This document shows, piece by piece, positions 1 to 64,000 of a stretch of 64,000 bases of DNA. Under the pieces are notes generated by a model. The model was not told the origin of the DNA and made no database searches. It saw only the letters and a list, made by a program, of their open reading frames with translations. This DNA is from Parasaccharibacter apium. Its GTDB lineage: Bacteria > Pseudomonadota > Alphaproteobacteria > Acetobacterales > Acetobacteraceae. The translations under genes were made by a program, and so were the position numbers. The DNA is taken from the NCBI RefSeq assembly GCF_002592045.1, contig NZ_MEJG01000004.1:62001-126000 (forward strand), in the 5' to 3' direction. Position 1 is the first letter of the stretch. Each line of letters opens with the position of its first letter.

Positions 1-1116
1 ATTGACCATCTGCGGCAAGCCCTCACGCATCTCCGCTAATGTACCGGAGAGACGGGCAACAATACCAAGCACGCGGATAGCCCCGTAAAGAGCATCATCA
101 AAACCGTACCATTTATCTGCAAAGAAAATATGGCCCGACATTTCCCCTGCCAAAGGTGAGGACGTCTCCGCCATTTTACTTTTGATGAGCGAATGACCCG
201 TCCGCCACATGAGCGGTTTACCGCCGGCTTTGCCGACTTCATCAAAAAGAACCTGGCTCGCCTTCACATCAGCGATGATGGTCGCACCGGGATGCTTCTT
301 CAGCACATCACGCGCTAAGAGAACGAGGATTTGATCGCCCCAGAGAATCTCTCCCTTACCATCCACAACGCCTACGCGGTCCGCATCGCCATCAAAAGCG
401 ATACCAACATCGGCCTTACGTGCCCGTACCTCTTTGATGAGATCCTGTAAATTGCCTTCCACAGTAGGGTCAGGATGATGATTGGGGAATGTCCCATCAA
501 TCTCTGGATATAGAATCGTATGCTCACCGGGGAGTTTCTTAATCAGACGAGTGAGGACCTCCCCCGCGGCGGAATTACCATTATCCCACACTACCTTGAG
601 CGGCCTCTCGCCGTCATAATCCTCAAGAAGGCGGGCAATATAGGCTTCGAAAGGGTCAATGGTCTCAACGCGACCTTCAGCCTTAGGCACAACATCGCCT
701 TGCGCGGCCAAACGCCCAACCTCGCGAATCTGCTCACCAAAGAAGGGCTTGCCCTTCATCATCATCTTAAAGCCATTATGATCCGGCGGATTATGGCTTC
801 CTGTAACCATAATCGCCCCATCAGATTGCCCCGTAACGGCCGCATAATAGAGCATCGGTGTTGGACCACGGCCTACACGCCGCACTGTCACGCCAGAATC
901 CACAGCCCCACGGACCAAGGCTTCTTCTAAAGACGGTGAGGAGAGACGGCCATCATAACCAACCGTCACCACATGCCCGCCATTACGGCGAATCATGCTC
1001 GCAAAGACGCGCCCTAGAGCATAGGCATCTTCGGGGTGGAGGGTTTTACCTACAATGCCACGGATATCATATTCACGCAGGCTTGTTGGCTCAAAATCAT
1101 GTTTAAACGCACTCAT
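1..1116 (-). CDS. Phosphomannomutase/phosphoglucomutase (partial, C-terminus outside window)
   Basis: Alpha-D-phosphohexomutase interconverting hexose 1- and 6-phosphates. The ATG at 1116 opens 372 codons that run off the left edge without a stop, so the C-terminal domain (roughly 90 residues in this family) is missing. The phosphoserine loop reads TGSHNPPDHNG with catalytic Ser107. The Mg-binding loop DGDADR is at residues 242-247, so the enzyme should be active. It lies 15 bp downstream of galU on the same strand. Together they convert glucose-6-P to glucose-1-P to UDP-glucose for polysaccharide and lipid glycosylation. Whether mannose or glucose phosphates are preferred cannot be read from the sequence. 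Confidence 0.9.
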   Translation of the reverse strand, partial: MSAFKHDFEPTSLREYDIRGIVGKTLHPEDAYALGRVFASMIRRNGGHVVTVGYDGRLSSPSLEEALVRGAVDSGVTVRRVGRGPTPMLYYAAVTGQSDGAIMVTGSHNPPDHNGFKMMMKGKPFFGEQIREVGRLAAQGDVVPKAEGRVETIDPFEAYIARLLEDYDGERPLKVVWDNGNSAAGEVLTRLIKKLPGEHTILYPEIDGTFPNHHPDPTVEGNLQDLIKEVRARKADVGIAFDGDADRVGVVDGKGEILWGDQILVLLARDVLKKHPGATIIADVKASQVLFDEVGKAGGKPLMWRTGHSLIKSKMAETSSPLAGEMSGHIFFADKWYGFDDALYGAIRVLGIVARLSGTLAEMREGLPQMVN

Positions 1117-1131
1117 ATTACGGCTTGCCCC

Positions 1132-2001
1132 TCACACATATTTCTTTAAGAAAGCGCGGACATCATCAGCAAGATCGTCGCGTTCCAATGCCATGGCGAC
1201 TTGAGCCTCCAAAAAGCCGAGCTTGCTCCCACAATCAAAACGCGTCCCTTCGTAGCGTAACCCGTGGAAGGGTACCTTACCGATCATCTCCGCCATAGCG
1301 TCCGTTAGTTGGACCTCTCCTCCTACGCCCGTTTTTAACGCAGAGAGCGGTTTCAACACATCCGCTGTAAGAACATAACGGCCAATAATCGCGAGGTTCG
1401 AGGGGGCATCCTCCGGGGCGGGCTTCTCAACAAGGCCGGTGACTTCCACCTTCTGCCCATCATCCTTACCAATCTTAAGGACACCGTAGCGGTCTGTCCA
1501 TTCGTGAGGGACCTCATTTACGGCAACAACATTACCGCCTGTTTGATGGTACACATCAGCCAATTGCGCTACACAACTGCGCTTCCCATGGACGATATCA
1601 TCGGGAAGAAGGATGGCAAAAGGGTCGTTACCAATAAAGTTGCGCGCACACCAAATCGCATGACCCAACCCAAGCGGATTTTGCTGCCGCACAGCCACGA
1701 GTGACCCCGCCTCCACGCTGCTGCTCTCCAACGCTTTCATAGCGGATGTTTTGTTGCGAGCCTGCAGAGTAGATTCAAGCTCATAAGCAATGTCAAAATA
1801 ATCAATCAAATTATCTTTGCCACGCGCCGTGACGAGACAGAACTCCTCAATCCCTGCGGCACGCGCCTCATCAATCGCATACTGAATCAAAGGCATATCC
1901 ACAACAGGGAGCATCTCTTTCGGCATAGCCTTTGTGGCAGGGAGAAAGCGCGTCCCTAAACCAGCAACAGGCAAAACGGCTTTTTTCAATGGCTTAATCA
2001 T
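1132..2001 (-). CDS. galU: UTP--glucose-1-phosphate uridylyltransferase GalU
   Basis: Makes UDP-glucose from UTP and glucose-1-phosphate in the cytoplasm. The protein is 289 aa, the usual GalU length. The N-terminal nucleotide-binding signature GLGTRFLPATKAMPKEMLP is at about residues 14-32, followed by the conserved substrate loops GLGHA, EKPAP and GEVQLTD. It is transcribed toward the phosphohexomutase gene, 15 bp apart, so the two form a UDP-glucose operon. A 7-bp G/C hairpin lies 76 bp upstream of the start. Identification is secure; the start is the only good ATG before the conserved VLPVAGLGTR block. Confidence 0.96.
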   Translation of the reverse strand: MIKPLKKAVLPVAGLGTRFLPATKAMPKEMLPVVDMPLIQYAIDEARAAGIEEFCLVTARGKDNLIDYFDIAYELESTLQARNKTSAMKALESSSVEAGSLVAVRQQNPLGLGHAIWCARNFIGNDPFAILLPDDIVHGKRSCVAQLADVYHQTGGNVVAVNEVPHEWTDRYGVLKIGKDDGQKVEVTGLVEKPAPEDAPSNLAIIGRYVLTADVLKPLSALKTGVGGEVQLTDAMAEMIGKVPFHGLRYEGTRFDCGSKLGFLEAQVAMALERDDLADDVRAFLKKYV

Positions 2002-2076
2002 CGTAACTCTCTTCTCTATCTATTCCCACTCTCACGTACTATGCGGGGTTTGTCCCTCTTAATAAAACAGGTACGC

Positions 2077-2095
2077 ATCCCCCAAAACGGGGGAT
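2077..2095. repeat. Short perfect hairpin upstream of galU
   Basis: ATCCCCC (2077-2083) and GGGGGAT (2089-2095) form a 7-bp perfect stem with a 5-nt loop, between tRNA-Leu and galU, both on the minus strand. Read on minus it is followed by GCGTACCTGTTTTATT, so it could end tRNA-Leu transcription or lie in the galU leader. The T-stretch is distant, so the role is open. Confidence 0.4.
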
Positions 2096-2229
2096 AGTGT
2101 AAAAGAAAACACAAGCTTAACGCCACCCCCTTATAAGAGGATGAAATCAAAACAATAGGACTTTTTTATGAAATTAAAGCAACCTTAACGGTTAATACGG
2201 AAGAACCATTGCCCGACCTTACGAAACAA

Positions 2230-2316
2230 TGGTGCGGCCGAGAAGACTCGAACTTCCACGGGGTTATCCCCCACAAGCACCTCAAGCTTGCGCGTCTACC
2301 ATTCCGCCACGGCCGC
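2230..2316 (-). tRNA. tRNA-Leu (anticodon GAG)
   Basis: An 87-nt tRNA with encoded CCA (2230-2232). Acceptor arms GCGGCCG (2316-2310) and CGGCCGC pair perfectly. Anticodon stem CAAGC/GCTTG encloses loop TTGAGGT, giving anticodon GAG, which reads CUC/CUU. A long variable arm (GGGGGATAACCCC) confirms a class II tRNA (Leu type), and the T-loop TTCGAGT is present. Confidence 0.95.
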
Positions 2317-2409
2317 TCCGTGACATAAAGTGGCCTTTTCTTTAGCCCTCAGGCGTGACCACTCCGGTGAGATCGCCTATAGCTTAGCCACGCAGAAAGG
2401 GCAATGGTC

Positions 2410-3087
2410 ATGACACAGTTTTATAAAGAAATTATCTGGCAACAAGACGACACTCTTTGCCCCTACCCCAACGCCCTCACGTTTATGCAACAAAATGTGG
2501 AGGCCATTGCCCATCACCAAACCCCACAACGTATTTGGCTAACAGAGCATCCACCACTCTACACGGCTGGTACATCAGCGAAGGCAGAAGACCTCATCAA
2601 CCCGCATCATTACCCAACATTTGAGGCCGGACGCGGCGGGCAATGGACATATCACGGCCCCGGCCAACGCATTGCCTATATTATGCTCGACCTCACACGT
2701 CCGCACGGCCCTCTCCCCGCACGGGATATACGCGCCTTCGTCCAATATTTGGAACGTTGGCTCATTATGACCCTCGAATCCCTCAATATCGAAGCCTTTA
2801 CGCGAGAAGGACGCATTGGCGTATGGTGCTTTGATGCCCAAACAGGGCAAGAGGCGAAAATTGCCGCTTTAGGCATCCGTGTGAGCCGCTGGGTCAGCTG
2901 GCATGGGATTTCCCTCAACGTCGCGCCAAACTTAGAGGATTTTGATGGTATCATCCCCTGCGGCATACGCGATTACGGCGTTACCAGCCTGCAACGCTTT
3001 AACCCCTCCCTTACTATGGCAGAGGCTGATGCCGCCTTGCTAAAAAACTGGGTTGCCCTCTTTGGCCCTGTTAAGCAGGAGGGATGA
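2410..3087 (+). CDS. lipB: Octanoyltransferase LipB
   Basis: Transfers octanoyl from acyl carrier protein to lipoyl domains, the first step of de novo lipoate attachment. The signature [12 protein letters not shown] is present, then [17 protein letters not shown] and the catalytic Cys184 in IIPCGIRD. ATGs occur at 2404 and 2410. The AAAGGG box ending at 2401 sits only 2 nt from the first but 8 nt from the second, so I chose 2410 (225 aa). The 3' end overlaps the convergent LolA-like gene by 17 bp. Confidence 0.93.
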
Positions 3088-3718
3088 AGTGGCTTTCATC
3101 CACCGGTTGATTCTCTTGCACATCAAAGAGGGAAAGGCCGAAATGATGATGCCGCCCATCAACCCCCTGTATGCCAATCAAGCTCAACTTGCCCCGCACA
3201 TCAGAAAATTGCAGGGTCAGCAACCCTTGGGAAGGGTCGTTCGCTTCCGCTAGGGAGATTTGCAGCGATTCTTCACCCCGTGCGACTTGTGTTACCTGCA
3301 CATCTTTATCAAAGCTGATTGGATGGCGCAGCAGCAACCCCATTGGGTTACGCTTTAGCGATAGATGCGTCACAGCGCCATTATCGTCATTGCGTAAAAT
3401 CAGATGGCCATCACGTGCAACAGCCCGCGTTGCATGTGGGACGTCATACACCATCTCAAAACGCCCCGGGACGTAGAAGAAACGACCATCCCCCTGCTGC
3501 TGGGCTGGTCCATCCTGAGCAAATTGCGCTTGGATGGAACTCAACCCGTTTAAATATGCTTCGACCCGATGAATATCATGCCGCTCCCCTGCGGCAAGAT
3601 GGTCATATCCTGCTGTAGCGCACCCTATTAAAGAGAGCGACATGACCAGCAAAACAGACCACAGCCTGACATGATAAATCGCACCATAGCGCATGAGCCG
3701 AGAGCATAAATCCTTCAC
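3071..3718 (-). CDS. LolA-family protein, predicted lipoprotein
   Basis: A 215-aa protein with the LolA (outer-membrane lipoprotein carrier) beta-fold pattern: a [26 protein letters not shown] segment early on, then [12 protein letters not shown] and a C-terminal LTLQFSD strand. LolA itself is a soluble periplasmic shuttle, but here the signal peptide ends in a lipobox, LIGC (Cys33). The protein may therefore be membrane-anchored rather than a classical carrier. It starts with GTG at 3718, which shares the sequence GTGA with the bolA stop, so translation is coupled to bolA. Family assignment is good; LolA function is inferred only. Confidence 0.75.
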
Positions 3719-4014
3719 GCAGATATCTCCCCTTTTAAGGTCAAAGAAAGGGCGTGCAAACCGCTCTCAAACTCTGCGGCCAAAAGCTGATGAACAAGGC
3801 GATGGCGATCTACCGGCTTTATTCCATCAAAATGACGGCTCACAATATGCAGACGATAATGCGTCTCGCCCACCTGCCCCGGCCCTCGCGCCTCCTGCTG
3901 TGCGCTGCGTGCGTGGGCATGATGGCGATGGCGTGCGCTTTCATCATGAATCTCTAGCTGAGAGGGCATCAATGCCTCCTCCAGCACTGCCTTCATACGC
4001 TCGGCTCTTGTCAT
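3715..4014 (-). CDS. BolA family protein
   Basis: A 99-aa BolA/IbaG-type protein. BolA proteins partner with monothiol glutaredoxins in iron-sulfur and iron regulation and can bind DNA. The conserved segment THYRLHIVSRHFDGIKPVDRHRLVHQLL contains the usual FDG-x8-H-R turn. A His/Arg/Ala-rich linker lies at residues 28-45. Its stop overlaps the LolA-like GTG start. It diverges from a J-domain gene, an order often seen in Alphaproteobacteria next to cobST. Confidence 0.9.
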   Translation of the reverse strand: MTRAERMKAVLEEALMPSQLEIHDESARHRHHAHARSAQQEARGPGQVGETHYRLHIVSRHFDGIKPVDRHRLVHQLLAAEFESGLHALSLTLKGEISA

Positions 4015-4148
4015 TCACTTTCTTCCACGCTGACCCACAGATAACTAGGGAACATACGCCCCTTCACCGCCTTGTATAATAGAAAACTTTCCTTCTCTAA
4101 GAAAAGGATGCTTGCATCTAAGGCGAACCTCTCCCCATATCGTCCATT

Positions 4149-4760
4149 ATGCAACGCAAATCCTCTCGTCATAAGGCCTTCGCGCCCGACCCAGATGCCC
4201 CGGAGCAATGCTGCGATCATCCTGATTGCGACCTGCCTGCTGGCTATCGTGCCCCACGCGGGCGGGATAATTTGCGCGCTTATTACTGGTTTTGCCTAGA
4301 GCATGTCCGCCTTTATAATGCGAACTGGGATTATTACCGGGGCATGACACCCGGCCAGATTGAGCGGCATCTGCGTGAGGATACCTCATGGCAACGCCCC
4401 TCTTGGAAGATGGGCACACCGGGGCACGATTCTGCACGCACCTCTTTCACGCTTGATGGGCTGCATGACCCGTTGGATATTCTTGCAGGCCGTAGGGCTC
4501 GCCCTTCACACGCTGCTGAGACTCGCAAGCAAGCTCCCCCCGCCCTGCGTGACCCCCTTGCCCAGCTTGATCTCGACTGGCCAACCACTATTGAAGTGGT
4601 AAAAACGCGTTATCGTGTCCTTGCACGCCGTTATCATCCCGATGCGAATCAGGATGACCCGCGTGCAGAAGAACGCTTTAAAGTTATTGGAACAGCCTAT
4701 GCCACATTGCGAGAACATTTTGCGCATAATCCCGAGCATGAACCCAACAGTAGCCAATAA
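4149..4760 (+). CDS. J-domain (DnaJ-like) protein
   Basis: A 203-aa protein with a C-terminal J domain (residues about 140-195) containing the Hsp70-stimulating HPD motif (RYHPDAN). The N-terminal part (about 1-90) has a CCDHPDC element and a conserved YYWFCLEHVRLYNANWDYY patch typical of the short alphaproteobacterial J-proteins found beside bolA and cobS. It lacks the G/F and zinc-finger regions of true DnaJ, so it is a specialised co-chaperone of unknown client. No strong Shine-Dalgarno sequence is visible at 4149. Confidence 0.88.
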   Translation: MQRKSSRHKAFAPDPDAPEQCCDHPDCDLPAGYRAPRGRDNLRAYYWFCLEHVRLYNANWDYYRGMTPGQIERHLREDTSWQRPSWKMGTPGHDSARTSFTLDGLHDPLDILAGRRARPSHAAETRKQAPPALRDPLAQLDLDWPTTIEVVKTRYRVLARRYHPDANQDDPRAEERFKVIGTAYATLREHFAHNPEHEPNSSQ

Positions 4761-4883
4761 CGCCTTTTACCCCCTTCTCTTCTCACCGCTGGATGATTAT
4801 GTAATCGTACTATAGGGGTCCGCAATAAACAGCAGGCCACCCATCTGGTCATCCATACACATCTTTATGATAGGAATTATGAC

Positions 4884-5852
4884 ATGGCTCTTCCCTCTAC
4901 ACAGTCTCTTTCCGACATATTGCCAGCGACTCCCGATGCACAAAAACCAGCGCGGGAATTGTTTGACCTTGATTTAGATTTTGATGTCCCCCTCTGGTCC
5001 CAAAAAACAGACCATGTGCCCGAGATTGACCCGAGCTATCAGTTTGACCGCGATACGACCCGCGCGATTCTGGCAGGGTTTATGTATAATCGCCGTGTGT
5101 TGGTGCAGGGCTTCCATGGGACGGGGAAATCCTCTCATATCGACCAAATTGCCGCACGTCTTAACTGGCCTTGTGTGCGCATCAATTTGGACAGTCATAT
5201 CTCCCGCATCGATCTCATCGGCAAAGATGCCATCACGTTAGAAGATGGCAAACAAATCACCGAGTTTCGCGAAGGCTTGTTACCATGGTGCTTACAAAGC
5301 CCATGCAGCCTCATTTTTGATGAATATGATGCTGGGCGGCCTGATGTAATGTTCGTCATCCAACGCGTGTTGGAGACTGATGGTGCCCTTACTTTACTGG
5401 ACCAAAATCGTGTTATCCAGCCTCATCCCTCCTTCCGCCTTTTTGCAACAGCCAATACGGTAGGGCTGGGCGATACAACGGGGCTGTATCACGGCACACA
5501 GCAAATCAACCAAGGGCAGATGGACCGTTGGAACATCGTCACCTCCCTCAATTACCTTCCCAAAGAGCAGGAAGTCCGCATCATCAAAGCCAAAATGGGC
5601 GATGTGCTGGATGATACACTCATCGGGCAAATGGTAGAGCTTGCCGACCTTAGCCGCGCAGGCTTTATGAATGGCGATATTTCCACCGTTATTTCCCCCC
5701 GTACGGTCCTCTCTTGGGCGGAAAATATTGCCATCTTTAAAGATGTACCTTTCGCCTTCCGCCTCAGCTTCCTCAATAAATGTGATGAGGCAGAACGCAG
5801 CATCGTTGCTGAATATTATCAGCGTTGTTTTAATGCCTCACCTTTAGGGTGA
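4884..5852 (+). CDS. cobS: Cobaltochelatase CobS subunit (AAA+ ATPase)
   Basis: MoxR-class AAA+ ATPase that with CobT drives cobalt insertion by CobN in aerobic cobalamin synthesis. Length 322 aa. Walker A GFHGTGKSS is at residues 76-84, Walker B LIFDEYD near 150, and the N-terminal CobS tail (LFDLDLDFDVPLW) is present. An AGGA box precedes the ATG. cobT follows after 3 bp. No cobN lies in the window, so the actual metal chelatase partner is not shown here. Confidence 0.93.
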   Translation: MALPSTQSLSDILPATPDAQKPARELFDLDLDFDVPLWSQKTDHVPEIDPSYQFDRDTTRAILAGFMYNRRVLVQGFHGTGKSSHIDQIAARLNWPCVRINLDSHISRIDLIGKDAITLEDGKQITEFREGLLPWCLQSPCSLIFDEYDAGRPDVMFVIQRVLETDGALTLLDQNRVIQPHPSFRLFATANTVGLGDTTGLYHGTQQINQGQMDRWNIVTSLNYLPKEQEVRIIKAKMGDVLDDTLIGQMVELADLSRAGFMNGDISTVISPRTVLSWAENIAIFKDVPFAFRLSFLNKCDEAERSIVAEYYQRCFNASPLG

Positions 5853-5855
5853 TTT

Positions 5856-7688
5856 ATGTCTGACCCGCACGACCTTTTCCGCAAGGCGACCTTAGCCACA
5901 CAGCGTGCTTTAAGTGGGCAGCAGGATATTCCCTTAACCCCTGCTCTAGCCTCTTTAGAGCGTGCGGCTCTTACCCCGGAGGAGATAGCGTATATCCGTG
6001 GGGCGACCGATGCCGCAGCCCTACAGCAACGGCATCACGACCCTGCAAAGCGCGTCACTTTGACGGATGCTCAAACGCAAATCATCACCGATGGGATGGA
6101 GCAAGCCCGTTGTGAGATTTATGGCTCCCGCCATATGGCCGGGGTGCGGGCGAATATAAATAACCACCTCGCCCGGCGGCTCTACGCGCTTAATAGCGCG
6201 CGCATGATGGAGCGTGCGGATATGCCCGCCCCCCTCGCGTTAGAACTCCTCACGCGCGAGGCACTCTCTGGCCAAACATTGCCAGAAGAGATAACCGGCC
6301 CCGCCTTGGCAGAATGGCGACAAGCCCTTGGCCCCAAAGCCCGCGCTGCTTTAGAGACGCTCGCCCTCGTCCAAGACGACCAATCACGCTTCCACCAAGC
6401 CACACAACATTTTGTAAAAACCTTCACTCTGGAAAAAACGGGCCAAAGTGATGAGGAAGAGCCGGAATCCTCTAGCTCCCGCAATCAGAACCAAAGTGAA
6501 GAGAGTGAGGCTGGGGATTCCGCCTCGCCAGACCCACAAGGGGAAGAGGAGGAAGAAGGCAGCTCTGACGATGAGCACTCCATCCTCAATGATGAAGCGG
6601 AAGATTCCACCTCCAGTGGGGAGGACCCAGCCTCCGATGAGATTGAGGCCCTTCTTGCAGAAGGGGAAAATGGGTTTGAGCAACCTGCTGGCCCCTCTGA
6701 GATGCGTGAGGATGAACCACCCTGCCCAATTACGGGCCTTGGAGGGTACCATGCTTATACGCAGGAGTTTGATGAAGAAATCCACGCCCATGAGCTTTGC
6801 GACCCGACTGAGCTAGACCGTCTGCGGGAAAAGCTGGATGAACAGTTGCAACAAACCCAAGGGTTTGTCTCCCGTCTGGCGCATCGTCTGCAACGTAAGC
6901 TTTTGGCCCAACAGCAACGCCGCTGGCATTTTGACCAAGAAGATGGGATTCTTGATGCAGCCCGCCTACCGCGCATCATCAGCAATCCTTCTCTCCCCCT
7001 CTCTTATAAGCAAGAGGGCAAGGCGGATTTCCGCGATACGGTCGTCACTCTCCTGATTGATAATTCAGGCTCTATGCGCGGCCGTCCCATCACCACAGCG
7101 GCCATTTGTGGCGATATTCTTGCCCGCACGCTCGAACGCTGCGGCATTAAAGTGGAGGTTCTCGGCTTTACTACCCGCGCCTGGAAGGGCGGCCAAAGCC
7201 GTGTGAAATGGAGCGAAGATGGCCGCCCCAAAGAGCCGGGGCGGCTTAATGACCTCCGGCACATCATCTATAAATCAGCCGACACCCCGTGGCGGCGTGC
7301 CCGACGCAATGTTGGGCTGATGCTCCGCGAAGGGTTGTTAAAAGAAAATATTGATGGTGAGGCCCTCCTCTGGGCATGGAAACGTCTAAAACATCGGCCA
7401 GAGCATCGCCGTATTTTAATGGTGATTTCCGATGGGGCTCCAGTGGATGATAGCACCTCCTCCGCTAATGGGCCGGAATATTTGGATCTGCATCTCCATC
7501 GCGTCATTCATCAGCTCGAAAATGACCATGCAGGGGAACTCTTGGCCATCGGCATTGGGCATGATGTCACCCGCTATTACGCCAATAGTGTGACCATTAG
7601 CTCGGCTGAGGATTTAGGCGATACGATGGTGGCCCAACTCACAGCTCTCTTTGCCCCGCCCTCTGGTAAGACAAAACGGCGCGGATAA
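5856..7688 (+). CDS. cobT: Cobaltochelatase CobT subunit (VWA domain)
   Basis: Partner of CobS, 610 aa. The C-terminal von Willebrand A domain carries an intact MIDAS motif DNSGSM (residues 402-407), matching CobT. A central, very acidic Ser/Glu-rich linker (about residues 200-290) separates it from the alpha-helical N-terminal domain, as in CobT and the Mg-chelatase D subunit. It is translated 3 bp after cobS. Use in B12 synthesis depends on a CobN elsewhere. Confidence 0.93.
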
Positions 7689-7742
7689 TTTTCCCGCGCC
7701 CCATTGCCAGAAGGGCCAGACTCCGCCACTCTGCGGGGTACT

Positions 7743-8642
7743 ATGTTACATTCTTCTACACATCGTCTCCGTATGGCAGCACGAGCAAAAAGCTTAGGCT
7801 TACTGGCTCTTTTAGGGGTTATGGCCCTGCCAGCAGCATATGCTGAAACACTGCCCCATCTTTCAGCCAACTGCTTTACCTATAGCCCCGGGCAGGTGAG
7901 TAAGACGAAGCAGGGCGGCCTCATCATTAAAAACATGCAGGCGGAACTTACTGGCACGCAACATCGCATCACCGTGCGCTCCAGCACAGTGGTAGACCAT
8001 AAACGCACCCTTGATGCAGCCGGTTTAGCCCGCCTTAATGCCGCTGTTGCTTATGCTGCCCTCACCGCTTATCACCGTGGCATGACAGAGGCTTGCGCTA
8101 ACCAACCTCTACCGGGAGTGCAAGAGGTCAAAAATGCGCTGCCAGAGATGAGCTGGCAAGGCATCACCCTTACCCGGCCAGACCGAGCCTCCACCGCAAG
8201 CACGGCTCATGTGCGTGTCCTCAGCACAAGCCCGGCTATTCATTTCCTTTTTGATGCAAACGGGATGACCTCCCCACAGGCGATTCTCCTACCGCCGTCT
8301 GTCTCGGGGGATATTACCTTTATCCCCTCTTCTCAGCCGCCTTATCATGTGACGGTCAATCAACTCCATACGGCCTTAAATGGTAGCGATATTGATGGCC
8401 GAGGTGATGTTCTCGCCACGGCAGGGCGTGAAAATCTCAAAGCTGATGTTCATCTCTCCATCAGCCATATTGGGGAGATGATAGACCAGCTTGGCAAAAT
8501 CGCTCCCACAAAAATCACCGCAGCTTTGCTTATTGCCCGCATCATGGGGGAGAGAGAACCCAACCACCGCACGGGGTGGCACATCACATTAGAGCATGAC
8601 ACCATCCATGTGAATGGCGTTAAAGTCCCCATGCTTTTTTAA
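7743..8642 (+). CDS. Exported protein of unknown function
   Basis: I do not recognise this 299-aa protein with certainty. An N-terminal signal peptide (LGLLALLGVMALPAAYA, cleavage before ETLPH) predicts export to the periplasm. The rest is mostly beta-strand-like with repeated short hydrophobic stretches. The C-terminal section (GRGDVLATAGRENL..., then TGWHITLEHDTIHVNGVKVP) resembles the layout of AsmA/DUF2125-like envelope proteins, but this is only impression. I chose ATG 7743 (GGGG box 4 nt upstream) over an in-frame TTG at 7704. It follows cobT by 54 bp and ends at a strong terminator. Confidence 0.75.
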   Translation: MLHSSTHRLRMAARAKSLGLLALLGVMALPAAYAETLPHLSANCFTYSPGQVSKTKQGGLIIKNMQAELTGTQHRITVRSSTVVDHKRTLDAAGLARLNAAVAYAALTAYHRGMTEACANQPLPGVQEVKNALPEMSWQGITLTRPDRASTASTAHVRVLSTSPAIHFLFDANGMTSPQAILLPPSVSGDITFIPSSQPPYHVTVNQLHTALNGSDIDGRGDVLATAGRENLKADVHLSISHIGEMIDQLGKIAPTKITAALLIARIMGEREPNHRTGWHITLEHDTIHVNGVKVPMLF

Positions 8643-8670
8643 AAGGATGCGATAACGTCTTGCTTATTAG

Positions 8671-8700
8671 AGGCCACCCTTCCCGGTGGCCTTTTCTTTT
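8671..8700 (+). terminator. Rho-independent terminator after the exported protein
   Basis: AGGCCACC (8671-8678), loop CTTCCC, GGTGGCCT (8685-8692), then TTTCTTTT. It ends the plus-strand cobS-cobT-exported protein unit. The T-tract shares its last two bases with the stop codon of convergent dnaE (8699-8701). Confidence 0.85.
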
Positions 8701-11700
8701 ACGCTTGTTTTAACTCCTTAATCCCCTCCAACGTCTTCATCTGCTCGGCAAGACGTGGGGTAACACGATAGAATCCGGGCAGCCTAATCTCAATCGCCTG
8801 AGTTTCCTCCAGCTCTGGCAGCAAGACAACACGGCCTCGGCCACCCTTTACATCCTCTAACATTGTCTGAAGGGGGTCTAGAGCGGTGGCGCGGTTAATC
8901 CATATCCGCAATTCCCCTTGCTCCTCAGCAGCAGCAGCCTCTAAATCCTGCACATGCTGGGCCGTAATACGCAGCGCATCACCATCTAGCTTCAACTCCG
9001 CCTGCACCAACACAGCCTGCCCTGCAACCAGCAAATCGCGACAAGCTTGCAATGTCTCGGAAAAGAGCGTGACCTCGCAACTCCCGCTCGCATCGGTCAA
9101 CGTCACCCACGCCATTTTCTTTCCTGTTTTGGTGGGGCGTTCCTTCTTCTCCACCACACAACCGGCAATAGCAACACGCATCTGCCCTTGATGCGCCTTT
9201 GGCTCTAGCTGCACCGCAGGGGTCACAGCCAGCCGCCGCAACACATGCTTATACGCATCTAAAGGATGTGCGCTCATATGGAAGCCAATCACGCTAGCCT
9301 CATGCGATAACCGCTCGAAATCCGGCCAAGGGCGTACCTTCTTCAGCCGCAAGACTTCGCGCAGGCTACTATCCACGCCGCCGCCAAAAAGCCCCGCTTG
9401 CCCGACCTCTTTCTCCTGCGCGCGCGATTGGGCACGGCGTAACACAATCTCCGCACTGGCAAAGACTGTGTGCCGGTCAGGCTCTAAATTATCAAACGCT
9501 CCAGCCTTGGCTAAACTCTCCATTTGAAGCTTATTGATATGACGGGAATCACAACGCTCGGCAAAATCTGTCATATCGCAAAAAGGCTGTGTGCCACGGT
9601 CTTTTACCAGGCCTTCCATCGCCACAAACCCAACACGCTTTACGGCAGCCAAAGCGTAACGAATCCCCAATTGCCCATCCTCTAACCGCTCGATAGAGAA
9701 ATCAGCTTGGGATTTATTAATATCCACGGGCAGGACGGGAATCCCCATCCGTTTAGCCTCTTGGCACAATGCGGCTAGCTTCTCCGTCTTTTCCCGTGCG
9801 AGGGACATACAGCCCGCAAGGAAAGGCACCGGGTGGTTCGCCTTCATCCATGCGGTTTGATAAGAAACCAACGCATAAGCCGCCGCATGGGATTTGTTAA
9901 AGCCGTAATTGGCAAATTTCGCCATGAGGTCGAACACTTCCTCGGCCTTCTCTGCCGTAATGCCCCGCTTTGTTGCGCCCTCACAGAAGATGGCCCGTTG
10001 TTTTTCCATCTCCGAGGCAATTTTCTTCCCCATCGCCCGGCGTAATAAATCCGCCCCGCCAAGACTATAACCCGCCATCTTCTGAGCAATTTGCATCACC
10101 TGCTCTTGATAGACCATAATCCCGTAGGTCTCCTCAAGGATGGGGCGAATCTCCTCATGGGGTGGCTCCCACGGGGCTCCATGTTTCCGGCGGCAATATT
10201 CGGGAATATTCTCCATCGGGCCGGGGCGGTAAAGCGACACCCCAGCAATGAGATCCTCCAACCGGCTGGCTGCCATCTGCTTGAGCATGTCGCGCATACC
10301 CGCGCCTTCAAACTGAAAGACGCCCGCCGTATCCCCCCGCGCCATCATATCGAAGGTTTTTTTATCATCGAGTGGAATATGGGAGAGGTCCACCTCCTCC
10401 CCTAAATCACGCAGAAAATCGACCCCGCGCTTGAGGATGGTCAATGTCGTCAAACCGAGGAAGTCGAACTTCACCAGCCCGGCTTGCTCAACAAACTTCA
10501 TATTATATTGCGTAACGAGCATCTCACTACGCGGGTCTCGATAGAGGGGGACAAGCTCTACAAGGTCACGGTCCCCAATCACCACACCGGCTGCATGGGT
10601 GGAGGCATGGCGAAATAACCCCTCCAACTGCAAAGCAATCTCCAAGAGGCGGCGAATCATCTCATCATTATCGCGCATCTCCTGCAAGCGCGGCTCTTCC
10701 TCAATCGCTTGCGCTAAAGGCGTTGGCTTAGCCGGATTATTCGGGATAAGCTCTGCCACACGATTGACCATACCATAAGGCAAGCCCAACACACGCCCCA
10801 CATCACGCACTGCCGCCTTGGCTTGTAATTTCCCAAAGGTGATGATTTGCGCCACACGCTCATGGCCATATTCATCACGCACATAGCGAATGACCTCATC
10901 GCGCCGGTCCTGACAGAAATCGATATCAAAGTCCGGCATGGAGACACGTTCAGGGTTGAGGAAACGCTCAAATAACAGACCAAAGGGGATGGGGTCGATG
11001 TCGGTAATCGTCAAAGCATAAGCCACTAATGACCCTGCACCGGAGCCACGCCCCGGCCCTACAGGAATATCATGCGCCTTCGCCCACTGGATGAAGTCCG
11101 CCACGATGAGGAAGTAACCGGGGAACCCCATGCGGGCAATGATGCCGAGTTCCGTCTCCAATCGTTCTTCATACTCAGCGCGGCGGGCCTCGCCATCCTT
11201 CATAACCGCAAGGCGTTTTACCAGCCCTTCTTGGGCCATAGCACGCAAGGTTTCCTCCTCCGTGCTGCCTTCGCGCACTTTAGGGCAAACAGGCAAAAGC
11301 GGCTTGCGTGTATTCACCGCCGCAGCGCAATGCTGCGCGATAATCAACGTATTATCACATGCCTCTGGCAGGTCATGGAATAAAGCGCGCATCTCCTCCG
11401 GTGTTTTAAACCACGCTTGTGGGGAGACACGCCAGCGGTCCTCCTCCGCCATTGTCCGGCCTTGAGCAATACAGAGCAAAGCATCATGCGCCTCATGCAA
11501 ATCCGGCGTAGGGAAGAAACATTCATTGGTGGCTACTAAGGGGAGGTCAAGCTCATCAGCTAAAGCGATGAGCTGAGGCTCTGTAACATCCTCACCCGCT
11601 TCATCCAGCCGGTTAATCTCCACAGCCACATAGCCATGAAACGCTTCTTTAAAGCGTTGGAGCATCTGTTTTGCTGCGTCTCTTTGCTCACCTAGCAATA

Positions 11701-12136
11701 ATTTATTGATAGGCCCGCGATTACCGCCTGTAAGCAGAAATAACCCTTTAGCCCGGCTGCATAAAACATCCAGCGGCATAGAAGGATCCGCCGAATCTCC
11801 GTTCAAAAAACCTTGGGTGGAGAGATATTGAAGATTCTCCAAGCCTTCTTCCGTGCGCGCCAACACAACCAACGGTTCTGCTGGAATACCGGGCCGAGCA
11901 GAGGGAGATGGTAAAGCTAATTGGCACCCAATAATCGGCTGAATCCCCGCCTTACGACATTGTTGGGAAAACTCCAGCCCACCAAACATATTGCCGCTAT
12001 CAGTCAATGCGACAGCTGGCATGGCGTTTCCTTCTGCCAACTTCACAAGATCAGGCACGCGGATAGCACCCTGACTAAGAGAATAGGCTGAATGATTACG
12101 GAGATGGACAAAATGAGCGTAAGACATGCCCTCCAT
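8699..12136 (-). CDS. dnaE: DNA polymerase III subunit alpha DnaE
   Basis: Replicative polymerase catalytic subunit, 1145 aa, normal for DnaE1. The N-terminal PHP domain begins HLRNHSAYSLSQGAI. The palm active site PDFDIDF has Asp402 and Asp404. The finger and beta-clamp regions and a C-terminal OB fold (VAIAGCVVEKKERPTKTGKKMA region) are all present. ATG 12136 is preceded by GAGGG at 8 nt; a second ATG at 12127 has poorer spacing. It is the last gene of the birA-coaX-rnj-proS-lolC-lolD-dnaE run, 39 bp after lolD. Confidence 0.97.
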   Translation of the reverse strand: MEGMSYAHFVHLRNHSAYSLSQGAIRVPDLVKLAEGNAMPAVALTDSGNMFGGLEFSQQCRKAGIQPIIGCQLALPSPSARPGIPAEPLVVLARTEEGLENLQYLSTQGFLNGDSADPSMPLDVLCSRAKGLFLLTGGNRGPINKLLLGEQRDAAKQMLQRFKEAFHGYVAVEINRLDEAGEDVTEPQLIALADELDLPLVATNECFFPTPDLHEAHDALLCIAQGRTMAEEDRWRVSPQAWFKTPEEMRALFHDLPEACDNTLIIAQHCAAAVNTRKPLLPVCPKVREGSTEEETLRAMAQEGLVKRLAVMKDGEARRAEYEERLETELGIIARMGFPGYFLIVADFIQWAKAHDIPVGPGRGSGAGSLVAYALTITDIDPIPFGLLFERFLNPERVSMPDFDIDFCQDRRDEVIRYVRDEYGHERVAQIITFGKLQAKAAVRDVGRVLGLPYGMVNRVAELIPNNPAKPTPLAQAIEEEPRLQEMRDNDEMIRRLLEIALQLEGLFRHASTHAAGVVIGDRDLVELVPLYRDPRSEMLVTQYNMKFVEQAGLVKFDFLGLTTLTILKRGVDFLRDLGEEVDLSHIPLDDKKTFDMMARGDTAGVFQFEGAGMRDMLKQMAASRLEDLIAGVSLYRPGPMENIPEYCRRKHGAPWEPPHEEIRPILEETYGIMVYQEQVMQIAQKMAGYSLGGADLLRRAMGKKIASEMEKQRAIFCEGATKRGITAEKAEEVFDLMAKFANYGFNKSHAAAYALVSYQTAWMKANHPVPFLAGCMSLAREKTEKLAALCQEAKRMGIPVLPVDINKSQADFSIERLEDGQLGIRYALAAVKRVGFVAMEGLVKDRGTQPFCDMTDFAERCDSRHINKLQMESLAKAGAFDNLEPDRHTVFASAEIVLRRAQSRAQEKEVGQAGLFGGGVDSSLREVLRLKKVRPWPDFERLSHEASVIGFHMSAHPLDAYKHVLRRLAVTPAVQLEPKAHQGQMRVAIAGCVVEKKERPTKTGKKMAWVTLTDASGSCEVTLFSETLQACRDLLVAGQAVLVQAELKLDGDALRITAQHVQDLEAAAAEEQGELRIWINRATALDPLQTMLEDVKGGRGRVVLLPELEETQAIEIRLPGFYRVTPRLAEQMKTLEGIKELKQA

Positions 12137-12175
12137 TTACCACGCCCTCATCCCCGCATGGAACAGAAAACAGAT

Positions 12176-12874
12176 TTACGCGCGGAATGGGACGATGTGC
12201 CCTTCCGCCAATGTCACGGTGCGGTCCATCGCAGCAGCCAGTGCCTCATTATGAGTAGCAATAAGCGCGGCTACGCCTTCTTCTCGCACGATGCGCGTTA
12301 ATTCCGCAAAAACAAGCTCCGCTGTTTTTGTATCAAGATTACCCGTTGGCTCATCAGCCAAGAGTAAACTAGGACGATTCGCTAGAGCGCGAGCAATGGC
12401 TGTGCGTTGCTGCTCCCCACCGGACATCCGCCCCGGCAAAGATTCTAACCGATGAGACAAGCCAAAGCGTGTTAATAAATCAACCGCTCGCAAACGTGCC
12501 TCGACACGGCTTACCCCCGCCGCTAATTGAGGCAGCATGACATTCTCACAGGCTGAAAACTCACCCAAAAGATGATGGAATTGATACACAAAGCCAATCT
12601 CATCACGCCGCAATGCTGTTCGCCCGCTCTCGCTCATTTTGCGCGTGCTACGCCCTTGAATCAGCACATCCCCAGCATCAGGACGCTCTAGCAAACCTGC
12701 CAGATGCAGTAAGGTCGATTTCCCCGTCCCACTGGGGGCGACCAAGGCCACCAACTCCCCGCTTTGTAGGGTGAAATCCGCCTCTTTAAGGATATGCAGC
12801 TCCTCATCACCGGAGCGGAAAAACCGACTTAATCCCTCAAGGGATAAAACGTAAGCCTCTGAATCCTTACTCAT
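12176..12874 (-). CDS. lolD: Lipoprotein-releasing system ATP-binding protein LolD
   Basis: ABC ATPase that powers release of lipoproteins from the inner membrane to LolA. Length 232 aa from ATG 12874. Walker [10 protein letters not shown] (Ala replaces the first Gly, as in other alphaproteobacterial LolD), signature MSGGEQQR, Walker [13 protein letters not shown], and the H-loop THNE are present. The start lies 8 nt inside the end of lolC, so the two are translationally coupled. Confidence 0.94.
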
Positions 12875-14114
12875 GACGCAGAGCCTCCACCGGGTCCGTC
12901 TTTGCCGCACGCCATGAGGGATAAAGCGTAGCTAAGAGCGATAGAACCAACGAGAGCACCGCTACCTCTACCACTTGCGACCACACTAACCGCGCTGGGA
13001 GACGCGCTAGGAAATAGACTTCCGGGTTAAATAAGTTCGTCCCTGTTAGGGATTCCAAAAGATGGCGAATATGCTCGATATTGAGGGCAAAGCAAATGCC
13101 TAACCCCGTCCCTACCAGAGTGCCCACCACACCAACAGAGGCTCCACACATCAAGAAGATACGCATCACGCTCCCACGGCTCGCCCCAAAGGTGCGCAGA
13201 ATGGCAATATCGCGCGTTTTATCCTTCACCATCATAATGAGGGAGGAAATCACATTAAACGCCGCCACAAGGATAATGAGCGTGAGGATAAGGAACATTA
13301 CATTCTGCTCCACCGTCACGGCATCCAAAAAGCCATTGGCACTATCTGTCCAATCCAGCACTTGCAGGCGCGGATCATTCAACGCATCCTCAATCTGGCG
13401 GCTAAGAGGCTGAATATTGAGCGGGTCATGCGTACTCACTTGTATAAGAGAGACACTATCGCCCATCATCAAAAAGGCCTGAGAGGCTGCCAAAGGCATG
13501 AGGATGACATTGCTGTTATAGTCGTTCCAATTCGCATCAAAAATGAGCGCGACATGCACCTTCCGCACCCGTGGCATCGTGCCAAACGGCGTTGCTTGGC
13601 CATTGGGGGACAGGATGGTCAAGCTTGAGCCAACATGCAGCCCTGCACGCTCGGCCAAAGTCACGCCAATGGCCACCGCATCATTGCCGCGGAAATCCTC
13701 TAACCGCCCATCCATCACCCCCTGGGTGAGGGCTTTCCACCCCTGTAAATCCTCTGGGCTTAGCCCCTCCAACAATGCCCCGGTGGAGTAACGCCCCGCC
13801 TCTGCCAAAACAGTGCCTTGCGTCATGGGCAGAACCTGCGTCACACCGGGCACCTTACGGATGATAAACGCATCATCACGATAATCGCGAATTGGCTGCC
13901 CATAGGCATAGACGTTCAAATCCCCATGCAGGCCGAGAATCCGGCCCATGAGGTCTGCTTTAAAGCCATTCATCACGGCCATGACGATGATGAGCGTTGC
14001 CACCCCTAAAGCGATGCCAACAAGGGAGAAAAGCGCAATGACAGAGGCAAAACGCTCCCCCTTGCGGGCCCGCAAATAACGCAGGGCGATTGTTCGCTCA
14101 AACCGTCCGAACAT
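12867..14114 (-). CDS. lolC: Lipoprotein-releasing system permease LolC/LolE
   Basis: Inner-membrane permease (415 aa) of the LolCDE complex. It begins [33 protein letters not shown], the typical LolC/E N-terminal cytoplasmic helix and first membrane segment. A large periplasmic domain follows, then three C-terminal membrane segments and the coupling motif [13 protein letters not shown]. Only one permease gene is present, so it probably acts as a homodimer with LolD, as in LolC/E-fused lineages. It starts 1 nt after proS ends. Confidence 0.92.
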
Positions 14115-14115
14115 G

Positions 14116-15432
14116 TTAGCCCAGCCCTAGCTTGGCCAAAGCGTCATCAAGCGGTAATTCACTCCGCTCGCCAGTAGCACGGTGTTTTAGCTCCACCATA
14201 CCGGCTTTAGCCCCACGCGGGCCGACAATAATTTGCCAAGGATGGCCCATCAGGTCAGCATCATTAAACTTCACACCAGCACGATCGGCGCGGTCATCAT
14301 AAAGCAACCCTTCTGGGTCACGGCTATAAATGCTCTCACAAAGCTTATCACAAAGCTCATCACCGGGGCGAAGATTGAGCAAAGCTGCCCGGTAAGGAGC
14401 CACTTCCTCCGGCCAAATAATACCGGCTTCATCATGAGAGGCTTCAATAATCGCCCCGACCAGACGGGAGACGCCAATCCCATAGGACCCCATATGCGGG
14501 TGCAACGGTGCCCCATCAGCCCCATTAACCTCAACGCCCATAGCCTCGGTATATTTCGTCCCGAAATAGAAGATATGCCCGACCTCAATGCCACGGCCAC
14601 CACGCCGGCGCGACTCTGGCACGCTCTCCCAAGCTGAGAGGTCATGCTTTTCATCCGTAGCGGAATAGGTTGTCTTCACAATCTCGCGCAGTTTTTGGAG
14701 GTCATCCTCCTTCTGCGGGTCAAGACCGATGCTATCCCAGTCGATCTCATCCCACCCGGCATCATAAAAGACTTCACTCTCCCCCGTTGGGGCAAGGACG
14801 AGGAACTCATGGCTCAATTCCCCACCGATAGGCCCCGTATCAGCAGCCATAGGCACGGCTTGCACACCCAACCGGCGGAAAATCTTCAAATAAGACAACA
14901 TGATACGATAATAGCTGCTTACGGCATCCTCATAAGAGAGGTCGAAGCTATAACCGTCCTTCATGTAGAACTCACGACCACGCATCACACCAAAGCGCGG
15001 GCGGATCTCATCCCGGAACTTCCATTGGATATGATACAGCATCTTCGGTAGTTCACGGTAGGATTTCACCGTGCTGCCAAAGAGGTCCGTCACCATTTCC
15101 TCATTGGTTGGGCCATAGAGCATCTCGCGCCCTTGCCGGTCCTCAATGCGCAGCATCTCCGGCCCGTACGCATCATACCGACCAGACCGCCGCCATAGCT
15201 CGGCAGATTGAACAGTCGGCATCAGGATTTCCTGACCACCAATTTTATCCTGCTCTTGCCGCACAATAGTAGCAATGTTGCGCAGGACACGCAGCCCTGC
15301 TGGCAGCCATGTATAAATGCCAGATGACGTCTGCCGCACAAGCCCCGCCCGCAGCATCAAGCGATGAGAGGCGATTTGTGCCTCGGCGGGGACTTCCTTC
15401 AAAGTGGGCTGAAAAGCCTGACTTAGACGCAT
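14116..15432 (-). CDS. proS: Proline--tRNA ligase ProS (short, alphaproteobacterial type)
   Basis: Class II prolyl-tRNA synthetase, 438 aa. This is the short form lacking the roughly 180-residue editing insertion of the 570-aa E. coli enzyme. Motif 2 ([18 protein letters not shown]) and motif 3 ([16 protein letters not shown]) are clear, followed by the anticodon-binding domain. Removal of Ala-tRNAPro would need a separate YbaK/ProX protein. It sits 12 bp after rnj and directly before lolC. Confidence 0.96.
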
Positions 15433-15444
15433 AATATTAAGGCC

Positions 15445-17103
15445 TCAGACGCGCAGAAGATGGACATCAACCAACGGACGCTTCCGCAATTTCCGCCCCA
15501 AAGCGCGGCGCAGAGCCGTGCGTGCTGCATCGCGGAACGCTTGATCATCTTGGCGGAACTCATCGGGGATTTCATCAATCGCATAAGCGAACTCTTCCCG
15601 AATCCGTGCGCTTTCAGGGTCATCCCGCTCCAGCAAGCCTGGTGCGCTAATACGTGGCTCGCCGATAACATAGCCCTCATCATCCACGGCAAAGCTTGCC
15701 AGAACGATGCCGTTAAAGAGCATCCGCCGCCGCGCCGCTAAGACCCCACCCGTCATGGGGAGGAGGCGGTCGCCATCCAGAGCCAACAAACCCGTTGGCG
15801 CGGTATCAATCACCTCGACAGGCCCCGGCCCTAAATTGAGGATATCGCCATCCTCTAACAACACAGCCTCTGCCCCCGCCTCACGCGCTAACGCCCCATG
15901 AGCGGTAAGATGACGCCATTCCCCATGTGTTGGGATGCTATAACGCGGGCGCACCAAGCTATAAAGATGCCGAATATCCCCACCTGTTGCATGGCCGGAT
16001 GTATGAACCATGCCGTCTTTATCCGTCAGCACCGTAACACCACGGCGCGTTAGGTTATCTTGCACGGTCATCACCGCTTGCTCATTGCCCGGAATCACGC
16101 GGGAGCTGTAAATGACCGTATCACCCTCACCAAGTGAAATGGTGGAATGTGTATCGCTCGCAATGCGCGATAGAGCTGAACGCGCCTCACCTTGGCTGCC
16201 TGTGATAATCATCAACAGATTATCATCAAGGACATCCTTAATGTCATATTCCGTCAAGAAGGGCGGCAAATCAGCAAAATAGCCACATTCCCGCGCTGCT
16301 GATTCAAGATTGCGTAAAGAACGCCCTACCACCATGACCTCACGGCCAGAGGCTAACGCTGCTTTGGCGATGCTCTCCACACGGGCCACGTTACTGGCAA
16401 AGCAGGTCACAGCCACGCGCCCTTCTAGCCCGGCAATCATTTCTGTTAAGCCAACGCGAACATCCGCTTCGGACTGGGACCGCCCCTCCTTCATGACGTT
16501 CGTGCTATCACCGACAAGGGCCAACACGCCCTCATCCCCCAAGGCACGGAAGGTCGCTTCATCCGTCACAGGCCCGACAAGTGGGGTAGGGTCTAACTTC
16601 CAATCCCCAGTATGAATAATAATCCCGTGCGGTGTACGAATAGCTACCGACTGTGCTTCCACAATCGAATGGGTCACCGGGATGAATTGGAGGTCAAACG
16701 GGCCAACCTCAAAACGAGAGGATGGCATGATGATATGGATAACAACCTGATTCTGTAATCCAGCCTCAGTTAATTTACGGCGCAACACCGCAGCAGAAAA
16801 AGGCGTGGCATAAACCGGGCACTTTAAATACCGCCATAAATGCGCGACCGCCCCGATATGATCCTCATGCGCGTGAGTAATCACCAAACCGCGCAAATCC
16901 TTCTTACGCTCTGCAATAAAAACAGGGTCTGCAATAAGGACATCAGCCTCCGGCGTATCATTACCCGAAAACCCAATGCCGCAATCAATCGCCAGCCAAT
17001 GTTCCTCACCGTTTTCACGCATACGGTAGAGGTTAAAATTCATACCAATTTCACCCGTCCCTCCTAAAGGGAGGAAGGCAAAATCACTTACTTGCTCTGT
17101 CAT
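15445..17103 (-). CDS. rnj: Ribonuclease J
   Basis: Metallo-beta-lactamase/beta-CASP ribonuclease with 5'-3' exo- and endonuclease activity in RNA decay and rRNA maturation. Length 552 aa. The metal motif HAHEDH is at residues 77-82. The beta-CASP motifs include GDSTN and a later HTSGHA-type segment (VHTSGHATGGD), then THGEWRHL. The C-terminal domain is retained. It lies between coaX and proS, spacing 18 and 12 bp. Confidence 0.95.
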   Translation of the reverse strand: MTEQVSDFAFLPLGGTGEIGMNFNLYRMRENGEEHWLAIDCGIGFSGNDTPEADVLIADPVFIAERKKDLRGLVITHAHEDHIGAVAHLWRYLKCPVYATPFSAAVLRRKLTEAGLQNQVVIHIIMPSSRFEVGPFDLQFIPVTHSIVEAQSVAIRTPHGIIIHTGDWKLDPTPLVGPVTDEATFRALGDEGVLALVGDSTNVMKEGRSQSEADVRVGLTEMIAGLEGRVAVTCFASNVARVESIAKAALASGREVMVVGRSLRNLESAARECGYFADLPPFLTEYDIKDVLDDNLLMIITGSQGEARSALSRIASDTHSTISLGEGDTVIYSSRVIPGNEQAVMTVQDNLTRRGVTVLTDKDGMVHTSGHATGGDIRHLYSLVRPRYSIPTHGEWRHLTAHGALAREAGAEAVLLEDGDILNLGPGPVEVIDTAPTGLLALDGDRLLPMTGGVLAARRRMLFNGIVLASFAVDDEGYVIGEPRISAPGLLERDDPESARIREEFAYAIDEIPDEFRQDDQAFRDAARTALRRALGRKLRKRPLVDVHLLRV

Positions 17104-17121
17104 AAACGCATTTGATCCTCT

Positions 17122-17955
17122 TTAAGCGTTATCATGATGCCCAAGGGCATTATGGGCCTGTTGCCCAGAAAAATCGGTGATGAAACGGTCCTTATTCTGC
17201 TCCGCGAGAAGCCTTAGCCCCTCCAGCGTGAGGTCTGGTGCCACTTCATCAAATAATCTCGTCCCCTCGGAGAAAAGCGGGGCTAAACCGCCTGTCGCCA
17301 CAATTTTGGGGTTTTCATCCATCTCCCCAGCAATGCGTTGAACAATCCCTTCAACCAGGCCAACATACCCCCAAAATAAGCCTGACCTCATTGCCACACT
17401 CGTATTACGGCCTATGGCCGTCATTGGTCGTCCTACACTCACACGCGGCAACCGTGCTGCTGCTTGGTGCAACGCATCCATCGAGAGATTCACCCCCGGT
17501 GCAATCGCCCCGCCGCAATAACGGCCCTGCGCATCGACAACATCGAATGTCGTCGCCGTACCAAAATCCACCACGACCAAGGGACCGCCACCATAAAGAT
17601 GACGTGCCGCAAGGCCATTTAACAACCGGTCTGCCCCCAATTCTGCCGGGGTATCAACCAGCACATCCATTCCCCATTCCAGCTCATGATTCGCCACCAA
17701 AGGCTCCACATGCAGCCAGCAACGGCAAAAACGCCGCAGATCATACAACGCAGCCGGCACCACTGTGCCAATAATCGCCTGCGTTACACAATCCGCACCA
17801 ATGCCTGCACGCTCCATCAACCCCAAAAGCCACGCGGCATATTCATCCGCTGTTCTACGGTCATCGGTCGAAATGCGCCACCGCCCAACCCATGATTCTC
17901 CGTCATAAATGGCAAAAACCACATTCGTATTGCCTGCATCAATGACGAGCAGCAC
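17122..17955 (-). CDS. coaX: Type III pantothenate kinase CoaX
   Basis: Phosphorylates pantothenate in the first step of CoA synthesis. It is the ASKHA-fold type III enzyme (277 aa), insensitive to CoA feedback in characterised members. The phosphate-binding DAGNTN motif is at residues 6-11. ELGADRLLN and [11 protein letters not shown], which hold the catalytic Asp, and GGAIAPG are all present. It starts 8 bp after birA ends. Confidence 0.95.
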
Positions 17956-17963
17956 GGCTCCCC

Positions 17964-18701
17964 CTACTCACAGATAACATCACCCGTCACAACCGAGGTC
18001 ACAGTGCCATCATCTTGTGTGAGCAAAAGACGCCCCTGCACATCCAGTCCGGCAAATCGGCCTGATGTCCTCTTACCATGTCTTTCTAATATCAGTCGAG
18101 TACCTAGCGGATGCGCACGTTCGATCCAGCCATCCCATAAGGCAGTGTCACCGTCCTGCTGCCATTTCTCCCACCATTTATCAAAAGCCCGCAAAATAGA
18201 CTCGGCGCATAATTGTGGTGCAGGCGGTGGCTTTAACGCAGAGAGGGCCACAACCTTACGTTCAGTAAGGGCGGGAGCTTTCTGCAAATTGACCCCTATG
18301 CCAATAACAACCCAACAGACCGTTGCAAAGACCGCTCCAGTCTCGATGAGGATGCCAGCCATTTTATGAGAGTTAAGCAGAAGGTCATTCGGCCATTTTA
18401 GGTGAAGCTGCTGACACTCATCAGGTGACAAAGCCGCTGCTTCAACAAGCCCATCATAAAGAGCTAACCCGGCCAAATAAGGCAAAACTGAACGAAAAGA
18501 CGCTGTCTCTGGCGCATGAAATAAAAAAGAGAAAGCGAGGTTACCCTCTCCACTCTCCCATGTACGGCCACGGCTACCACGTGCTGCGCTCTGGCGTCGT
18601 GCCAAAACAGCGAGCCTCGTCTTCTCGCCGGCCTCAGCGCGCTCTCGACAAAAATCGGAGGTAGATGCCAGCGTTTCATAAATCTCGAAACGCCAGGTCA
18701 T
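17964..18701 (-). CDS. birA: Biotin--[acetyl-CoA-carboxylase] ligase BirA (no repressor domain)
   Basis: Makes biotinyl-AMP and biotinylates acetyl-CoA carboxylase. Length 245 aa: only the catalytic and C-terminal domains are present, without the N-terminal winged helix of E. coli BirA, so it should not act as a repressor. The ATP/biotin loop [11 protein letters not shown] and the KWPNDLLL motif with LIET are intact. It is the first protein gene after tRNA-Val, 22 bp downstream, and opens the operon ending in dnaE. Confidence 0.94.
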
Positions 18702-18723
18702 AACAACAAACTTAATATATGGG

Positions 18724-18798
18724 TGGTGGGCAATGACGGGATCGAACCGCCGACCCTCTCGGTGTAAACGAGACGCTCTACCGCTGAGCTAATTGCCC
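18724..18798 (-). tRNA. tRNA-Val (anticodon TAC)
   Basis: A 75-nt tRNA with encoded CCA (18724-18726). Acceptor GGGCAAT pairs with ATTGCCC. Anticodon stem TCTCG/CGAGA encloses loop TTTACAC, giving anticodon TAC. The D-loop AGCTCAGCGGTAGAGC and T-loop GGTTCGATCCC are standard. It sits upstream of birA and may be cotranscribed with that operon. Confidence 0.96.
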
Positions 18799-18805
18799 GC
18801 CACGG

Positions 18806-18834
18806 TTTATAGGCAAAAGCCTAATAGAAGGCAA
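18806..18834 (-). promoter_or_regulatory. Sigma-70-type promoter for tRNA-Val (and possibly birA operon)
   Basis: On the minus strand, -35 TTGCCT (18834-18829), 17-bp spacer, -10 TATAAA (18811-18806). Transcription would begin within a few bases of the tRNA 5' end at 18798. The -35 box overlaps the distal arm of the hup downstream hairpin. Confidence 0.6.
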
Positions 18835-18874
18835 CGGGGAATCTTCTTTTTTTCAAAAAATATGCTTCCCCGTT
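18833..18874 (-). terminator. Long hairpin downstream of hup, probable terminator
   Basis: AACGGGGAA and TTCCCCGTT (18866-18874 and 18833-18841) form a 9-bp perfect stem. The 24-nt interior contains a T6 run facing an A7 run that can extend the structure. It lies 14 bp after the hup stop. There is no long T-tract directly after the outer stem, so termination efficiency is uncertain. Confidence 0.55.
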
Positions 18875-18888
18875 CTCCTAGTGCAAGA

Positions 18889-19176
18889 TCACTTGCTAAC
18901 GGCATCCTTCAGCCCTTTACCAGGCTTAAAACGCACAGAGGTGGAAGCTGGGATATCAATTTCCTCACCTGTACGAGGGTTACGGCCCTTAGCTGCCTTA
19001 CGCTGTGCTGTAACAAAGCTACCAAACCCAACAAGGCGAACTTCCTGCCCCTTGGAGAGGGTTTTCTCAATTGTCTGGAACACAGCGTCCACAACATCCC
19101 CAGCCTTTGCTTTGGGGAGGTCAGCAGCTTCAGCAACAGCAGCGATAAGTTCCTGCTTGTTCAATGGTTTCTCCAT
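18889..19176 (-). CDS. hup: HU family DNA-binding protein
   Basis: Nucleoid-associated HU-type protein, 95 aa. It has the HU/IHF signature VRLVGFGSFVTAQRKAAKGR, with the DNA-intercalating beta arm GRNPRTGEEIDIPAS and the C-terminal FKPGKGLKDAV. The sequence is closer to HU than to IHF. It follows lon, as in many Proteobacteria, but has its own promoter-like sequence at 19249-19276. Confidence 0.95.
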   Translation of the reverse strand: MEKPLNKQELIAAVAEAADLPKAKAGDVVDAVFQTIEKTLSKGQEVRLVGFGSFVTAQRKAAKGRNPRTGEEIDIPASTSVRFKPGKGLKDAVSK

Positions 19177-19248
19177 GGTAACCCTTTCTAATTGTTAGGT
19201 GAACCAACCCAGGAGGAGTCAGAATCACACGATGCTTTTTCCATCTGC

Positions 19249-19276
19249 ACTATGAAGAGGATTTTTCCCGCGTCAA
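19249..19276 (-). promoter_or_regulatory. Candidate hup promoter
   Basis: On the minus strand, -35 TTGACG (19276-19271), 16-bp spacer, -10 CATAGT (19254-19249), about 75 bp before the hup ATG and just after the lon stop. The hexamers fit the alphaproteobacterial housekeeping pattern (TTGACG). Confidence 0.5.
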
Positions 19277-19302
19277 CCTTCGGAAGGCAAGAATACCCCC
19301 AC

Positions 19303-21873
19303 TTAATGACGAAATGAACGAGAAATTCCTTTCTGAGTCTCTTTTTTGCCTTCCGCACTCACTATATGAGCCCCCGGTAAGGCCTTGGGAGCCTCCGTCA
19401 AAGCAACATTTAGAACATCATCCATGTGATGAACAGGGATGATCTCTAAACCTTGCTTCACATTCTCTGGAATTTCAACAAGATCCTTCACATTCATTTC
19501 AGGAATTAACACAGTTTTAATCCCCGCACGCAAAGCCGCCAAAAGCTTCTCTTTTAATCCGCCAATCTCCAACACACGCCCCCGCAAAGTCACCTCTCCC
19601 GTCATCGCAATATCGTGACGAATGGGGATGCGCGTTAACGCACTAACAAGCGATGTCGTCAAAGCAGCACCGGCGGAAGGACCATCCTTTGGCACCGCTC
19701 CCTCGGGTAAATGCACATGGATATCCGTTGTCTCCAGCAATTTGGGATCGATTCCCAACTCTTCCATACGTGATTTCACGTAAGAAAAAGCAGCAGAAAC
19801 ACTTTCCTTCATTACCTCACCTAGCTTACCAGTCTGGCGAATATTGCCTTTACCGGGCATTGTTAGGCTCTCGATAGTTAAAATCTCACCACCAACTTGC
19901 GTCCAGGCTAGACCTGTCACAATACCCACCTGATCCACCTTATCGGTCTCACTGTGGCGATAACGAGGTACACCAGCATATGTCTCCAACGTCTCTGGCG
20001 TAACCTCTATACGCTTAACCTTACTGCTAAGGATCTCACGCACTGCCTTACGCGCTAGACGCGCAATCATACGCTCCAAATTCCGCACCCCCGCTTCCCG
20101 CGTGTAAGAGCGAATCAAAGCCAATATAGCGTCATCTGTCACATGCCATTCGCCAGGGCGTAAATTATGCTCTTTGGCTTGTTTAGCCAGCAAATGCCGC
20201 TTCGCAATCTCCAACTTTTCCGCCTCCGTATAGCCAGAAAGACGGATAATCTCCATTCTATCCAGCAATGGTTGCGGCATATCTAAGGAGTTCGCCGTGG
20301 TGATGAACATAATATCCGAAAGGTCGTAATCTACTTCCAGATAATGGTCCCCAAAGGTACTATTTTGCTCGGGGTCTAGCACCTCCAACAATGCAGAAGA
20401 TGGGTCCCCTCGCCAATCGGAGCCAAGCTTATCTACTTCATCAAGTAAGAAGAGCGGATTATTCACGCCAACCTTTTTGATACCCTGAATAATCTTCCCT
20501 GGCATAGCCCCGATATAAGTCCGGCGATGACCACGAATCTCGGATTCATCACGCATCCCGCCGAGAGACATGCGCACATATTTCCGGCCCGTTGCCCGCG
20601 CAATAGACCGCGCTAGAGAGGTTTTCCCTACCCCAGGAGGACCAACTAAGCACAAGATCGGCCCTTTTAATTTCTTTGCGCGACTTTGAACCGCTAGATA
20701 TTCCAAAATCCGCTCTTTGATCTTCTCCAGCCCGTAATGATCAGCCTCCAAAATATCTTCCGCCTTTTGGAGTGATCTCGTCAGCTTTGTCTGCTTCTTC
20801 CACGGCAAGCCTACAAGCCAATCCAAATAACTACGCACCACCGTGCCCTCAGCGGACATCGGGCTCATATTGCGCAATTTCTTCAACTCAGCACGAGCTT
20901 TTTCTTTTGCCTCTTGGCTTAAGCCCTCTTTTTCAATCTTTTCTTCAATCTCGCCAAGCTCATCACGACCATCCTCGCCCTCACCTAGCTCCTTCTGAAT
21001 CGCCTTCATCTGCTCATTCAGATAATATTCGCGCTGTGTTTTCTCCATCTGTTTCTTAACGCGGCTGCGGATGCGTTTCTCCACTTGGAGCACATCTATC
21101 TCTGCCTCCATACCAGCGAAAACACGCTCTAGCCGTTCCTCAACAGATAAAATCTCCAGCAATTCTTGCCGTTCTGGAATACGTAAATTCAGATGGCTTG
21201 CAATAGTATCTGCCAAACGAGAGGGATCCTCTAATTGACTGACCGACGCCAGTACTTCCGGCGCGACCTTTTTGTTCAAGCGGGAATAATCTTCAAAACG
21301 CGATAAGGCCGAGCGTGCAAGAGCCTCCCGCTCCCCCTTCCGCGCACCCAGCTTGTCAGGCAAGTCCTCGGCAGCACTCTGAAAATAACCGTCTTTCTCT
21401 TTTAACCCGACCAAACGAACACGACGCAGACCCTCAACAAGAATCTTCACCGTCCCATCTGGAAGTTTCAATAGCTGAAGAACATTCGCCACCGTGCCAA
21501 CTCGAAACACATCATTTGCCGTTGGCTCGTCTTTTCCAACATCCTTCTGAGATACAAGGATAATCTCCCGCACCTCCTCTGGCATTTGATCCAGAGCATG
21601 AATCGACTTCTCCCGCCCAACAAAAAGCGGAACAATCATATGGGGGAACACCACAATATTCCGTAACGGCAGCACTGGCAGAACAGGCTTTTTAACTGGT
21701 GTTGACCGTTGAGCTTTTGTTTTTGCTCCATCGGAGCTTGCCTGTTTGGTCGCCTTCCCTACAGGGCCATCGCGCCGGGCACGCCGTGTAGGCGCCTTAC
21801 GACTAGATGCAGATGCAGCACCCTTATCAGTCGTTTTTCGGCGGCTAGTTTTTGTCTTTGTCTCATCACTCAT
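19303..21873 (-). CDS. lon: ATP-dependent protease Lon
   Basis: AAA+ serine protease degrading misfolded and regulatory proteins. I chose ATG 21873 (MSDETK), giving 856 aa; an upstream in-frame start at 21918 lacks support. The LON N-domain begins near PVLPLRNIVVFPHMIVPLF (about residue 65). Walker A GPPGVGKT is at 411-418, the catalytic Ser733 is in PKDGPSAGAA, with a partner Lys near 776. The first ~55 residues are a Lys/Arg/Ser/Thr/Ala-rich tail not found in the ~800-aa classical Lon. It follows clpX after 164 bp with its own candidate heat-shock promoter. Confidence 0.96.
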   Translation of the reverse strand: MSDETKTKTSRRKTTDKGAASASSRKAPTRRARRDGPVGKATKQASSDGAKTKAQRSTPVKKPVLPVLPLRNIVVFPHMIVPLFVGREKSIHALDQMPEEVREIILVSQKDVGKDEPTANDVFRVGTVANVLQLLKLPDGTVKILVEGLRRVRLVGLKEKDGYFQSAAEDLPDKLGARKGEREALARSALSRFEDYSRLNKKVAPEVLASVSQLEDPSRLADTIASHLNLRIPERQELLEILSVEERLERVFAGMEAEIDVLQVEKRIRSRVKKQMEKTQREYYLNEQMKAIQKELGEGEDGRDELGEIEEKIEKEGLSQEAKEKARAELKKLRNMSPMSAEGTVVRSYLDWLVGLPWKKQTKLTRSLQKAEDILEADHYGLEKIKERILEYLAVQSRAKKLKGPILCLVGPPGVGKTSLARSIARATGRKYVRMSLGGMRDESEIRGHRRTYIGAMPGKIIQGIKKVGVNNPLFLLDEVDKLGSDWRGDPSSALLEVLDPEQNSTFGDHYLEVDYDLSDIMFITTANSLDMPQPLLDRMEIIRLSGYTEAEKLEIAKRHLLAKQAKEHNLRPGEWHVTDDAILALIRSYTREAGVRNLERMIARLARKAVREILSSKVKRIEVTPETLETYAGVPRYRHSETDKVDQVGIVTGLAWTQVGGEILTIESLTMPGKGNIRQTGKLGEVMKESVSAAFSYVKSRMEELGIDPKLLETTDIHVHLPEGAVPKDGPSAGAALTTSLVSALTRIPIRHDIAMTGEVTLRGRVLEIGGLKEKLLAALRAGIKTVLIPEMNVKDLVEIPENVKQGLEIIPVHHMDDVLNVALTEAPKALPGAHIVSAEGKKETQKGISRSFRH

Positions 21874-21904
21874 GATTTCAAGATCTCCATACCGGACGAT
21901 CAAA

Positions 21905-21935
21905 CCCCTGCCGCCCAATCAAGGCACGGCAGGGG
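21905..21935 (-). terminator. Hairpin between clpX and lon (terminator or lon leader element)
   Basis: CCCCTGCCG (minus, 21935-21927) pairs with CGGCAGGGG (21913-21905), a 9-bp perfect stem with a 13-nt loop, followed on minus by TTTGATC. It could end clpX transcripts. Because a heat-shock-like promoter lies just upstream (21955-21983), it would also sit in the lon 5' leader. Confidence 0.6.
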
Positions 21936-21954
21936 CTTTCACTCTATACCATCA

Positions 21955-21983
21955 ATGTGGGGTATCTAAGCATAAGGAACAAG
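21955..21983 (-). promoter_or_regulatory. Candidate sigma-32 (heat-shock) promoter for lon
   Basis: On the minus strand CTTGTTC (21983-21977), 14-bp spacer, CCCCACAT (21962-21955). This is close to the RpoH consensus CTTGAAA-N11-16-CCCCATnT. It lies about 80 bp before the lon start. lon being an RpoH target is established in many Proteobacteria; use of this site is inferred. Confidence 0.5.
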
Positions 21984-22037
21984 ACCCACACACACACGAA
22001 GTACAAATGCACAGGCCATTAAGCCTTCGCACCACAG

Positions 22038-23303
22038 CTAGTCCGCTAGTTTCTCCGACTCAGCTTTTTCTGCATAGAGATAAACTGGCTCGGCCTTACC
22101 TTCTGCAACATCACGATTCACTACAACCTTTTGGACCGTCTTGCGGCCAGGAAGGTCAAACATTGTCCCCATCAGGATTTTCTCCATGATGGAGCGCAAG
22201 CCACGCGCACCTGTTTGACGTTCAATCGCGCGGGCAGCGATCCCTTTAATCGCATCATCTTCAAACTCTAGCTCCACCCCTTCCATTTGGAAGAGACGTT
22301 GATATTGCTTCACCAAAGCATTCTTTGGCTCGGTTAATATCTGCACTAAAGCGGCCTCATCGAGGTCATTTAGCGTAGCAATAACAGGCAAGCGGCCAAT
22401 AAACTCCGGGATAAGGCCATATTTCATCAAATCTTCAGGTTCAATATCCTTAAGAATATCACCGAGCTTACGATCATCTTCAGAGCGTACATCAGCCCCA
22501 AAGCCAATCCCGCTCCCCTTGCCACGTGCGCTGATGACTTTATCCAGCCCAGCAAAAGCCCCACCGCAAATAAAGAGCATATTCGTGGTATCGACCTGCA
22601 AAAACTCTTGCTGAGGATGCTTACGTCCCCCTTGTGGAGGAACGGAGGCTACAGTCCCTTCCATCAATTTCAATAAGGCCTGTTGTACACCCTCACCGGA
22701 GACATCCCGCGTGATGGACGGATTCTCAGCTTTGCGGGAGATCTTGTCGATCTCATCAATATAGACAATCCCGCGTTGCGCACGCTCAACATTATAATCA
22801 CAAGCCTGAAGCAATTTGAGGATAATATTCTCGACATCCTCCCCCACATAACCCGCCTCTGTCAGCGTGGTGGCATCAGCCATTGTAAAGGGAACATCCA
22901 AAATCCGCGCTAATGTCTGAGCAAGCAAGGTCTTACCGGTCCCTGTTGGGCCGATCAGCATAATATTCGCCTTGCCGATCTCTACATCATTGCCAACCTT
23001 CTCGGCATGTTCGAGACGTTTATAATGATTATGCACCGCAACGGAGAGGACTTTTTTAGCATCCTCTTGCCCTATGACATAATCATTTAAGATCGCACAA
23101 ATCTCACGAGGTGTTGGTACACTCCCCCCATTTGTAACGGGACTTGCCCCACGCTCCTCACGGATAATATCCGTGCATAACTCGACACATTCATTACAAA
23201 TAAAAACGGTCGGCCCGGCAATGAGCTTCTTCACCTCATGTTGAGACTTCCCACAGAATGAACAATAAAGCGTGTTTTTAGAATCGCTCTCTTTTTCGCT
23301 CAT
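22038..23303 (-). CDS. clpX: ClpX, ATPase subunit of the ClpXP protease
   Basis: AAA+ unfoldase that recognises substrates and feeds ClpP. Length 421 aa, normal. The N-terminal zinc-binding domain has CSFCGKS and CNECVELC. Walker A GPTGTGKT, Walker [10 protein letters not shown], the pore loop GYVGED and the ClpP-docking loop region IGFGAD are present. It lies 33 bp after clpP on the same strand, so the two are expected to be cotranscribed. Confidence 0.97.
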
Positions 23304-23336
23304 TACAGCTCCTCAAACCCGTACTAGCGGGTATGT

Positions 23337-23981
23337 TCAGGCACCGGCCTTCTTCTCTACTGGGTGGCGCAGCACGACTTCATCCACCAATCCGAAATCC
23401 TTCGCTTCCGTTGCGGAAAGATAACGGTCACGCTCCAACGCTTCCTCAATTTCCTCCAAAGCACGGCCTGTATGCTCACGATAAATCTCATTCAGCCGAC
23501 GACGAATTTGCAAAATCTCCCGTGCCTGAATTTCAATATCAGAAGCTTGGCCCTGCGCTCCACCAGATGGTTGATGCACCATCACACGCGCATTAGGCAA
23601 ACAAAAACGCCGCCCTGCCTCACCAGCAGCTAACAGCAAAGAGCCCATAGAGGCTGCTTGCCCAATACACACCGTACTCACAGGCGAGCGGATATATTGC
23701 ATTGTGTCATACATGGCCAAACCAGCCGACACCACACCGCCAGGGCTATTGATGTAAAATGAGATCTCTTTAGTAGGATTAACACTCTCAAGATAAAGAA
23801 GCTGAGCGCAGATCAACGAAGAGACCTGATCATACACAGGCCCTGTAAGAAAAATGATGCGTTCCTGCAAAAGGCGGGAGTAAATATCAAATGAGCGTTC
23901 CCCGCGCGAGGTTTGCTCCACCACCATTGGCACGAGTGTATTATTAAACACATCCAAAGGGTTACGATCTTCAATGCCCAT
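23337..23981 (-). CDS. clpP: ClpP, proteolytic subunit
   Basis: Serine peptidase forming the tetradecameric ClpP chamber. Length 214 aa. Catalytic Ser111 is in [11 protein letters not shown], His136 in MVHQPSGG, and Asp near 185 in the C-terminal part ([11 protein letters not shown] follows the handle region). It lies between tig, from which it is separated by a strong terminator, and clpX. Confidence 0.97.
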
Positions 23982-24092
23982 AGGTATTTTCCTTTACAAC
24001 CTCCCTCTAGCCTAGCACAGCCCATTACGATTTGTCTTTGTGGAGATAAAAACAGCAGCAAGGCTATACAAGAGGGGCACGCCTACAAGAGC

Positions 24093-24121
24093 AAAAAAAA
24101 GGGGCAGCGGCGGGCTGCCCC
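24093..24121 (-). terminator. Rho-independent terminator of tig
   Basis: On the minus strand GGGGCAGC, loop CCGCC, GCTGCCCC, then eight T residues. It lies 20 bp after the tig stop, so clpP-clpX must have a separate promoter in 23982-24092, which I could not identify confidently. Confidence 0.92.
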
Positions 24122-24141
24122 TTCTTCATCCAACGTAGCGA

Positions 24142-25470
24142 TTAATCCGCATCCGGCATATCAGCAAGCTCCTCGGCTGTGACTTCTTTGTCCGTCACAT
24201 CAGCAAGCTCAATGAGGTAATCAACCACCTTATTCTCAAGGATTGGACCACGGAGGCTCTCGATGGCTTGAGGATTCTTTGTAAAGAACTCAAACACCAT
24301 TTGCTCTTGGCCCGGATAACGGCGCGCCTCTTGCTGCATAGCAGAGAGCAACTCCTCCTGAGAGACCTGAATCTCCTGCTTACGGCCGATTTCTGCCAAG
24401 AGCAGCCCAAGCTTTACGCGGCGTTCGGCAATTTTGCGATAGTCAGCGCGCAAAGTGTCTTCATCCTTCGCGGCATCTTGCTCATCAAGAGTGCCGTTCT
24501 TACGCTCTTCCTCAATACGACTCCAAATTTGCGCGAACTCGGCATCTACCATGCTCTCAGGCGCATCAAAATTGGTCTTTTCGGCAAGAGCGTCCAACAG
24601 CTCGCGCTTAATCCGCATACGGGAAAGCTGTTTATACTCACCCTCGGCCTGCTCGGTGATGAGCTTACGCATTTGCTCAACACTCTCTAGGCCCAGCCCT
24701 TTAGCGAACTCATCATCAATAGTCGGATCAACCGGCTTCTTTAGCGCGTTTGCTTTAATATCAAACGTCACTTCCTTACCGGCAAGGTCAGCGGCTTGAT
24801 AATTCTCTGGGAAGGTCACAGTAATGACCCGCTCATCACCGGGCTTCATGCCTTCCATCTGCTCAGCAAAACCGGGGATGAAACCCTCACCACCAATCTC
24901 GACATTCACATCATCAGCGGTGCCACCCTCAAAAGGTGTGCCTTCTTTTTTGCCAACGAAATTGACATTCAGCACATCACCCTTCACAGCAGGGCGGTTT
25001 TCTTCAATCGCCTCAAATGTGCGGTTACGTTGTGCGACCTCACGCAGAGCTTTCTCTACGACCTCATCAGCAACTTTCGCGCTATACCGGGTCAGCTTTG
25101 TGCCAGATACATCGGGGATGGTAATCTCAGGCAGGACTTCCATCTCGATTTTAAACTCAAGGTCCTTACCATCTGTCCCGGTAGAAACAACATCCACTTG
25201 CGGCTGCATAGCAGGGCGAATCGCCTCATCCTCTAGCAGCTTACGCACACTCTCCTGCACCAGCTTCTCAGCCACCTCAGCCTGAACAGACTCACCAAAA
25301 CGCTGCTTTACAACGCTTGCTGGCACTTTGCCGGGGCGGAAGCCTGGGAGTTTAACATCGCGACTCACTTCAGCCAGACGAGCCTCACACCGGCCCTGCA
25401 GGTCAGCGGCAGGAACAACTACTGTGAAAGACCGTTTCAGGCCCTCGTTGAGAATGGGCTTAACCTGCAT
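24142..25470 (-). CDS. tig: Trigger factor
   Basis: Ribosome-bound chaperone and peptidyl-prolyl isomerase, 442 aa. The N-terminal ribosome-binding signature GFRPGKVP is at about residues 43-50. The FKBP-type PPIase domain (VKGDVLNVNFVGKKEGTPFEGG) is near 155-240 and the helical C-terminal arms follow. It is the first gene of the tig/clpP/clpX/lon cluster and ends in its own terminator. Confidence 0.96.
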   Translation of the reverse strand: MQVKPILNEGLKRSFTVVVPAADLQGRCEARLAEVSRDVKLPGFRPGKVPASVVKQRFGESVQAEVAEKLVQESVRKLLEDEAIRPAMQPQVDVVSTGTDGKDLEFKIEMEVLPEITIPDVSGTKLTRYSAKVADEVVEKALREVAQRNRTFEAIEENRPAVKGDVLNVNFVGKKEGTPFEGGTADDVNVEIGGEGFIPGFAEQMEGMKPGDERVITVTFPENYQAADLAGKEVTFDIKANALKKPVDPTIDDEFAKGLGLESVEQMRKLITEQAEGEYKQLSRMRIKRELLDALAEKTNFDAPESMVDAEFAQIWSRIEEERKNGTLDEQDAAKDEDTLRADYRKIAERRVKLGLLLAEIGRKQEIQVSQEELLSAMQQEARRYPGQEQMVFEFFTKNPQAIESLRGPILENKVVDYLIELADVTDKEVTAEELADMPDAD

Positions 25471-25537
25471 GAATCCGACATTCCTTCTCTATAATCAGGG
25501 GGATCTCCAGCATCGTATCTTCAGCCGGAGAGTGCCT

Positions 25538-25622
<85 letters not shown>

Positions 25623-25781
25623 ATAAACCAGACGGCTATCTCCAGTACCAGCCCCGTAAGGAACCGATGCCTTCATTGTCCTGCGGATTTAACGCATGAA
25701 CCCTTCCACGGCAAGAGGCCATTCCTGCAAATCTCTCTTTTATGCTATAAATGGCCCCATAATGCGTTAATTTCGTGATCT

Positions 25782-27227
25782 CTACGCGCCATGAGACGCC
25801 CTATAACGGGCTGCGCCGAGATGACCAAAAATATCCTCTGGCACAATCCATCCTCCCTTTGCCGCCGCAGCGCGCCGTGCTGCCTCTCCATGCATCCACA
25901 CACCTGCCGCAGCGGCCTCCCAAGCAGGCATCCCCGCTGCGAGACATGTCGCGATAATACCGCTAAGCAAGTCCCCTGCCCCTGCTACAGCTAAAGCGGG
26001 GGTGGCGTGGCTATTAATCGCGACCCGACCGTCGGGGGCTGCAATAATGCTATCAGCCCCCTTCAGCACGACTACAAGATTCAACTGCTTTGCCGCGTCT
26101 TGAGCTGCCTGTAAGCGATCCCCCTGAATAGGCCCGAAAAGCCGTGCAAACTCCCCCATATGCGGGGTCATAACAGTCGCCCCCTTTAAACGCTCGGGAT
26201 TCCCCGCAGCCCAAGAGAAGGCACCTGCATCAACAACAATCTGCCGCCCTTCCTTTTGGAGTAACGGAAGGGTGCGTCCCACCTCATCAGGCTGCAAACC
26301 AGGGCCACAAACCCACACATGCCGCCGTTTATCCTCCAAAGCAGCGGCTAAAGATTGGGTATCAACAATCGCGGCGGGAGAGGCGAGTCGGTAAATCATG
26401 GCTGCCGTCTCTGGCACTGTCAGACGCACCATACCCGCCCCAACATGCCGTGCTGCCTCAGAGGCAAAAAAGGCTGCACCGGGCATCTCGGCCCCGCCAC
26501 ACAGACTTACCACACCACGGCTATATTTATGATCAAGCGGCTCTTGCTGCGGTAACGCCCATAAAGCAGGGCCATTCTCCCACATTATACTGCGCGTATC
26601 GGCTAAAATCGCTTCAGGAATGCCCAAATCAGCACACAGCACCTCCCCACAAACCGAACGTCCCGGCAAAAGCAAATGCCCCGGCCTCTTGCGAATAAGC
26701 GCAATGGTCATAGCACATGGTGCTACCTGCCCCATCAAGCTGCCCGTTGCGCCATCAAGACCAGAGGGAACATCAATGGCAATAATGCGCGGTGCCGCTG
26801 CAAAAAAGGCTTCTACAAGAGGCGGTAATGGCCGATTCACCCCGGCCCCAAATACGGCATCCACCACCAACTCCGCCCTTGCCGCTTCCTCCGGGGTAAA
26901 ATCGACCACATCACCATGCCAGCGCGCCGCCATTTGCTGGGCCAAGCTGCCCTCAACAGGGGGCTGCGTCATCGCAACACGCACCGGCCACCCCCATGAG
27001 AGCAAATGCCGTGCCAGCACATAGCCATCCCCGCCATTATTCCCCGGCCCGCACGCCACTACAACACGACAGGGCTTTACATGCTGGCGGATTAGCCGTG
27101 CGGCCATCATGCCTGCACGCTCCATAATCACAGGGAGAATCGCCTCCATGGCCCGGTCCATCCGACGGGTTTCATCTGGCAATAAAAGAGCTAATGATGA
27201 AAAACTTTGGTGAGAAAGACAGGACAT
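25782..27227 (-). CDS. nnr: Bifunctional NAD(P)HX epimerase/dehydratase
   Basis: Repairs hydrated NADH/NADPH. The N-terminal YjeF_N epimerase domain (about residues 15-215) has CGPGNNGGDGYVLARHL. The C-terminal ADP-dependent dehydratase (YjeF_C, about 230-475) has TPHMGEFARLFG, VLKGADSIIAAPDG and the AVAGAGDLLSGIIA loop with the catalytic-site GxGD. At 481 aa it is the fused form, as in E. coli. It diverges from the small membrane-protein gene at 27287; spacing 59 bp. Confidence 0.93.
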   Translation of the reverse strand: MSCLSHQSFSSLALLLPDETRRMDRAMEAILPVIMERAGMMAARLIRQHVKPCRVVVACGPGNNGGDGYVLARHLLSWGWPVRVAMTQPPVEGSLAQQMAARWHGDVVDFTPEEAARAELVVDAVFGAGVNRPLPPLVEAFFAAAPRIIAIDVPSGLDGATGSLMGQVAPCAMTIALIRKRPGHLLLPGRSVCGEVLCADLGIPEAILADTRSIMWENGPALWALPQQEPLDHKYSRGVVSLCGGAEMPGAAFFASEAARHVGAGMVRLTVPETAAMIYRLASPAAIVDTQSLAAALEDKRRHVWVCGPGLQPDEVGRTLPLLQKEGRQIVVDAGAFSWAAGNPERLKGATVMTPHMGEFARLFGPIQGDRLQAAQDAAKQLNLVVVLKGADSIIAAPDGRVAINSHATPALAVAGAGDLLSGIIATCLAAGMPAWEAAAAGVWMHGEAARRAAAAKGGWIVPEDIFGHLGAARYRASHGA

Positions 27228-27286
27228 AACGCGATCTTCTCTCTATAAGATAGCCGATCACTTCATTACACAACAATGGATGACCT

Positions 27287-27730
27287 ATGACCAGCTCTCT
27301 GCTTTGGGGCTTTGTATTAGCCCTACATCTTCTTTGTATCACCTATTGGCTCGGTGGGGCTATTTTCTGCCTACAAACACGCCGCACCACGCGTTTACTG
27401 GACGCCCAACAAGCCGGCACAGTTTTGCTCCAAACCTATAGCCGTTTTCTGCGGGCCTTATGGCATGTTGTTCCTCTTGCTATCCTTAGTGGCATTCTAC
27501 TCATCATCCATGTAGGTGGGCATTTGCCGTGGCCGTATCACCTAATGGCCCTATGTGGCCTGCTGATGATCATCATCTTCCTGAGCATGAATTTTGGCCC
27601 CCTGCGGACGGCACGTCGTGCGCTTCGGCCTCAGCCTCAGCTCTTTACAGCGTTGCATCGTCGGGCTGCTCTTATGGTTATTTGTGGCATTATTGCCATC
27701 ATTTCTGGCGCAATAGGTGGCGTTGTTTAA
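27287..27730 (+). CDS. Small integral membrane protein (CopD-like fold)
   Basis: A 147-aa, very hydrophobic protein with about four membrane segments (near residues 5-28, 58-78, 88-104, 127-146). The opening LHLLCITYWLGGAIFCLQ, with His and Trp-Leu-Gly-Gly in helix 1, and a later ALHRRAALM resemble CopD/DUF2269-type heme-associated membrane proteins. Function is not known. It is monocistronic and followed by a clear terminator hairpin. Confidence 0.75.
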   Translation: MTSSLLWGFVLALHLLCITYWLGGAIFCLQTRRTTRLLDAQQAGTVLLQTYSRFLRALWHVVPLAILSGILLIIHVGGHLPWPYHLMALCGLLMIIIFLSMNFGPLRTARRALRPQPQLFTALHRRAALMVICGIIAIISGAIGGVV

Positions 27731-27758
27731 AAACATTTTACTTTGACTATAAACAGCC

Positions 27759-27788
27759 AAGCCATTCCCTTGCCAAGAATGGCTTTTA
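27759..27788 (+). terminator. Terminator after the small membrane-protein gene
   Basis: AAGCCATTC (27759-27767) and GAATGGCTT (27777-27785) form a 9-bp perfect stem with a 9-nt loop, followed by TTACAG. The T-tract is short (CTTTTA including stem Ts). Confidence 0.65.
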
Positions 27789-27851
27789 CAGATAACAAGC
27801 GGGAAACGCATATCGGGGATGGTGGTTTACCCTCTCCTCGGGTGCTCGTGA

Positions 27852-27878
27852 GGCTGTCCGACGGGGTGCCGGACGGCC
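27852..27878 (+). repeat. Hairpin in the 5' leader of the DEAD-box helicase gene
   Basis: GGCTGTCCG (27852-27860) pairs with CGGACGGCC (27870-27878), 9 pairs with one T-G wobble and a 9-nt loop, ending 31 nt before the TTG start codon. No T-tract follows. It may be a leader structure affecting helicase expression; no homology is claimed. Confidence 0.5.
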
Positions 27879-27909
27879 ATAGCTGTAACGATAATAGTCC
27901 GAGAGTCAT

Positions 27910-30144
27910 TTGAGTAGCAAAACCTCCTCTGGTCCGTCCAAAACCCGCAGCAGCACAAGCCGCACGCGGAAAACGTCCTCCCCGCGTACCAAAGCAGCCA
28001 AAGCCACGGCTGAAAACAAGATAAACCCACCAGACGACGAGCCTGAGTTACAGTCTGACTCTGCCCCTACTGCCCCCAAGAAAACACCCACGCGCCGCCG
28101 CACAACGGCAACGAGCCGCAAAAAAGCCGTCACTCCTGCTGAGACAGAGAGTGGAGCCGATGCTTCTATTGAGACTGAAGCTGCAGCAGAGACGCCAAAA
28201 CGCAAAACAATCACCCGCCGCCGTACAACCAAAGCTGCCGCAGCGGAAGAGACCGTTCTTGCTGACGGACCTGAAAAGAAGCCCGCTAAACGGACACGCC
28301 GTAAGACGGTGAGTGCAGATGAGGCCCCTGCCACCACGGACGATGGCGAGGCCAAAGCCAAACCGACTACGCGTAAAAGAACGACCCGCGCCAGAGCAAA
28401 ACCCGTAGCCTCTGAGCCTGAAGTGACGGATGCGGACGAGGCTCCAGCCCCCAAAACGCCGCGTACACGCCGTAAAAAAGCGGTTGAATCAAAAGCCACT
28501 GCACCAGCCGATGAGGCTATAGCAGATGGCGATTCTGCCACACCAAAGACAAAACCCCGCACTACTACGCGGAAGCGGGCAAGTACGCGCAACGCTAAGA
28601 GTGCAGACACCAATAAACCTGCTGAACAGACCGAGACACAGCCCGTCACAGTGTCTTCATCACAGCATAAAGACACCCCTCATCATGAGGATGCGGAGCA
28701 GGAAGGCCGTCCGCGCTTCCAAGACCTTGCCTTATCAGCCCCTATTCTTAAAGCTGTTGAGGCCATGGGGTATACTCACCCAACGCCTATCCAAGCTCTT
28801 GCCACGCCGGCAATTCTAGCAGGGCATGATGTGCTGGGGGTTGCCCAAACAGGGACGGGTAAAACAGCCTCTTTCACGCTGCCTCTTTTAGAGAAGCTCT
28901 CCAAATCCCGCGCACGAGCACGTATGCCGCGCTCGCTCATTCTAGAGCCCACGCGGGAGCTGGCATTGCAAGTAGCAGAGAACTTCAAGCTTTATGGGGC
29001 ACATCTCCGCCTGACCCACGCTCTATTAATCGGCGGGGGGAAGCTGAATGAACAACGCGATATTCTTAATCGTGGGGTAGATGTACTCATCGCCACACCG
29101 GGGCGTTTACTAGATATGTTCGACCGCGGCGGGCTGCTGCTTACACAAACGGACACGCTCGTTATTGATGAAGCAGACCGTATGCTAGATATGGGCTTCA
29201 TCCCTGATATTGAGCGCATTGTCAGCCTCCTCCCTCGCCAGCGTCAGACGCTTTTTTTCTCTGCAACAATGGCCCCGGAGATTCGCCGCTTAGCGGATAA
29301 TTTCCTCAATAACCCGAAGGAAATCACCATTGCGCGGCAATCCTCTGTTGCCAGCACGATTACTGAAGGACTGCTCATTGTCGAGAAACGGGATAAAAAC
29401 CGCGCTATCTCCGCATTACTACGCCATGATGATGTTCAAAATGCCATTATCTTCTGCAACCGGAAGCGCGATGTTGATTCCCTAGAACATTACCTCACTA
29501 AACAGAAGTTCTCTGTAGGGCATCTCCATGGTGACCTCGCCCAAGATGTGCGTTTTGATACGTTAGAGCGTTTTCGCTCCGGTGAGTTATCCATTCTTGT
29601 TTGCTCTGACGTTGCAGCACGCGGGATTGATATTGGCGGGCTCTCCCATGTTGTGAATTACGACCTCCCCTTTAATGCGGAGGATTATGTTCACCGTATT
29701 GGTCGGACAGGCCGCGCAGGGAAGGAAGGAATCGCCTATAGCCTCGCCACGCCTGATGAGCAAAAGCTGCTCGAAGCTGTTGAGGCCCTCACCGGTAAGA
29801 AAATTGAAGCTATAGAGGTTGAGGATTTCCCCTCCCTGCAATGGCGCGGCGAGGATGAGGCGAAACCATCTCATAAAAAAGATGGGGCGAAAAATACCCG
29901 CCAAGGGCGCAACAAACGCGCCCCAGAGGCAAAAACGGACGAGCAACCCACACCGCCGAAGAAGCAAGCTTCACGCGCTCTTCTTCCTGAGGCGCGTAAG
30001 CATGACCATAAACGCTCTGGTCGGGCGGAGCTGCTCCCCCCTGTGCCAGAGACAAATGGCATGCAGGATGGTTTTGGTGAGAACGTCCCTGCCTTTATGA
30101 AGGTCAGCTATCTGCCAGATCCGCATGAACCTTCTGATTCATGA
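27910..30144 (+). CDS. DEAD-box RNA helicase with long basic N-terminal tail
   Basis: ATP-dependent RNA helicase, 744 aa. The core starts near residue 270 (RFQDLALSAPILKA, Q motif PTPIQ), motif I AQTGTGKT about 313-320, DEAD motif IDEADRMLD at 420-423, SAT near 450, and motif VI HRIGRTGRAG. The first ~265 residues are low-complexity Lys/Arg/Thr/Ala with repeated TRKR/TRRR units, and the C-terminal ~110 residues are also basic. The likely start is TTG 27910, because an in-frame TAG lies just upstream and no ATG occurs until the core. The stop overlaps the next gene by ATGA. Confidence 0.93.
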   Translation: MSSKTSSGPSKTRSSTSRTRKTSSPRTKAAKATAENKINPPDDEPELQSDSAPTAPKKTPTRRRTTATSRKKAVTPAETESGADASIETEAAAETPKRKTITRRRTTKAAAAEETVLADGPEKKPAKRTRRKTVSADEAPATTDDGEAKAKPTTRKRTTRARAKPVASEPEVTDADEAPAPKTPRTRRKKAVESKATAPADEAIADGDSATPKTKPRTTTRKRASTRNAKSADTNKPAEQTETQPVTVSSSQHKDTPHHEDAEQEGRPRFQDLALSAPILKAVEAMGYTHPTPIQALATPAILAGHDVLGVAQTGTGKTASFTLPLLEKLSKSRARARMPRSLILEPTRELALQVAENFKLYGAHLRLTHALLIGGGKLNEQRDILNRGVDVLIATPGRLLDMFDRGGLLLTQTDTLVIDEADRMLDMGFIPDIERIVSLLPRQRQTLFFSATMAPEIRRLADNFLNNPKEITIARQSSVASTITEGLLIVEKRDKNRAISALLRHDDVQNAIIFCNRKRDVDSLEHYLTKQKFSVGHLHGDLAQDVRFDTLERFRSGELSILVCSDVAARGIDIGGLSHVVNYDLPFNAEDYVHRIGRTGRAGKEGIAYSLATPDEQKLLEAVEALTGKKIEAIEVEDFPSLQWRGEDEAKPSHKKDGAKNTRQGRNKRAPEAKTDEQPTPPKKQASRALLPEARKHDHKRSGRAELLPPVPETNGMQDGFGENVPAFMKVSYLPDPHEPSDS

Positions 30145-31439
30145 GGGGGGATTCCCAGCAATGCCATCTCACGGTCGAGCAGCTAGGCCGCTCAGGCGAT
30201 GGGATGGTGCGTTACGAAGGACGCAGCTATTACATCCCCGGCACATTGCCCGGTGAGCAGCTTCATCTACGTTTTCATCACGAATCAGTAGAGCTTTTGG
30301 GGTGGGATCATTATGCCCCGGAGCGTGTTAACCCCCCTTGTAGCCTTGCAGGCCGTTGTGGGGGGTGTACCCTCCAACATATGGAGCCTACCGCCCTCCT
30401 GCATTGGAAGGCCCAGCACATAGAGCACGCTTTAACCAAAAGTGGCTTTACCGACCTCCCCACCCCCATAATGTATCAAACCCCACCTCATAGCCGCCAA
30501 AGGCTGGATGTGGCCCTACAACGCGTGCCCGGTGGGGTTATTCTCGGCTTACATGAACGCGGTGGGGACCCCGTTGATATGACGGAATGTCCGCTCATCC
30601 GACCAGAACTATTCGCTCTATTGCCCCCATTGCGTACATGCCTTGCCTCATTAGGGGCTTTGACAGGCCGGGGAGCTTTAGCGATTAATCTGCTCGAAAG
30701 CGGACCAGACCTCACCTTAGAAACCCCCGCCCCTTTGAGCGGCTCAGACCGTGAAAAACTCGCAGCTTTTGCGCGTGCGCACCATATACCACGCATCACA
30801 TGGCGGCCTGCCCCCGGCAAAATGATGGAAACTGCTGCCCAGAATGGCCCCGTTTTTCATCATTTTGGGGGTGTAAAAGTCACCCCGCCCCCCGCTAGTT
30901 TCCTCCAAGCCAGTAGCGAGGGTGAGGCCGCTATTTGCGAAGCCGTATTAGCAGGGCTGCCTCCCCTCAACCGTAAAGACCGCATTATTGAGCTTTATGC
31001 AGGCTGTGGGACATTAACCTTCCCCCTCGCACAGCATGGTTTTGTGAAAGCCTATGAAGGCGATAAAGCGGCTATATCCGCGTTACGCGCAGCCACGCAT
31101 GGAAGTCGCGCTGAGGGAGCAGAGCGCGACTTAAACCGCCAACCTCTCCTCCCAACCGAGCTTAATCAGGCACGCGTTGTTGTGTTGGACCCACCCTATG
31201 CAGGGACGGGCAAGCAACTCGCCTCGCTTATACGCTCGACTGTGCAGGACATCATCTATGTAAGTTGCAGCCCTGCAGCGTTGGAGAAAGAACTTCCCGC
31301 CCTCCACAAAGCTGGGTTCGCCTTGCTCTCATGGCATGTGATTGACCAGTTCCTATGGTCAAGCGACGTAGAGGCCGTCTTAACACTCTCGCGCGACCCC
31401 AAACGCATCCGCAAGGCGAGAAAAGCACGGCAAAGCTAA
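30141..31439 (+). CDS. 23S rRNA (uracil-5-)-methyltransferase family protein (RlmD-like)
   Basis: SAM-dependent m5U RNA methyltransferase, 432 aa. The N-terminus resembles a TRAM domain (residues about 1-60). Four cysteines in RlmD spacing, Cys67-x5-Cys73-x2-Cys76 and Cys150, should hold a [4Fe-4S] cluster. The SAM motif ELYAGCGTLTFPLA and the catalytic Cys376 in VSCSPAAL are present. Its ATG overlaps the helicase stop by ATGA, so the two are translationally coupled, which suggests a joint role in RNA maturation. Target base is inferred. Confidence 0.9.
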   Translation: MRGDSQQCHLTVEQLGRSGDGMVRYEGRSYYIPGTLPGEQLHLRFHHESVELLGWDHYAPERVNPPCSLAGRCGGCTLQHMEPTALLHWKAQHIEHALTKSGFTDLPTPIMYQTPPHSRQRLDVALQRVPGGVILGLHERGGDPVDMTECPLIRPELFALLPPLRTCLASLGALTGRGALAINLLESGPDLTLETPAPLSGSDREKLAAFARAHHIPRITWRPAPGKMMETAAQNGPVFHHFGGVKVTPPPASFLQASSEGEAAICEAVLAGLPPLNRKDRIIELYAGCGTLTFPLAQHGFVKAYEGDKAAISALRAATHGSRAEGAERDLNRQPLLPTELNQARVVVLDPPYAGTGKQLASLIRSTVQDIIYVSCSPAALEKELPALHKAGFALLSWHVIDQFLWSSDVEAVLTLSRDPKRIRKARKARQS

Positions 31440-31451
31440 TCTCTATACCGC

Positions 31452-31808
31452 TTAAACGTGGAAACTTTCCCCGCAGCCGCACCGGCCTTTCTCATTAGGA
31501 TTGGTAAAGGTGAATCCTGATTCAAGCTCCTTCACCTCATAATCCATCACAGTACCGATGAGGAACAAAGTGGCCTTGCGGTCCACCAGCAACGTCAAGC
31601 CATGGTCCTCAACGCGCTCATCCCCTGCTGTGGCCTCAGAGACAAAATCCATCTCATAAGACATGCCAGAGCAACCGCGCTTACCAACACTAATCCGCAA
31701 AAGCTTACCCTGCTCTGCCCCTTCATAAAGGGCTTTTAAGCGGGTAGCAGCTTTATCTGTTAAGCTCATCAAGGGTGGTAAAGAACGCTTCTTGGGCATT
31801 TCTGTCAT
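31452..31808 (-). CDS. sufA: SufA/IscA-type iron-sulfur cluster carrier
   Basis: A-type carrier that receives clusters from SufBCD and passes them to apoproteins. Length 118 aa from ATG 31808, which has AAGGGGAA upstream. The three conserved ligands are visible: Cys in RGCSGMSYEM and the C-terminal GRCGCGES. It is the last gene of the suf operon, 14 bp after sufT, convergent with the methyltransferase gene. Confidence 0.93.
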   Translation of the reverse strand: MTEMPKKRSLPPLMSLTDKAATRLKALYEGAEQGKLLRISVGKRGCSGMSYEMDFVSEATAGDERVEDHGLTLLVDRKATLFLIGTVMDYEVKELESGFTFTNPNEKGRCGCGESFHV

Positions 31809-31822
31809 GATATTCCCCTTGC

Positions 31823-32272
31823 TTAAAACATATTCAAGGCCAAACGGGCCTGATCGCTCATCCGGCTCATATCCCATGGCGGATCCCACACGACCTTAAC
31901 GGTCACTTCCTTCACCGTGGGGACGGAAAGAACAGCGTAACGGACCATCTGGGGTAATTCTTGCGCGCTAGGGCAGTTAGGCGCGGTAAGGGACATCTCA
32001 ATATCCACACGGCCATCATCATGCAAATCAATCGTGTAAATCAGCCCTAGCTCATACACATTCACTGGAATTTCCGGGTCAAAGACCGTCTCAATCGCAG
32101 CAATGACTTCATCTTGCTGTGGCGGCGCATCCACTGGTGGGGGGACAAGCTCCTCCTCCCCCGCATAAGCCTCCTCTTGCGTAGGCAGGGGCATCCCTCC
32201 TGTAGGCGTAGTCGCCTCACCTACCAGAGGGGCTGTGGAATCATTCATCATCTGGTCATCTGCGCCTGTCAT
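31823..32272 (-). CDS. sufT: SufT-type (DUF59/MIP18) Fe-S assembly protein
   Basis: Iron-sulfur maturation factor found in suf operons of many bacteria. Length 149 aa from ATG 32272 (GAGGG upstream). The DUF59 domain (residues about 55-145) has DPEIPVNVYELGLIY, the invariant MSLTAPNCPSAQELP with its single Cys, and VVWDPPWDMSRMS. The first ~50 residues are an acidic/Pro-rich tail. It lies 7 bp after sufS. Confidence 0.92.
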   Translation of the reverse strand: MTGADDQMMNDSTAPLVGEATTPTGGMPLPTQEEAYAGEEELVPPPVDAPPQQDEVIAAIETVFDPEIPVNVYELGLIYTIDLHDDGRVDIEMSLTAPNCPSAQELPQMVRYAVLSVPTVKEVTVKVVWDPPWDMSRMSDQARLALNMF

Positions 32273-32279
32273 AACACCC

Positions 32280-33491
32280 TCACGCAAGTAAGCTACGCGT
32301 ACGCTCAATCCCGTGTGCCAGAGCGTCTATATCATCACATGTTGTATAGATAGCAAAGCTAGCGCGTGCTGTCGCTTGCACGCCAAGCTCGTGCATCAAT
32401 GGTTCGGCACAATGTTGCCCCGCACGGATGGCAATGCCCTGTTGGTCCAGCAGTACAGCCAAATCATGCGGATGAGCCCCCTCCACTTGGAAAGAGAACA
32501 CCCCCCCACGCTCTACAGGGCGACCCATAATGCGAACACCCTCTAGCCCCTCAAGCCGCTCTTGCGCATAAGCCACCAACTCACGCTCATGCGCTTCTAT
32601 CCGCTCAGCCCCTATGCCCTCAACAAAGCGAATAGCCGCCCCAAGGCCGAGCACCTCCAAAATAGCGGGCGTCCCAGCCTCAAACTTATGCGGCGCATCC
32701 GCCCATGTTGCTGCTTTAAAAGAGACAGAGCGAATCATATCCCCGCCCCCTAGGAAAGGCGGCATCTCCTCCAGCAAAGGCAGCTTACCCCACAAAATGC
32801 CAACACCAGTTGGGCCATATAATTTATGCCCCGTAAAGACAAAAAAATCCGCACCAAGAGCCTGCACATCTACCTTGCGATGCACGATAGATTGGGAGCC
32901 ATCCAAAATGATTTTTGCCCCATAATGATGGGCCAGCTCCACAAGCCGCTTGGCCGGTGTAATGGTCCCCAACACGTTGGACATATGCGTGACTGAGGCA
33001 AGAGCCACACGGCCATCACGCAGCAAATCCTCATAAGCGGTAAGGTCAATATCCCCCGCAGCATCAAGCGGTGCAACGCGCAGCTCAATACCCAACCGCT
33101 CTCGCAACATAAGCCACGGGACGATGTTCGCATGATGCTCCAAGGCGGAAATCAACACCGCTTGGCCAGGTTTTAGCTGATTGCCTAAGGAATGAGCCAA
33201 AAGGTTAAGGCCCTCTGTGCTATTCTTTGTAAAGACAATCTCACGCCGGTCCGCTGCATTAAGGAAGCGCGCTACATCATCACGCACGGCCTCATAAGCC
33301 TGCGTGGTCCGCTCGCTCATATCATAAAGGCCGCGATGAATATTCGCATAACAATGCCGCGCCGCATGCCCCATAGCCTCGATGACACATTCCGGCTTTT
33401 GGGCCGAGGCCGCACTATCTAAAAAGACAAGCGGGCGGCCATGTGCCGTCTCTGAAAGAATGGGGAATTGGGCGCGTACATCATCCAACAT
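32280..33491 (-). CDS. sufS: Cysteine desulfurase SufS
   Basis: PLP enzyme that extracts sulfur from cysteine for cluster assembly, 403 aa. The PLP-Lys lies in FVFTGHKLYGPTG and the active-site Cys361 in RAGQHCAEPL. SSGS-like phosphate motifs are present. The start overlaps the end of sufD by 11 bp. No SufE or SufU partner gene lies in this operon. Confidence 0.95.
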   Translation of the reverse strand: MLDDVRAQFPILSETAHGRPLVFLDSAASAQKPECVIEAMGHAARHCYANIHRGLYDMSERTTQAYEAVRDDVARFLNAADRREIVFTKNSTEGLNLLAHSLGNQLKPGQAVLISALEHHANIVPWLMLRERLGIELRVAPLDAAGDIDLTAYEDLLRDGRVALASVTHMSNVLGTITPAKRLVELAHHYGAKIILDGSQSIVHRKVDVQALGADFFVFTGHKLYGPTGVGILWGKLPLLEEMPPFLGGGDMIRSVSFKAATWADAPHKFEAGTPAILEVLGLGAAIRFVEGIGAERIEAHERELVAYAQERLEGLEGVRIMGRPVERGGVFSFQVEGAHPHDLAVLLDQQGIAIRAGQHCAEPLMHELGVQATARASFAIYTTCDDIDALAHGIERTRSLLA

Positions 33492-34683
33492 GGCCGGGTA
33501 ATGCCTTTAGCAAATAATGACGAAGGCTCTCATGCTCTACGAGCTCTACCGTCTCTAGCAAGAAAGCCTGTACGAGCATATCACGCGCCTGCGCCTCTGG
33601 CACACCGCGCGAGCGTAGGTAAAAAAGCTGCTCCTCATCCAACGCCCCCACAGTCGCCCCGTGGCTGCATTTGACATCATCAGCATAAATCTCAAGCTCT
33701 GGCTTGCTGTTCATCTGCCCTTTTTCAGAGAGAAGCAGGGCCTGATTCATCTGATACCCATCCGTCTTTTGGGCAATTTGGTCCACCAAAATCTTACCCT
33801 GAAAGACCCCTTGCCCTTGCTCGGAGAGGACTGTCCGCACCGTTTGGCGGGATGTGCAATCCGGTGCGGCATGATGAATCATAGAGGACAGGTCATTCAG
33901 CCGCTCTCCATCCACAAGCTGAATCGCATTCACATTCGTATTGCTAAACGGCCCATTGAGCTGGCTAACAACCTCTTGCCGCGCTAAGGCTCCCCCTTGA
34001 TTAAGGGTAAAGCTATCATAATTGCCTCGCTCCTCAATCTTGGCCCCAGCAATCGCAAGGCGTGCTGCAAGGGGGCTCTCTTTTTGATGCGTGATATGGC
34101 TGAAATGAGCCTCCTCCGCACAATGAACATCCATTTGCGGGTTTGTCAGATACCGCCCAGTCCCCAGCTGAATATCCAGCAAAGTCAACTTTGCCCCTTT
34201 TGCTAAGGTAACACTATGGTGCAAATGGGTGGAGACATCCTCGCCCTCAGTAAGGCTGACCATAATCACCAAACCCGCATCCCGCCCAGCGGGGACCTTC
34301 AACCGCGCACCCGGCTGACGCAAAGCGGCATTCAACCCCGCTGAAAAACGCCCTGTTAGCAAGCGCGGTACAGCGGCCCCATCACCATATTCTTGCACTT
34401 CCATACAAGCAGGTAGATGGGACAATGCAGGGCAGAATTGCCCATTGGCAAAAACCAAAATCCCATCATGCTGAGGGAGGTCTAGCTCTGCCACGCTCTG
34501 CTTAATGTGCGCCTCCCCCAACGCAGGAGCAGCCTGCCATGCCACCCCATTAAGCGATTGCAGCGGCGTATAATGCCATGCTTCCACTCGTCTTGTCGGC
34601 AGCCCCTCCGTACCGAGCAGGGCTGCACGCTCCCCAGCACGACCCGTTAGAGCCTGCCAAGCTGCTGCCTTATTCTCACTCAC
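33481..34683 (-). CDS. sufD: Fe-S scaffold subunit SufD
   Basis: Beta-helix partner of SufB in the SufBC2D scaffold, 400 aa. The C-terminal section has the family features HHAAPDCTSRQTVRTVL, VDQIAQKTDGYQMNQALL and KCSHGATVGALDEEQLFYLRSRGV. It overlaps sufS by 11 bp and sufC by 4 bp, so all three should be translationally coupled. Confidence 0.94.
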   Translation of the reverse strand: MSENKAAAWQALTGRAGERAALLGTEGLPTRRVEAWHYTPLQSLNGVAWQAAPALGEAHIKQSVAELDLPQHDGILVFANGQFCPALSHLPACMEVQEYGDGAAVPRLLTGRFSAGLNAALRQPGARLKVPAGRDAGLVIMVSLTEGEDVSTHLHHSVTLAKGAKLTLLDIQLGTGRYLTNPQMDVHCAEEAHFSHITHQKESPLAARLAIAGAKIEERGNYDSFTLNQGGALARQEVVSQLNGPFSNTNVNAIQLVDGERLNDLSSMIHHAAPDCTSRQTVRTVLSEQGQGVFQGKILVDQIAQKTDGYQMNQALLLSEKGQMNSKPELEIYADDVKCSHGATVGALDEEQLFYLRSRGVPEAQARDMLVQAFLLETVELVEHESLRHYLLKALPGHVG

Positions 34684-35450
34684 GCTGCGGCCTCAAGAAA
34701 CTGTTTATAGCCTTGTTTTTCCAGCAATTTGGCCACCTCTGGCCCACCGCTATGGATGATACGCCCATGGGCCATCACATGCACACGGTCTGGCACGATG
34801 TAATCCAAAAGACGCTGATGATGAGTAATCACCAAAGAAGAGAAATCCGGCCCACGCAGGGAGTTAACCCCCTCTGCCACAATACGCAGCGCATCAATGT
34901 CCAAGCCGCTATCTGTCTCATCCAAAATGGCTAAGGAAGGCTTCAATAAGCGCATTTGCAGCACTTCATTACGCTTCTTCTCACCACCGGAGAAGCCGAC
35001 ATTCACGGCCCGTTTGAGCATCTCATCCGACATGGAGAGACGCTTTGTCTCTGCCCGTACGAGTTTGAGGAAGCTTACAGCATCCAACTCCTCCTCCCCG
35101 CGGGCCTTGCGCACGGCATTAACGGCGGTCCGCAAGAAGTTAGCGTTATTTACCCCCGGCAATTCCACCGGAGCTTGAAAGGCCAAAAACACACCAAGAG
35201 CAGCGCGTTCTTCTGGCTCTAAAGCTAATAAATCTTGCCCCTTAAACTGCGCTGAGCCTGCCGTAACTTCGTAATCCTCACGCCCTGCCAGAACATAAGA
35301 GAGAGTGGATTTACCAGAGCCATTCGGCCCCATAATGGCATGAACCTCCCCTTTGGGAATCTCCAAGCTTAGGCCCTTTAGAATCTCCTTTGGGGTGCCA
35401 TCAGCATCAATCTGGGCTTTCAGCCCCTCAATTTTTAGAAACTCACTCAT
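34680..35450 (-). CDS. sufC: Fe-S assembly ATPase SufC
   Basis: ABC-type ATPase of the SufBCD scaffold, cytoplasmic, 256 aa. Walker A GPNGSGKST, the family-specific signature FSGGEKKRNEVLQM, Walker B LAILDETDSGLDIDAL and H-loop ITHHQRLL are present. It overlaps sufD by 4 bp and follows sufB by 3 bp. Confidence 0.96.
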   Translation of the reverse strand: MSEFLKIEGLKAQIDADGTPKEILKGLSLEIPKGEVHAIMGPNGSGKSTLSYVLAGREDYEVTAGSAQFKGQDLLALEPEERAALGVFLAFQAPVELPGVNNANFLRTAVNAVRKARGEEELDAVSFLKLVRAETKRLSMSDEMLKRAVNVGFSGGEKKRNEVLQMRLLKPSLAILDETDSGLDIDALRIVAEGVNSLRGPDFSSLVITHHQRLLDYIVPDRVHVMAHGRIIHSGGPEVAKLLEKQGYKQFLEAAA

Positions 35451-35453
35451 ACC

Positions 35454-36935
35454 TTACCCCACGCTTCCTTCTAGGCTGATTTGAAGCAATTTCTGCGCTT
35501 CCACAGCGAATTCCATTGGCAGCTCTTTAAGCACTTCCCGGCAAAAACCATTGACGATAAGCCCCACAGCTTCCTCCTCGGAAAAACCACGGGAGCGACA
35601 ATAAAAGAGCTGGTCCTCAGAGATTTTGGAGGTTGTGGCCTCATGCTCGACACGCGCACTCATAGAGCGGCTCTCGATGTAAGGCACTGTATGCGCCCCG
35701 CATTGGTCGCCAATAAGCAAGCTATCGCATTGCGTAAAGTTCCGCCCATTGCGTGCCTTTGGCTGCATCCGCACCAAACCACGATACGTGCTATCGGACT
35801 TCCCTGCCGAAATTGTCTTTGCCACAATGGTAGAGCGTGTATCGGGGGCGAGATGGATCATCTTCGTACCCGTATCAGCTTGTTGATGACCATTTGTTAC
35901 GGCAACGGAGTAAAACTCCCCCACTGAGCCTTTACCGGCCAGAATGCAGGAAGGGTACTTCCATGTAATAGCAGAGCCTGTTTCTACCTGCGTCCACGAG
36001 ATGCGAGCGCGATCGCCTTTGCAAATCCCCCGCTTGGTTACGAAGTTATAGATACCGCCTTTGCCATCCTCATCACCGGGATACCAGTTTTGCACTGTGG
36101 AATATTTAATGGAGGCATCCTCCATCGCCACAAGCTCTACAACAGCAGCATGAAGCTGATTTTCATCACGCTGCGGGGCTGTACAGCCCTCCAGATAGGA
36201 CACTGTGGCGCGGTCCTCAGCGATGATTAAAGTCCGCTCAAACTGCCCAGTATTACGAGCATTAATGCGGAAGTAAGTGGATAGTTCCATCGGGCAACGT
36301 ACCCCTTTAGGCACGTAGACGAAAGAACCATCGGTAAAGACAGCTGAGTTTAACGCCGAGAAGAAATTATCCCCCACTGGCACAACCGTGCCGAGATACT
36401 TCTTCACCAAGTCTGGATGCTCAATAATCGCCTCAGAAATTGGGCAGAAAATCACTCCCGCTTCGGCCAATGTTTTACGGAAGGTCGTCGCAACAGAGAC
36501 GCTATCAAACACCGCATCAACGGCAACGGGCGTTTTTTGCCCGGCCCCTTCAACACCAGCGAGCATCTCTTGCTCATGCAGGGGGATGCCGAGCTTCTCG
36601 TAAGTTTTCAGCAGTTCGGGGTCCACCTCATCAAGGCTTTTAGGCCCCGGCTTCTTTTTAGGCTGAGCAAAATAATGGGCATCTTGATAATCAATGGGAG
36701 GGTGCTTCACCTTCGCCCAATTTGGCTCGCTCATCTCCTGCCAAGACCGAAACGCCTTTAACCGCCATTCCAGCATCCATTGCGGTTCTTTCTTCCGTGC
36801 AGAGATGAGCCGGACGATGTCCTCATTCAGTCCCTTAGGGGCGAGGTCCATCTCCACATCTGTCTCAAAGCCCCATTCATAATTGGACTTCGCCAGTTTC
36901 TCGACAGCTTCACGAGTTTCCGACACAGCCGGCAT
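35454..36935 (-). CDS. sufB: Fe-S scaffold subunit SufB
   Basis: Main cluster-building subunit of SufBCD, 493 aa from ATG 36935 ([23 protein letters not shown]), which has GGAGG 5 nt upstream. Conserved blocks include [21 protein letters not shown] and the C-terminal [19 protein letters not shown] with the conserved Cys. The first 26 nt lie within the end of the upstream rrf2 gene, which supports one operon. Confidence 0.95.
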
Positions 36936-37404
36936 GGCATCCTCCCTGTCCTTCAGATACACGCATTGTCGCTTCTGCCGATGTGGCAGAGGGCGGATTA
37001 CACTTCCACTCTGGGTTGGCCATATCGGCAAGGCTAATGCTCTCCAACGCCTGCCGCACCGCCTGATTTACCGTATCCCACTGCCCAGAGAGGCCACAGG
37101 TCTCCTCATGCGCACATTCCCGCCCATCACAACAAGCTGTAACGCGAATAGGACCATCCACAACTGTAATCACACGCGCTATAGAAATATCCTTTAGCTC
37201 ATCAACCAAACGATATCCCCCACGCGCACCACGGAAGGAAGCAACCAACCCACCAGCAGCAAGCCCTTTTAAAAGCTTCGCTACGGTTGGCTCTGGCACG
37301 CCCGTTTCTTGTGCTAGGGCAGCAGCTGTGGCCAAAGTCCCACGCCCCCCTAACCTTACAAGGACGACAGTCGCATAGTCAGCCAATTTGGATAATCTCA
37401 GCAC
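36910..37404 (-). CDS. Rrf2-family Fe-S regulator (IscR-like)
   Basis: Winged-helix regulator at the head of the suf operon, 164 aa from GTG 37404 ([14 protein letters not shown]). The recognition region [20 protein letters not shown] and the GARGGYRL wing are typical. Three cysteines, Cys91-x5-Cys97-x5-Cys103, match the [2Fe-2S] ligands of E. coli IscR (92/98/104). The position equivalent to its fourth ligand His107 is Ser here. It probably senses Fe-S status and controls suf; the start codon choice is moderate because Shine-Dalgarno sequences are weak. Confidence 0.9.
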
Positions 37405-37437
37405 GGTGAAAACCCACAACCTCTGTTACGATTCTTT

Positions 37438-37465
37438 ATTTAAGACCTGCACGGTCCGTATTCAA
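37438..37465 (-). promoter_or_regulatory. Candidate promoter/operator of the rrf2-suf operon
   Basis: On the minus strand -35 TTGAAT (37465-37460), 16-bp spacer, -10 TTAAAT (37443-37438). The spacer holds the palindrome ACGG-A-CCGT (37459-37451), a possible Rrf2 operator. Both calls are by eye. Confidence 0.4.
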
Positions 37466-37517
37466 GGAGGTGGCCTATATTTTCCCGAGGGTCAAGCTTT
37501 ATCTTGGGTTTTTTAGG

Positions 37518-38786
37518 CTATGGTACCAGCCAAACCAACAAAGCTTCTAACAAAGCTCCTACCACAAAACCCACCACGGTGCCATTCACACGAATATAAG
37601 CGAGGTCACGCCCTATGCCTGCTTCCAACCGGGCAGAAAGGCTCTTCGCGTCCCATTCTGTAATCACGCGCTCTATCATGTTTGATGTATAATCTTGCAT
37701 AGCGGGCAAAGCCTTTACAACCATTTGTTGTACGGCATGATTCATACGGGTGGATAATGCCGTCCGCTGTAACAAGGCCTCAACAAATTGCCGGTACATT
37801 GTGCGTAAAGCCTGCATACTCAACCCATCATCGCGCGCGCTATCATCCTCGACCATTATACGCAAACGCTGCCATAGGCTCCCACTCCATTCCTTCACAC
37901 TCTCATGCGAGAAAAAGGCTGTGATGCTCTCCATCAAGTCATGCGCGCCTTGTGGATCGTCCTCTAATTCTTGAATCTTTGTGCGCACCCATCGGGTAAA
38001 GCCATGCCTTAAGTCGGAATCCATAGGGTCCACACGTCCTAACTCGGCCCGTAATGCCGCAAGCACTTGTGTTGCAATAGACGTTCCCACAGCCCAACCA
38101 ATTAATCGCCCACCTTGCTCCTTTACCCGTTTTTCTACAAAACTCCGTAAATCCTCCTCTCGCGTTGTGACAAACTCCTTTAACTGGGCAAGAAAAAAGG
38201 AGAACACCTCTTGATGTATCTCCTCATCCACTAACGCTTTAAAACCACGCAACACTAAGGCTGTGACATCTTCACGCTTTAAAAGCGTAGGAAATAACGT
38301 CACCAAAAACGAACTACCGCGCCCATCACCAATACGCTCTAAAATCGCTGGGGTCAGGTTGCGTAAATATCTTAGGATTTGATTCTCGATCTCTGGCTTT
38401 TGCAAAAAGCGCGCTAACAAAACAGGGAGATCAACTTGCTCTAATAGGCGAATCACCTCCACTTTTGTGAGAAAATGCTCCACCATAAACCGCCCCAAAG
38501 CACTCCCAAGCTGTGCTTTGCGTTGCGGAAGGATAGCCGTATGCGGGATAGGCAGCCCTAGAGGATGGCGAAATAAGGCCGTCACGGCAAACCAATCAGC
38601 AACCCCACCAACCACACCAGCTTGGCTACCAGCTTGGAGCATGTCCAACCATAATGGTGTGCCATATAGATGTTGCCATAGGCTCAACCGGCTAATAATT
38701 GCCACGCCGGAGGCTCCTGCCAGCAACAATGTCGCACTCAGAGAGACCCGATTTTTCCGCTGTGGAACGGACATGATAACGGTCAC
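37518..38786 (-). CDS. DUF445 family membrane protein
   Basis: A 422-aa DUF445 (YjiN-like) protein of unknown function. The N-terminal hallmark AGVVGGVADWFAVTALFRHPLGLPIPHTAILP (residues about 60-90) and a closing hydrophobic helix with VGFVVGALLEALLVW anchor it to the membrane. The middle is helical and charged. It starts with GTG 38786 or ATG 38774; an AGGAGGGG box sits directly before the GTG. It is divergent from the PEP-carboxylase-like gene. Confidence 0.9.
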   Translation of the reverse strand: MTVIMSVPQRKNRVSLSATLLLAGASGVAIISRLSLWQHLYGTPLWLDMLQAGSQAGVVGGVADWFAVTALFRHPLGLPIPHTAILPQRKAQLGSALGRFMVEHFLTKVEVIRLLEQVDLPVLLARFLQKPEIENQILRYLRNLTPAILERIGDGRGSSFLVTLFPTLLKREDVTALVLRGFKALVDEEIHQEVFSFFLAQLKEFVTTREEDLRSFVEKRVKEQGGRLIGWAVGTSIATQVLAALRAELGRVDPMDSDLRHGFTRWVRTKIQELEDDPQGAHDLMESITAFFSHESVKEWSGSLWQRLRIMVEDDSARDDGLSMQALRTMYRQFVEALLQRTALSTRMNHAVQQMVVKALPAMQDYTSNMIERVITEWDAKSLSARLEAGIGRDLAYIRVNGTVVGFVVGALLEALLVWLVP

Positions 38787-38880
38787 CCCCTCCTAAAGCC
38801 TCGATAAAACCCACGCTTATTAAAACGGAGGGGCCTATCCTCGCTCCTTAAAGTAAGTACGCAACAGTTTTTATCAATGC

Positions 38881-38910
38881 TTGGCTCTCTAGCACGATTC
38901 CGCCTATACA
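38881..38910 (+). promoter_or_regulatory. Candidate promoter of the PEP-carboxylase-like gene
   Basis: -35 TTGGCT (38881-38886), 18-bp spacer, -10 TATACA (38905-38910), about 78 bp before the ATG in the divergent intergenic region. Moderate match only. Confidence 0.4.
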
Positions 38911-38987
38911 GGAACAATCACGTTAGAAGGGGAAGTGAGCCTTCCCTACCTAATAACCACAAATGAACACAAGCGAGACTGTTCCTC

Positions 38988-41780
38988 ATGCCAGATTGCG
39001 CCTCCCCAACTGACGCATCGCCTGCCGAACTGATTAAATCCTACGCGGCTACGCTTACACATAAGCCGCATGACCTCTCCAGCCTCATTATTACATTAGC
39101 GGAAAAAATAAGTGCTCCGGGAGAGAATGAGACAATCAAACAGGCGATCCGTCTATTACGGGACCGCAACTTCACAACACGCGCTGCCGCCCTGCGCCGT
39201 TATATCGGCTTAGAGCAAAACGGGGCGGAGGCATCCCCTACCGAACGGTTACGCCATGTAGCAGAGCAGCTTGTAGCCCATGCAAAAACGCCGGATGACC
39301 TCGCTATAACGGGTTTTTCTGCCGTTTTTACAGCCCATCCCACCTTTGCTTTAGCCAATGATGTGTACGACCTTCTCGCCCAATGTGCGGAGGATCCGGC
39401 CCATCCTCTCCCCATCCTGCCGACCCATCGCCGTGCTGCCCCTCCCACATTGGATGAGGAACAAGCCCTCGCCCTTGCCGCCATCACGCGCGGACGCGAT
39501 GCGTTGGATGTCCTCGCCCAAAACATCTTCCAAGCAGCACGTCAGCGTTGGCCAGAGGTCAAGAACCTAAATCCCGCCCCTATCAAACTCGCAAGCTGGG
39601 TAGGGTTTGATACTGATGGACGTAATGATATTGGCTGGTGGGATACAATCCGCATCCGCCTCGGCCTTAAAATCGCCCAGCTAGAACGCCTCTTAGAGGG
39701 GCTGAAAAAGATTGGACTGCACGATTCCCCTCTTGGGGAGCGCGTTCTTGCGGCCCTTATGGCCACAGTGCAGCAACGCGATGCCTGCCCACGCTCCATC
39801 CCGGGGAAAAGCTTAACACCAGAAGAGATTGTCCAGTTCTCACATAAGCTCATCTCATTGCGCGAGACGGCCTTGCTTCATGCGGAAGATTTGCTCCCGC
39901 TCTTCCAAGCAGAGCGTGCCAAGCTGGATGATGCAACGGCTCAAGAGCTTGATGTCATCCGGGCTGGCTTTCTCAATCACGGTCTTGGTATCTCCCATAT
40001 CCATACCCGCCTCAATGCTGCGCAGATTTATAATGTCGCACGCACGCGTTTAGGGTTGACGGACGATCCAACACTCCCCTTCCATCGCCGGGCTTTACTC
40101 TCCCATATTGATGCCGCGATGGATAACCTCAAACCCCTCGCGATTGATTTCGGGGCCTTGTTGGTTGAACCAAGTGCCGCCTCGCGTTTGATGATGACGA
40201 TGGCGCAGATCCTCAAACATATTGATTCCGGATCGCCCATTCGCTTCCTCATTGCAGAAACGGAGAGCGGCTATACGCTGCTTGCGACTTTGTGGTTAGC
40301 GCGCCTCTTTGGGATTCGGGATGAGCAAATCGAAATATCTCCCCTCTTTGAGACTGAAACAGCTCTCGAAAATGGGGCAGAGATTCTTGAGGAAGCCTTC
40401 CGCTCTCCCCATTGGCGGGCTTATCTCCGTGCTAATGGGCGGCTCTCGCTGCAATTTGGTTATTCCGATTCCGGCCGGTATGTCGGCCAGCTCGCAGCAG
40501 GGCCAATGGTCGAGCGACTACGGCTACGCACCTTAGAGCTTATGAAAGAACACGGGCTGGATGACATCGCCCTCACTATGTTCGACACACATGGTGAGAG
40601 CATTGGCCGTGGGGCGCATCCTTTCAGCCTTAAAGAGCGGTTGGATTATTTCTCCCCCGCTAATACCCGCCAAGCGTTAAAAAAGGCCGGTATCACCAGC
40701 CGGGTGGAAACGGCCTTCCAAGGAGGGGATGGGTATCTTCCCTTTGGCACGGCTAAGCTTGCTGCCTCTACCATCGCCACATTAGCGGAGTTTGTCGCCG
40801 CTCAACATGAGCCAATCGACCCTATTGCTTTAAAAGACCCCCTCTTTAGCAAGCCTGATTTTGCGATGGATTTCTTCTCCACCATCGCTTTAAAGATGGG
40901 GGATTTGGTGGATGACCCCGGCTATACAGCCCTCCTAAGTGCTTTTGGCCCCGCTTTGGTGGATAAAACAGGCTCCCGCCCTTCTGCCCGTCAATCCGAT
41001 ACAGCGCGGGTGACGCGTATTACGCACCCAAGCCAAATTCGCGCTATCCCTAATAACGCCATCCTCCAACAACTTGGCTGGTGGGCCAATGTGCTACATG
41101 GCCTTGGGGGCGCAGCACGGCGTCATAGCGAGCAATTTGAGCAATTACGGCATAAATCTCCCCGTTTTCGCCAGCTTATGGATTTCGCAATCCAAGCTCT
41201 TAAACATTCGGACCTGGATGTCCTGCGTGCGACCATCCATCAGCTTGACCCCGGCACATGGCTCAACCGCGCAACAGAATGCGATAATGCCGATGACCGT
41301 ATGCACTTCCTCAGCATCGCGCGCGACTTGGAGGAGCTAGAATTCTGGAAGAGTGTGCCCGCCCTTTTCCGCCGGATTCAACGGGAGGATATTGCTCTAC
41401 GTTCCGCCTGGCCAGAAACACCCCGCATGGAGGTTGAAGAAAAACTCCTCCATGTCATCCGTTTCGCTTTGATGGAACGGATTTGGACATTAGGCACCCA
41501 GATCCCCTATTTCGGCCCACGTGGCGGCCTCACGCGTGAGGCCATCACCACCTTGATTCTCTGCCTCGATGTCCCACGGGCCTTGCGCCTCTTGGATGAT
41601 CTTTTCCCCATCTCTGCCCCCAGCATTGCCGACCTCGACTTCGGTGAACCCGGCGGGGCGGGAGAAGCCCAAGGCTTTGCACGCGAACATCGGGAGATCT
41701 TCCAACCGCTGCAAGAGGCGTTTGACCTCCTTCGTGAGGTTGGCATCGCCATCATGCATGCAAACCATTGCTTTGGCTAA
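38988..41780 (+). CDS. Phosphoenolpyruvate carboxylase family protein with altered active site
   Basis: A 930-aa protein aligned by eye to PEP carboxylase over its length. Retained: the TAHPT core with His117 (E. coli His138), PLFET (metal Glu), YSDS with Asp494, SIGRG with Arg541 (Arg587), TGSRP, IRAIP. Changed: TAHPTE is TAHPTF (Phe120), the Lys after YSDS is Arg497, and the loop FHGRGG is FDTHGE, so His579 and Arg581 of E. coli are replaced by Asp533 and His535. The GGDRDGN motif reads GFDTDGR. The C-terminus ends NHCFG rather than the invariant NTG. It may be a divergent PEPC or a relative with another role. Monocistronic, with a strong hairpin downstream. Confidence 0.8.
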   Translation: MPDCASPTDASPAELIKSYAATLTHKPHDLSSLIITLAEKISAPGENETIKQAIRLLRDRNFTTRAAALRRYIGLEQNGAEASPTERLRHVAEQLVAHAKTPDDLAITGFSAVFTAHPTFALANDVYDLLAQCAEDPAHPLPILPTHRRAAPPTLDEEQALALAAITRGRDALDVLAQNIFQAARQRWPEVKNLNPAPIKLASWVGFDTDGRNDIGWWDTIRIRLGLKIAQLERLLEGLKKIGLHDSPLGERVLAALMATVQQRDACPRSIPGKSLTPEEIVQFSHKLISLRETALLHAEDLLPLFQAERAKLDDATAQELDVIRAGFLNHGLGISHIHTRLNAAQIYNVARTRLGLTDDPTLPFHRRALLSHIDAAMDNLKPLAIDFGALLVEPSAASRLMMTMAQILKHIDSGSPIRFLIAETESGYTLLATLWLARLFGIRDEQIEISPLFETETALENGAEILEEAFRSPHWRAYLRANGRLSLQFGYSDSGRYVGQLAAGPMVERLRLRTLELMKEHGLDDIALTMFDTHGESIGRGAHPFSLKERLDYFSPANTRQALKKAGITSRVETAFQGGDGYLPFGTAKLAASTIATLAEFVAAQHEPIDPIALKDPLFSKPDFAMDFFSTIALKMGDLVDDPGYTALLSAFGPALVDKTGSRPSARQSDTARVTRITHPSQIRAIPNNAILQQLGWWANVLHGLGGAARRHSEQFEQLRHKSPRFRQLMDFAIQALKHSDLDVLRATIHQLDPGTWLNRATECDNADDRMHFLSIARDLEELEFWKSVPALFRRIQREDIALRSAWPETPRMEVEEKLLHVIRFALMERIWTLGTQIPYFGPRGGLTREAITTLILCLDVPRALRLLDDLFPISAPSIADLDFGEPGGAGEAQGFAREHREIFQPLQEAFDLLREVGIAIMHANHCFG

Positions 41781-41790
41781 CACGCTTATA

Positions 41791-41819
41791 ATGGTCCCTT
41801 CCCTCTTGGAAGGGACCAT
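41791..41819. terminator. 12-bp perfect hairpin between convergent genes
   Basis: ATGGTCCCTTCC (41791-41802), loop CTCTT, GGAAGGGACCAT (41808-41819). It is placed 10 bp after the PEPC-like stop and 28 bp before the end of the convergent CLC gene. No T-run follows on either strand, so it is likely a shared 3'-end structure rather than a canonical intrinsic terminator. Confidence 0.6.
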
Positions 41820-41847
41820 CAAGCAGAAAAGCAGCGCGAGAGAGCGG

Positions 41848-43182
41848 TTAGTCCTCCTCCCGCCACACGCCATTTCTGGCACGTTTCAACAAGATACCGG
41901 GTTGGAAATCAGCCCGCCAAATCTTGGGGATACCAACCCGTTGGGAGAGATAAATCCCCGTATGGCCGGAGCATAAATACGCAATAAAACAACCCGTTGC
42001 GTAATAAACGATGTTCGTACCCCCAAAAAGCTCGACCCCCATAATGGTACAAGCTAATGGGGCATTTACTGCGCCCCCAAAGACAGCCACCATGCCTACA
42101 CCGGCGAGCAAATCCCCCGGCACACCTAAAAATGGTGCGAGGGCATTGCCTAACCCAGCCCCTATGAAGAAGAGCGGCGTAACCTCCCCTCCTTTATAGC
42201 CTGTTGCCAAAGCAATGACGGTAAAGAGCAGCTTTAATAACCAACTCCACGCATAATGTGTTGAGCCGAAGAAATTGACAATGGACGCCCCGCCAAGCTC
42301 CGGTGCTGTAACGCCCAAGCCCAAATAATCCCGCGTCCCTAAAAGCCAGACCAGTGCAATCGTTGCGACACCGCCAATAGCTGGCTGCAACCATGTGTGA
42401 GGGCAAAGTTTTTTAATAAGCGGGGCAAGCCTATACACCCCCTCGGAGAACGCCTTACTCGCAAACCCAAAGGCTACCGCTGCAAGAGCCACCTTAACCC
42501 ATAACAACGCATCCACATGGAAAGCAGGCTGACCTTGAGCTGCAAATCCTTTAAAATTAACGATATAACTCGCGTGATGAATCCCCCATTGATGGCATGT
42601 CCAATCCGCTATGATGGACGTTACCGCAACGGGCAAAAGTGCTGAATAATCCAACGCCCCAAGCGTGACGACCTCCAGCCCAAACACCGCCCCGGTAATC
42701 GGTGTGCCATAGACTGCCCCTAGGCCGGAGGCCATACCGGCCATGAGCAGGATACGCGTCTCTCTTTCATCAAGACGGAAGAGCCGCGCAAAATTACTAG
42801 CAAGGCTTCCGCCCATCTGCACCGCTGTACCTTCCCGCCCAACAGATGCCCCGAATAAATGGCTCACCACCGTCCCAATGAACACAAGGGGAGCCATACG
42901 CAACGGTACGCCTTCACCAGGCTTGTTAATCTCATCAAGAATGAGGTTATTGCCCCCGCCGGCACGGCCACCCCACCAATAATAAGATAACGCTACAGCA
43001 ACACCCGCCAAAGGCAGCCCATATAGAATGTTCGGATGGGTAAAGCGATAATGCGTTACCCATTCCAACATCCACAGGAACAGGGCGCAGAAGCTCCCTA
43101 CGAGCAAGGCAAGCGGCACTAAAAGGCAGAACCAACGGCCCAAGCGCAGCATAAAGGCTATAATTTCTTTAAAAGATACCAT
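41848..43182 (-). CDS. CLC-family fluoride/proton antiporter (CLC-F type)
   Basis: A 444-aa CLC channel/antiporter-family membrane protein. The selectivity motifs differ from chloride CLCs in the way described for the fluoride-exporting CLC-F clade: GGGNNLI in place of GSGIP, GREGT in place of GREGP, and GGEVTPLF in place of GxFxP. The proton-glutamate in GREGT is retained. An AGGAG box is 6 nt before ATG 43182. A fluoride riboswitch sits in the leader, giving independent support for fluoride export. Annotation as a chloride channel would be misleading. Confidence 0.88.
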   Translation of the reverse strand: MVSFKEIIAFMLRLGRWFCLLVPLALLVGSFCALFLWMLEWVTHYRFTHPNILYGLPLAGVAVALSYYWWGGRAGGGNNLILDEINKPGEGVPLRMAPLVFIGTVVSHLFGASVGREGTAVQMGGSLASNFARLFRLDERETRILLMAGMASGLGAVYGTPITGAVFGLEVVTLGALDYSALLPVAVTSIIADWTCHQWGIHHASYIVNFKGFAAQGQPAFHVDALLWVKVALAAVAFGFASKAFSEGVYRLAPLIKKLCPHTWLQPAIGGVATIALVWLLGTRDYLGLGVTAPELGGASIVNFFGSTHYAWSWLLKLLFTVIALATGYKGGEVTPLFFIGAGLGNALAPFLGVPGDLLAGVGMVAVFGGAVNAPLACTIMGVELFGGTNIVYYATGCFIAYLCSGHTGIYLSQRVGIPKIWRADFQPGILLKRARNGVWREED

Positions 43183-43188
43183 ATCAGA

Positions 43189-43233
43189 CTCCTACACCAT
43201 GCCCCTTATCCTTAATTCATAAGGGGATTCATT
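43189..43233 (-). promoter_or_regulatory. Expression platform of the fluoride riboswitch
   Basis: Between aptamer and start codon are a perfect 8-bp hairpin (CCCCTTAT 43226-43219 with ATAAGGGG 43209-43202 on the minus strand) and the Shine-Dalgarno stretch GTAGGAG (43195-43189). GTAGGA is complementary to TCCTAC at the aptamer 3' end (43240-43235). No T-tract is present, so control is probably translational. Confidence 0.6.
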
Positions 43234-43304
43234 GGTAGGAATCATCAGCCTTTCCCTCGCGGGTGGCGGTTCGGCCTATCGGCCCGGTGGTAATCCATCA
43301 CCGT
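43234..43304 (-). promoter_or_regulatory. Fluoride riboswitch (crcB motif)
   Basis: The minus strand reads in order: CGGTGATGG, ATTACCACCG, a GGGCC-GATA-GGCC hairpin, GAACCGCC, a CCCGCGAGGG segment, then GGCTGAT and GATTCCTACC. These match the conserved elements GGnGATGG, AACCGCC, GGCTGAT and CCTAC of the crcB motif RNA (Rfam RF01734), including stem CGGTG/CACCG. It ends 51 nt before the CLC-F gene start. Fluoride binding normally turns such genes on. Confidence 0.9.
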
Positions 43305-43313
43305 GTGACGAGG

Positions 43314-43341
43314 ATAACATCATCCTTGGGGATAAGGTCAA
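43314..43341 (-). promoter_or_regulatory. Promoter for the riboswitch-CLC-F transcript
   Basis: On the minus strand -35 TTGACC (43341-43336), 16-bp spacer, -10 TGTTAT (43319-43314). Transcription would begin just before the aptamer, and the site lies immediately after the fusA terminator. Confidence 0.55.
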
Positions 43342-43345
43342 GGCC

Positions 43346-43381
43346 AAAAAGAAAACCCTCCGCCAGATGACTGACAGAGGG
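43346..43381 (-). terminator. Rho-independent terminator of fusA
   Basis: On the minus strand CCCTCTGTCAG, loop TCAT, CTGGCGGAGGG: 11 pairs including two G-T wobbles, followed by TTTTCTTTTT. It separates fusA from the fluoride-responsive unit. Confidence 0.9.
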
Positions 43382-43414
43382 CCTCCCCTAAGCAAGACTT
43401 ACCTGCAAAGCGAA

Positions 43415-45526
43415 TTAAGCACGCTCTGCGATAATCTCATCCTGCACGTTGCGCGGCACAGGTTCATAATGATGGAACTGCATTGTAAAGGATGCACGAC
43501 CCTTTGTTGCAGACCGCAGATGAGAAATGTAACCGAACATTTCCTTCAGCGGTACCTGAGAGCGAATCAGAACAGTGGAGCCAGAGGTCTCCTGATTCTG
43601 GATGATACCACGGCGGCGGTTAAGGTCACCCACAACGTCACCAACATGGTCGTTTGGTGTGGTGATCTCCACATCCATGATAGGCTCCAGAATGACCGGA
43701 CCAGCCTTCTTCATCCCCTCACGGAAGCACGCCTTAGCGGCGATCTCAAAGGCCAGAGCGGAAGAGTCAACATCATGGTACTTACCGTCTTCCAGCGTGA
43801 ACTTAAAGCCCACAGTCTCGAAGCCTGCTAGAACACCCGTGCTGGCCTGCATACGGATACCTTTTTCCACCGCAGGAATATATTCCTTCGGCACGGCACC
43901 ACCGACAATCTTATTCTCAAAGAGAATCTCTTCTGCGCCCTTCTCTGTCAGCGGCTCGAAGGTGATCTTCACCTCAGCGAACTGACCAGACCCACCGGAC
44001 TGCTTCTTATGCGTATATGTCTCGGTGTGGGACTGTGTGATGGTCTCACGATAAGCCACCTGCGGAGCACCGATATTGGCATCCACGCCATATTCACGGC
44101 GCAGACGGTCCACGATGATGTCCAGATGCAGCTCACCCATACCAGAGAGAATGGTCTGGCCTGTCTCTTGGTCTGTACGCAGATGCAAGGATGGGTCCTC
44201 AGCTGTCAGCTTTTGGAGAGCCAGCGTCATCTTCTCAACAGCGTCTTTGGTCTTTGGCTCGACAGAAATATCAATCACCGGAACCGGGAACTGCATACGC
44301 TCCAAAATGACAGGGTCAGCAGCATCAGCCAAAGTATCACCTGTTACAGTGTCCTTCAGCCCCACGAAGGCAGCAATATCACCAGCTCCAACAGACTTTA
44401 CTTCCTGACGCTTATCAGCGTGCATTTGGAACATGCGGCCCACACGCTCCTTGGTGCCCTTGGTGGTGTTCAGCACGGTATCACCCGTATTCAACACACC
44501 ACGATAGACACGCACGAAGGTCAATGTGCCGTATTTATCGGAGATAATCTTAAAGGCCAGACCAGCGAACTTACCTTCTGGGTCAACCGGGATGATCGGC
44601 AGGAAGCTCTCATCAACTTCCTTATCTTCCGGCGGAGCAATACGGATGCCCTCAACCTCATCAGGAGCAGGAAGATAATCAATCACGGCATCAAGAAGAG
44701 GCTGCACACCCTTATTCTTAAAGGCAGTACCGCACAGGACAGGGCGGAACTCACCAGCGATTGTACCTTTTTTGATACAACGCTTCAGTGTGGCGACATC
44801 CACCTCACCTTTATCGAAATATTCTTCCATCGCAGCGGTATCGACACTCAAAGCTGTGTCGAGAAGGTTCTGCCGTGCTTCCTCAGCACGCTCCTTCATA
44901 TCGGCTGGGATCTCTTCGTAATGGAACTTCGCCCCGAGCTCGCCGCCTTCCCATACGATGGCGCGCATCTCCACGAGGTCCACAACACCGACCATGTTCT
45001 CCTCAGAGCCAATCGGCAGCTGAAGGGGAATCGCCACGATGTCCAGCTTTTCCTTCAATGTGCTGAAAGCGTAGTCGAAGTCAGCCCCGGTGCGGTCCAG
45101 CTTATTGATGAAGATAATACGCGGCACGTTATAGCGGTCTGCCAAACGCCAGTTGGTCTCAGATTGCGGCTGCACACCAGCCACACCCTCGATCACGAAA
45201 ATCGCACCATCCAGCACGCGCAAGGAGCGGTTCACCTCGATGTTAAAATCGATATGGCCGGGAGTGTCGATGATGTTGATGCGGTGGTCATTCCACTCAC
45301 AGGTCACAGCAGCGGAGGTAATGGTAATACCGCGCTCACGCTCCTGCTCCATATAGTCAGTTGTGGTGTTCCCGTCATGCACTTCACCGATACGATGAGA
45401 CATACCGGTGTAGTAGAGCATACGCTCTGTTGTGGTCGTCTTACCAGCATCAATATGTGCGGTAATACCGATGTTACGAATCTTTGAGAGAGCGGACTTC
45501 GCGCCCTGGACGCTATCGTCGGTCAC
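43415..45526 (-). CDS. fusA: Elongation factor G
   Basis: Translocation GTPase, 703 aa. G1 AHIDAGKTT (about residues 22-30), switch I with the RGITI motif, G3 DTPGH, G4 NKLD, and domains II-V (GMGELHLDI; the C-terminal [11 protein letters not shown]) are intact. It starts with GTG 45526 behind GGAGG at 6 nt. It is downstream of rpmB, separated by a hairpin, and not next to rpsL, rpsG or tuf as in the common str operon. Confidence 0.97.
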
Positions 45527-45540
45527 GGGAAACCTCCAAA

Positions 45541-45577
45541 ATCAAGGAAAGGTGCCTCGGCTTAATACCGGGGCACC
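45541..45577 (-). terminator. Hairpin between rpmB and fusA
   Basis: On the minus strand GGTGCC-C-CGG, loop TATTAAG, CCG-A-GGCACC, followed by TTTCCTTGATTTT. It ends 15 nt before the fusA start. It may be the rpmB terminator or an attenuator in the fusA leader. Confidence 0.65.
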
Positions 45578-45649
45578 CTCATAAGCCCTGTATGAATATC
45601 ATAAATCGTCCCCCAGCAGAGCCACCCCAGAGGAACCATCAAACCCTTA

Positions 45650-45955
45650 TCAGGCTGCGGACTGTGCCGTCTTACGCTCCTGAACGCGCAGGATACGCCG
45701 CTTAATCACCAGAGCCTCTGGCGTTAGCTTACGATTTGGCGTGCCCAGCAGGAAGGAATCCAACCCGCCATTATGCTCAACCGTACGGATGCCCTTAGCG
45801 GAGAGGCGCATACGCACAGGAGCCCCAAGAATATCGGAAAGAAGTGTGGCTTCCTGCAGATTCGGCAGGAAACGACGGCGGGACTTGTTATTGGCGTGGC
45901 TGACGTTATTGCCCGTCAGTACCCCTTTGCCCGTGACATGGCAACGGCGAGACAT
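45650..45955 (-). CDS. rpmB: 50S ribosomal protein L28
   Basis: A 101-aa ribosomal protein from ATG 45955: [29 protein letters not shown] is the family N-terminus, followed by [18 protein letters not shown]. The C-terminal extension of about 25 residues is usual in Alphaproteobacteria. A single CxxxG-type N-terminal Cys is present without a full zinc ribbon. Confidence 0.97.
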
Positions 45956-46020
45956 AGAACTTCCTCGATACTGTGATACGCCAAGCAACAAGGCTCGACG
46001 TGTTCCGTAAATAAGGCGGG

Positions 46021-46049
46021 CTTATGACTTACTAACGACGATACGTCAA
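46021..46049 (-). promoter_or_regulatory. Candidate rpmB promoter
   Basis: On the minus strand -35 TTGACG (46049-46044), 17-bp spacer, -10 CATAAG (46026-46021), 65 bp before the rpmB ATG. Same -35 hexamer as the hup promoter. Confidence 0.55.
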
Positions 46050-46084
46050 GTCTTTCCTGCCTTTCTACCGACAGAAGCAGCCCG

Positions 46085-47890
46085 CTATCCCTCTACAACC
46101 GAATGAGCCTTAGTGAAACCCCCTCTTACCTGTAATCTCCACATTCCTGCATAAATACCCGCTTTTCTCAGCAATTCTTCATGCGTTCCCTCCTCCACCA
46201 CACGCCCAGCCTCCATGACGAGGATATGGTCAGCCGTTTGAATCGTGGAGAGGCGATGGGCAATGACAAGTGTTGCCCGCCCTTGAGAAAGCTTCAATAA
46301 TTCTTGCTGAATAGCATGCTCGGTGCGCGTATCTAACGCACTGGTGGCCTCATCCAACACAAGCAGGGGCGGATTGCGCAAAATCACACGAGCAATCGCA
46401 ATGCGTTGCCGCTCCCCGCCGGAGAGGCGTATCCCACGTTCACCCACTATACTCTCTAGCCCATCAGGCAACTGCGCTAATAGGGGGCCAAGCTGAGCGG
46501 CTTCTGCCACGCGTTGAATCTCATCCCTACTAGCCCCAATCCGCCCATAAGCAATGTTCTCAGCAATTGTGGCGTTAAAAAGGGATGTCTCCTGTGCAAC
46601 CACACCGATATGACCACGCACAACATCCACTGCAAGCTCTGGCAAGGGCACGCCATTCATGAATACAGTACCAGAAAGCGGGTCATAAAGGCGGCTCACC
46701 AATTTCGCTAACGTAGATTTACCAGAGCCACTCCGCCCCACAATCGCTACCCTCTGCCCCGCATGAAGCTTAAAACTCACATCCTTGAGACGCAGCTTAT
46801 CAGCCTCATAGCCAAAGCAGACATGCCGCATTTCTATCCCCACACTACCTGATGGCCCTTTGGGCAATGGCGTAGGATGTGCAGGCGAGCGTATCTCTGG
46901 CTCTAAAGCAAGAAGCTCAAGATAGGATTCAATATCTACACGCGCATTACGCCAGCCAGCCCCAACATAATTTAAGGCCCCCACCGCGCTATAGACACTC
47001 CGCAAATAAGTGCCCATCAATACAAACTGCGCTACACCAAGACGATGCGCTAAAATATCCCTCACTGCCAGCCCCAATAAAGCCGCACTAGCAAAGGCGA
47101 TTACGCAATTACGGATAGCTTGGGAGCCCCCAACAAGCCATTGCAGATGGCTCTCGGCACGATTTAACCCCCGCCATACGGCTTTTTGCCGCTCACATTC
47201 ATAGGCTATATTCCCAAAAGCACGCACGATATCGGCATTGAGCAGACTATCCACTATATGCCGATGCACCATATTATTCGCCGCATTACGCACCCGCCGC
47301 GCCCGCATACGCCAGCGTGTAAAGAGATACGATATTGCGCTATATAAAAGGAGCGTGCCGCACAGTAGAACGAGGTACTCCCCACTAAACACACGCAACA
47401 CGACAAAGAAGGTTAGCCCCAATCCCAGCATATTCGGCAATAGATTAGAGAGGGCCATATCCACAATCGTGCTTGCCGCGTCCGCCCCGCGGTCAATAAT
47501 CCGCGTTAAGGCCCCTGTTTGCCGGCTTTGGTGAAAGCGTGCGCTAAGGTGATGGATATGCTCCACTCCCAACACGCTAATACGTTCTTTTAAGGTCGTC
47601 CTTACCGGCATCATCAACACGCTACGTGCTGGCCCTGCTACGGCCCCTAAGACACGCAGCACCGTATATTGTGCAAGCAAGGCTATCATGGCTGCCGCTA
47701 CGACATCACGCCCTGAAAGCTGGCCAACCATACGGCTAAAAAGCCATGGCGTGGCCACTGTTGTGCCACTTTCCACCACTAATAGAAGGCAAGACACACC
47801 AAAGCGCATCACCCAGCCATACAGCCTTGCTGGTCGCACCTTTTGCCATAAAACACGCAGGGACAAACGCTGTATCGTGCTGGATGCCAT
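46085..47890 (-). CDS. ABC exporter half-transporter (membrane and ATPase domains fused)
   Basis: A 601-aa type IV ABC exporter half. Six membrane segments lie within about residues 20-320. The ATPase domain has Walker A GRSGSGKST, Q-loop AQETSLF, signature LSGGERQR, Walker B LLVLDEATSALD and H-loop IAHRLST. It resembles MsbA/heavy-metal-tolerance-type exporters but I cannot assign a substrate. It diverges from the NUDIX gene at 48061 and has no exporter partner nearby, so it is likely a homodimer. Confidence 0.88.
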   Translation of the reverse strand: MASSTIQRLSLRVLWQKVRPARLYGWVMRFGVSCLLLVVESGTTVATPWLFSRMVGQLSGRDVVAAAMIALLAQYTVLRVLGAVAGPARSVLMMPVRTTLKERISVLGVEHIHHLSARFHQSRQTGALTRIIDRGADAASTIVDMALSNLLPNMLGLGLTFFVVLRVFSGEYLVLLCGTLLLYSAISYLFTRWRMRARRVRNAANNMVHRHIVDSLLNADIVRAFGNIAYECERQKAVWRGLNRAESHLQWLVGGSQAIRNCVIAFASAALLGLAVRDILAHRLGVAQFVLMGTYLRSVYSAVGALNYVGAGWRNARVDIESYLELLALEPEIRSPAHPTPLPKGPSGSVGIEMRHVCFGYEADKLRLKDVSFKLHAGQRVAIVGRSGSGKSTLAKLVSRLYDPLSGTVFMNGVPLPELAVDVVRGHIGVVAQETSLFNATIAENIAYGRIGASRDEIQRVAEAAQLGPLLAQLPDGLESIVGERGIRLSGGERQRIAIARVILRNPPLLVLDEATSALDTRTEHAIQQELLKLSQGRATLVIAHRLSTIQTADHILVMEAGRVVEEGTHEELLRKAGIYAGMWRLQVRGGFTKAHSVVEG

Positions 47891-48060
47891 GAGCCCCTAT
47901 CCCTTTTAGCGTTGGAATGAGCTGAATAAGAATGACAATTTTTTTACACAGATAGCCCTTTTCTGCCAGTGGTTCCCTGTTATGGCTGTTACAAGCATGC
48001 CTTCCTAAGCAGGCTATCTTTTACGCATCCGAGCCTCTATTGAGGCCTTGAGAGGGACTT

Positions 48061-48912
48061 ATGCTATCCCCTACCGCCGCACCATTCCTCCGCCATATAG
48101 AACGCTGCCACAATGTCACACTCCCTGCAGGGCGAATCCCACTTTTATATCAGGGCATGACAATCGGATTAGTGGACCCTAACGCCCTAGACTGGCTCAC
48201 CAGTGGTCCATGTGCATCCTTGCTCCATGTGACCTCTAACGCCATTACCCTCCCCGCGGGGGAGCATCTGCGTGACATCAGCACCGCCCTCATCGCGCAA
48301 GAGCGTGTCGTACCGTTTAATGAATGGTTTGATGTACGCACACCAGAAGGCACCATCATCGGGCAAATTGACCGCGCTCTTATTCCTGTTTTTGGTGTGG
48401 AGGCCTCTGGCGTCCATATGAACGGCCTCGTACGTAAAACAGATGGTTTATATCTCTGGGTTGCCCATCGTAGCCCCCATAAACGCCTAGACCCCAGCAA
48501 GTTAGACCATCTTGTTGCTGGCGGTATGAGCAGTGGCCTTACACCTCTTGAGACCCTTGTTAAAGAAGCGGAAGAAGAAGCGGCTATCCCTGCTGACATT
48601 GCCCAACAAGCACATCATGCCAGCACACTCCATTATGCTATGACGCGCCCAGAGGGCCTCCGGCGTGATAAGCTTTATTGCTATGACCTCACTTTACCTG
48701 AAACATTCATCCCTCATGCAAATGATGGTGAGGTCGAATCCTTTCATCTCACCCCTATTCAGGAGGTTTTTCAATGCGTGCGGGAAAGTGATGACTTTAA
48801 ATTTAACGTCAATCTCGTTCTCTTAGACCTTTTCCTCCGCCTTGAGATGTTCGATAAGCAGGATAGTCTATTATTGACACGCGCTCTACACGGGCAGACT
48901 AAGCCCGCTTAG
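48061..48912 (+). CDS. DUF4743-NUDIX hydrolase
   Basis: A 283-aa protein with an N-terminal DUF4743 domain (about residues 1-120) and a NUDIX domain. The box GG-x5-LE-x6-KEAEEEA (about 153-175) has Lys where most have Arg before the first Glu, but all Mg-binding glutamates are present. DUF4743-NUDIX enzymes related to yeast YJR142W and Tnr3 remove damaged thiamine diphosphate, so that is a plausible substrate; not shown here. It lies 50 bp before the AI-2E-family gene. Confidence 0.88.
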   Translation: MLSPTAAPFLRHIERCHNVTLPAGRIPLLYQGMTIGLVDPNALDWLTSGPCASLLHVTSNAITLPAGEHLRDISTALIAQERVVPFNEWFDVRTPEGTIIGQIDRALIPVFGVEASGVHMNGLVRKTDGLYLWVAHRSPHKRLDPSKLDHLVAGGMSSGLTPLETLVKEAEEEAAIPADIAQQAHHASTLHYAMTRPEGLRRDKLYCYDLTLPETFIPHANDGEVESFHLTPIQEVFQCVRESDDFKFNVNLVLLDLFLRLEMFDKQDSLLLTRALHGQTKPA

Positions 48913-48962
48913 TTTCTCATTCCTTCATAGCCATAGAGCGTTGTAGTATTTTTTGGGACAAC

Positions 48963-50105
48963 ATGACCGAAACACCTCCTCCCCCCACACAAAAACCCTT
49001 CCCTAAAGAAGCACGCCAGTTGCGCCTGCCTGCGCCTTCCAAAACATTACAGCGGCGCGCACGCAGTTTTCTTGCGCTCTTCTTCATCATCGCTGCTCTT
49101 TGGACGCTAAGAAATATGCTGCCAGCCCTACTATGGGGCTGTATCTTTGCAATTGCGTTATGGCCTCTTTATAAACGGGCTACCAAACGCTTCGGGACCT
49201 CTATTTGGCTTCCCCTCTCATTCACCGCTATTCTGGCCTTGGTCTTTTTGGTACCGGTCTCCTTCATCAGCCTAAAAATCGCCGATGAGGTTAGCGGGGC
49301 TTTGTTATGGGTCGATCAGATTCGCCATCAAGGCATCCCTACCCCAAATTGGGTGGACCGCCTTCCTATTGCCTCCGCGCAAGTGAAAGCCTTCTGGGCG
49401 CAACATCTCAATAACCCCGATACGTTAAACGAGCTTGTCCACTCCCTCAGAATGGGGCGCGGGGTTGCATTTGGTAAACAATTTGGCTCTGAGATTCTCC
49501 ATCGCGGTATCTTATTTGTCTTTTCTTTGCTTACGCTTTTCTTCCTTCTCAAAGATAGTGAGAGCATCATCCGCAAATGCCTCATCGGCTCACAGCGGCT
49601 TTTCGGCGCACAAGGGGAAACATTAGCGCGGCAGATTATCTCCTCCATTCATGGCACTGTCTCCGGCCTTGTCCTTGTTGGGCTTGGTGAAGGGGCCATC
49701 ATTGGGGTGTGTTACATCATCGCCGGGGCCCCACAGCCACTCATCTTCGGCCTCGCCACAGCCATTGCTGCCATGGTGCCACTACTGGGGTGGATTGCCG
49801 TAACGGGCGTATGCTTCCTCATCGCCTTTAAAGGTAGCATGCTCGCCGCTGTCATTGTGTGGCTTATTGGGGCGATTGTTCTCTTTATTGCCGACCACTT
49901 CATCCGCCCTATCTTAATCGGCGGTAGTACAAAAGTACCCTTCCTATGGGTTCTGCTTGGCATCCTTGGGGGGGCGGAAACATGGCATCTTATGGGCCTG
50001 TTCCTTGGCCCGGCCATTATGGCAGGCCTGCACATGCTCTGGAGCCTCTGGACCAGTAATAAAGGCCCGGGACTGCGTGTTGTGCGTTATCATAGGAGGA
50101 GATGA
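48963..50105 (+). CDS. AI-2E transporter family membrane protein
   Basis: A 380-aa polytopic protein of the PerM/AI-2E exporter family, with about seven to eight membrane segments and the conserved C-terminal half (GLGEGAIIGVCYIIAGAP, AAMVPLLGWIAVT, ADHFIRPILIGGSTKVPFLWVLLGILGG). Members act as Na+/H+ antiporters or signal exporters; the substrate here is unknown. It probably forms a two-gene unit with the NUDIX gene. Its transcript would cross the antisense of tRNA-Pro before a terminator at 50222-50259. Confidence 0.9.
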   Translation: MTETPPPPTQKPFPKEARQLRLPAPSKTLQRRARSFLALFFIIAALWTLRNMLPALLWGCIFAIALWPLYKRATKRFGTSIWLPLSFTAILALVFLVPVSFISLKIADEVSGALLWVDQIRHQGIPTPNWVDRLPIASAQVKAFWAQHLNNPDTLNELVHSLRMGRGVAFGKQFGSEILHRGILFVFSLLTLFFLLKDSESIIRKCLIGSQRLFGAQGETLARQIISSIHGTVSGLVLVGLGEGAIIGVCYIIAGAPQPLIFGLATAIAAMVPLLGWIAVTGVCFLIAFKGSMLAAVIVWLIGAIVLFIADHFIRPILIGGSTKVPFLWVLLGILGGAETWHLMGLFLGPAIMAGLHMLWSLWTSNKGPGLRVVRYHRRR

Positions 50106-50116
50106 ACCGCAGGAGA

Positions 50117-50193
50117 TGGTCGGGCAGGCGGGATTCGAACCCACGACCCCCAGTCCCCCAGACTGATGCGCTACCAGACTGCGCTACTGCCCG
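50117..50193 (-). tRNA. tRNA-Pro (anticodon GGG)
   Basis: A 77-nt tRNA with encoded CCA (50117-50119). Acceptor CGGGCAG pairs with CTGCCCG. Anticodon stem TCAGT/ACTGG encloses CTGGGGG, giving GGG. It starts CGGG and has the D-arm GCGCAGTCTGGTAGCGC expected of tRNA-Pro. Confidence 0.95.
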
Positions 50194-50211
50194 TCGTCCT
50201 GCGGTGAGGAA

Positions 50212-50240
50212 GCTCTAGCAGCCTCACTCCATTCCTGCAA
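50212..50240 (-). promoter_or_regulatory. Candidate tRNA-Pro promoter
   Basis: On the minus strand -35 TTGCAG (50240-50235), 17-bp spacer, -10 TAGAGC within GCTAGAGC (50219-50212), 18 nt before the tRNA. This resembles the Caulobacter housekeeping -10 GCTANAWC. The same pair of hexamers occurs before rpmF. Confidence 0.5.
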
Positions 50241-50259
50241 TGGGGTGAGACGCTTTTTT
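50222..50259 (+). terminator. Plus-strand terminator downstream of the AI-2E-family gene
   Basis: CTCAC-T-CCATT (50223-50233), loop CCTGC, AATGG-G-GTGAG (50239-50249), then ACGCTTTTTT. Ten pairs with one mismatch and a T6 tract. It lies over the promoter region of the opposite-strand tRNA-Pro. Confidence 0.7.
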
Positions 50260-50267
50260 AAGTTTTT

Positions 50268-51317
50268 TCACCCTCCAATGAGCTGCTTTAGCTGCCCCAA
50301 CTCGGTAAGAACATCACGCAAGAATTGATTAAGTCCTTCTTGCTGCTTCTCTTGTTCTGCCTGTTTAGTTTCACGCTCCTTCAAAGAACGTTTCAACCGC
50401 ACATTCTCATCTTCCAAAGACTGCATCAGCAAAACAGACTGCTCCAACTTTTGGACCAACATGTGCTTTTCCGACTCTAACTTGCTCTGCTGCTCCGCAC
50501 CGGCACGTAATTGTACTTCATGCTCGCCCTGTAGACGTTGTACCGCTTCGCGCAGTTTATTATTATCCTCTTGCAGCTGGGAAAGCTTTTTCTGCAAAGC
50601 CTCGCCTTGCTCACGCTCACTTTGAGCCAAAGCCAACTTCTCACGCATCGCAGCTAAAGCCGTTTCCTGCTCACGTGCTTTCAGTTCGGCCTGATGGTGA
50701 TGATCTTTTAAATCCATCGTAAGCCGCTCTACCGTCCCTTGTAAGGTGAGGTTACTCTCTTCTAACTCCTGCAAATATGCCGAGCTTTTTTCCTCACCAG
50801 TTGTTACAGAGGCTTCTTCCAACGCGTTTTTTAACGCCGCATTCTCATCTTCAAGGCTCTTAAGAGAGAGCGCAATAGGCCCAAACTCCTCTACCTGAAC
50901 CTCCAATGCCTTATTGTCGCGCTCCAGAACGGCCAATCTCTCAGTAAGGGCTGCTACATCCGTCTCCGCCGCAGAAGGCGAAGCAACTTGTTGCTGGGGC
51001 TCGCTATCATCATGCATCTGAGCATGAGACGTAGCTTTAGAATCCTCCCCGCCAATAATTCCTTCTCGCTGCAACCGAGCAACAATTTCGTGGCTTTTCG
51101 CACCCTCTTGGTACAAGAGGCGGGCAATGTGCCGTACGATGTTAACAGCCTGCCCATCGTAATAACTTTGCCCATCATCACGCTGTTCAGTCTTAAAAAC
51201 AGGGTAAAGACTTTCCCACGAACGTAGACGGTACAAAGGCAAACCTAACTCTTCTGCAACACTAAGAGCTGGTCGTAATGTCTCATGAGATAAATGATGT
51301 TCGTTTGTTGATGTCAT
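50268..51317 (-). CDS. MerR-type DNA-binding protein with long coiled coil
   Basis: A 349-aa protein. Residues about 15-85 form a MerR-like helix-turn-helix (AEELGLPLYRLRSWESLYP..., RHIARLLYQEGAKSHEIVARL). From about residue 125 to the end it is strongly coiled-coil (heptad-rich AALTERLAVLERDNKALE, LSQLQEDNNKLREAVQRL, VLLMQSLEDENVRLKR). MerR genes after ihfA usually encode proteins under about 200 aa. The layout resembles nucleoid or chromosome-tethering proteins such as Bacillus RacA, but that is analogy. Its start overlaps the ihfA stop by 4 bp. Confidence 0.85.
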   Translation of the reverse strand: MTSTNEHHLSHETLRPALSVAEELGLPLYRLRSWESLYPVFKTEQRDDGQSYYDGQAVNIVRHIARLLYQEGAKSHEIVARLQREGIIGGEDSKATSHAQMHDDSEPQQQVASPSAAETDVAALTERLAVLERDNKALEVQVEEFGPIALSLKSLEDENAALKNALEEASVTTGEEKSSAYLQELEESNLTLQGTVERLTMDLKDHHHQAELKAREQETALAAMREKLALAQSEREQGEALQKKLSQLQEDNNKLREAVQRLQGEHEVQLRAGAEQQSKLESEKHMLVQKLEQSVLLMQSLEDENVRLKRSLKERETKQAEQEKQQEGLNQFLRDVLTELGQLKQLIGG

Positions 51318-51625
51318 GACTGGGCATTCCGCGTCCGTGATTTACCATTGACACTCTCCCGCAATAACCGAGACGGGCGAAAGAAAGGCACGCGCCGCGC
51401 CGAGATAACAGCTTCCTCCCCCGTTAAGGGGTTACGCCCCAACCGGGTCGCTTTATCTCGCACATCAAACGTACCAAACCCACTAACTTTTAAAGGCTCA
51501 CCCCGCTCAAGCGTTTGGACAAAAAGCTCGAACATTTCTTCCAAAAACAAGGTAGCCTGCTGGCGAGAAAAACCCTGCTCTTCCTGAAGAAGGTCTATTA
51601 AGTCGGCGCGTGCAATAGTCTCCAT
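51314..51625 (-). CDS. ihfA: Integration host factor subunit alpha
   Basis: DNA-bending protein that pairs with IhfB, 103 aa. It has the IHF/HU core (EPLKVSGFGTFDVRDKATR), beta arm GRNPLTGEEAVISARRVPFFRPS with the intercalating Pro, and C-terminal RLLRESVNG. It lies after fabH in the conserved plsX-fabH-ihfA-merR order; the partner ihfB is at 60911-61198 in this window. Confidence 0.94.
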   Translation of the reverse strand: METIARADLIDLLQEEQGFSRQQATLFLEEMFELFVQTLERGEPLKVSGFGTFDVRDKATRLGRNPLTGEEAVISARRVPFFRPSRLLRESVNGKSRTRNAQS

Positions 51626-51691
51626 AATAAGCAGACCGTATCACGAGCCATCCATTTAGCACACTGCAAAAAACACAACGCCGCTAAACAA

Positions 51692-52681
51692 TTACATACG
51701 AATAAGGGCTGAACCCCACGTCAAACCGCCGCCTAATGCTTCCATCAATACCAAATCACCCGGTCGAATACGGCCATCACGCACGGCCTCATCCAACGCA
51801 AGCGGGATAGATGCTGCAGACGTATTCGCATGACGATCTACCGTTACGACAACACGCTCTGAGGGGAGAGAAAGTTTTTTGGCCATACCTTCAATGATTC
51901 GGAGATTCGCCTGATGCGGGACCATCCATTGAATGTCTGTCCCCCTCAGCCCATTCGTCTCTAAGGCCTCATCCACCGCAGCGGCAAGATTGACCACAGC
52001 ATGGCGAAAAACCTCGCGCCCCTGCATCTTCAAGGCGACTTTGCCAGAAATACACCCAACCGCGCCATTAACGTAAAGCAGGTCCCCCAGCCGACCATCC
52101 GCATGGAGGTGAGTGGATAAAATACCCTCCCCCTCACCAGCACCGGCCTCAAGCAACACAGCCCCAGCACCATCGCCAAATAACACGCATGTGGACCGGT
52201 CTTGCCAATCCAACAGGCGGGAAAAGACCTCAACCCCTATGATTAAAACGCGCTTAACCTGACCCGCGCGAATCATGGAATCACCTACTGACAGCGCATA
52301 AACAAAACCAGAACATGCCGCGCTGACATCAAAACCAAAACCACGCTCCATCCCCAAAGCCGCCTGCACACGCACCGCAACGGATGGGAAAACCTGATCA
52401 GGTGTGGATGTCGCTACGATAATCGCATCGATATCATGAGCGGACCTACCAGCGTGGTCCAACGCGTTCTGCGCGGCCTTATGCGCTAAAGACACTGCTG
52501 TCTCATCACCAGAAACAAGATAACGTTGGCGGATACCTGTCCGCGTCCGAATCCATTCATCTGATGTATCAATCTGCGCAGCAAGCTCATCATTACTCAC
52601 AGCGCGCTGAGGCAATGCCGCTCCCACGCCGATCAAACGACTACCTAACGCACCAGTGCGAGGCAAAAGATGCTGCGCCAT
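51692..52681 (-). CDS. fabH: 3-oxoacyl-ACP synthase III FabH
   Basis: Condenses acetyl-CoA with malonyl-ACP to begin fatty-acid synthesis, 329 aa. The catalytic triad is visible: Cys123 in VSAACSGFVYAL, His in WMVPHQANLRI and Asn in DRHANTSAASIPLAL. It follows plsX by 8 bp. Confidence 0.96.
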   Translation of the reverse strand: MAQHLLPRTGALGSRLIGVGAALPQRAVSNDELAAQIDTSDEWIRTRTGIRQRYLVSGDETAVSLAHKAAQNALDHAGRSAHDIDAIIVATSTPDQVFPSVAVRVQAALGMERGFGFDVSAACSGFVYALSVGDSMIRAGQVKRVLIIGVEVFSRLLDWQDRSTCVLFGDGAGAVLLEAGAGEGEGILSTHLHADGRLGDLLYVNGAVGCISGKVALKMQGREVFRHAVVNLAAAVDEALETNGLRGTDIQWMVPHQANLRIIEGMAKKLSLPSERVVVTVDRHANTSAASIPLALDEAVRDGRIRPGDLVLMEALGGGLTWGSALIRM

Positions 52682-52689
52682 AAGACGTG

Positions 52690-53793
52690 TTACTCCTGCT
52701 CTTTGCCCTCTAAGGGCTGGCCAAGCATACCAAGCTGCTCTAACCGATGGCGGATCTTATCATTAAGATTATTATCCACCGCATCAATCGCCACGTCCAC
52801 AGCTGAAGCAAAACCCTCAGCATCAGCACCGCCATGAGATTTTACAACAATCCCATTTAACCCCACAAATACCGCACCATTGTAACGGCTGGGATCAATC
52901 CATTCCCGCATACGACGCAAACCGGGACGGACCAACATATACCCTATCTTTGTCAGCCAATTTGTTTGGAAAACATGCCGCAACAGGCCTAAAGCCAGCT
53001 TTAAAGCCCCTTCCCCTGTTTTTAAGGCAACATTACCCGTAAACCCGTCAGTCACAACAACATCAGTCACGCCAGCGGTAATATCATGCCCCTCGACAAA
53101 GCCATAAAAACTCTCGGCTAAAACACTATCCCGCAACCTCTCGGCTGCCTGCCTCAACCGCTCGTCGCCCTTTAAATCTTCTGAGCCGACATTAAGCAAA
53201 CCGATGCTCGGAGCCTTAAGGGACAGGGTTGCTTGGGCAAAAGCCTCCCCCATAATTGCGAATTCGACCAAATTACGCGCATCACAAACAATATTCGCGC
53301 CTAGGTCCAACATCACAACATCACCACGCGCGGAAGGCTGAACAGCCGCCATCGCAGGGCGGGAAATACCCGGTAAGGCCTTAACAATAATCTTAGCTAA
53401 AGCCAGCATAGCCCCGCTATTGCCAGCCGAAACAACGCCTCGGGCCTCCCCAGCAGCAACGGCCTCCATAGCCACCCGCATAGAGGACCCCCGCACACGC
53501 AGTGCAGCCGTGGGCTTCATCTCCATGGGGATGCTCTCCGGTGCATGACGAACCGTACAAGCAGCACTTAACCGGGGATAATCCTTAAGAGCCTGCCCCA
53601 GAATCGCTTCATCCCCAATAAGGAGAATCCGAATCTCAGGATGACGAACAATGGCCGTCTCCAACCCTGCTAGGACGATCTTGGGAGCGTGATCTCCCCC
53701 CATAGCATCAACCGCTAGGGTAAAAGGAACCGGAGTTTGCGCCACCTGTTTATCAGCCTCACCCTCAGCCCGGACGACAGACGCCTCTGTCAT
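52690..53793 (-). CDS. plsX: Phosphate acyltransferase PlsX
   Basis: Makes acyl-phosphate from acyl-ACP for phospholipid synthesis, 367 aa. It begins its core with LAVDAMGGDHAPKIVLAGL and has VSAGNSGAMLALA and VVVTDGFTGNVALKTGEG. The first ~25 residues are a non-conserved tail. It is cotranscribed with fabH and lies after rpmF, separated by a hairpin. Confidence 0.95.
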   Translation of the reverse strand: MTEASVVRAEGEADKQVAQTPVPFTLAVDAMGGDHAPKIVLAGLETAIVRHPEIRILLIGDEAILGQALKDYPRLSAACTVRHAPESIPMEMKPTAALRVRGSSMRVAMEAVAAGEARGVVSAGNSGAMLALAKIIVKALPGISRPAMAAVQPSARGDVVMLDLGANIVCDARNLVEFAIMGEAFAQATLSLKAPSIGLLNVGSEDLKGDERLRQAAERLRDSVLAESFYGFVEGHDITAGVTDVVVTDGFTGNVALKTGEGALKLALGLLRHVFQTNWLTKIGYMLVRPGLRRMREWIDPSRYNGAVFVGLNGIVVKSHGGADAEGFASAVDVAIDAVDNNLNDKIRHRLEQLGMLGQPLEGKEQE

Positions 53794-53841
53794 GAGTGCA
53801 GCCCCCAGAAAATTCTTCTATCTCTCCTGCTCGCGTAACCG

Positions 53842-53876
53842 CAAAACAGACAAAGCCCTGAGCTAAACCCAGGGCT
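53842..53876 (-). terminator. Probable rpmF terminator
   Basis: On the minus strand AGCCCTG, loop GGTTTAGCT, CAGGGCT (7-bp perfect stem) followed by TTGTCTGTTTTG. It lies between rpmF and plsX; partial read-through into plsX is plausible. Confidence 0.65.
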
Positions 53877-53893
53877 ATTTCCCTTCCGGGATA

Positions 53894-54097
53894 TCAGGCG
53901 CGGACTGCCTTCAGCGCACGCCCTTCCGCATTGACAACCTCGCGCCCGTCATAATGACCGCAATGGCTGCATACGTGGTGCGGACGTTTCATCTCTCCGC
54001 AATTTGCACATTCCGCATGAGCTTCAATACGAAGCGCATGGTGGCTACGGCGCATACCGCGACGGGACGGTGTCGTTTTTCTTTTAGGGACGGCCAT
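53894..54097 (-). CDS. rpmF: 50S ribosomal protein L32
   Basis: A 67-aa ribosomal protein: [20 protein letters not shown] at the N-terminus, and the zinc ribbon [18 protein letters not shown] with Cys-x2-Cys-x8-Cys-x2-Cys. Part of the conserved yceD-rpmF-plsX-fabH order. Confidence 0.97.
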
Positions 54098-54217
54098 GGG
54101 TCTTTGCCTCTCACTGGGTTATATATCCGGCTTCTGCTACCGCCATAGCGCGGCCTCACACCGGGGACATCTCACTAACTCTCACCACTGCCATAAGCTA
54201 CAGTGCTCAGGCGTGGG

Positions 54218-54246
54218 GCTCTAGCAGAGAGAAAGCCTCCCTGCAA
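54218..54246 (-). promoter_or_regulatory. Candidate rpmF promoter
   Basis: On the minus strand -35 TTGCAG (54246-54241), 17-bp spacer, -10 TAGAGC in GCTAGAGC (54223-54218), about 120 bp before the rpmF start. Identical hexamers and spacing to the tRNA-Pro site. Confidence 0.5.
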
Positions 54247-54321
54247 GCCATCAATGCCTTACGACATATCTACTCTGCACGCTCTCCTATCAGAATCGTC
54301 CAGAAAAGGCCACTCTTGGTG

Positions 54322-54921
54322 TTATTTTTCCTGCAATTTTTTCAAAATAGTAAAAGGCGACTTCTTGCCTTCCTTCGCCCCAACCTCAAGCTCATCGTCT
54401 GAGGGCGTCACATCTACAAAACTCTCCAACCCAGCCCCGGCGCGACGCGGATAGGGTGTAAGACACAACGCTAATTGCTCCGCTGCAGCTTCACCCAAGT
54501 CAATCATCCGTCCATCATAAGGGACATCGTCAGCATCCTCTTGCAGCAGACTTTCAAGATCAATCTCATCATCATCGGGCATATCGGATTCTGGGACAAA
54601 ACGAAGCTGAAACGCCTCATTAATCGCCTCCTCCACCGCCTCCCCTGTGATAATGCAGGCTTGTTCGGCTTTTGCTTGGAGGCGTCCATCTGCGAGGACA
54701 ATACCATCCTGTCCCCGTTGCAAATAAAACACGCAAACAAGCTGACTGAGTGACAACAACCCAAAACGCTCTCTCAGAGCTTCGCGCTCCTCCTTGTTAG
54801 CTTCTACCTTCTCCTCCAAAGGGCGACCCAATTTTGCTAAAGGAACACGGCGGGAAAACTCCGGTGTTATCTGTTTTGGTGACACTATCTCGTGATGATC
54901 AGCTAATTTTTTGGATGACAT
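54322..54921 (-). CDS. YceD (DUF177) family protein
   Basis: DUF177 protein linked to 23S rRNA accumulation in bacteria and plants, 199 aa from ATG 54921, where GAGG lies 5 nt upstream (an upstream TTG at 54939 is less likely). Features are the ACIITGEAVEEAI segment, with a single Cys where many have a CxxC-type pair, an acidic patch (DMPDDDEIDLE) and a C-terminal SPFTILKKLQ. It is upstream of rpmF as usual, and divergent from bamE. Confidence 0.88.
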   Translation of the reverse strand: MSSKKLADHHEIVSPKQITPEFSRRVPLAKLGRPLEEKVEANKEEREALRERFGLLSLSQLVCVFYLQRGQDGIVLADGRLQAKAEQACIITGEAVEEAINEAFQLRFVPESDMPDDDEIDLESLLQEDADDVPYDGRMIDLGEAAAEQLALCLTPYPRRAGAGLESFVDVTPSDDELEVGAKEGKKSPFTILKKLQEK

Positions 54922-55068
54922 CATGGCCTCTATAAACAAAATACATCGCCCTCATTATGCCACCATCCAAAAGAGAATGTAGGAAAAAGATTGACATATG
55001 CCGCTCTCTAAGGCACCGGAAAGAGCGCATATGACTTGGCCGCATACCATCAGGACAGTTCGCCCTTC

Positions 55069-55656
55069 ATGATTACCCTTACGACATCCTTGTCCCGTCT
55101 GCTTCGTTCCTTTACGGTGCGCCCCTGTAGCGTAGCTGGTTTAGCGGCTATCGGGGCTCTTATGCTAAGCGGTTGTGAAGCTATAAGCCCACCTCCCATC
55201 CCGCGTGGTGCTTTGGTCGAAAAGATGGATTACGACCAGCTTGTTCTTAACTCCAGCACACAAAATGATGCGCTAAGCCTACTGGGCTCCCCAACGGCAC
55301 ATGCGACATTCAACGACAACACATGGATTTATATTTCCATGACGAAGGACCTCGTCCCGCTGGCGCATCCTGTTATTGATAAGCAGCAAGTTTTGGTCCT
55401 CAATTTCGATAATTCTGGCGTCCTGCGGAAGATGAATGTGCTGAACAAGCGTGATGCGATCCGCGTTCACATGGCCAGCGGGGCTACACCAACACCAGGG
55501 ACGCACATCTCTGTTATTCAAGAACTATTGGGCAATGTGGGGCGTTACAACCCTATGAGCAGCATGGGCAGTACCTTCGGTGGCATGGGCAATGGCATGG
55601 GGCCGATGAGTGGCCAAGGAACAGGCAATGGAGGCGTAGGCAACTCCATGCCGTAA
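55069..55656 (+). CDS. bamE: Outer membrane assembly factor BamE
   Basis: Lipoprotein of the BAM complex, 195 aa from ATG 55069. The signal peptide ends in the lipobox LSGC. The BamE/SmpA fold includes GALVEKMDYDQLVLNSSTQNDALSLLGSPT and a DNTWIYIS strand. The last ~40 residues are a Gly/Met/Ser-rich tail (GMGNGMGPMSGQGTGNGG) that is not part of the fold. An in-frame TTG at 55036 is less likely as start. Confidence 0.9.
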   Translation: MITLTTSLSRLLRSFTVRPCSVAGLAAIGALMLSGCEAISPPPIPRGALVEKMDYDQLVLNSSTQNDALSLLGSPTAHATFNDNTWIYISMTKDLVPLAHPVIDKQQVLVLNFDNSGVLRKMNVLNKRDAIRVHMASGATPTPGTHISVIQELLGNVGRYNPMSSMGSTFGGMGNGMGPMSGQGTGNGGVGNSMP

Positions 55657-55688
55657 CCCACCTCTCCTAACCATGATGACCATTATAC

Positions 55689-55714
55689 AGGGCGCACTTG
55701 GGAGCGCCCTTTTT
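55689..55714 (+). terminator. bamE terminator
   Basis: AGGGCGC (55689-55695), 8-nt loop, GCGCCCT (55704-55710) and a T5 tract. It overlaps by two bases the stop of the convergent MarR gene. Confidence 0.88.
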
Positions 55715-56198
55715 ACTGAGGGGGGCTTAAACTCTCAACCGCGCGCAATACGCGGCGAAAACCATCAACGGCTGTACCATCTACTTGTTTATAAGCCTGT
55801 GTAACAACAGACCGAATGGCCCCAAATAGCTCTTGCTCCAAATTCTTACCTTTGGGGGTCAGGAAAACAGGGCGCCGTCTTTTATCGTTATGATCCTCCC
55901 GTTGCTCTACCAAGGCTTTGCTCTTCAACTCCCCTAAAGCACGGCCTAATGATTGTTTGGTGATACCCAATTTTGTGCATAACTCACTCGGCAATAAACC
56001 CTCATGGCAACTAATCATAAATAAGATTCTATGATGAGCAGGCCCCAAACCATATTGAGCCAACCCTTCCTCGCACGCTAATGCGAGGCAACGCCACATA
56101 ATGAGCAATCCCTCAAAAGATTGCCTAATGGAATTCTCTCGCAAATAGAGATGCGCATCCATCATCGCTCGCCTCTCATCCTCCATCAGCTCTTCCAC
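55713..56198 (-). CDS. MarR-family transcriptional regulator
   Basis: A 161-aa winged-helix regulator. The recognition helices are LLPSELCTKLGITKQSLGRALGELKSKALV (about residues 74-103) and the wing is DHNDKRRRPVFLTPKG. The GTG start at 56198 has GAGG 6 nt upstream; an ATG at 56186 is an alternative. It stands alone between bamE and rpsU, so no ligand or target is suggested beyond possible autoregulation. Confidence 0.9.
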   Translation of the reverse strand: MEELMEDERRAMMDAHLYLRENSIRQSFEGLLIMWRCLALACEEGLAQYGLGPAHHRILFMISCHEGLLPSELCTKLGITKQSLGRALGELKSKALVEQREDHNDKRRRPVFLTPKGKNLEQELFGAIRSVVTQAYKQVDGTAVDGFRRVLRAVESLSPPQ

Positions 56199-56336
56199 TC
56201 CCCGCCTCTCTAACCAATGCGTTTATAGTATCTCCATAACTCACAAATAAAATCTCTCTCTTCTTTTTCCTTACCTAGAAACTATTGTCTCATCTTTTGG
56301 AGTATGATAGGCCCTTACCCACTGTAATCGGATCCC

Positions 56337-56378
56337 ATCCTTCCAGTGCATCAAGCTAACAATAGCACGCGGAAGGAT
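56337..56378 (+). repeat. Stem-loop in the rpsU leader
   Basis: ATCCTTCC (56337-56344) and GGAAGGAT (56371-56378), 8-bp perfect stem with a 26-nt loop, ending 11 nt before the AAAGGAG box of rpsU. A possible control element for S21 synthesis. Confidence 0.4.
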
Positions 56379-56406
56379 CAGAACCCCCAAAGGAGATGAC
56401 GACACC

Positions 56407-56610
56407 GTGCAGGTTCTCGTTCGTGATAATAATGTAGATCAGGCTCTGAAAGCCCTTAAGAAGAAAATGCAGCGCGAAGGCGTTTTTCGTGAGATGAAGC
56501 TGCGCCGTCATTTTGAGAAGCCGTCTGAGCGGCGCGCTCGCGAGGTTGCCGAGGCCGTACGTCGTGCCCGCAAAATGGAGCGCAAGCGTCTGGAGCGCGA
56601 GGGTTTTTAA
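56407..56610 (+). CDS. rpsU: 30S ribosomal protein S21
   Basis: A 67-aa protein, [20 protein letters not shown] at the N-terminus and a basic C-terminal tail ([15 protein letters not shown]). It begins with GTG; the ATG in GGAGATG upstream is out of frame. The AAAGGAG box is 11 nt upstream, longer than usual. It is followed by a terminator at 56644. Confidence 0.95.
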
Positions 56611-56643
56611 TCCCGCACAGGTCGTACCATTACGAATGAGAGA

Positions 56644-56667
56644 GCCATCCTACGGGGTGGCTTTTTT
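56644..56667 (+). terminator. rpsU terminator
   Basis: GCCATCC, loop TACG, GGGTGGC, then six T residues. It ends 18 bp before the stop of the convergent glycosyltransferase gene. Confidence 0.9.
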
Positions 56668-56684
56668 CATATCACATAGCCAGT

Positions 56685-58103
56685 TTAACGAATCTGCCAT
56701 CCTGACGGTACCTGTCGTATCTCCAAGCGATAGGCTCTTACGGGCATCCGGTTTTTATACCGTTCCACACGCCACATATCTGTTTGAGCAAAAGCGTAAT
56801 GAGCATCTTTGATAAAAAGAGCCTTTTGCACACTAATCTGCGGCATCCCCTGCAAATAAGCCCAACGCGAGTCTAACCCCATTATCTTAATGCCGTCTGG
56901 TTTTTGAAACGCCAATATAGACGCCAAAGCATAGTCACGCACAACCACGACCGAGTCCCCCCTCGCCCGCGCTTGTGTTGCCACCTCTATAGCCAGCCTC
57001 TGCCAACCTGCACTCAAACGTGCAATAGGGTCCCAATGGGCCGGTAAGGGCAATAGCCCCGTCAACGCCTGAAGATAGATTATGAAGGAGCCAACAGCTC
57101 CCATCATCACCGCCCCTTTTATACGACCACCATATCCAGCCCCCGCTAAAATCAACGGGGGATACAACACCCAAACCCAATTCGCTTGAACACGATCCCC
57201 CATCCCATGGAGGAAAAATATCACCATCATCGGCACGCTAAGCCATAAAAGCACACTCGCACGGGAGTGTCGGACCCTCCATAAGCCTATGCAGCATAGT
57301 CCCGCTATCCAGGGCGTTATTAAAGCGAGCTGGCCAATAAACAACTCACCTAAAAACTGTCCTGCACGTTCTGGCTGCCACTGCAAAGCTCTCCCCCCCT
57401 GCTTTAACAGCCCTGCCCAATGATGATGGGCATTCCACCACAAGGTAGGGAGAATCATGACACCCGCACAGCACCCTCCCAACCAAGGCCCCACCAAACG
57501 CCAAAGCCCCCCCCCGCTTAAAAGAACATATCCCACAAGCCCCACACCCCATAAACAGGCTGTATATTTTGAATCCACCGCCAAACCGAGGCTCACCCCA
57601 CATAACGCCCACCAACGCCATGCACCCCTCGACCGTAACGCGTGCGCCAAAGCCCATAACGCCATGCTTAAAAACATGAATAATGGTACGTCTGGCGTCA
57701 TGGGGATAAGCCCGATGCTCGCCATGAGCGTTCCATTTAAAAGCCATACAGCACGGCTTCCCACCGCTGTTTGGGAGGGGAAAAACTGCCGAGCTGCAAA
57801 AAAGATGAAGAGATTGGCTAGGCCAAAACTCAACAGCCCCGCAAAGCGCACACCAAAAGCCGTGTCTCCCCATAGGGTGGTTCCCAAACGCACCCAAAAA
57901 GCAACCATAAAGGGGTGATCCACATACCCCCATTGTAGATGACGCGACCAGAGCCAATAATAGGCTTCATCTGGCACAAGGGGGATATGAGCCGCCCCCA
58001 CAAGACGCAGCAGCACAACCACCCCAACACAAAAGCCCCCGAAAAAGACCCCATTATGCTGGGTAGAACGCCACCACTTACAAAGAATGTGCCAAATAAA
58101 CAT
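56685..58103 (-). CDS. GT39-type (ArnT-like) membrane glycosyltransferase
   Basis: A 472-aa polytopic protein of the dolichyl/undecaprenyl-phosphate mannosyltransferase superfamily. The first periplasmic loop has the catalytic acidic motif PDEAYYWLWSRHLQWGYVDHP (about residues 43-63). About ten membrane segments follow, with a small C-terminal periplasmic domain. Such enzymes transfer lipid-phosphate-linked sugars to lipid A, cell-wall glycans or proteins. The substrate is not evident and no sugar-lipid gene is nearby. It starts 8 bp after the lrp gene, so the two may be cotranscribed. Confidence 0.85.
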   Translation of the reverse strand: MFIWHILCKWWRSTQHNGVFFGGFCVGVVVLLRLVGAAHIPLVPDEAYYWLWSRHLQWGYVDHPFMVAFWVRLGTTLWGDTAFGVRFAGLLSFGLANLFIFFAARQFFPSQTAVGSRAVWLLNGTLMASIGLIPMTPDVPLFMFLSMALWALAHALRSRGAWRWWALCGVSLGLAVDSKYTACLWGVGLVGYVLLSGGGLWRLVGPWLGGCCAGVMILPTLWWNAHHHWAGLLKQGGRALQWQPERAGQFLGELFIGQLALITPWIAGLCCIGLWRVRHSRASVLLWLSVPMMVIFFLHGMGDRVQANWVWVLYPPLILAGAGYGGRIKGAVMMGAVGSFIIYLQALTGLLPLPAHWDPIARLSAGWQRLAIEVATQARARGDSVVVVRDYALASILAFQKPDGIKIMGLDSRWAYLQGMPQISVQKALFIKDAHYAFAQTDMWRVERYKNRMPVRAYRLEIRQVPSGWQIR

Positions 58104-58111
58104 CTACCCCC

Positions 58112-58576
58112 TCACAGGGGTACACCGGCGCGTTCACAGCTTGTTCTAATAACTTGAAAGGTCTGTACGCGCACTACATGAGACACTTCTATCAAGTCTC
58201 GCGTTAAACGATTCTGATGCTCAACATCACGCGCCATGAGACGCACAAGAAAATCCTCTCCTCCACGAATCATATGGCATTCCCGGGCCTCTGGCCATTG
58301 TGCGACAAGCGCCTCAAACTCTTCTAACACAATACTTTTCTGGCTATCCAACCCCACAAGCGCGTAAAAACTAATAGTCCACCCTAATGGGGCCGGGGCT
58401 AACGTAGCATGATAGCCCTGGATAAGCCCCATCTCCTCCAACCGCCTTACCCGCCTAAGACAAGGCGGGGCAGAAATCCCAACACGGCGGGCAAGCTCTA
58501 CATTGGTGACCCTCCCATCCTGCTGTAACTCAGCTAAAATGTGACGATCAATCTCATCAAGGTCTGCAATGCTCAT
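58112..58576 (-). CDS. Lrp/AsnC-family transcriptional regulator
   Basis: A 154-aa regulator with an N-terminal helix-turn-helix (DEIDRHILAELQQDGRVTNVELARRVGIS) followed by a PCLRRVRRLEEMGLI wing, and a C-terminal RAM ligand-binding domain (residues about 70-145). It is divergent from trxB, with 238 bp between starts, and could regulate either itself, the downstream glycosyltransferase or trxB. Confidence 0.92.
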   Translation of the reverse strand: MSIADLDEIDRHILAELQQDGRVTNVELARRVGISAPPCLRRVRRLEEMGLIQGYHATLAPAPLGWTISFYALVGLDSQKSIVLEEFEALVAQWPEARECHMIRGGEDFLVRLMARDVEHQNRLTRDLIEVSHVVRVQTFQVIRTSCERAGVPL

Positions 58577-58814
58577 AGGCGGTCCAAAAAACTACAGAAG
58601 AAGGCTATAGCACCTCATATAACCTGATCTTTTTAATGTGGAAACTCTTTACTCCTTTATGGGAAATAATATTTCACACACTTTCCTCATTATAATCATT
58701 TTTATCGACATCTTTCATATACTATATCTGTTACCTAAGAGAGCTAGGCTAGTGCCATAATGGCCCTCCCTGTGAAGGCCTGCTGGTCATCTTATCTGAA
58801 ACATGGAGCTTATA

Positions 58815-59795
58815 ATGGCTGAAACACACCAGACTGATATGCTGATTGTTGGTGCTGGCCCCGCAGGATACACGGCGGCCATCTATGCAGCACGTGCCGG
58901 GATGAATCCCCTCCTCGTCACCGGTATGCAGCCTGGTGGACAGCTTACCATCACTGATGAAATTGAAAATTTCCCCGGCTTTGCAAAACCCGTCCAAGGC
59001 CCTTGGCTTATGGAGCAAATGCGCGAACAAGCTGAGCATGTCGGCACAAAGTTACTCTATGACCTCATTACAGAAGCCTCCCTAAAGCAAGGCCCCGATG
59101 CAGAAGGATATTTCCACCTCACCGGGGATTCTGGTGACCAGTTTCGTGCTCGTACAGTTGTCATCGCAACAGGGGCACAAGCAAAATGGCTGGGTTTAGA
59201 CTCCGAAAAAACATACCAAGGGGCCGGCGTCTCCGCCTGTGCTACCTGTGATGGATTCTTCTATCGTGGCAAAGAGGTTGCTGTCATCGGTGGTGGTAAT
59301 ACGGCTGTAGAGGAGGCTCTTTACCTGACCCATCATGCCTCTACCGTTCATCTCATTCATCGTCGGGATACATTACGAGCAGAGCGCATCTTGCAAAAAC
59401 GCCTGCACGCTAACCCGAAGATCAAACTCCATTGGAACCGCGAAGTAAAAGAAATTTGCGGCAGTGGCAGCCCTGCTGTCGTCACGAGCCTCCGCTTAGC
59501 TGATACAAACCAGCCTAATGTAACAGAGACCTTAGCTGTTGATGGCGTGTTTGTCGCGATCGGTCACAGCCCCAGCATAGGCCCCTTCCGCCATGAAGTC
59601 GCGTGTGATGAAGAAGGGTACATCATCACCACACCAGGTACAGCGCGCACCTCCATCCCAGGTATTTTCGCAGCCGGTGATATTCAAGACAAAACCTACC
59701 GCCAAGCCGTCACAGCTGCTGGTACAGGGTGCATGGCCGCGTTAGAGGCAGAGCGCTACCTTGCCGAACGGGGCATGAGTGATCCAAAACCGTGA
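58815..59795 (+). CDS. trxB: Thioredoxin-disulfide reductase
   Basis: Transfers electrons from NADPH via FAD to thioredoxin, 326 aa from ATG 58815, where GGAG lies 6 nt upstream (the ATG at 58803 contains that box). FAD motif GAGPAG, redox pair Cys142-Ala-Thr-Cys145, NADPH motif GGGNTA and C-terminal GIFAAGDIQD are intact. It is followed by a LysR gene. Confidence 0.96.
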   Translation: MAETHQTDMLIVGAGPAGYTAAIYAARAGMNPLLVTGMQPGGQLTITDEIENFPGFAKPVQGPWLMEQMREQAEHVGTKLLYDLITEASLKQGPDAEGYFHLTGDSGDQFRARTVVIATGAQAKWLGLDSEKTYQGAGVSACATCDGFFYRGKEVAVIGGGNTAVEEALYLTHHASTVHLIHRRDTLRAERILQKRLHANPKIKLHWNREVKEICGSGSPAVVTSLRLADTNQPNVTETLAVDGVFVAIGHSPSIGPFRHEVACDEEGYIITTPGTARTSIPGIFAAGDIQDKTYRQAVTAAGTGCMAALEAERYLAERGMSDPKP

Positions 59796-59934
59796 TAAAA
59801 AACAGCCTGTTGCCCTTTTTATAAAACGATACGCAAAAGAAACGCATCTGAATGCTATTCTACCCTTGACCATTCGTTTCTTTTCAGGAAGTTTTTACTA
59901 AAGAAAACACTGTGAGGTCAGGGCGTAGGGTAGT

Positions 59935-60930
59935 ATGAGCAAATCAGGCCATGATTATTGCGAAGGGGCGTACGGGAATCAAAAAATGGATTGGGATAAA
60001 CTCCGCATCTTTCACACCGTTGCTGAGGCAGGGTCCTTCACTCATGCAGGGGACCGCCTAAACCTGAGCCAATCTGCCGTTTCCCGGCAGATTTCTGCGT
60101 TGGAGGAAGTGCTCGGCGTCCCTCTCTTCCACCGTCATGCGCGTGGCTTGATCCTTACCGAACAAGGTGAAGTGCTACATCGCACAGCGCGAGAGGTTTT
60201 CTCCAAACTGGCCTTAACCCAAGCTTTTTTAAGCGAAAACCGCGAAAAAGCCGCCGGCAAAATTAAAGTTACAACGACCTCTGGCTTTGGCCTTTCTTGG
60301 CTAACCCCACGTCTGCACCGTTTTATGGAGCGGCACCCTCATGTTGAGGTTACCCTTCTGTTAGAGGACTCTGATCTAGACCTCAGCATGCGCGAAGCTG
60401 ATGTCGCCATAAGGTTACACCCCCCTACACAACCGGACCTCATTCAACGCCATTTAGCAAGCTTCCATATGCCCATCTATGCTAGCAAGGAATATTTGGA
60501 GCAACATGGCACACCGACTACCCTTAAAGACCTTGCCTCCCATAACCTGATCGGTTTTGCGGGATGGCACCTCCCTTTACCGCATGTCAATTGGCTCATA
60601 GAGCGTCTTGTGCAAGATAAAATTATCCTACAACCGCGCATTCCTCTCGCTGTTAATAATATTGCCGCCGTTGGTATGGCCATCGCCCAAGGCAACGGGA
60701 TTGGTACGCTACCCTTCTACACTGCCTCGGCCCATCCAAATTTGGTCCGTATTCTCCCCGATGTCGATGGCCCCTTAGCAGAGGCCTTCTTCGTCTATCC
60801 TGAAGAATTAAAGAGCTCTAAGCGAATCTCTGTCTTTCGGGATTTCCTTTTAGAAGAACTCAATACCGCCCGCACGGGGAAGGACGTTCCCTCCCATAGT
60901 GCCGAAGCCTTTATTGCTTCGGCCGATTAA
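59935..60930 (+). CDS. LysR-family transcriptional regulator
   Basis: A 331-aa LysR protein: helix-turn-helix GSFTHAGDRLNLSQSAVSRQISALE near residues 32-56 and a periplasmic-binding-like effector domain. The family start is probably MDWDKLRIF at 59986 (314 aa); a further ATG at 59935 has an AGGG box 4 nt upstream. Both have usable Shine-Dalgarno sequences. It follows trxB by 139 bp and overlaps convergent ihfB by 20 bp. A role in redox or envelope control is possible but unsupported. Confidence 0.9.
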   Translation: MSKSGHDYCEGAYGNQKMDWDKLRIFHTVAEAGSFTHAGDRLNLSQSAVSRQISALEEVLGVPLFHRHARGLILTEQGEVLHRTAREVFSKLALTQAFLSENREKAAGKIKVTTTSGFGLSWLTPRLHRFMERHPHVEVTLLLEDSDLDLSMREADVAIRLHPPTQPDLIQRHLASFHMPIYASKEYLEQHGTPTTLKDLASHNLIGFAGWHLPLPHVNWLIERLVQDKIILQPRIPLAVNNIAAVGMAIAQGNGIGTLPFYTASAHPNLVRILPDVDGPLAEAFFVYPEELKSSKRISVFRDFLLEELNTARTGKDVPSHSAEAFIASAD

Positions 60931-61198
60931 CCCGCTCGCGTAGCTCCTTCCCTGCACGGAAGAAAGGGACACGTTTAGCCTCGACATCAACAGACTGGCC
61001 CGTCCGAGGGTTGCGTCCCTGATGGGCCGTGTGTTGGCGTGTTCCAAAACTACCTATCCCGCGCAACTCTGCCCTATTCCCGGCGGCTAACCCTGCCGCA
61101 ATATGGCTAAAAACCCCATCGACGGCTTTACCAACTTTGTCTTTGGTCATGCCATCCAGACGCGAAGTCAATAAAGCGACAAACTCCGAGCGCGTCAT
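60911..61198 (-). CDS. ihfB: Integration host factor subunit beta
   Basis: A 95-aa HU/IHF protein. MTRSEFVALL, AELRGIGSFGTRQHTAHQGRNPRTGQSVDVEAKRVPFFRAGKELRERVN match IhfB, including the GRNPRTG arm and GKELRERVN tail. IhfA is encoded at 51314-51625. The last 20 bp overlap the convergent LysR gene. Confidence 0.93.
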   Translation of the reverse strand: MTRSEFVALLTSRLDGMTKDKVGKAVDGVFSHIAAGLAAGNRAELRGIGSFGTRQHTAHQGRNPRTGQSVDVEAKRVPFFRAGKELRERVNRPKQ

Positions 61199-61281
61199 CC
61201 CAGCCCTCCGCCATTACCTTTTCTGTAACTAAGAGTGGCAAGAGGCGGCTGGCAGCGTCAAGATAAAAACAGACCACATAG

Positions 61282-61305
61282 AAAAGGCCGGGAACATGCC
61301 CGGCC
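61282..61305 (-). terminator. mucR terminator
   Basis: On the minus strand GGCCGGG, loop CATGTT, CCCGGCC, then TTTTC. It starts 31 bp after the mucR stop. Confidence 0.85.
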
Positions 61306-61335
61306 CTCTCCTAGATCATAGCTACGTCTCAATAA

Positions 61336-61818
61336 TTAGCCGGCATTATTCTGGCCGCGTTTATTATCCGCGGACACGCCAATATTGCGCCCTAAACCAA
61401 TCGTCCTTGCCAGCTCAGAACGGCGCGCTGCGTAAGCTGGCGCAACCATCGGATAATCTGACGGCAAGCCCCATTTCTCCCTGTATTGATCCGGCGTCAT
61501 ATCGTAAGTACTTTTAAGATGCCGCTTTAACATCTTTAACTTCTTCCCATCTTCTAAACAAATGATGTAATCAGGGAATACAGACTTACGAACAGGAACT
61601 GCTGGTTGCTGTTTAGGTGATACACCTATTTCTTTTACGCTCCCTCCTCTCCCCGCCAAGGCGTCGTACACTTGGCGTATCAGTCCCGGCAAACTATCAG
61701 CAGGCACATCAGAGCCCGCCAACTTAGCAACGACAATATCGGCGGTTAACTCCAAAAGCTGTTTACGGTCAGCATTGGAGGAACCCTGGCTTTCTCTAGC
61801 CGGTATATTTTCCGTCAT
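61336..61818 (-). CDS. MucR/Ros-family transcriptional regulator
   Basis: A 160-aa MucR-type regulator from ATG 61818, where GAAGAAGG lies 7 nt upstream. These proteins silence AT-rich horizontally acquired or virulence genes in Alphaproteobacteria, in an H-NS-like way. The C-terminal block ICLEDGKKLKMLKRHL... MTPDQYREKWGLPSDYPMVAP (about residues 75-125) is the family core. The Ros zinc ligands are only partly kept: Cys and one His remain, the second Cys is Asp, and the second His is Tyr. The N-terminal oligomerisation part is present. An 11-bp inverted repeat lies upstream. Confidence 0.9.
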   Translation of the reverse strand: MTENIPARESQGSSNADRKQLLELTADIVVAKLAGSDVPADSLPGLIRQVYDALAGRGGSVKEIGVSPKQQPAVPVRKSVFPDYIICLEDGKKLKMLKRHLKSTYDMTPDQYREKWGLPSDYPMVAPAYAARRSELARTIGLGRNIGVSADNKRGQNNAG

Positions 61819-61888
61819 TGAATAACCTTCTTCGCTATAAATCTTCGTGAGAGGATTCACATAACTTTTACTATTTTTCCTCTAAACA

Positions 61889-61931
61889 AAAAAGAGAAAA
61901 TATTCCCTCTGTCAAAAAAATTTCTCTTTTT
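61889..61931. promoter_or_regulatory. AT-rich inverted repeat flanking the mucR -35 box
   Basis: AAAAAGAGAAA (61889-61899) and TTTCTCTTTTT (61921-61931) are an 11-bp perfect inverted repeat. Between them, on the minus strand, sits a perfect -35 hexamer TTGACA (61915-61910). The -10 is poor (T-rich). The layout is suggestive of autoregulation by MucR, which binds AT-rich DNA. Confidence 0.45.
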
Positions 61932-62033
61932 CACCCAAATCATCACGATATCTTTTCAATTATAAGTGTTGCCCCTCGCCTAAATAGGCAAAGCAAAGTA
62001 GATTCCTATACAGAGATTGCTTTGGACCGTAAC

Positions 62034-64000
62034 ATGTTTGCTCGTTTTCTATCCAACCTGAATTTTAAGGTTTCATCTTTTCTTCCATGGTTATTCGCCC
62101 CCTCTCTTAATGCTTTTTTCTTTGCCCTCCGCACGACTGTAGCAGCCTGCCTAGCATTAGGGATCGCTCTTTGGTTAGAGTTGGATAGTCCCATCTGGGC
62201 ACCTATGACGGTTTGGTCTGTAGCACAACTTACCCGTGGAGAAAGTCTCTCTAAAGCACGCTGGCGCATCATCGGTACATTAATCGGCGGGACAGCAGCC
62301 TTAATTTTTGTTGGTATTTACCCGCAGGCCCCTTGGGTATTTTTCCCGCTCATCGCGTTATGGATTGGCTTATGCAGTGGGCTTGCTACCTTTGTAAGCA
62401 ACTTCCGCTCATATGCGCTTGTTCTCTCTGGTTATACCTGTGCCATTATTTGTATGGATGTCGTACCAGAAACCAACAACATCTTCATGTTTGCTGTCTC
62501 GCGCGCAAGTTACATCATCCTTGGTGTTTTATGTGAGGCATTTATCGGCCTGCTTTTTGCTTTTAATCAGGACCATCTTGCCCATATCAGCGTTCGCCAA
62601 AAGCTGGAATCCGCTCTCTCTTTAGTGGGTGACACGCTTTATCACATTATCCGGCAAGATAGCGGCGCTCTCACCGAGGCACGCAAATTATTTGGCACTA
62701 TCCTATCTATCAATGACCAAATCGAATTTTCCGAGCTCGAAATGGGGGCTCATGGTCATGAAGGCGACCACGCCCGTGCCGCATTAGCAGCCGTCTCCGC
62801 CCTCTTATCGCGCAGCTTCGGCATGGCAACCCGTTTGGAATTATTATCCTCTAATCATAAAGACTTTGACACAGTCATTATGGCCTTTACGCAGTTCTTA
62901 CAGCATTTTTCCAAACGCTTACCTCAAGAGGAGGAAATCGCAGAACTCCTTGCAGAACTCCAGCATCTCAGAGACCTCTGCCGCCGTTATGCAACGCCTC
63001 ACCGTCGCACAACACTCCCGAGTGCCAATCCCTCCATAGCGGGAGAAAACAGCTTTATCACCAACTCCGATCTTGATGAGCGCATTCTCTTTTCCTCTCT
63101 AGGGGATCTCATTGGTGATCTTGAAGAGGCCATTACTGAATATCATGCCAGTACTCATACAATTCGTGGTGATCATTTCCAATTCCAACGTCATACACAC
63201 CATGATGGACGGCTTGCCTTTAATAATGGCTTTAGAGCAGCATTGGCCGTCTTAGTTACCTCCTTTATTTACGAAGTAACAGCATGGCCAAATGGCAATA
63301 CACTCATAAGTATTACCGCCTTAATTTGTGGCCTTTTTGCTACGAAGGAAGACCCTGTATTAGGGACTGTCAAATTCCTAAAAGGCTTGGCTGTAGCCTG
63401 GTTTGTAGCGTGGCTGCTCTGCTTTGCCTTTATCCCGATGGTCACAACTTATGAGCCCCTTATCATTATCCTCTCTATCGCGATGATGCTCGGCGGACTC
63501 GCCCGTGCCAACCCCAAAACAGCCCCTGCGGCTGCGGCTTATAATCTCCTCATGCCCTTAATGTTGGGGATCCAAAACCATCATATTATTGATGAATCAA
63601 AGTTCTATAATACGACCTTGGCAATTATGCTCTCGGGCGTTACAGCGGTTTTGATCTTTCGTAGCATTCTTCCCTTTAATCGCAAGGCCGAAGCCTTCCG
63701 CCTACGCCGTGCCACATTGCGCGAGCTCCGTAATCTTGCCAGCTTAAACAGCACGCCTCAAATCAGCACATGGATCGGCCATAACACGGACCGTTTCTCA
63801 CGCTTGCTTCGCCACGCTACGGCCATCACTCCACTTGTAGAAGCTGGCATACAGGGGACATTAGCTACCCTTACCTTAGGGCTAAATATCATTCGCCTTC
63901 GCGGTTTGCTCAATCGTGAATATTTACCCGAAAGCGCGCGCCGGCCTATTACGCTTGTTCTCTATTACATCGAACATTCATCCCGCCGGCATGACCGCGC
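62034..64000 (+). CDS. FUSC-family efflux protein (partial, 3' end outside window)
   Basis: An AaeB/FUSC-type inner-membrane protein, 655 complete codons in the window without a stop. Two similar hydrophobic blocks lie near residues 25-165 and 400-545, with long hydrophilic helical regions between and after them, the FUSC layout. The N-terminal SLNAFFFALRTTVAACLALG and the WAPMTVWSVAQLTRGE motif match the AaeB family, which exports aromatic carboxylates. The ATG at 62034 has GGA 7 nt upstream. Downstream genes that often encode the membrane-fusion partner lie outside. Confidence 0.88.
   Translation, partial: MFARFLSNLNFKVSSFLPWLFAPSLNAFFFALRTTVAACLALGIALWLELDSPIWAPMTVWSVAQLTRGESLSKARWRIIGTLIGGTAALIFVGIYPQAPWVFFPLIALWIGLCSGLATFVSNFRSYALVLSGYTCAIICMDVVPETNNIFMFAVSRASYIILGVLCEAFIGLLFAFNQDHLAHISVRQKLESALSLVGDTLYHIIRQDSGALTEARKLFGTILSINDQIEFSELEMGAHGHEGDHARAALAAVSALLSRSFGMATRLELLSSNHKDFDTVIMAFTQFLQHFSKRLPQEEEIAELLAELQHLRDLCRRYATPHRRTTLPSANPSIAGENSFITNSDLDERILFSSLGDLIGDLEEAITEYHASTHTIRGDHFQFQRHTHHDGRLAFNNGFRAALAVLVTSFIYEVTAWPNGNTLISITALICGLFATKEDPVLGTVKFLKGLAVAWFVAWLLCFAFIPMVTTYEPLIIILSIAMMLGGLARANPKTAPAAAAYNLLMPLMLGIQNHHIIDESKFYNTTLAIMLSGVTAVLIFRSILPFNRKAEAFRLRRATLRELRNLASLNSTPQISTWIGHNTDRFSRLLRHATAITPLVEAGIQGTLATLTLGLNIIRLRGLLNREYLPESARRPITLVLYYIEHSSRRHDR

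Follow-up and report, generated by a model that had tools for sequence, protein, structure and literature searches.

The gene and its active-site motifs

The window analyzed here, a 64,000-nucleotide stretch of the genome of Parasaccharibacter apium, an acetic acid bacterium associated with bees, carries an intact gene for a 930-aa protein with the fold of PEP carboxylase (PEPC; Table 1). The DNA belongs to Bombella, with close blastp matches in Bombella sp. ESL0385 (99.6%) and B. saccharophila (99.8%). Pfam returned PEPcase (PF00311) alone, with 67.4 bits against a gathering cut-off of 22.4 and an alignment limited to residues 414-545, and the NCBIfam PEPC equivalog (NF000584) matched at 75.1 bits, well below its cut-off of 815. 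A first-pass annotation of this DNA had described the open reading frame (ORF) as full length, without frameshift, and the gene as maintained. The 930 intact codons agree with the former statement, and the invariant motifs and a dN/dS of ~0.04 (see below) with the latter.

Table 1. Positions in the window of the PEPC-fold gene and its motifs, with residue numbers of the 930-aa product and of E. coli PEPC.
Feature	Residues	Coordinates	Strand	Remarks
PEPC-fold protein, divergent alphaproteobacterial subfamily	930 aa	38988..41780	+	Intact, uninterrupted ORF
TAHPTF	115-120	39330..39347	+	Canonical TAHPTE; His117 corresponds to catalytic His138, Phe120 takes the place of Glu141
GFDTDGR	206-212	39603..39623	+	Canonical GGDRDGN; Arg253 lost, invariant Arg212 at the Asn256 position
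HTRLNAAQ	339-346	40002..40025	+	Arg341 equals E. coli Arg396; canonical DIRQ / DLRQNS
PLFET	452-456	40341..40355	+	Metal ligand Glu506 kept as Glu455
GYSDSGR	491-497	40458..40478	+	Canonical SDSxK; Asp494 corresponds to metal ligand Asp543, Arg497 takes the place of bicarbonate-site Lys546
FDTHGESIGRG	532-542	40581..40613	+	Canonical FHGRGGSIGRG; His579 to Asp533, Arg581 to His535, Gly583 to Glu537; Arg587 kept as Arg541
FQGGD	577-581	40716..40730	+	Subfamily-specific motif, roughly at canonical TEQGE
GSRPSAR	662-668	40971..40991	+	Arg699 kept as Arg664, Arg703 kept as Arg668
IRAIPNN	684-690	41037..41057	+	Arg713 kept as Arg685

As commonly taught, PEPC catalysis requires the HGRGG loop together with a group of invariant residues. 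Roles of individual residues (metal ligands, His138, PEP-holding arginines) follow the structures of the E. coli and maize enzymes. The window protein lacks both the FHGRGG loop with His579 and Arg581, where it reads FDTHGE, and the combination of GGDRDGN with Lys546, where it has GFDTDGR and Arg497. Equivalents of the residues expected across the PEPC superfamily, i.e., metal ligands Glu506 and Asp543, His138, Arg396, Arg587, Arg699, and Arg713, are all present. Profile-profile and multiple alignments reproduced the substitutions previously listed (E141 to F120, R253 to T209, N256 to R212, K546 to R497, H579 to D533, and R581 to H535) as well as the retained features (H138 as H117, D543 as D494, R587 as R541, and the PLFET, GSRP, and IRAIP motifs). 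Retention of E. coli R396 as R341, seen in the hhalign profile-profile alignment and a later multiple alignment, extends that list. Relative to canonical PEPC, the protein has lost two positive charges (Arg581 and Arg253) and one imidazole (His579), and has gained His535 with its imidazole, two acidic residues (Asp533 and Glu537), and the invariant Arg212. In Flaveria PEPC, Lys600Arg (equivalent to K546R) is tolerated, with both Km values raised (PMC6363079), and Arg450 and Arg767, which correspond by numbering offset to E. coli 396 and 713, are called essential in the title of Gao and Woo (1996), cited in the same paper.

An ordinary PEPC whose substitutions merely reflect alignment error, with the true HGRGG and GGDRDGN motifs elsewhere in the protein, is hardly credible. 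Although identity to canonical PEPC is just ~14-17%, the flanking anchors LF...GESIGRG and TSW-GxDxDG aligned free of gaps in phmmer, hhalign, and MAFFT, and the Pfam and NCBIfam matches span this same segment. The gene product belongs to a distinct, apparently uncurated subfamily of a known enzyme. Since the defining motifs were tested and found absent, it should stay outside the canonical PEPC equivalog, yet it probably works like canonical PEPC.

Conservation, fold, and phylogeny

Invariance was judged over 40 Acetobacteraceae sequences and then over 34 sequences from many alphaproteobacterial families, which reach down to 33% identity. F120, R212, R497, and H535, together with the retained H117 and R541, were invariant, as were Asp208, Asp210, Gly211, Arg341, Asn343, Glu455, Asp494, Thr534, Gly536, Arg664, Arg668, and Arg685. 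The Asp533 position is Asn in two plasmid-borne relatives and one genome of the class sample. The corresponding canonical residues, including the His, Gly, Arg, Gly, and Gly of HGRGG, were equally invariant in 15 canonical PEPC sequences, and no mixing of the two motif sets was seen among the sequences compared. Among Bombella orthologues, dN/dS was ~0.03-0.045, with synonymous sites saturated. Decay specific to one strain is ruled out by the invariant motifs and this low ratio (~0.04). Since the unusual residues are fixed across a large alphaproteobacterial group, the gene is most likely not broken or one of a kind but encodes a working enzyme whose catalytic loop is built differently.

An AlphaFold2 model of the 930-aa protein, built from 24 sequences (pLDDT 84, pTM 0.88), showed the full-length PEPC fold, with residues 2-930 aligned. 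It matched maize PEPC with a Z-score of 27.2 and E. coli PEPC bound to Mn2+ and a PEP analogue (1jqn) with a Z-score of 26.5 over 748 residues at 4.7 Å. The altered-motif loops (206-209, 536-540, 663-675, and 685-690) have pLDDT <50, and consequently the residue at the Arg581 site is not readable from the model. With canonical PEPC (E. coli Ppc and maize C4; PF00311, NF000584) the protein therefore has in common the full-length fold (Z 26-27), the PLFET, YSDS, GSRP, and RAIP motifs, and the metal ligands, His138, and four arginines named above; it differs in its low identity, TAHPTF, GFDTDGR, the Lys546 to Arg change, DTHGE in place of HGRGG, and a saturated separating branch. Archaeal-type PEPC (3odm, 526 residues) shares the core fold, with a Z-score of 14.9 over 460 residues. 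Membership of that family, whose proteins have ~500 residues compared to 930 here, was rejected, as 3odm also went unmatched by sequence profile search at E ≤10.

A 54-sequence tree completely separated the 38 divergent PEPCs from the 16 canonical ones by one fully supported branch, which at ~6.4 changes per site is in effect saturated. In a sample of the phylum, the divergent form occurred in Alphaproteobacteria only; its profile scored 349-1309 bits for its own members vs. ≤64 for all others, and neither profile scores nor the tree revealed intermediates between the two forms in that sample.

The order sufB ... DUF445, PEPC, fusA was kept in most of 55 fetched Acetobacteraceae loci (DUF445 and sufB in 49), and DUF445 and fusA were kept at the G100 locus. 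This conserved order points to vertical inheritance within Acetobacteraceae. In the window, a ClC-type chloride channel gene (41848-43182) lies between PEPC and fusA; since only 14 of the 55 related loci have it, this gene looks specific to a lineage, within a gene order that is conserved in other respects. One copy from Betaproteobacteria, carried by a plasmid of Burkholderia pyrrocinia (NZ_CP150851.1; L158, 5830-8622), is Acetobacteraceae-like (47% identity) and groups among Acetobacteraceae-type sequences in the tree, an apparent transfer out of Alphaproteobacteria. Acetobacteraceae-type copies also occur in records labelled Neisseriaceae bacterium ESL0693 (65%; L044) and Rhizobiaceae bacterium CPCC 101076 (49%; L077), which are probably mislabelled genomes rather than transfers.

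Distribution and metabolic context

The window protein was matched in 150 of 200 Acetobacteraceae genomes and in 89 of 102 genera; a few of the hits are canonical PEPCs matched weakly, and the divergent form itself is present in ~145. Canonical PEPC, counted in Acetobacteraceae at >500 bits to PF00311, occurs in just seven of the 200, of which three (G107, G153, and G187) lack the divergent form and four also have it (G100, G157, G049, and G178). In the last of these, the canonical gene (G178:C150, L093) is split into two ORFs. A sample of the class, 289 alphaproteobacterial genomes, held ~45 with the divergent form, 31 with the canonical form, and one with both (G479), whose copy matches a plasmid-borne copy of Methylobacterium. 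This single co-occurrence compares to 4.8 expected (Fisher p = 0.03, phylogeny ignored); the two forms rarely share a genome. A sampling artefact or a single clade is ruled out by the ~45 class genomes, which belong to many families. The suggestion of a lineage-wide form that had not been noticed as such is therefore borne out, both family-wide and through many alphaproteobacterial families.

Further PEPC-like ORFs of ~690-1164 aa were found in small alphaproteobacterial genomes (L221 in G308, L222 in G209, L223 in G244, L224 in G342, and L225 in G368). They match PF00311 weakly (27-90 bits) and the divergent profile not at all, two of them read TAHPTN and TAHPTT, and they are possibly yet another PEPC-like group.

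In G169, an Acetobacter-sized genome, a change of frame close to residue 137 splits the divergent gene (L227, 1799-4451), and the gene has been called a pseudogene in A. pasteurianus 386B (PMC6915089). Since it is frameshifted in some Acetobacter, the gene is dispensable there. Frameshifting in at least one Acetobacter-like genome, along with loss of the canonical HGRGG loop, would fit a protein of PEPC fold that has degenerated, is non-catalytic or regulatory, and serves another role. We consider this improbable, since the replacement residues are invariant, without drift, in all Alphaproteobacteria sampled, as are the metal ligands, His138, Arg396, Arg587, Arg699, and Arg713, and most of the genomes have no partner canonical PEPC.

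The window genome is estimated to be 100% complete. The first-pass annotation had proposed a search for a second, canonical ppc; this was carried out and none is present in the genome, nor are a pyruvate carboxylase or oxaloacetate decarboxylase domain, an ATP-type PEPCK, or an isocitrate lyase. Among 31 hand-chosen Acetobacteraceae genomes, which are not independent, ATP-PEPCK was present in 17 of the 18 lacking both PEPC forms vs. two of the 13 with the divergent form (Fisher p = 1e-5). The divergent form thus stands in for canonical PEPC and the other anaplerotic enzymes searched for, in support of the earlier reading of the gene as a divergent PEPC. Three genomes (g73), named Komagataeibacter by a cellulose synthase D subunit (BcsD) nearly identical to PDB 3a8e, have the divergent form and no canonical PEPC; two of the three also have PEPCK. 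PEPC activity has been reported for Gluconacetobacter xylinus from kit measurements on cells of a strain outside the genomes examined here (PMC4047042), and the title of Benziman (1969) refers to the PEPC of Acetobacter xylinum. We found no published description of a divergent alphaproteobacterial PEPC class, or of ppc in a G. oxydans knockout screen.

Neighbouring genes are informative in the named relatives. A CoA ligase pair of the SucCD/MtkAB type lies directly upstream of the divergent gene both in Phyllobacterium and in genus g138 (three genomes); the SucCD-type pair scored 555 bits vs. a cut-off of 604, too low to favor malate-CoA ligase firmly over succinate-CoA ligase. The phnS2/phnT2 genes near the g138 loci were rejected as context because a leucyl aminopeptidase gene intervenes. 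On a Paracoccus plasmid, a canonical ppc sits in an mtkAB-hprA-ppc-glyA operon, in a place matching that of the divergent relatives beside such ligases. In this serine-cycle-type position the PEPC of Paracoccus aminovorans H5 resembles some divergent relatives; however, this protein and those of the Acetobacteraceae loci L090-L093 have all the canonical motifs (TAHPTE, GGDRDGN, SDSNK, and HGRGG) and belong to the canonical clade, whereas the divergent form is without these motifs. The B. pyrrocinia copy adjoins genes for RraA, D-glycerate dehydrogenase, and 5-oxoprolinase, and that of Sphingobium adjoins an enolase and a kinase. The Sphingobium cluster, on plasmid AP027342.1 (L160, 1253-8628), comprises a dehydrogenase, an APH-type kinase, a second enolase, an FAA hydrolase, the divergent PEPC (annotated as a hypothetical protein), and an integrase, and looks like a mobile hydroxyacid-to-C4 pathway.

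These neighbours bear on whether the protein has become a different enzyme, one that takes PEP or a similar enol phosphate and either hydrolyzes PEP to pyruvate or acts on another phosphorylated enol acid. A PEP hydrolase and a neofunctionalised relative were both suggested in the first-pass annotation, and no positive evidence for either emerged. Replacement of all the phosphate and bicarbonate residues (R581, H579, K546, and R253) by other fixed residues, the very deep split from canonical PEPC (a stem of ~6.4 changes per site), and the coexistence of both forms in G100, G157, G049, G178, and G479 would favor such neofunctionalization. We nevertheless regard it as unlikely, considering that an enzyme which did nothing but hydrolyze PEP would waste it futilely and would not replace PEPC, PYC, PEPCK, and ICL in small genomes, that the PEP-binding arginines and Arg587 are kept, and that the neighbouring genes fit a flux from PEP to C4 compounds.

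Probable function and significance

Taken together, the fold, conservation, distribution, absence of the alternatives searched for, and gene context make it likely that the gene encodes a functional, biotin-independent PEPC of a distinct alphaproteobacterial subfamily, which would convert PEP and bicarbonate to oxaloacetate as the main anaplerotic step in Bombella; the activity itself we infer. Counted against this reading is the absence of Arg581 and His579, which are invariant in canonical PEPC. PEPC chemistry proceeds by transfer of phosphate from PEP to bicarbonate, giving carboxyphosphate and enolate, followed by addition of CO2 to the enolate (PMC8100219). In the window protein, the metal would be held by Glu455 and Asp494 and PEP bound by Arg341, Arg664, and Arg685, while Arg541 and His117 would act on bicarbonate and carboxyphosphate. 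Arg497 may stand in for Lys546 of the bicarbonate site, and the phosphate and charge roles that canonical PEPC gives to its H-G-R-G-G loop and Arg253 may fall to the D-T-H-G-E loop and Arg212. We infer that the gained residues (His535, Asp533, Glu537, and Arg212) compensate for the lost Arg581, Arg253, and His579. More tentatively, PEP, the metal, and the retained arginines could serve a reaction other than carboxylation, or a chemically different carboxylation in which the Asp-Thr-His-Gly-Glu loop and Arg212 replace the Arg581/His579 loop, and which would be a second active-site solution displacing canonical PEPC over much of Alphaproteobacteria.

The split between the divergent and canonical forms is easily missed because family libraries file the subfamily under canonical PEPC, far below the equivalog cut-off. 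A whole clade has a fixed alternative set of residues, and it includes industrial acetic acid bacteria (Gluconobacter and presumably Komagataeibacter). If the enzyme is inactive as a PEPC, the anaplerotic step is wrong in metabolic models of acetic acid bacteria. If it is active, those models should not borrow the kinetic and allosteric parameters of E. coli Ppc, and the subfamily would show, as an experiment set up by nature, which residues bicarbonate activation really requires.
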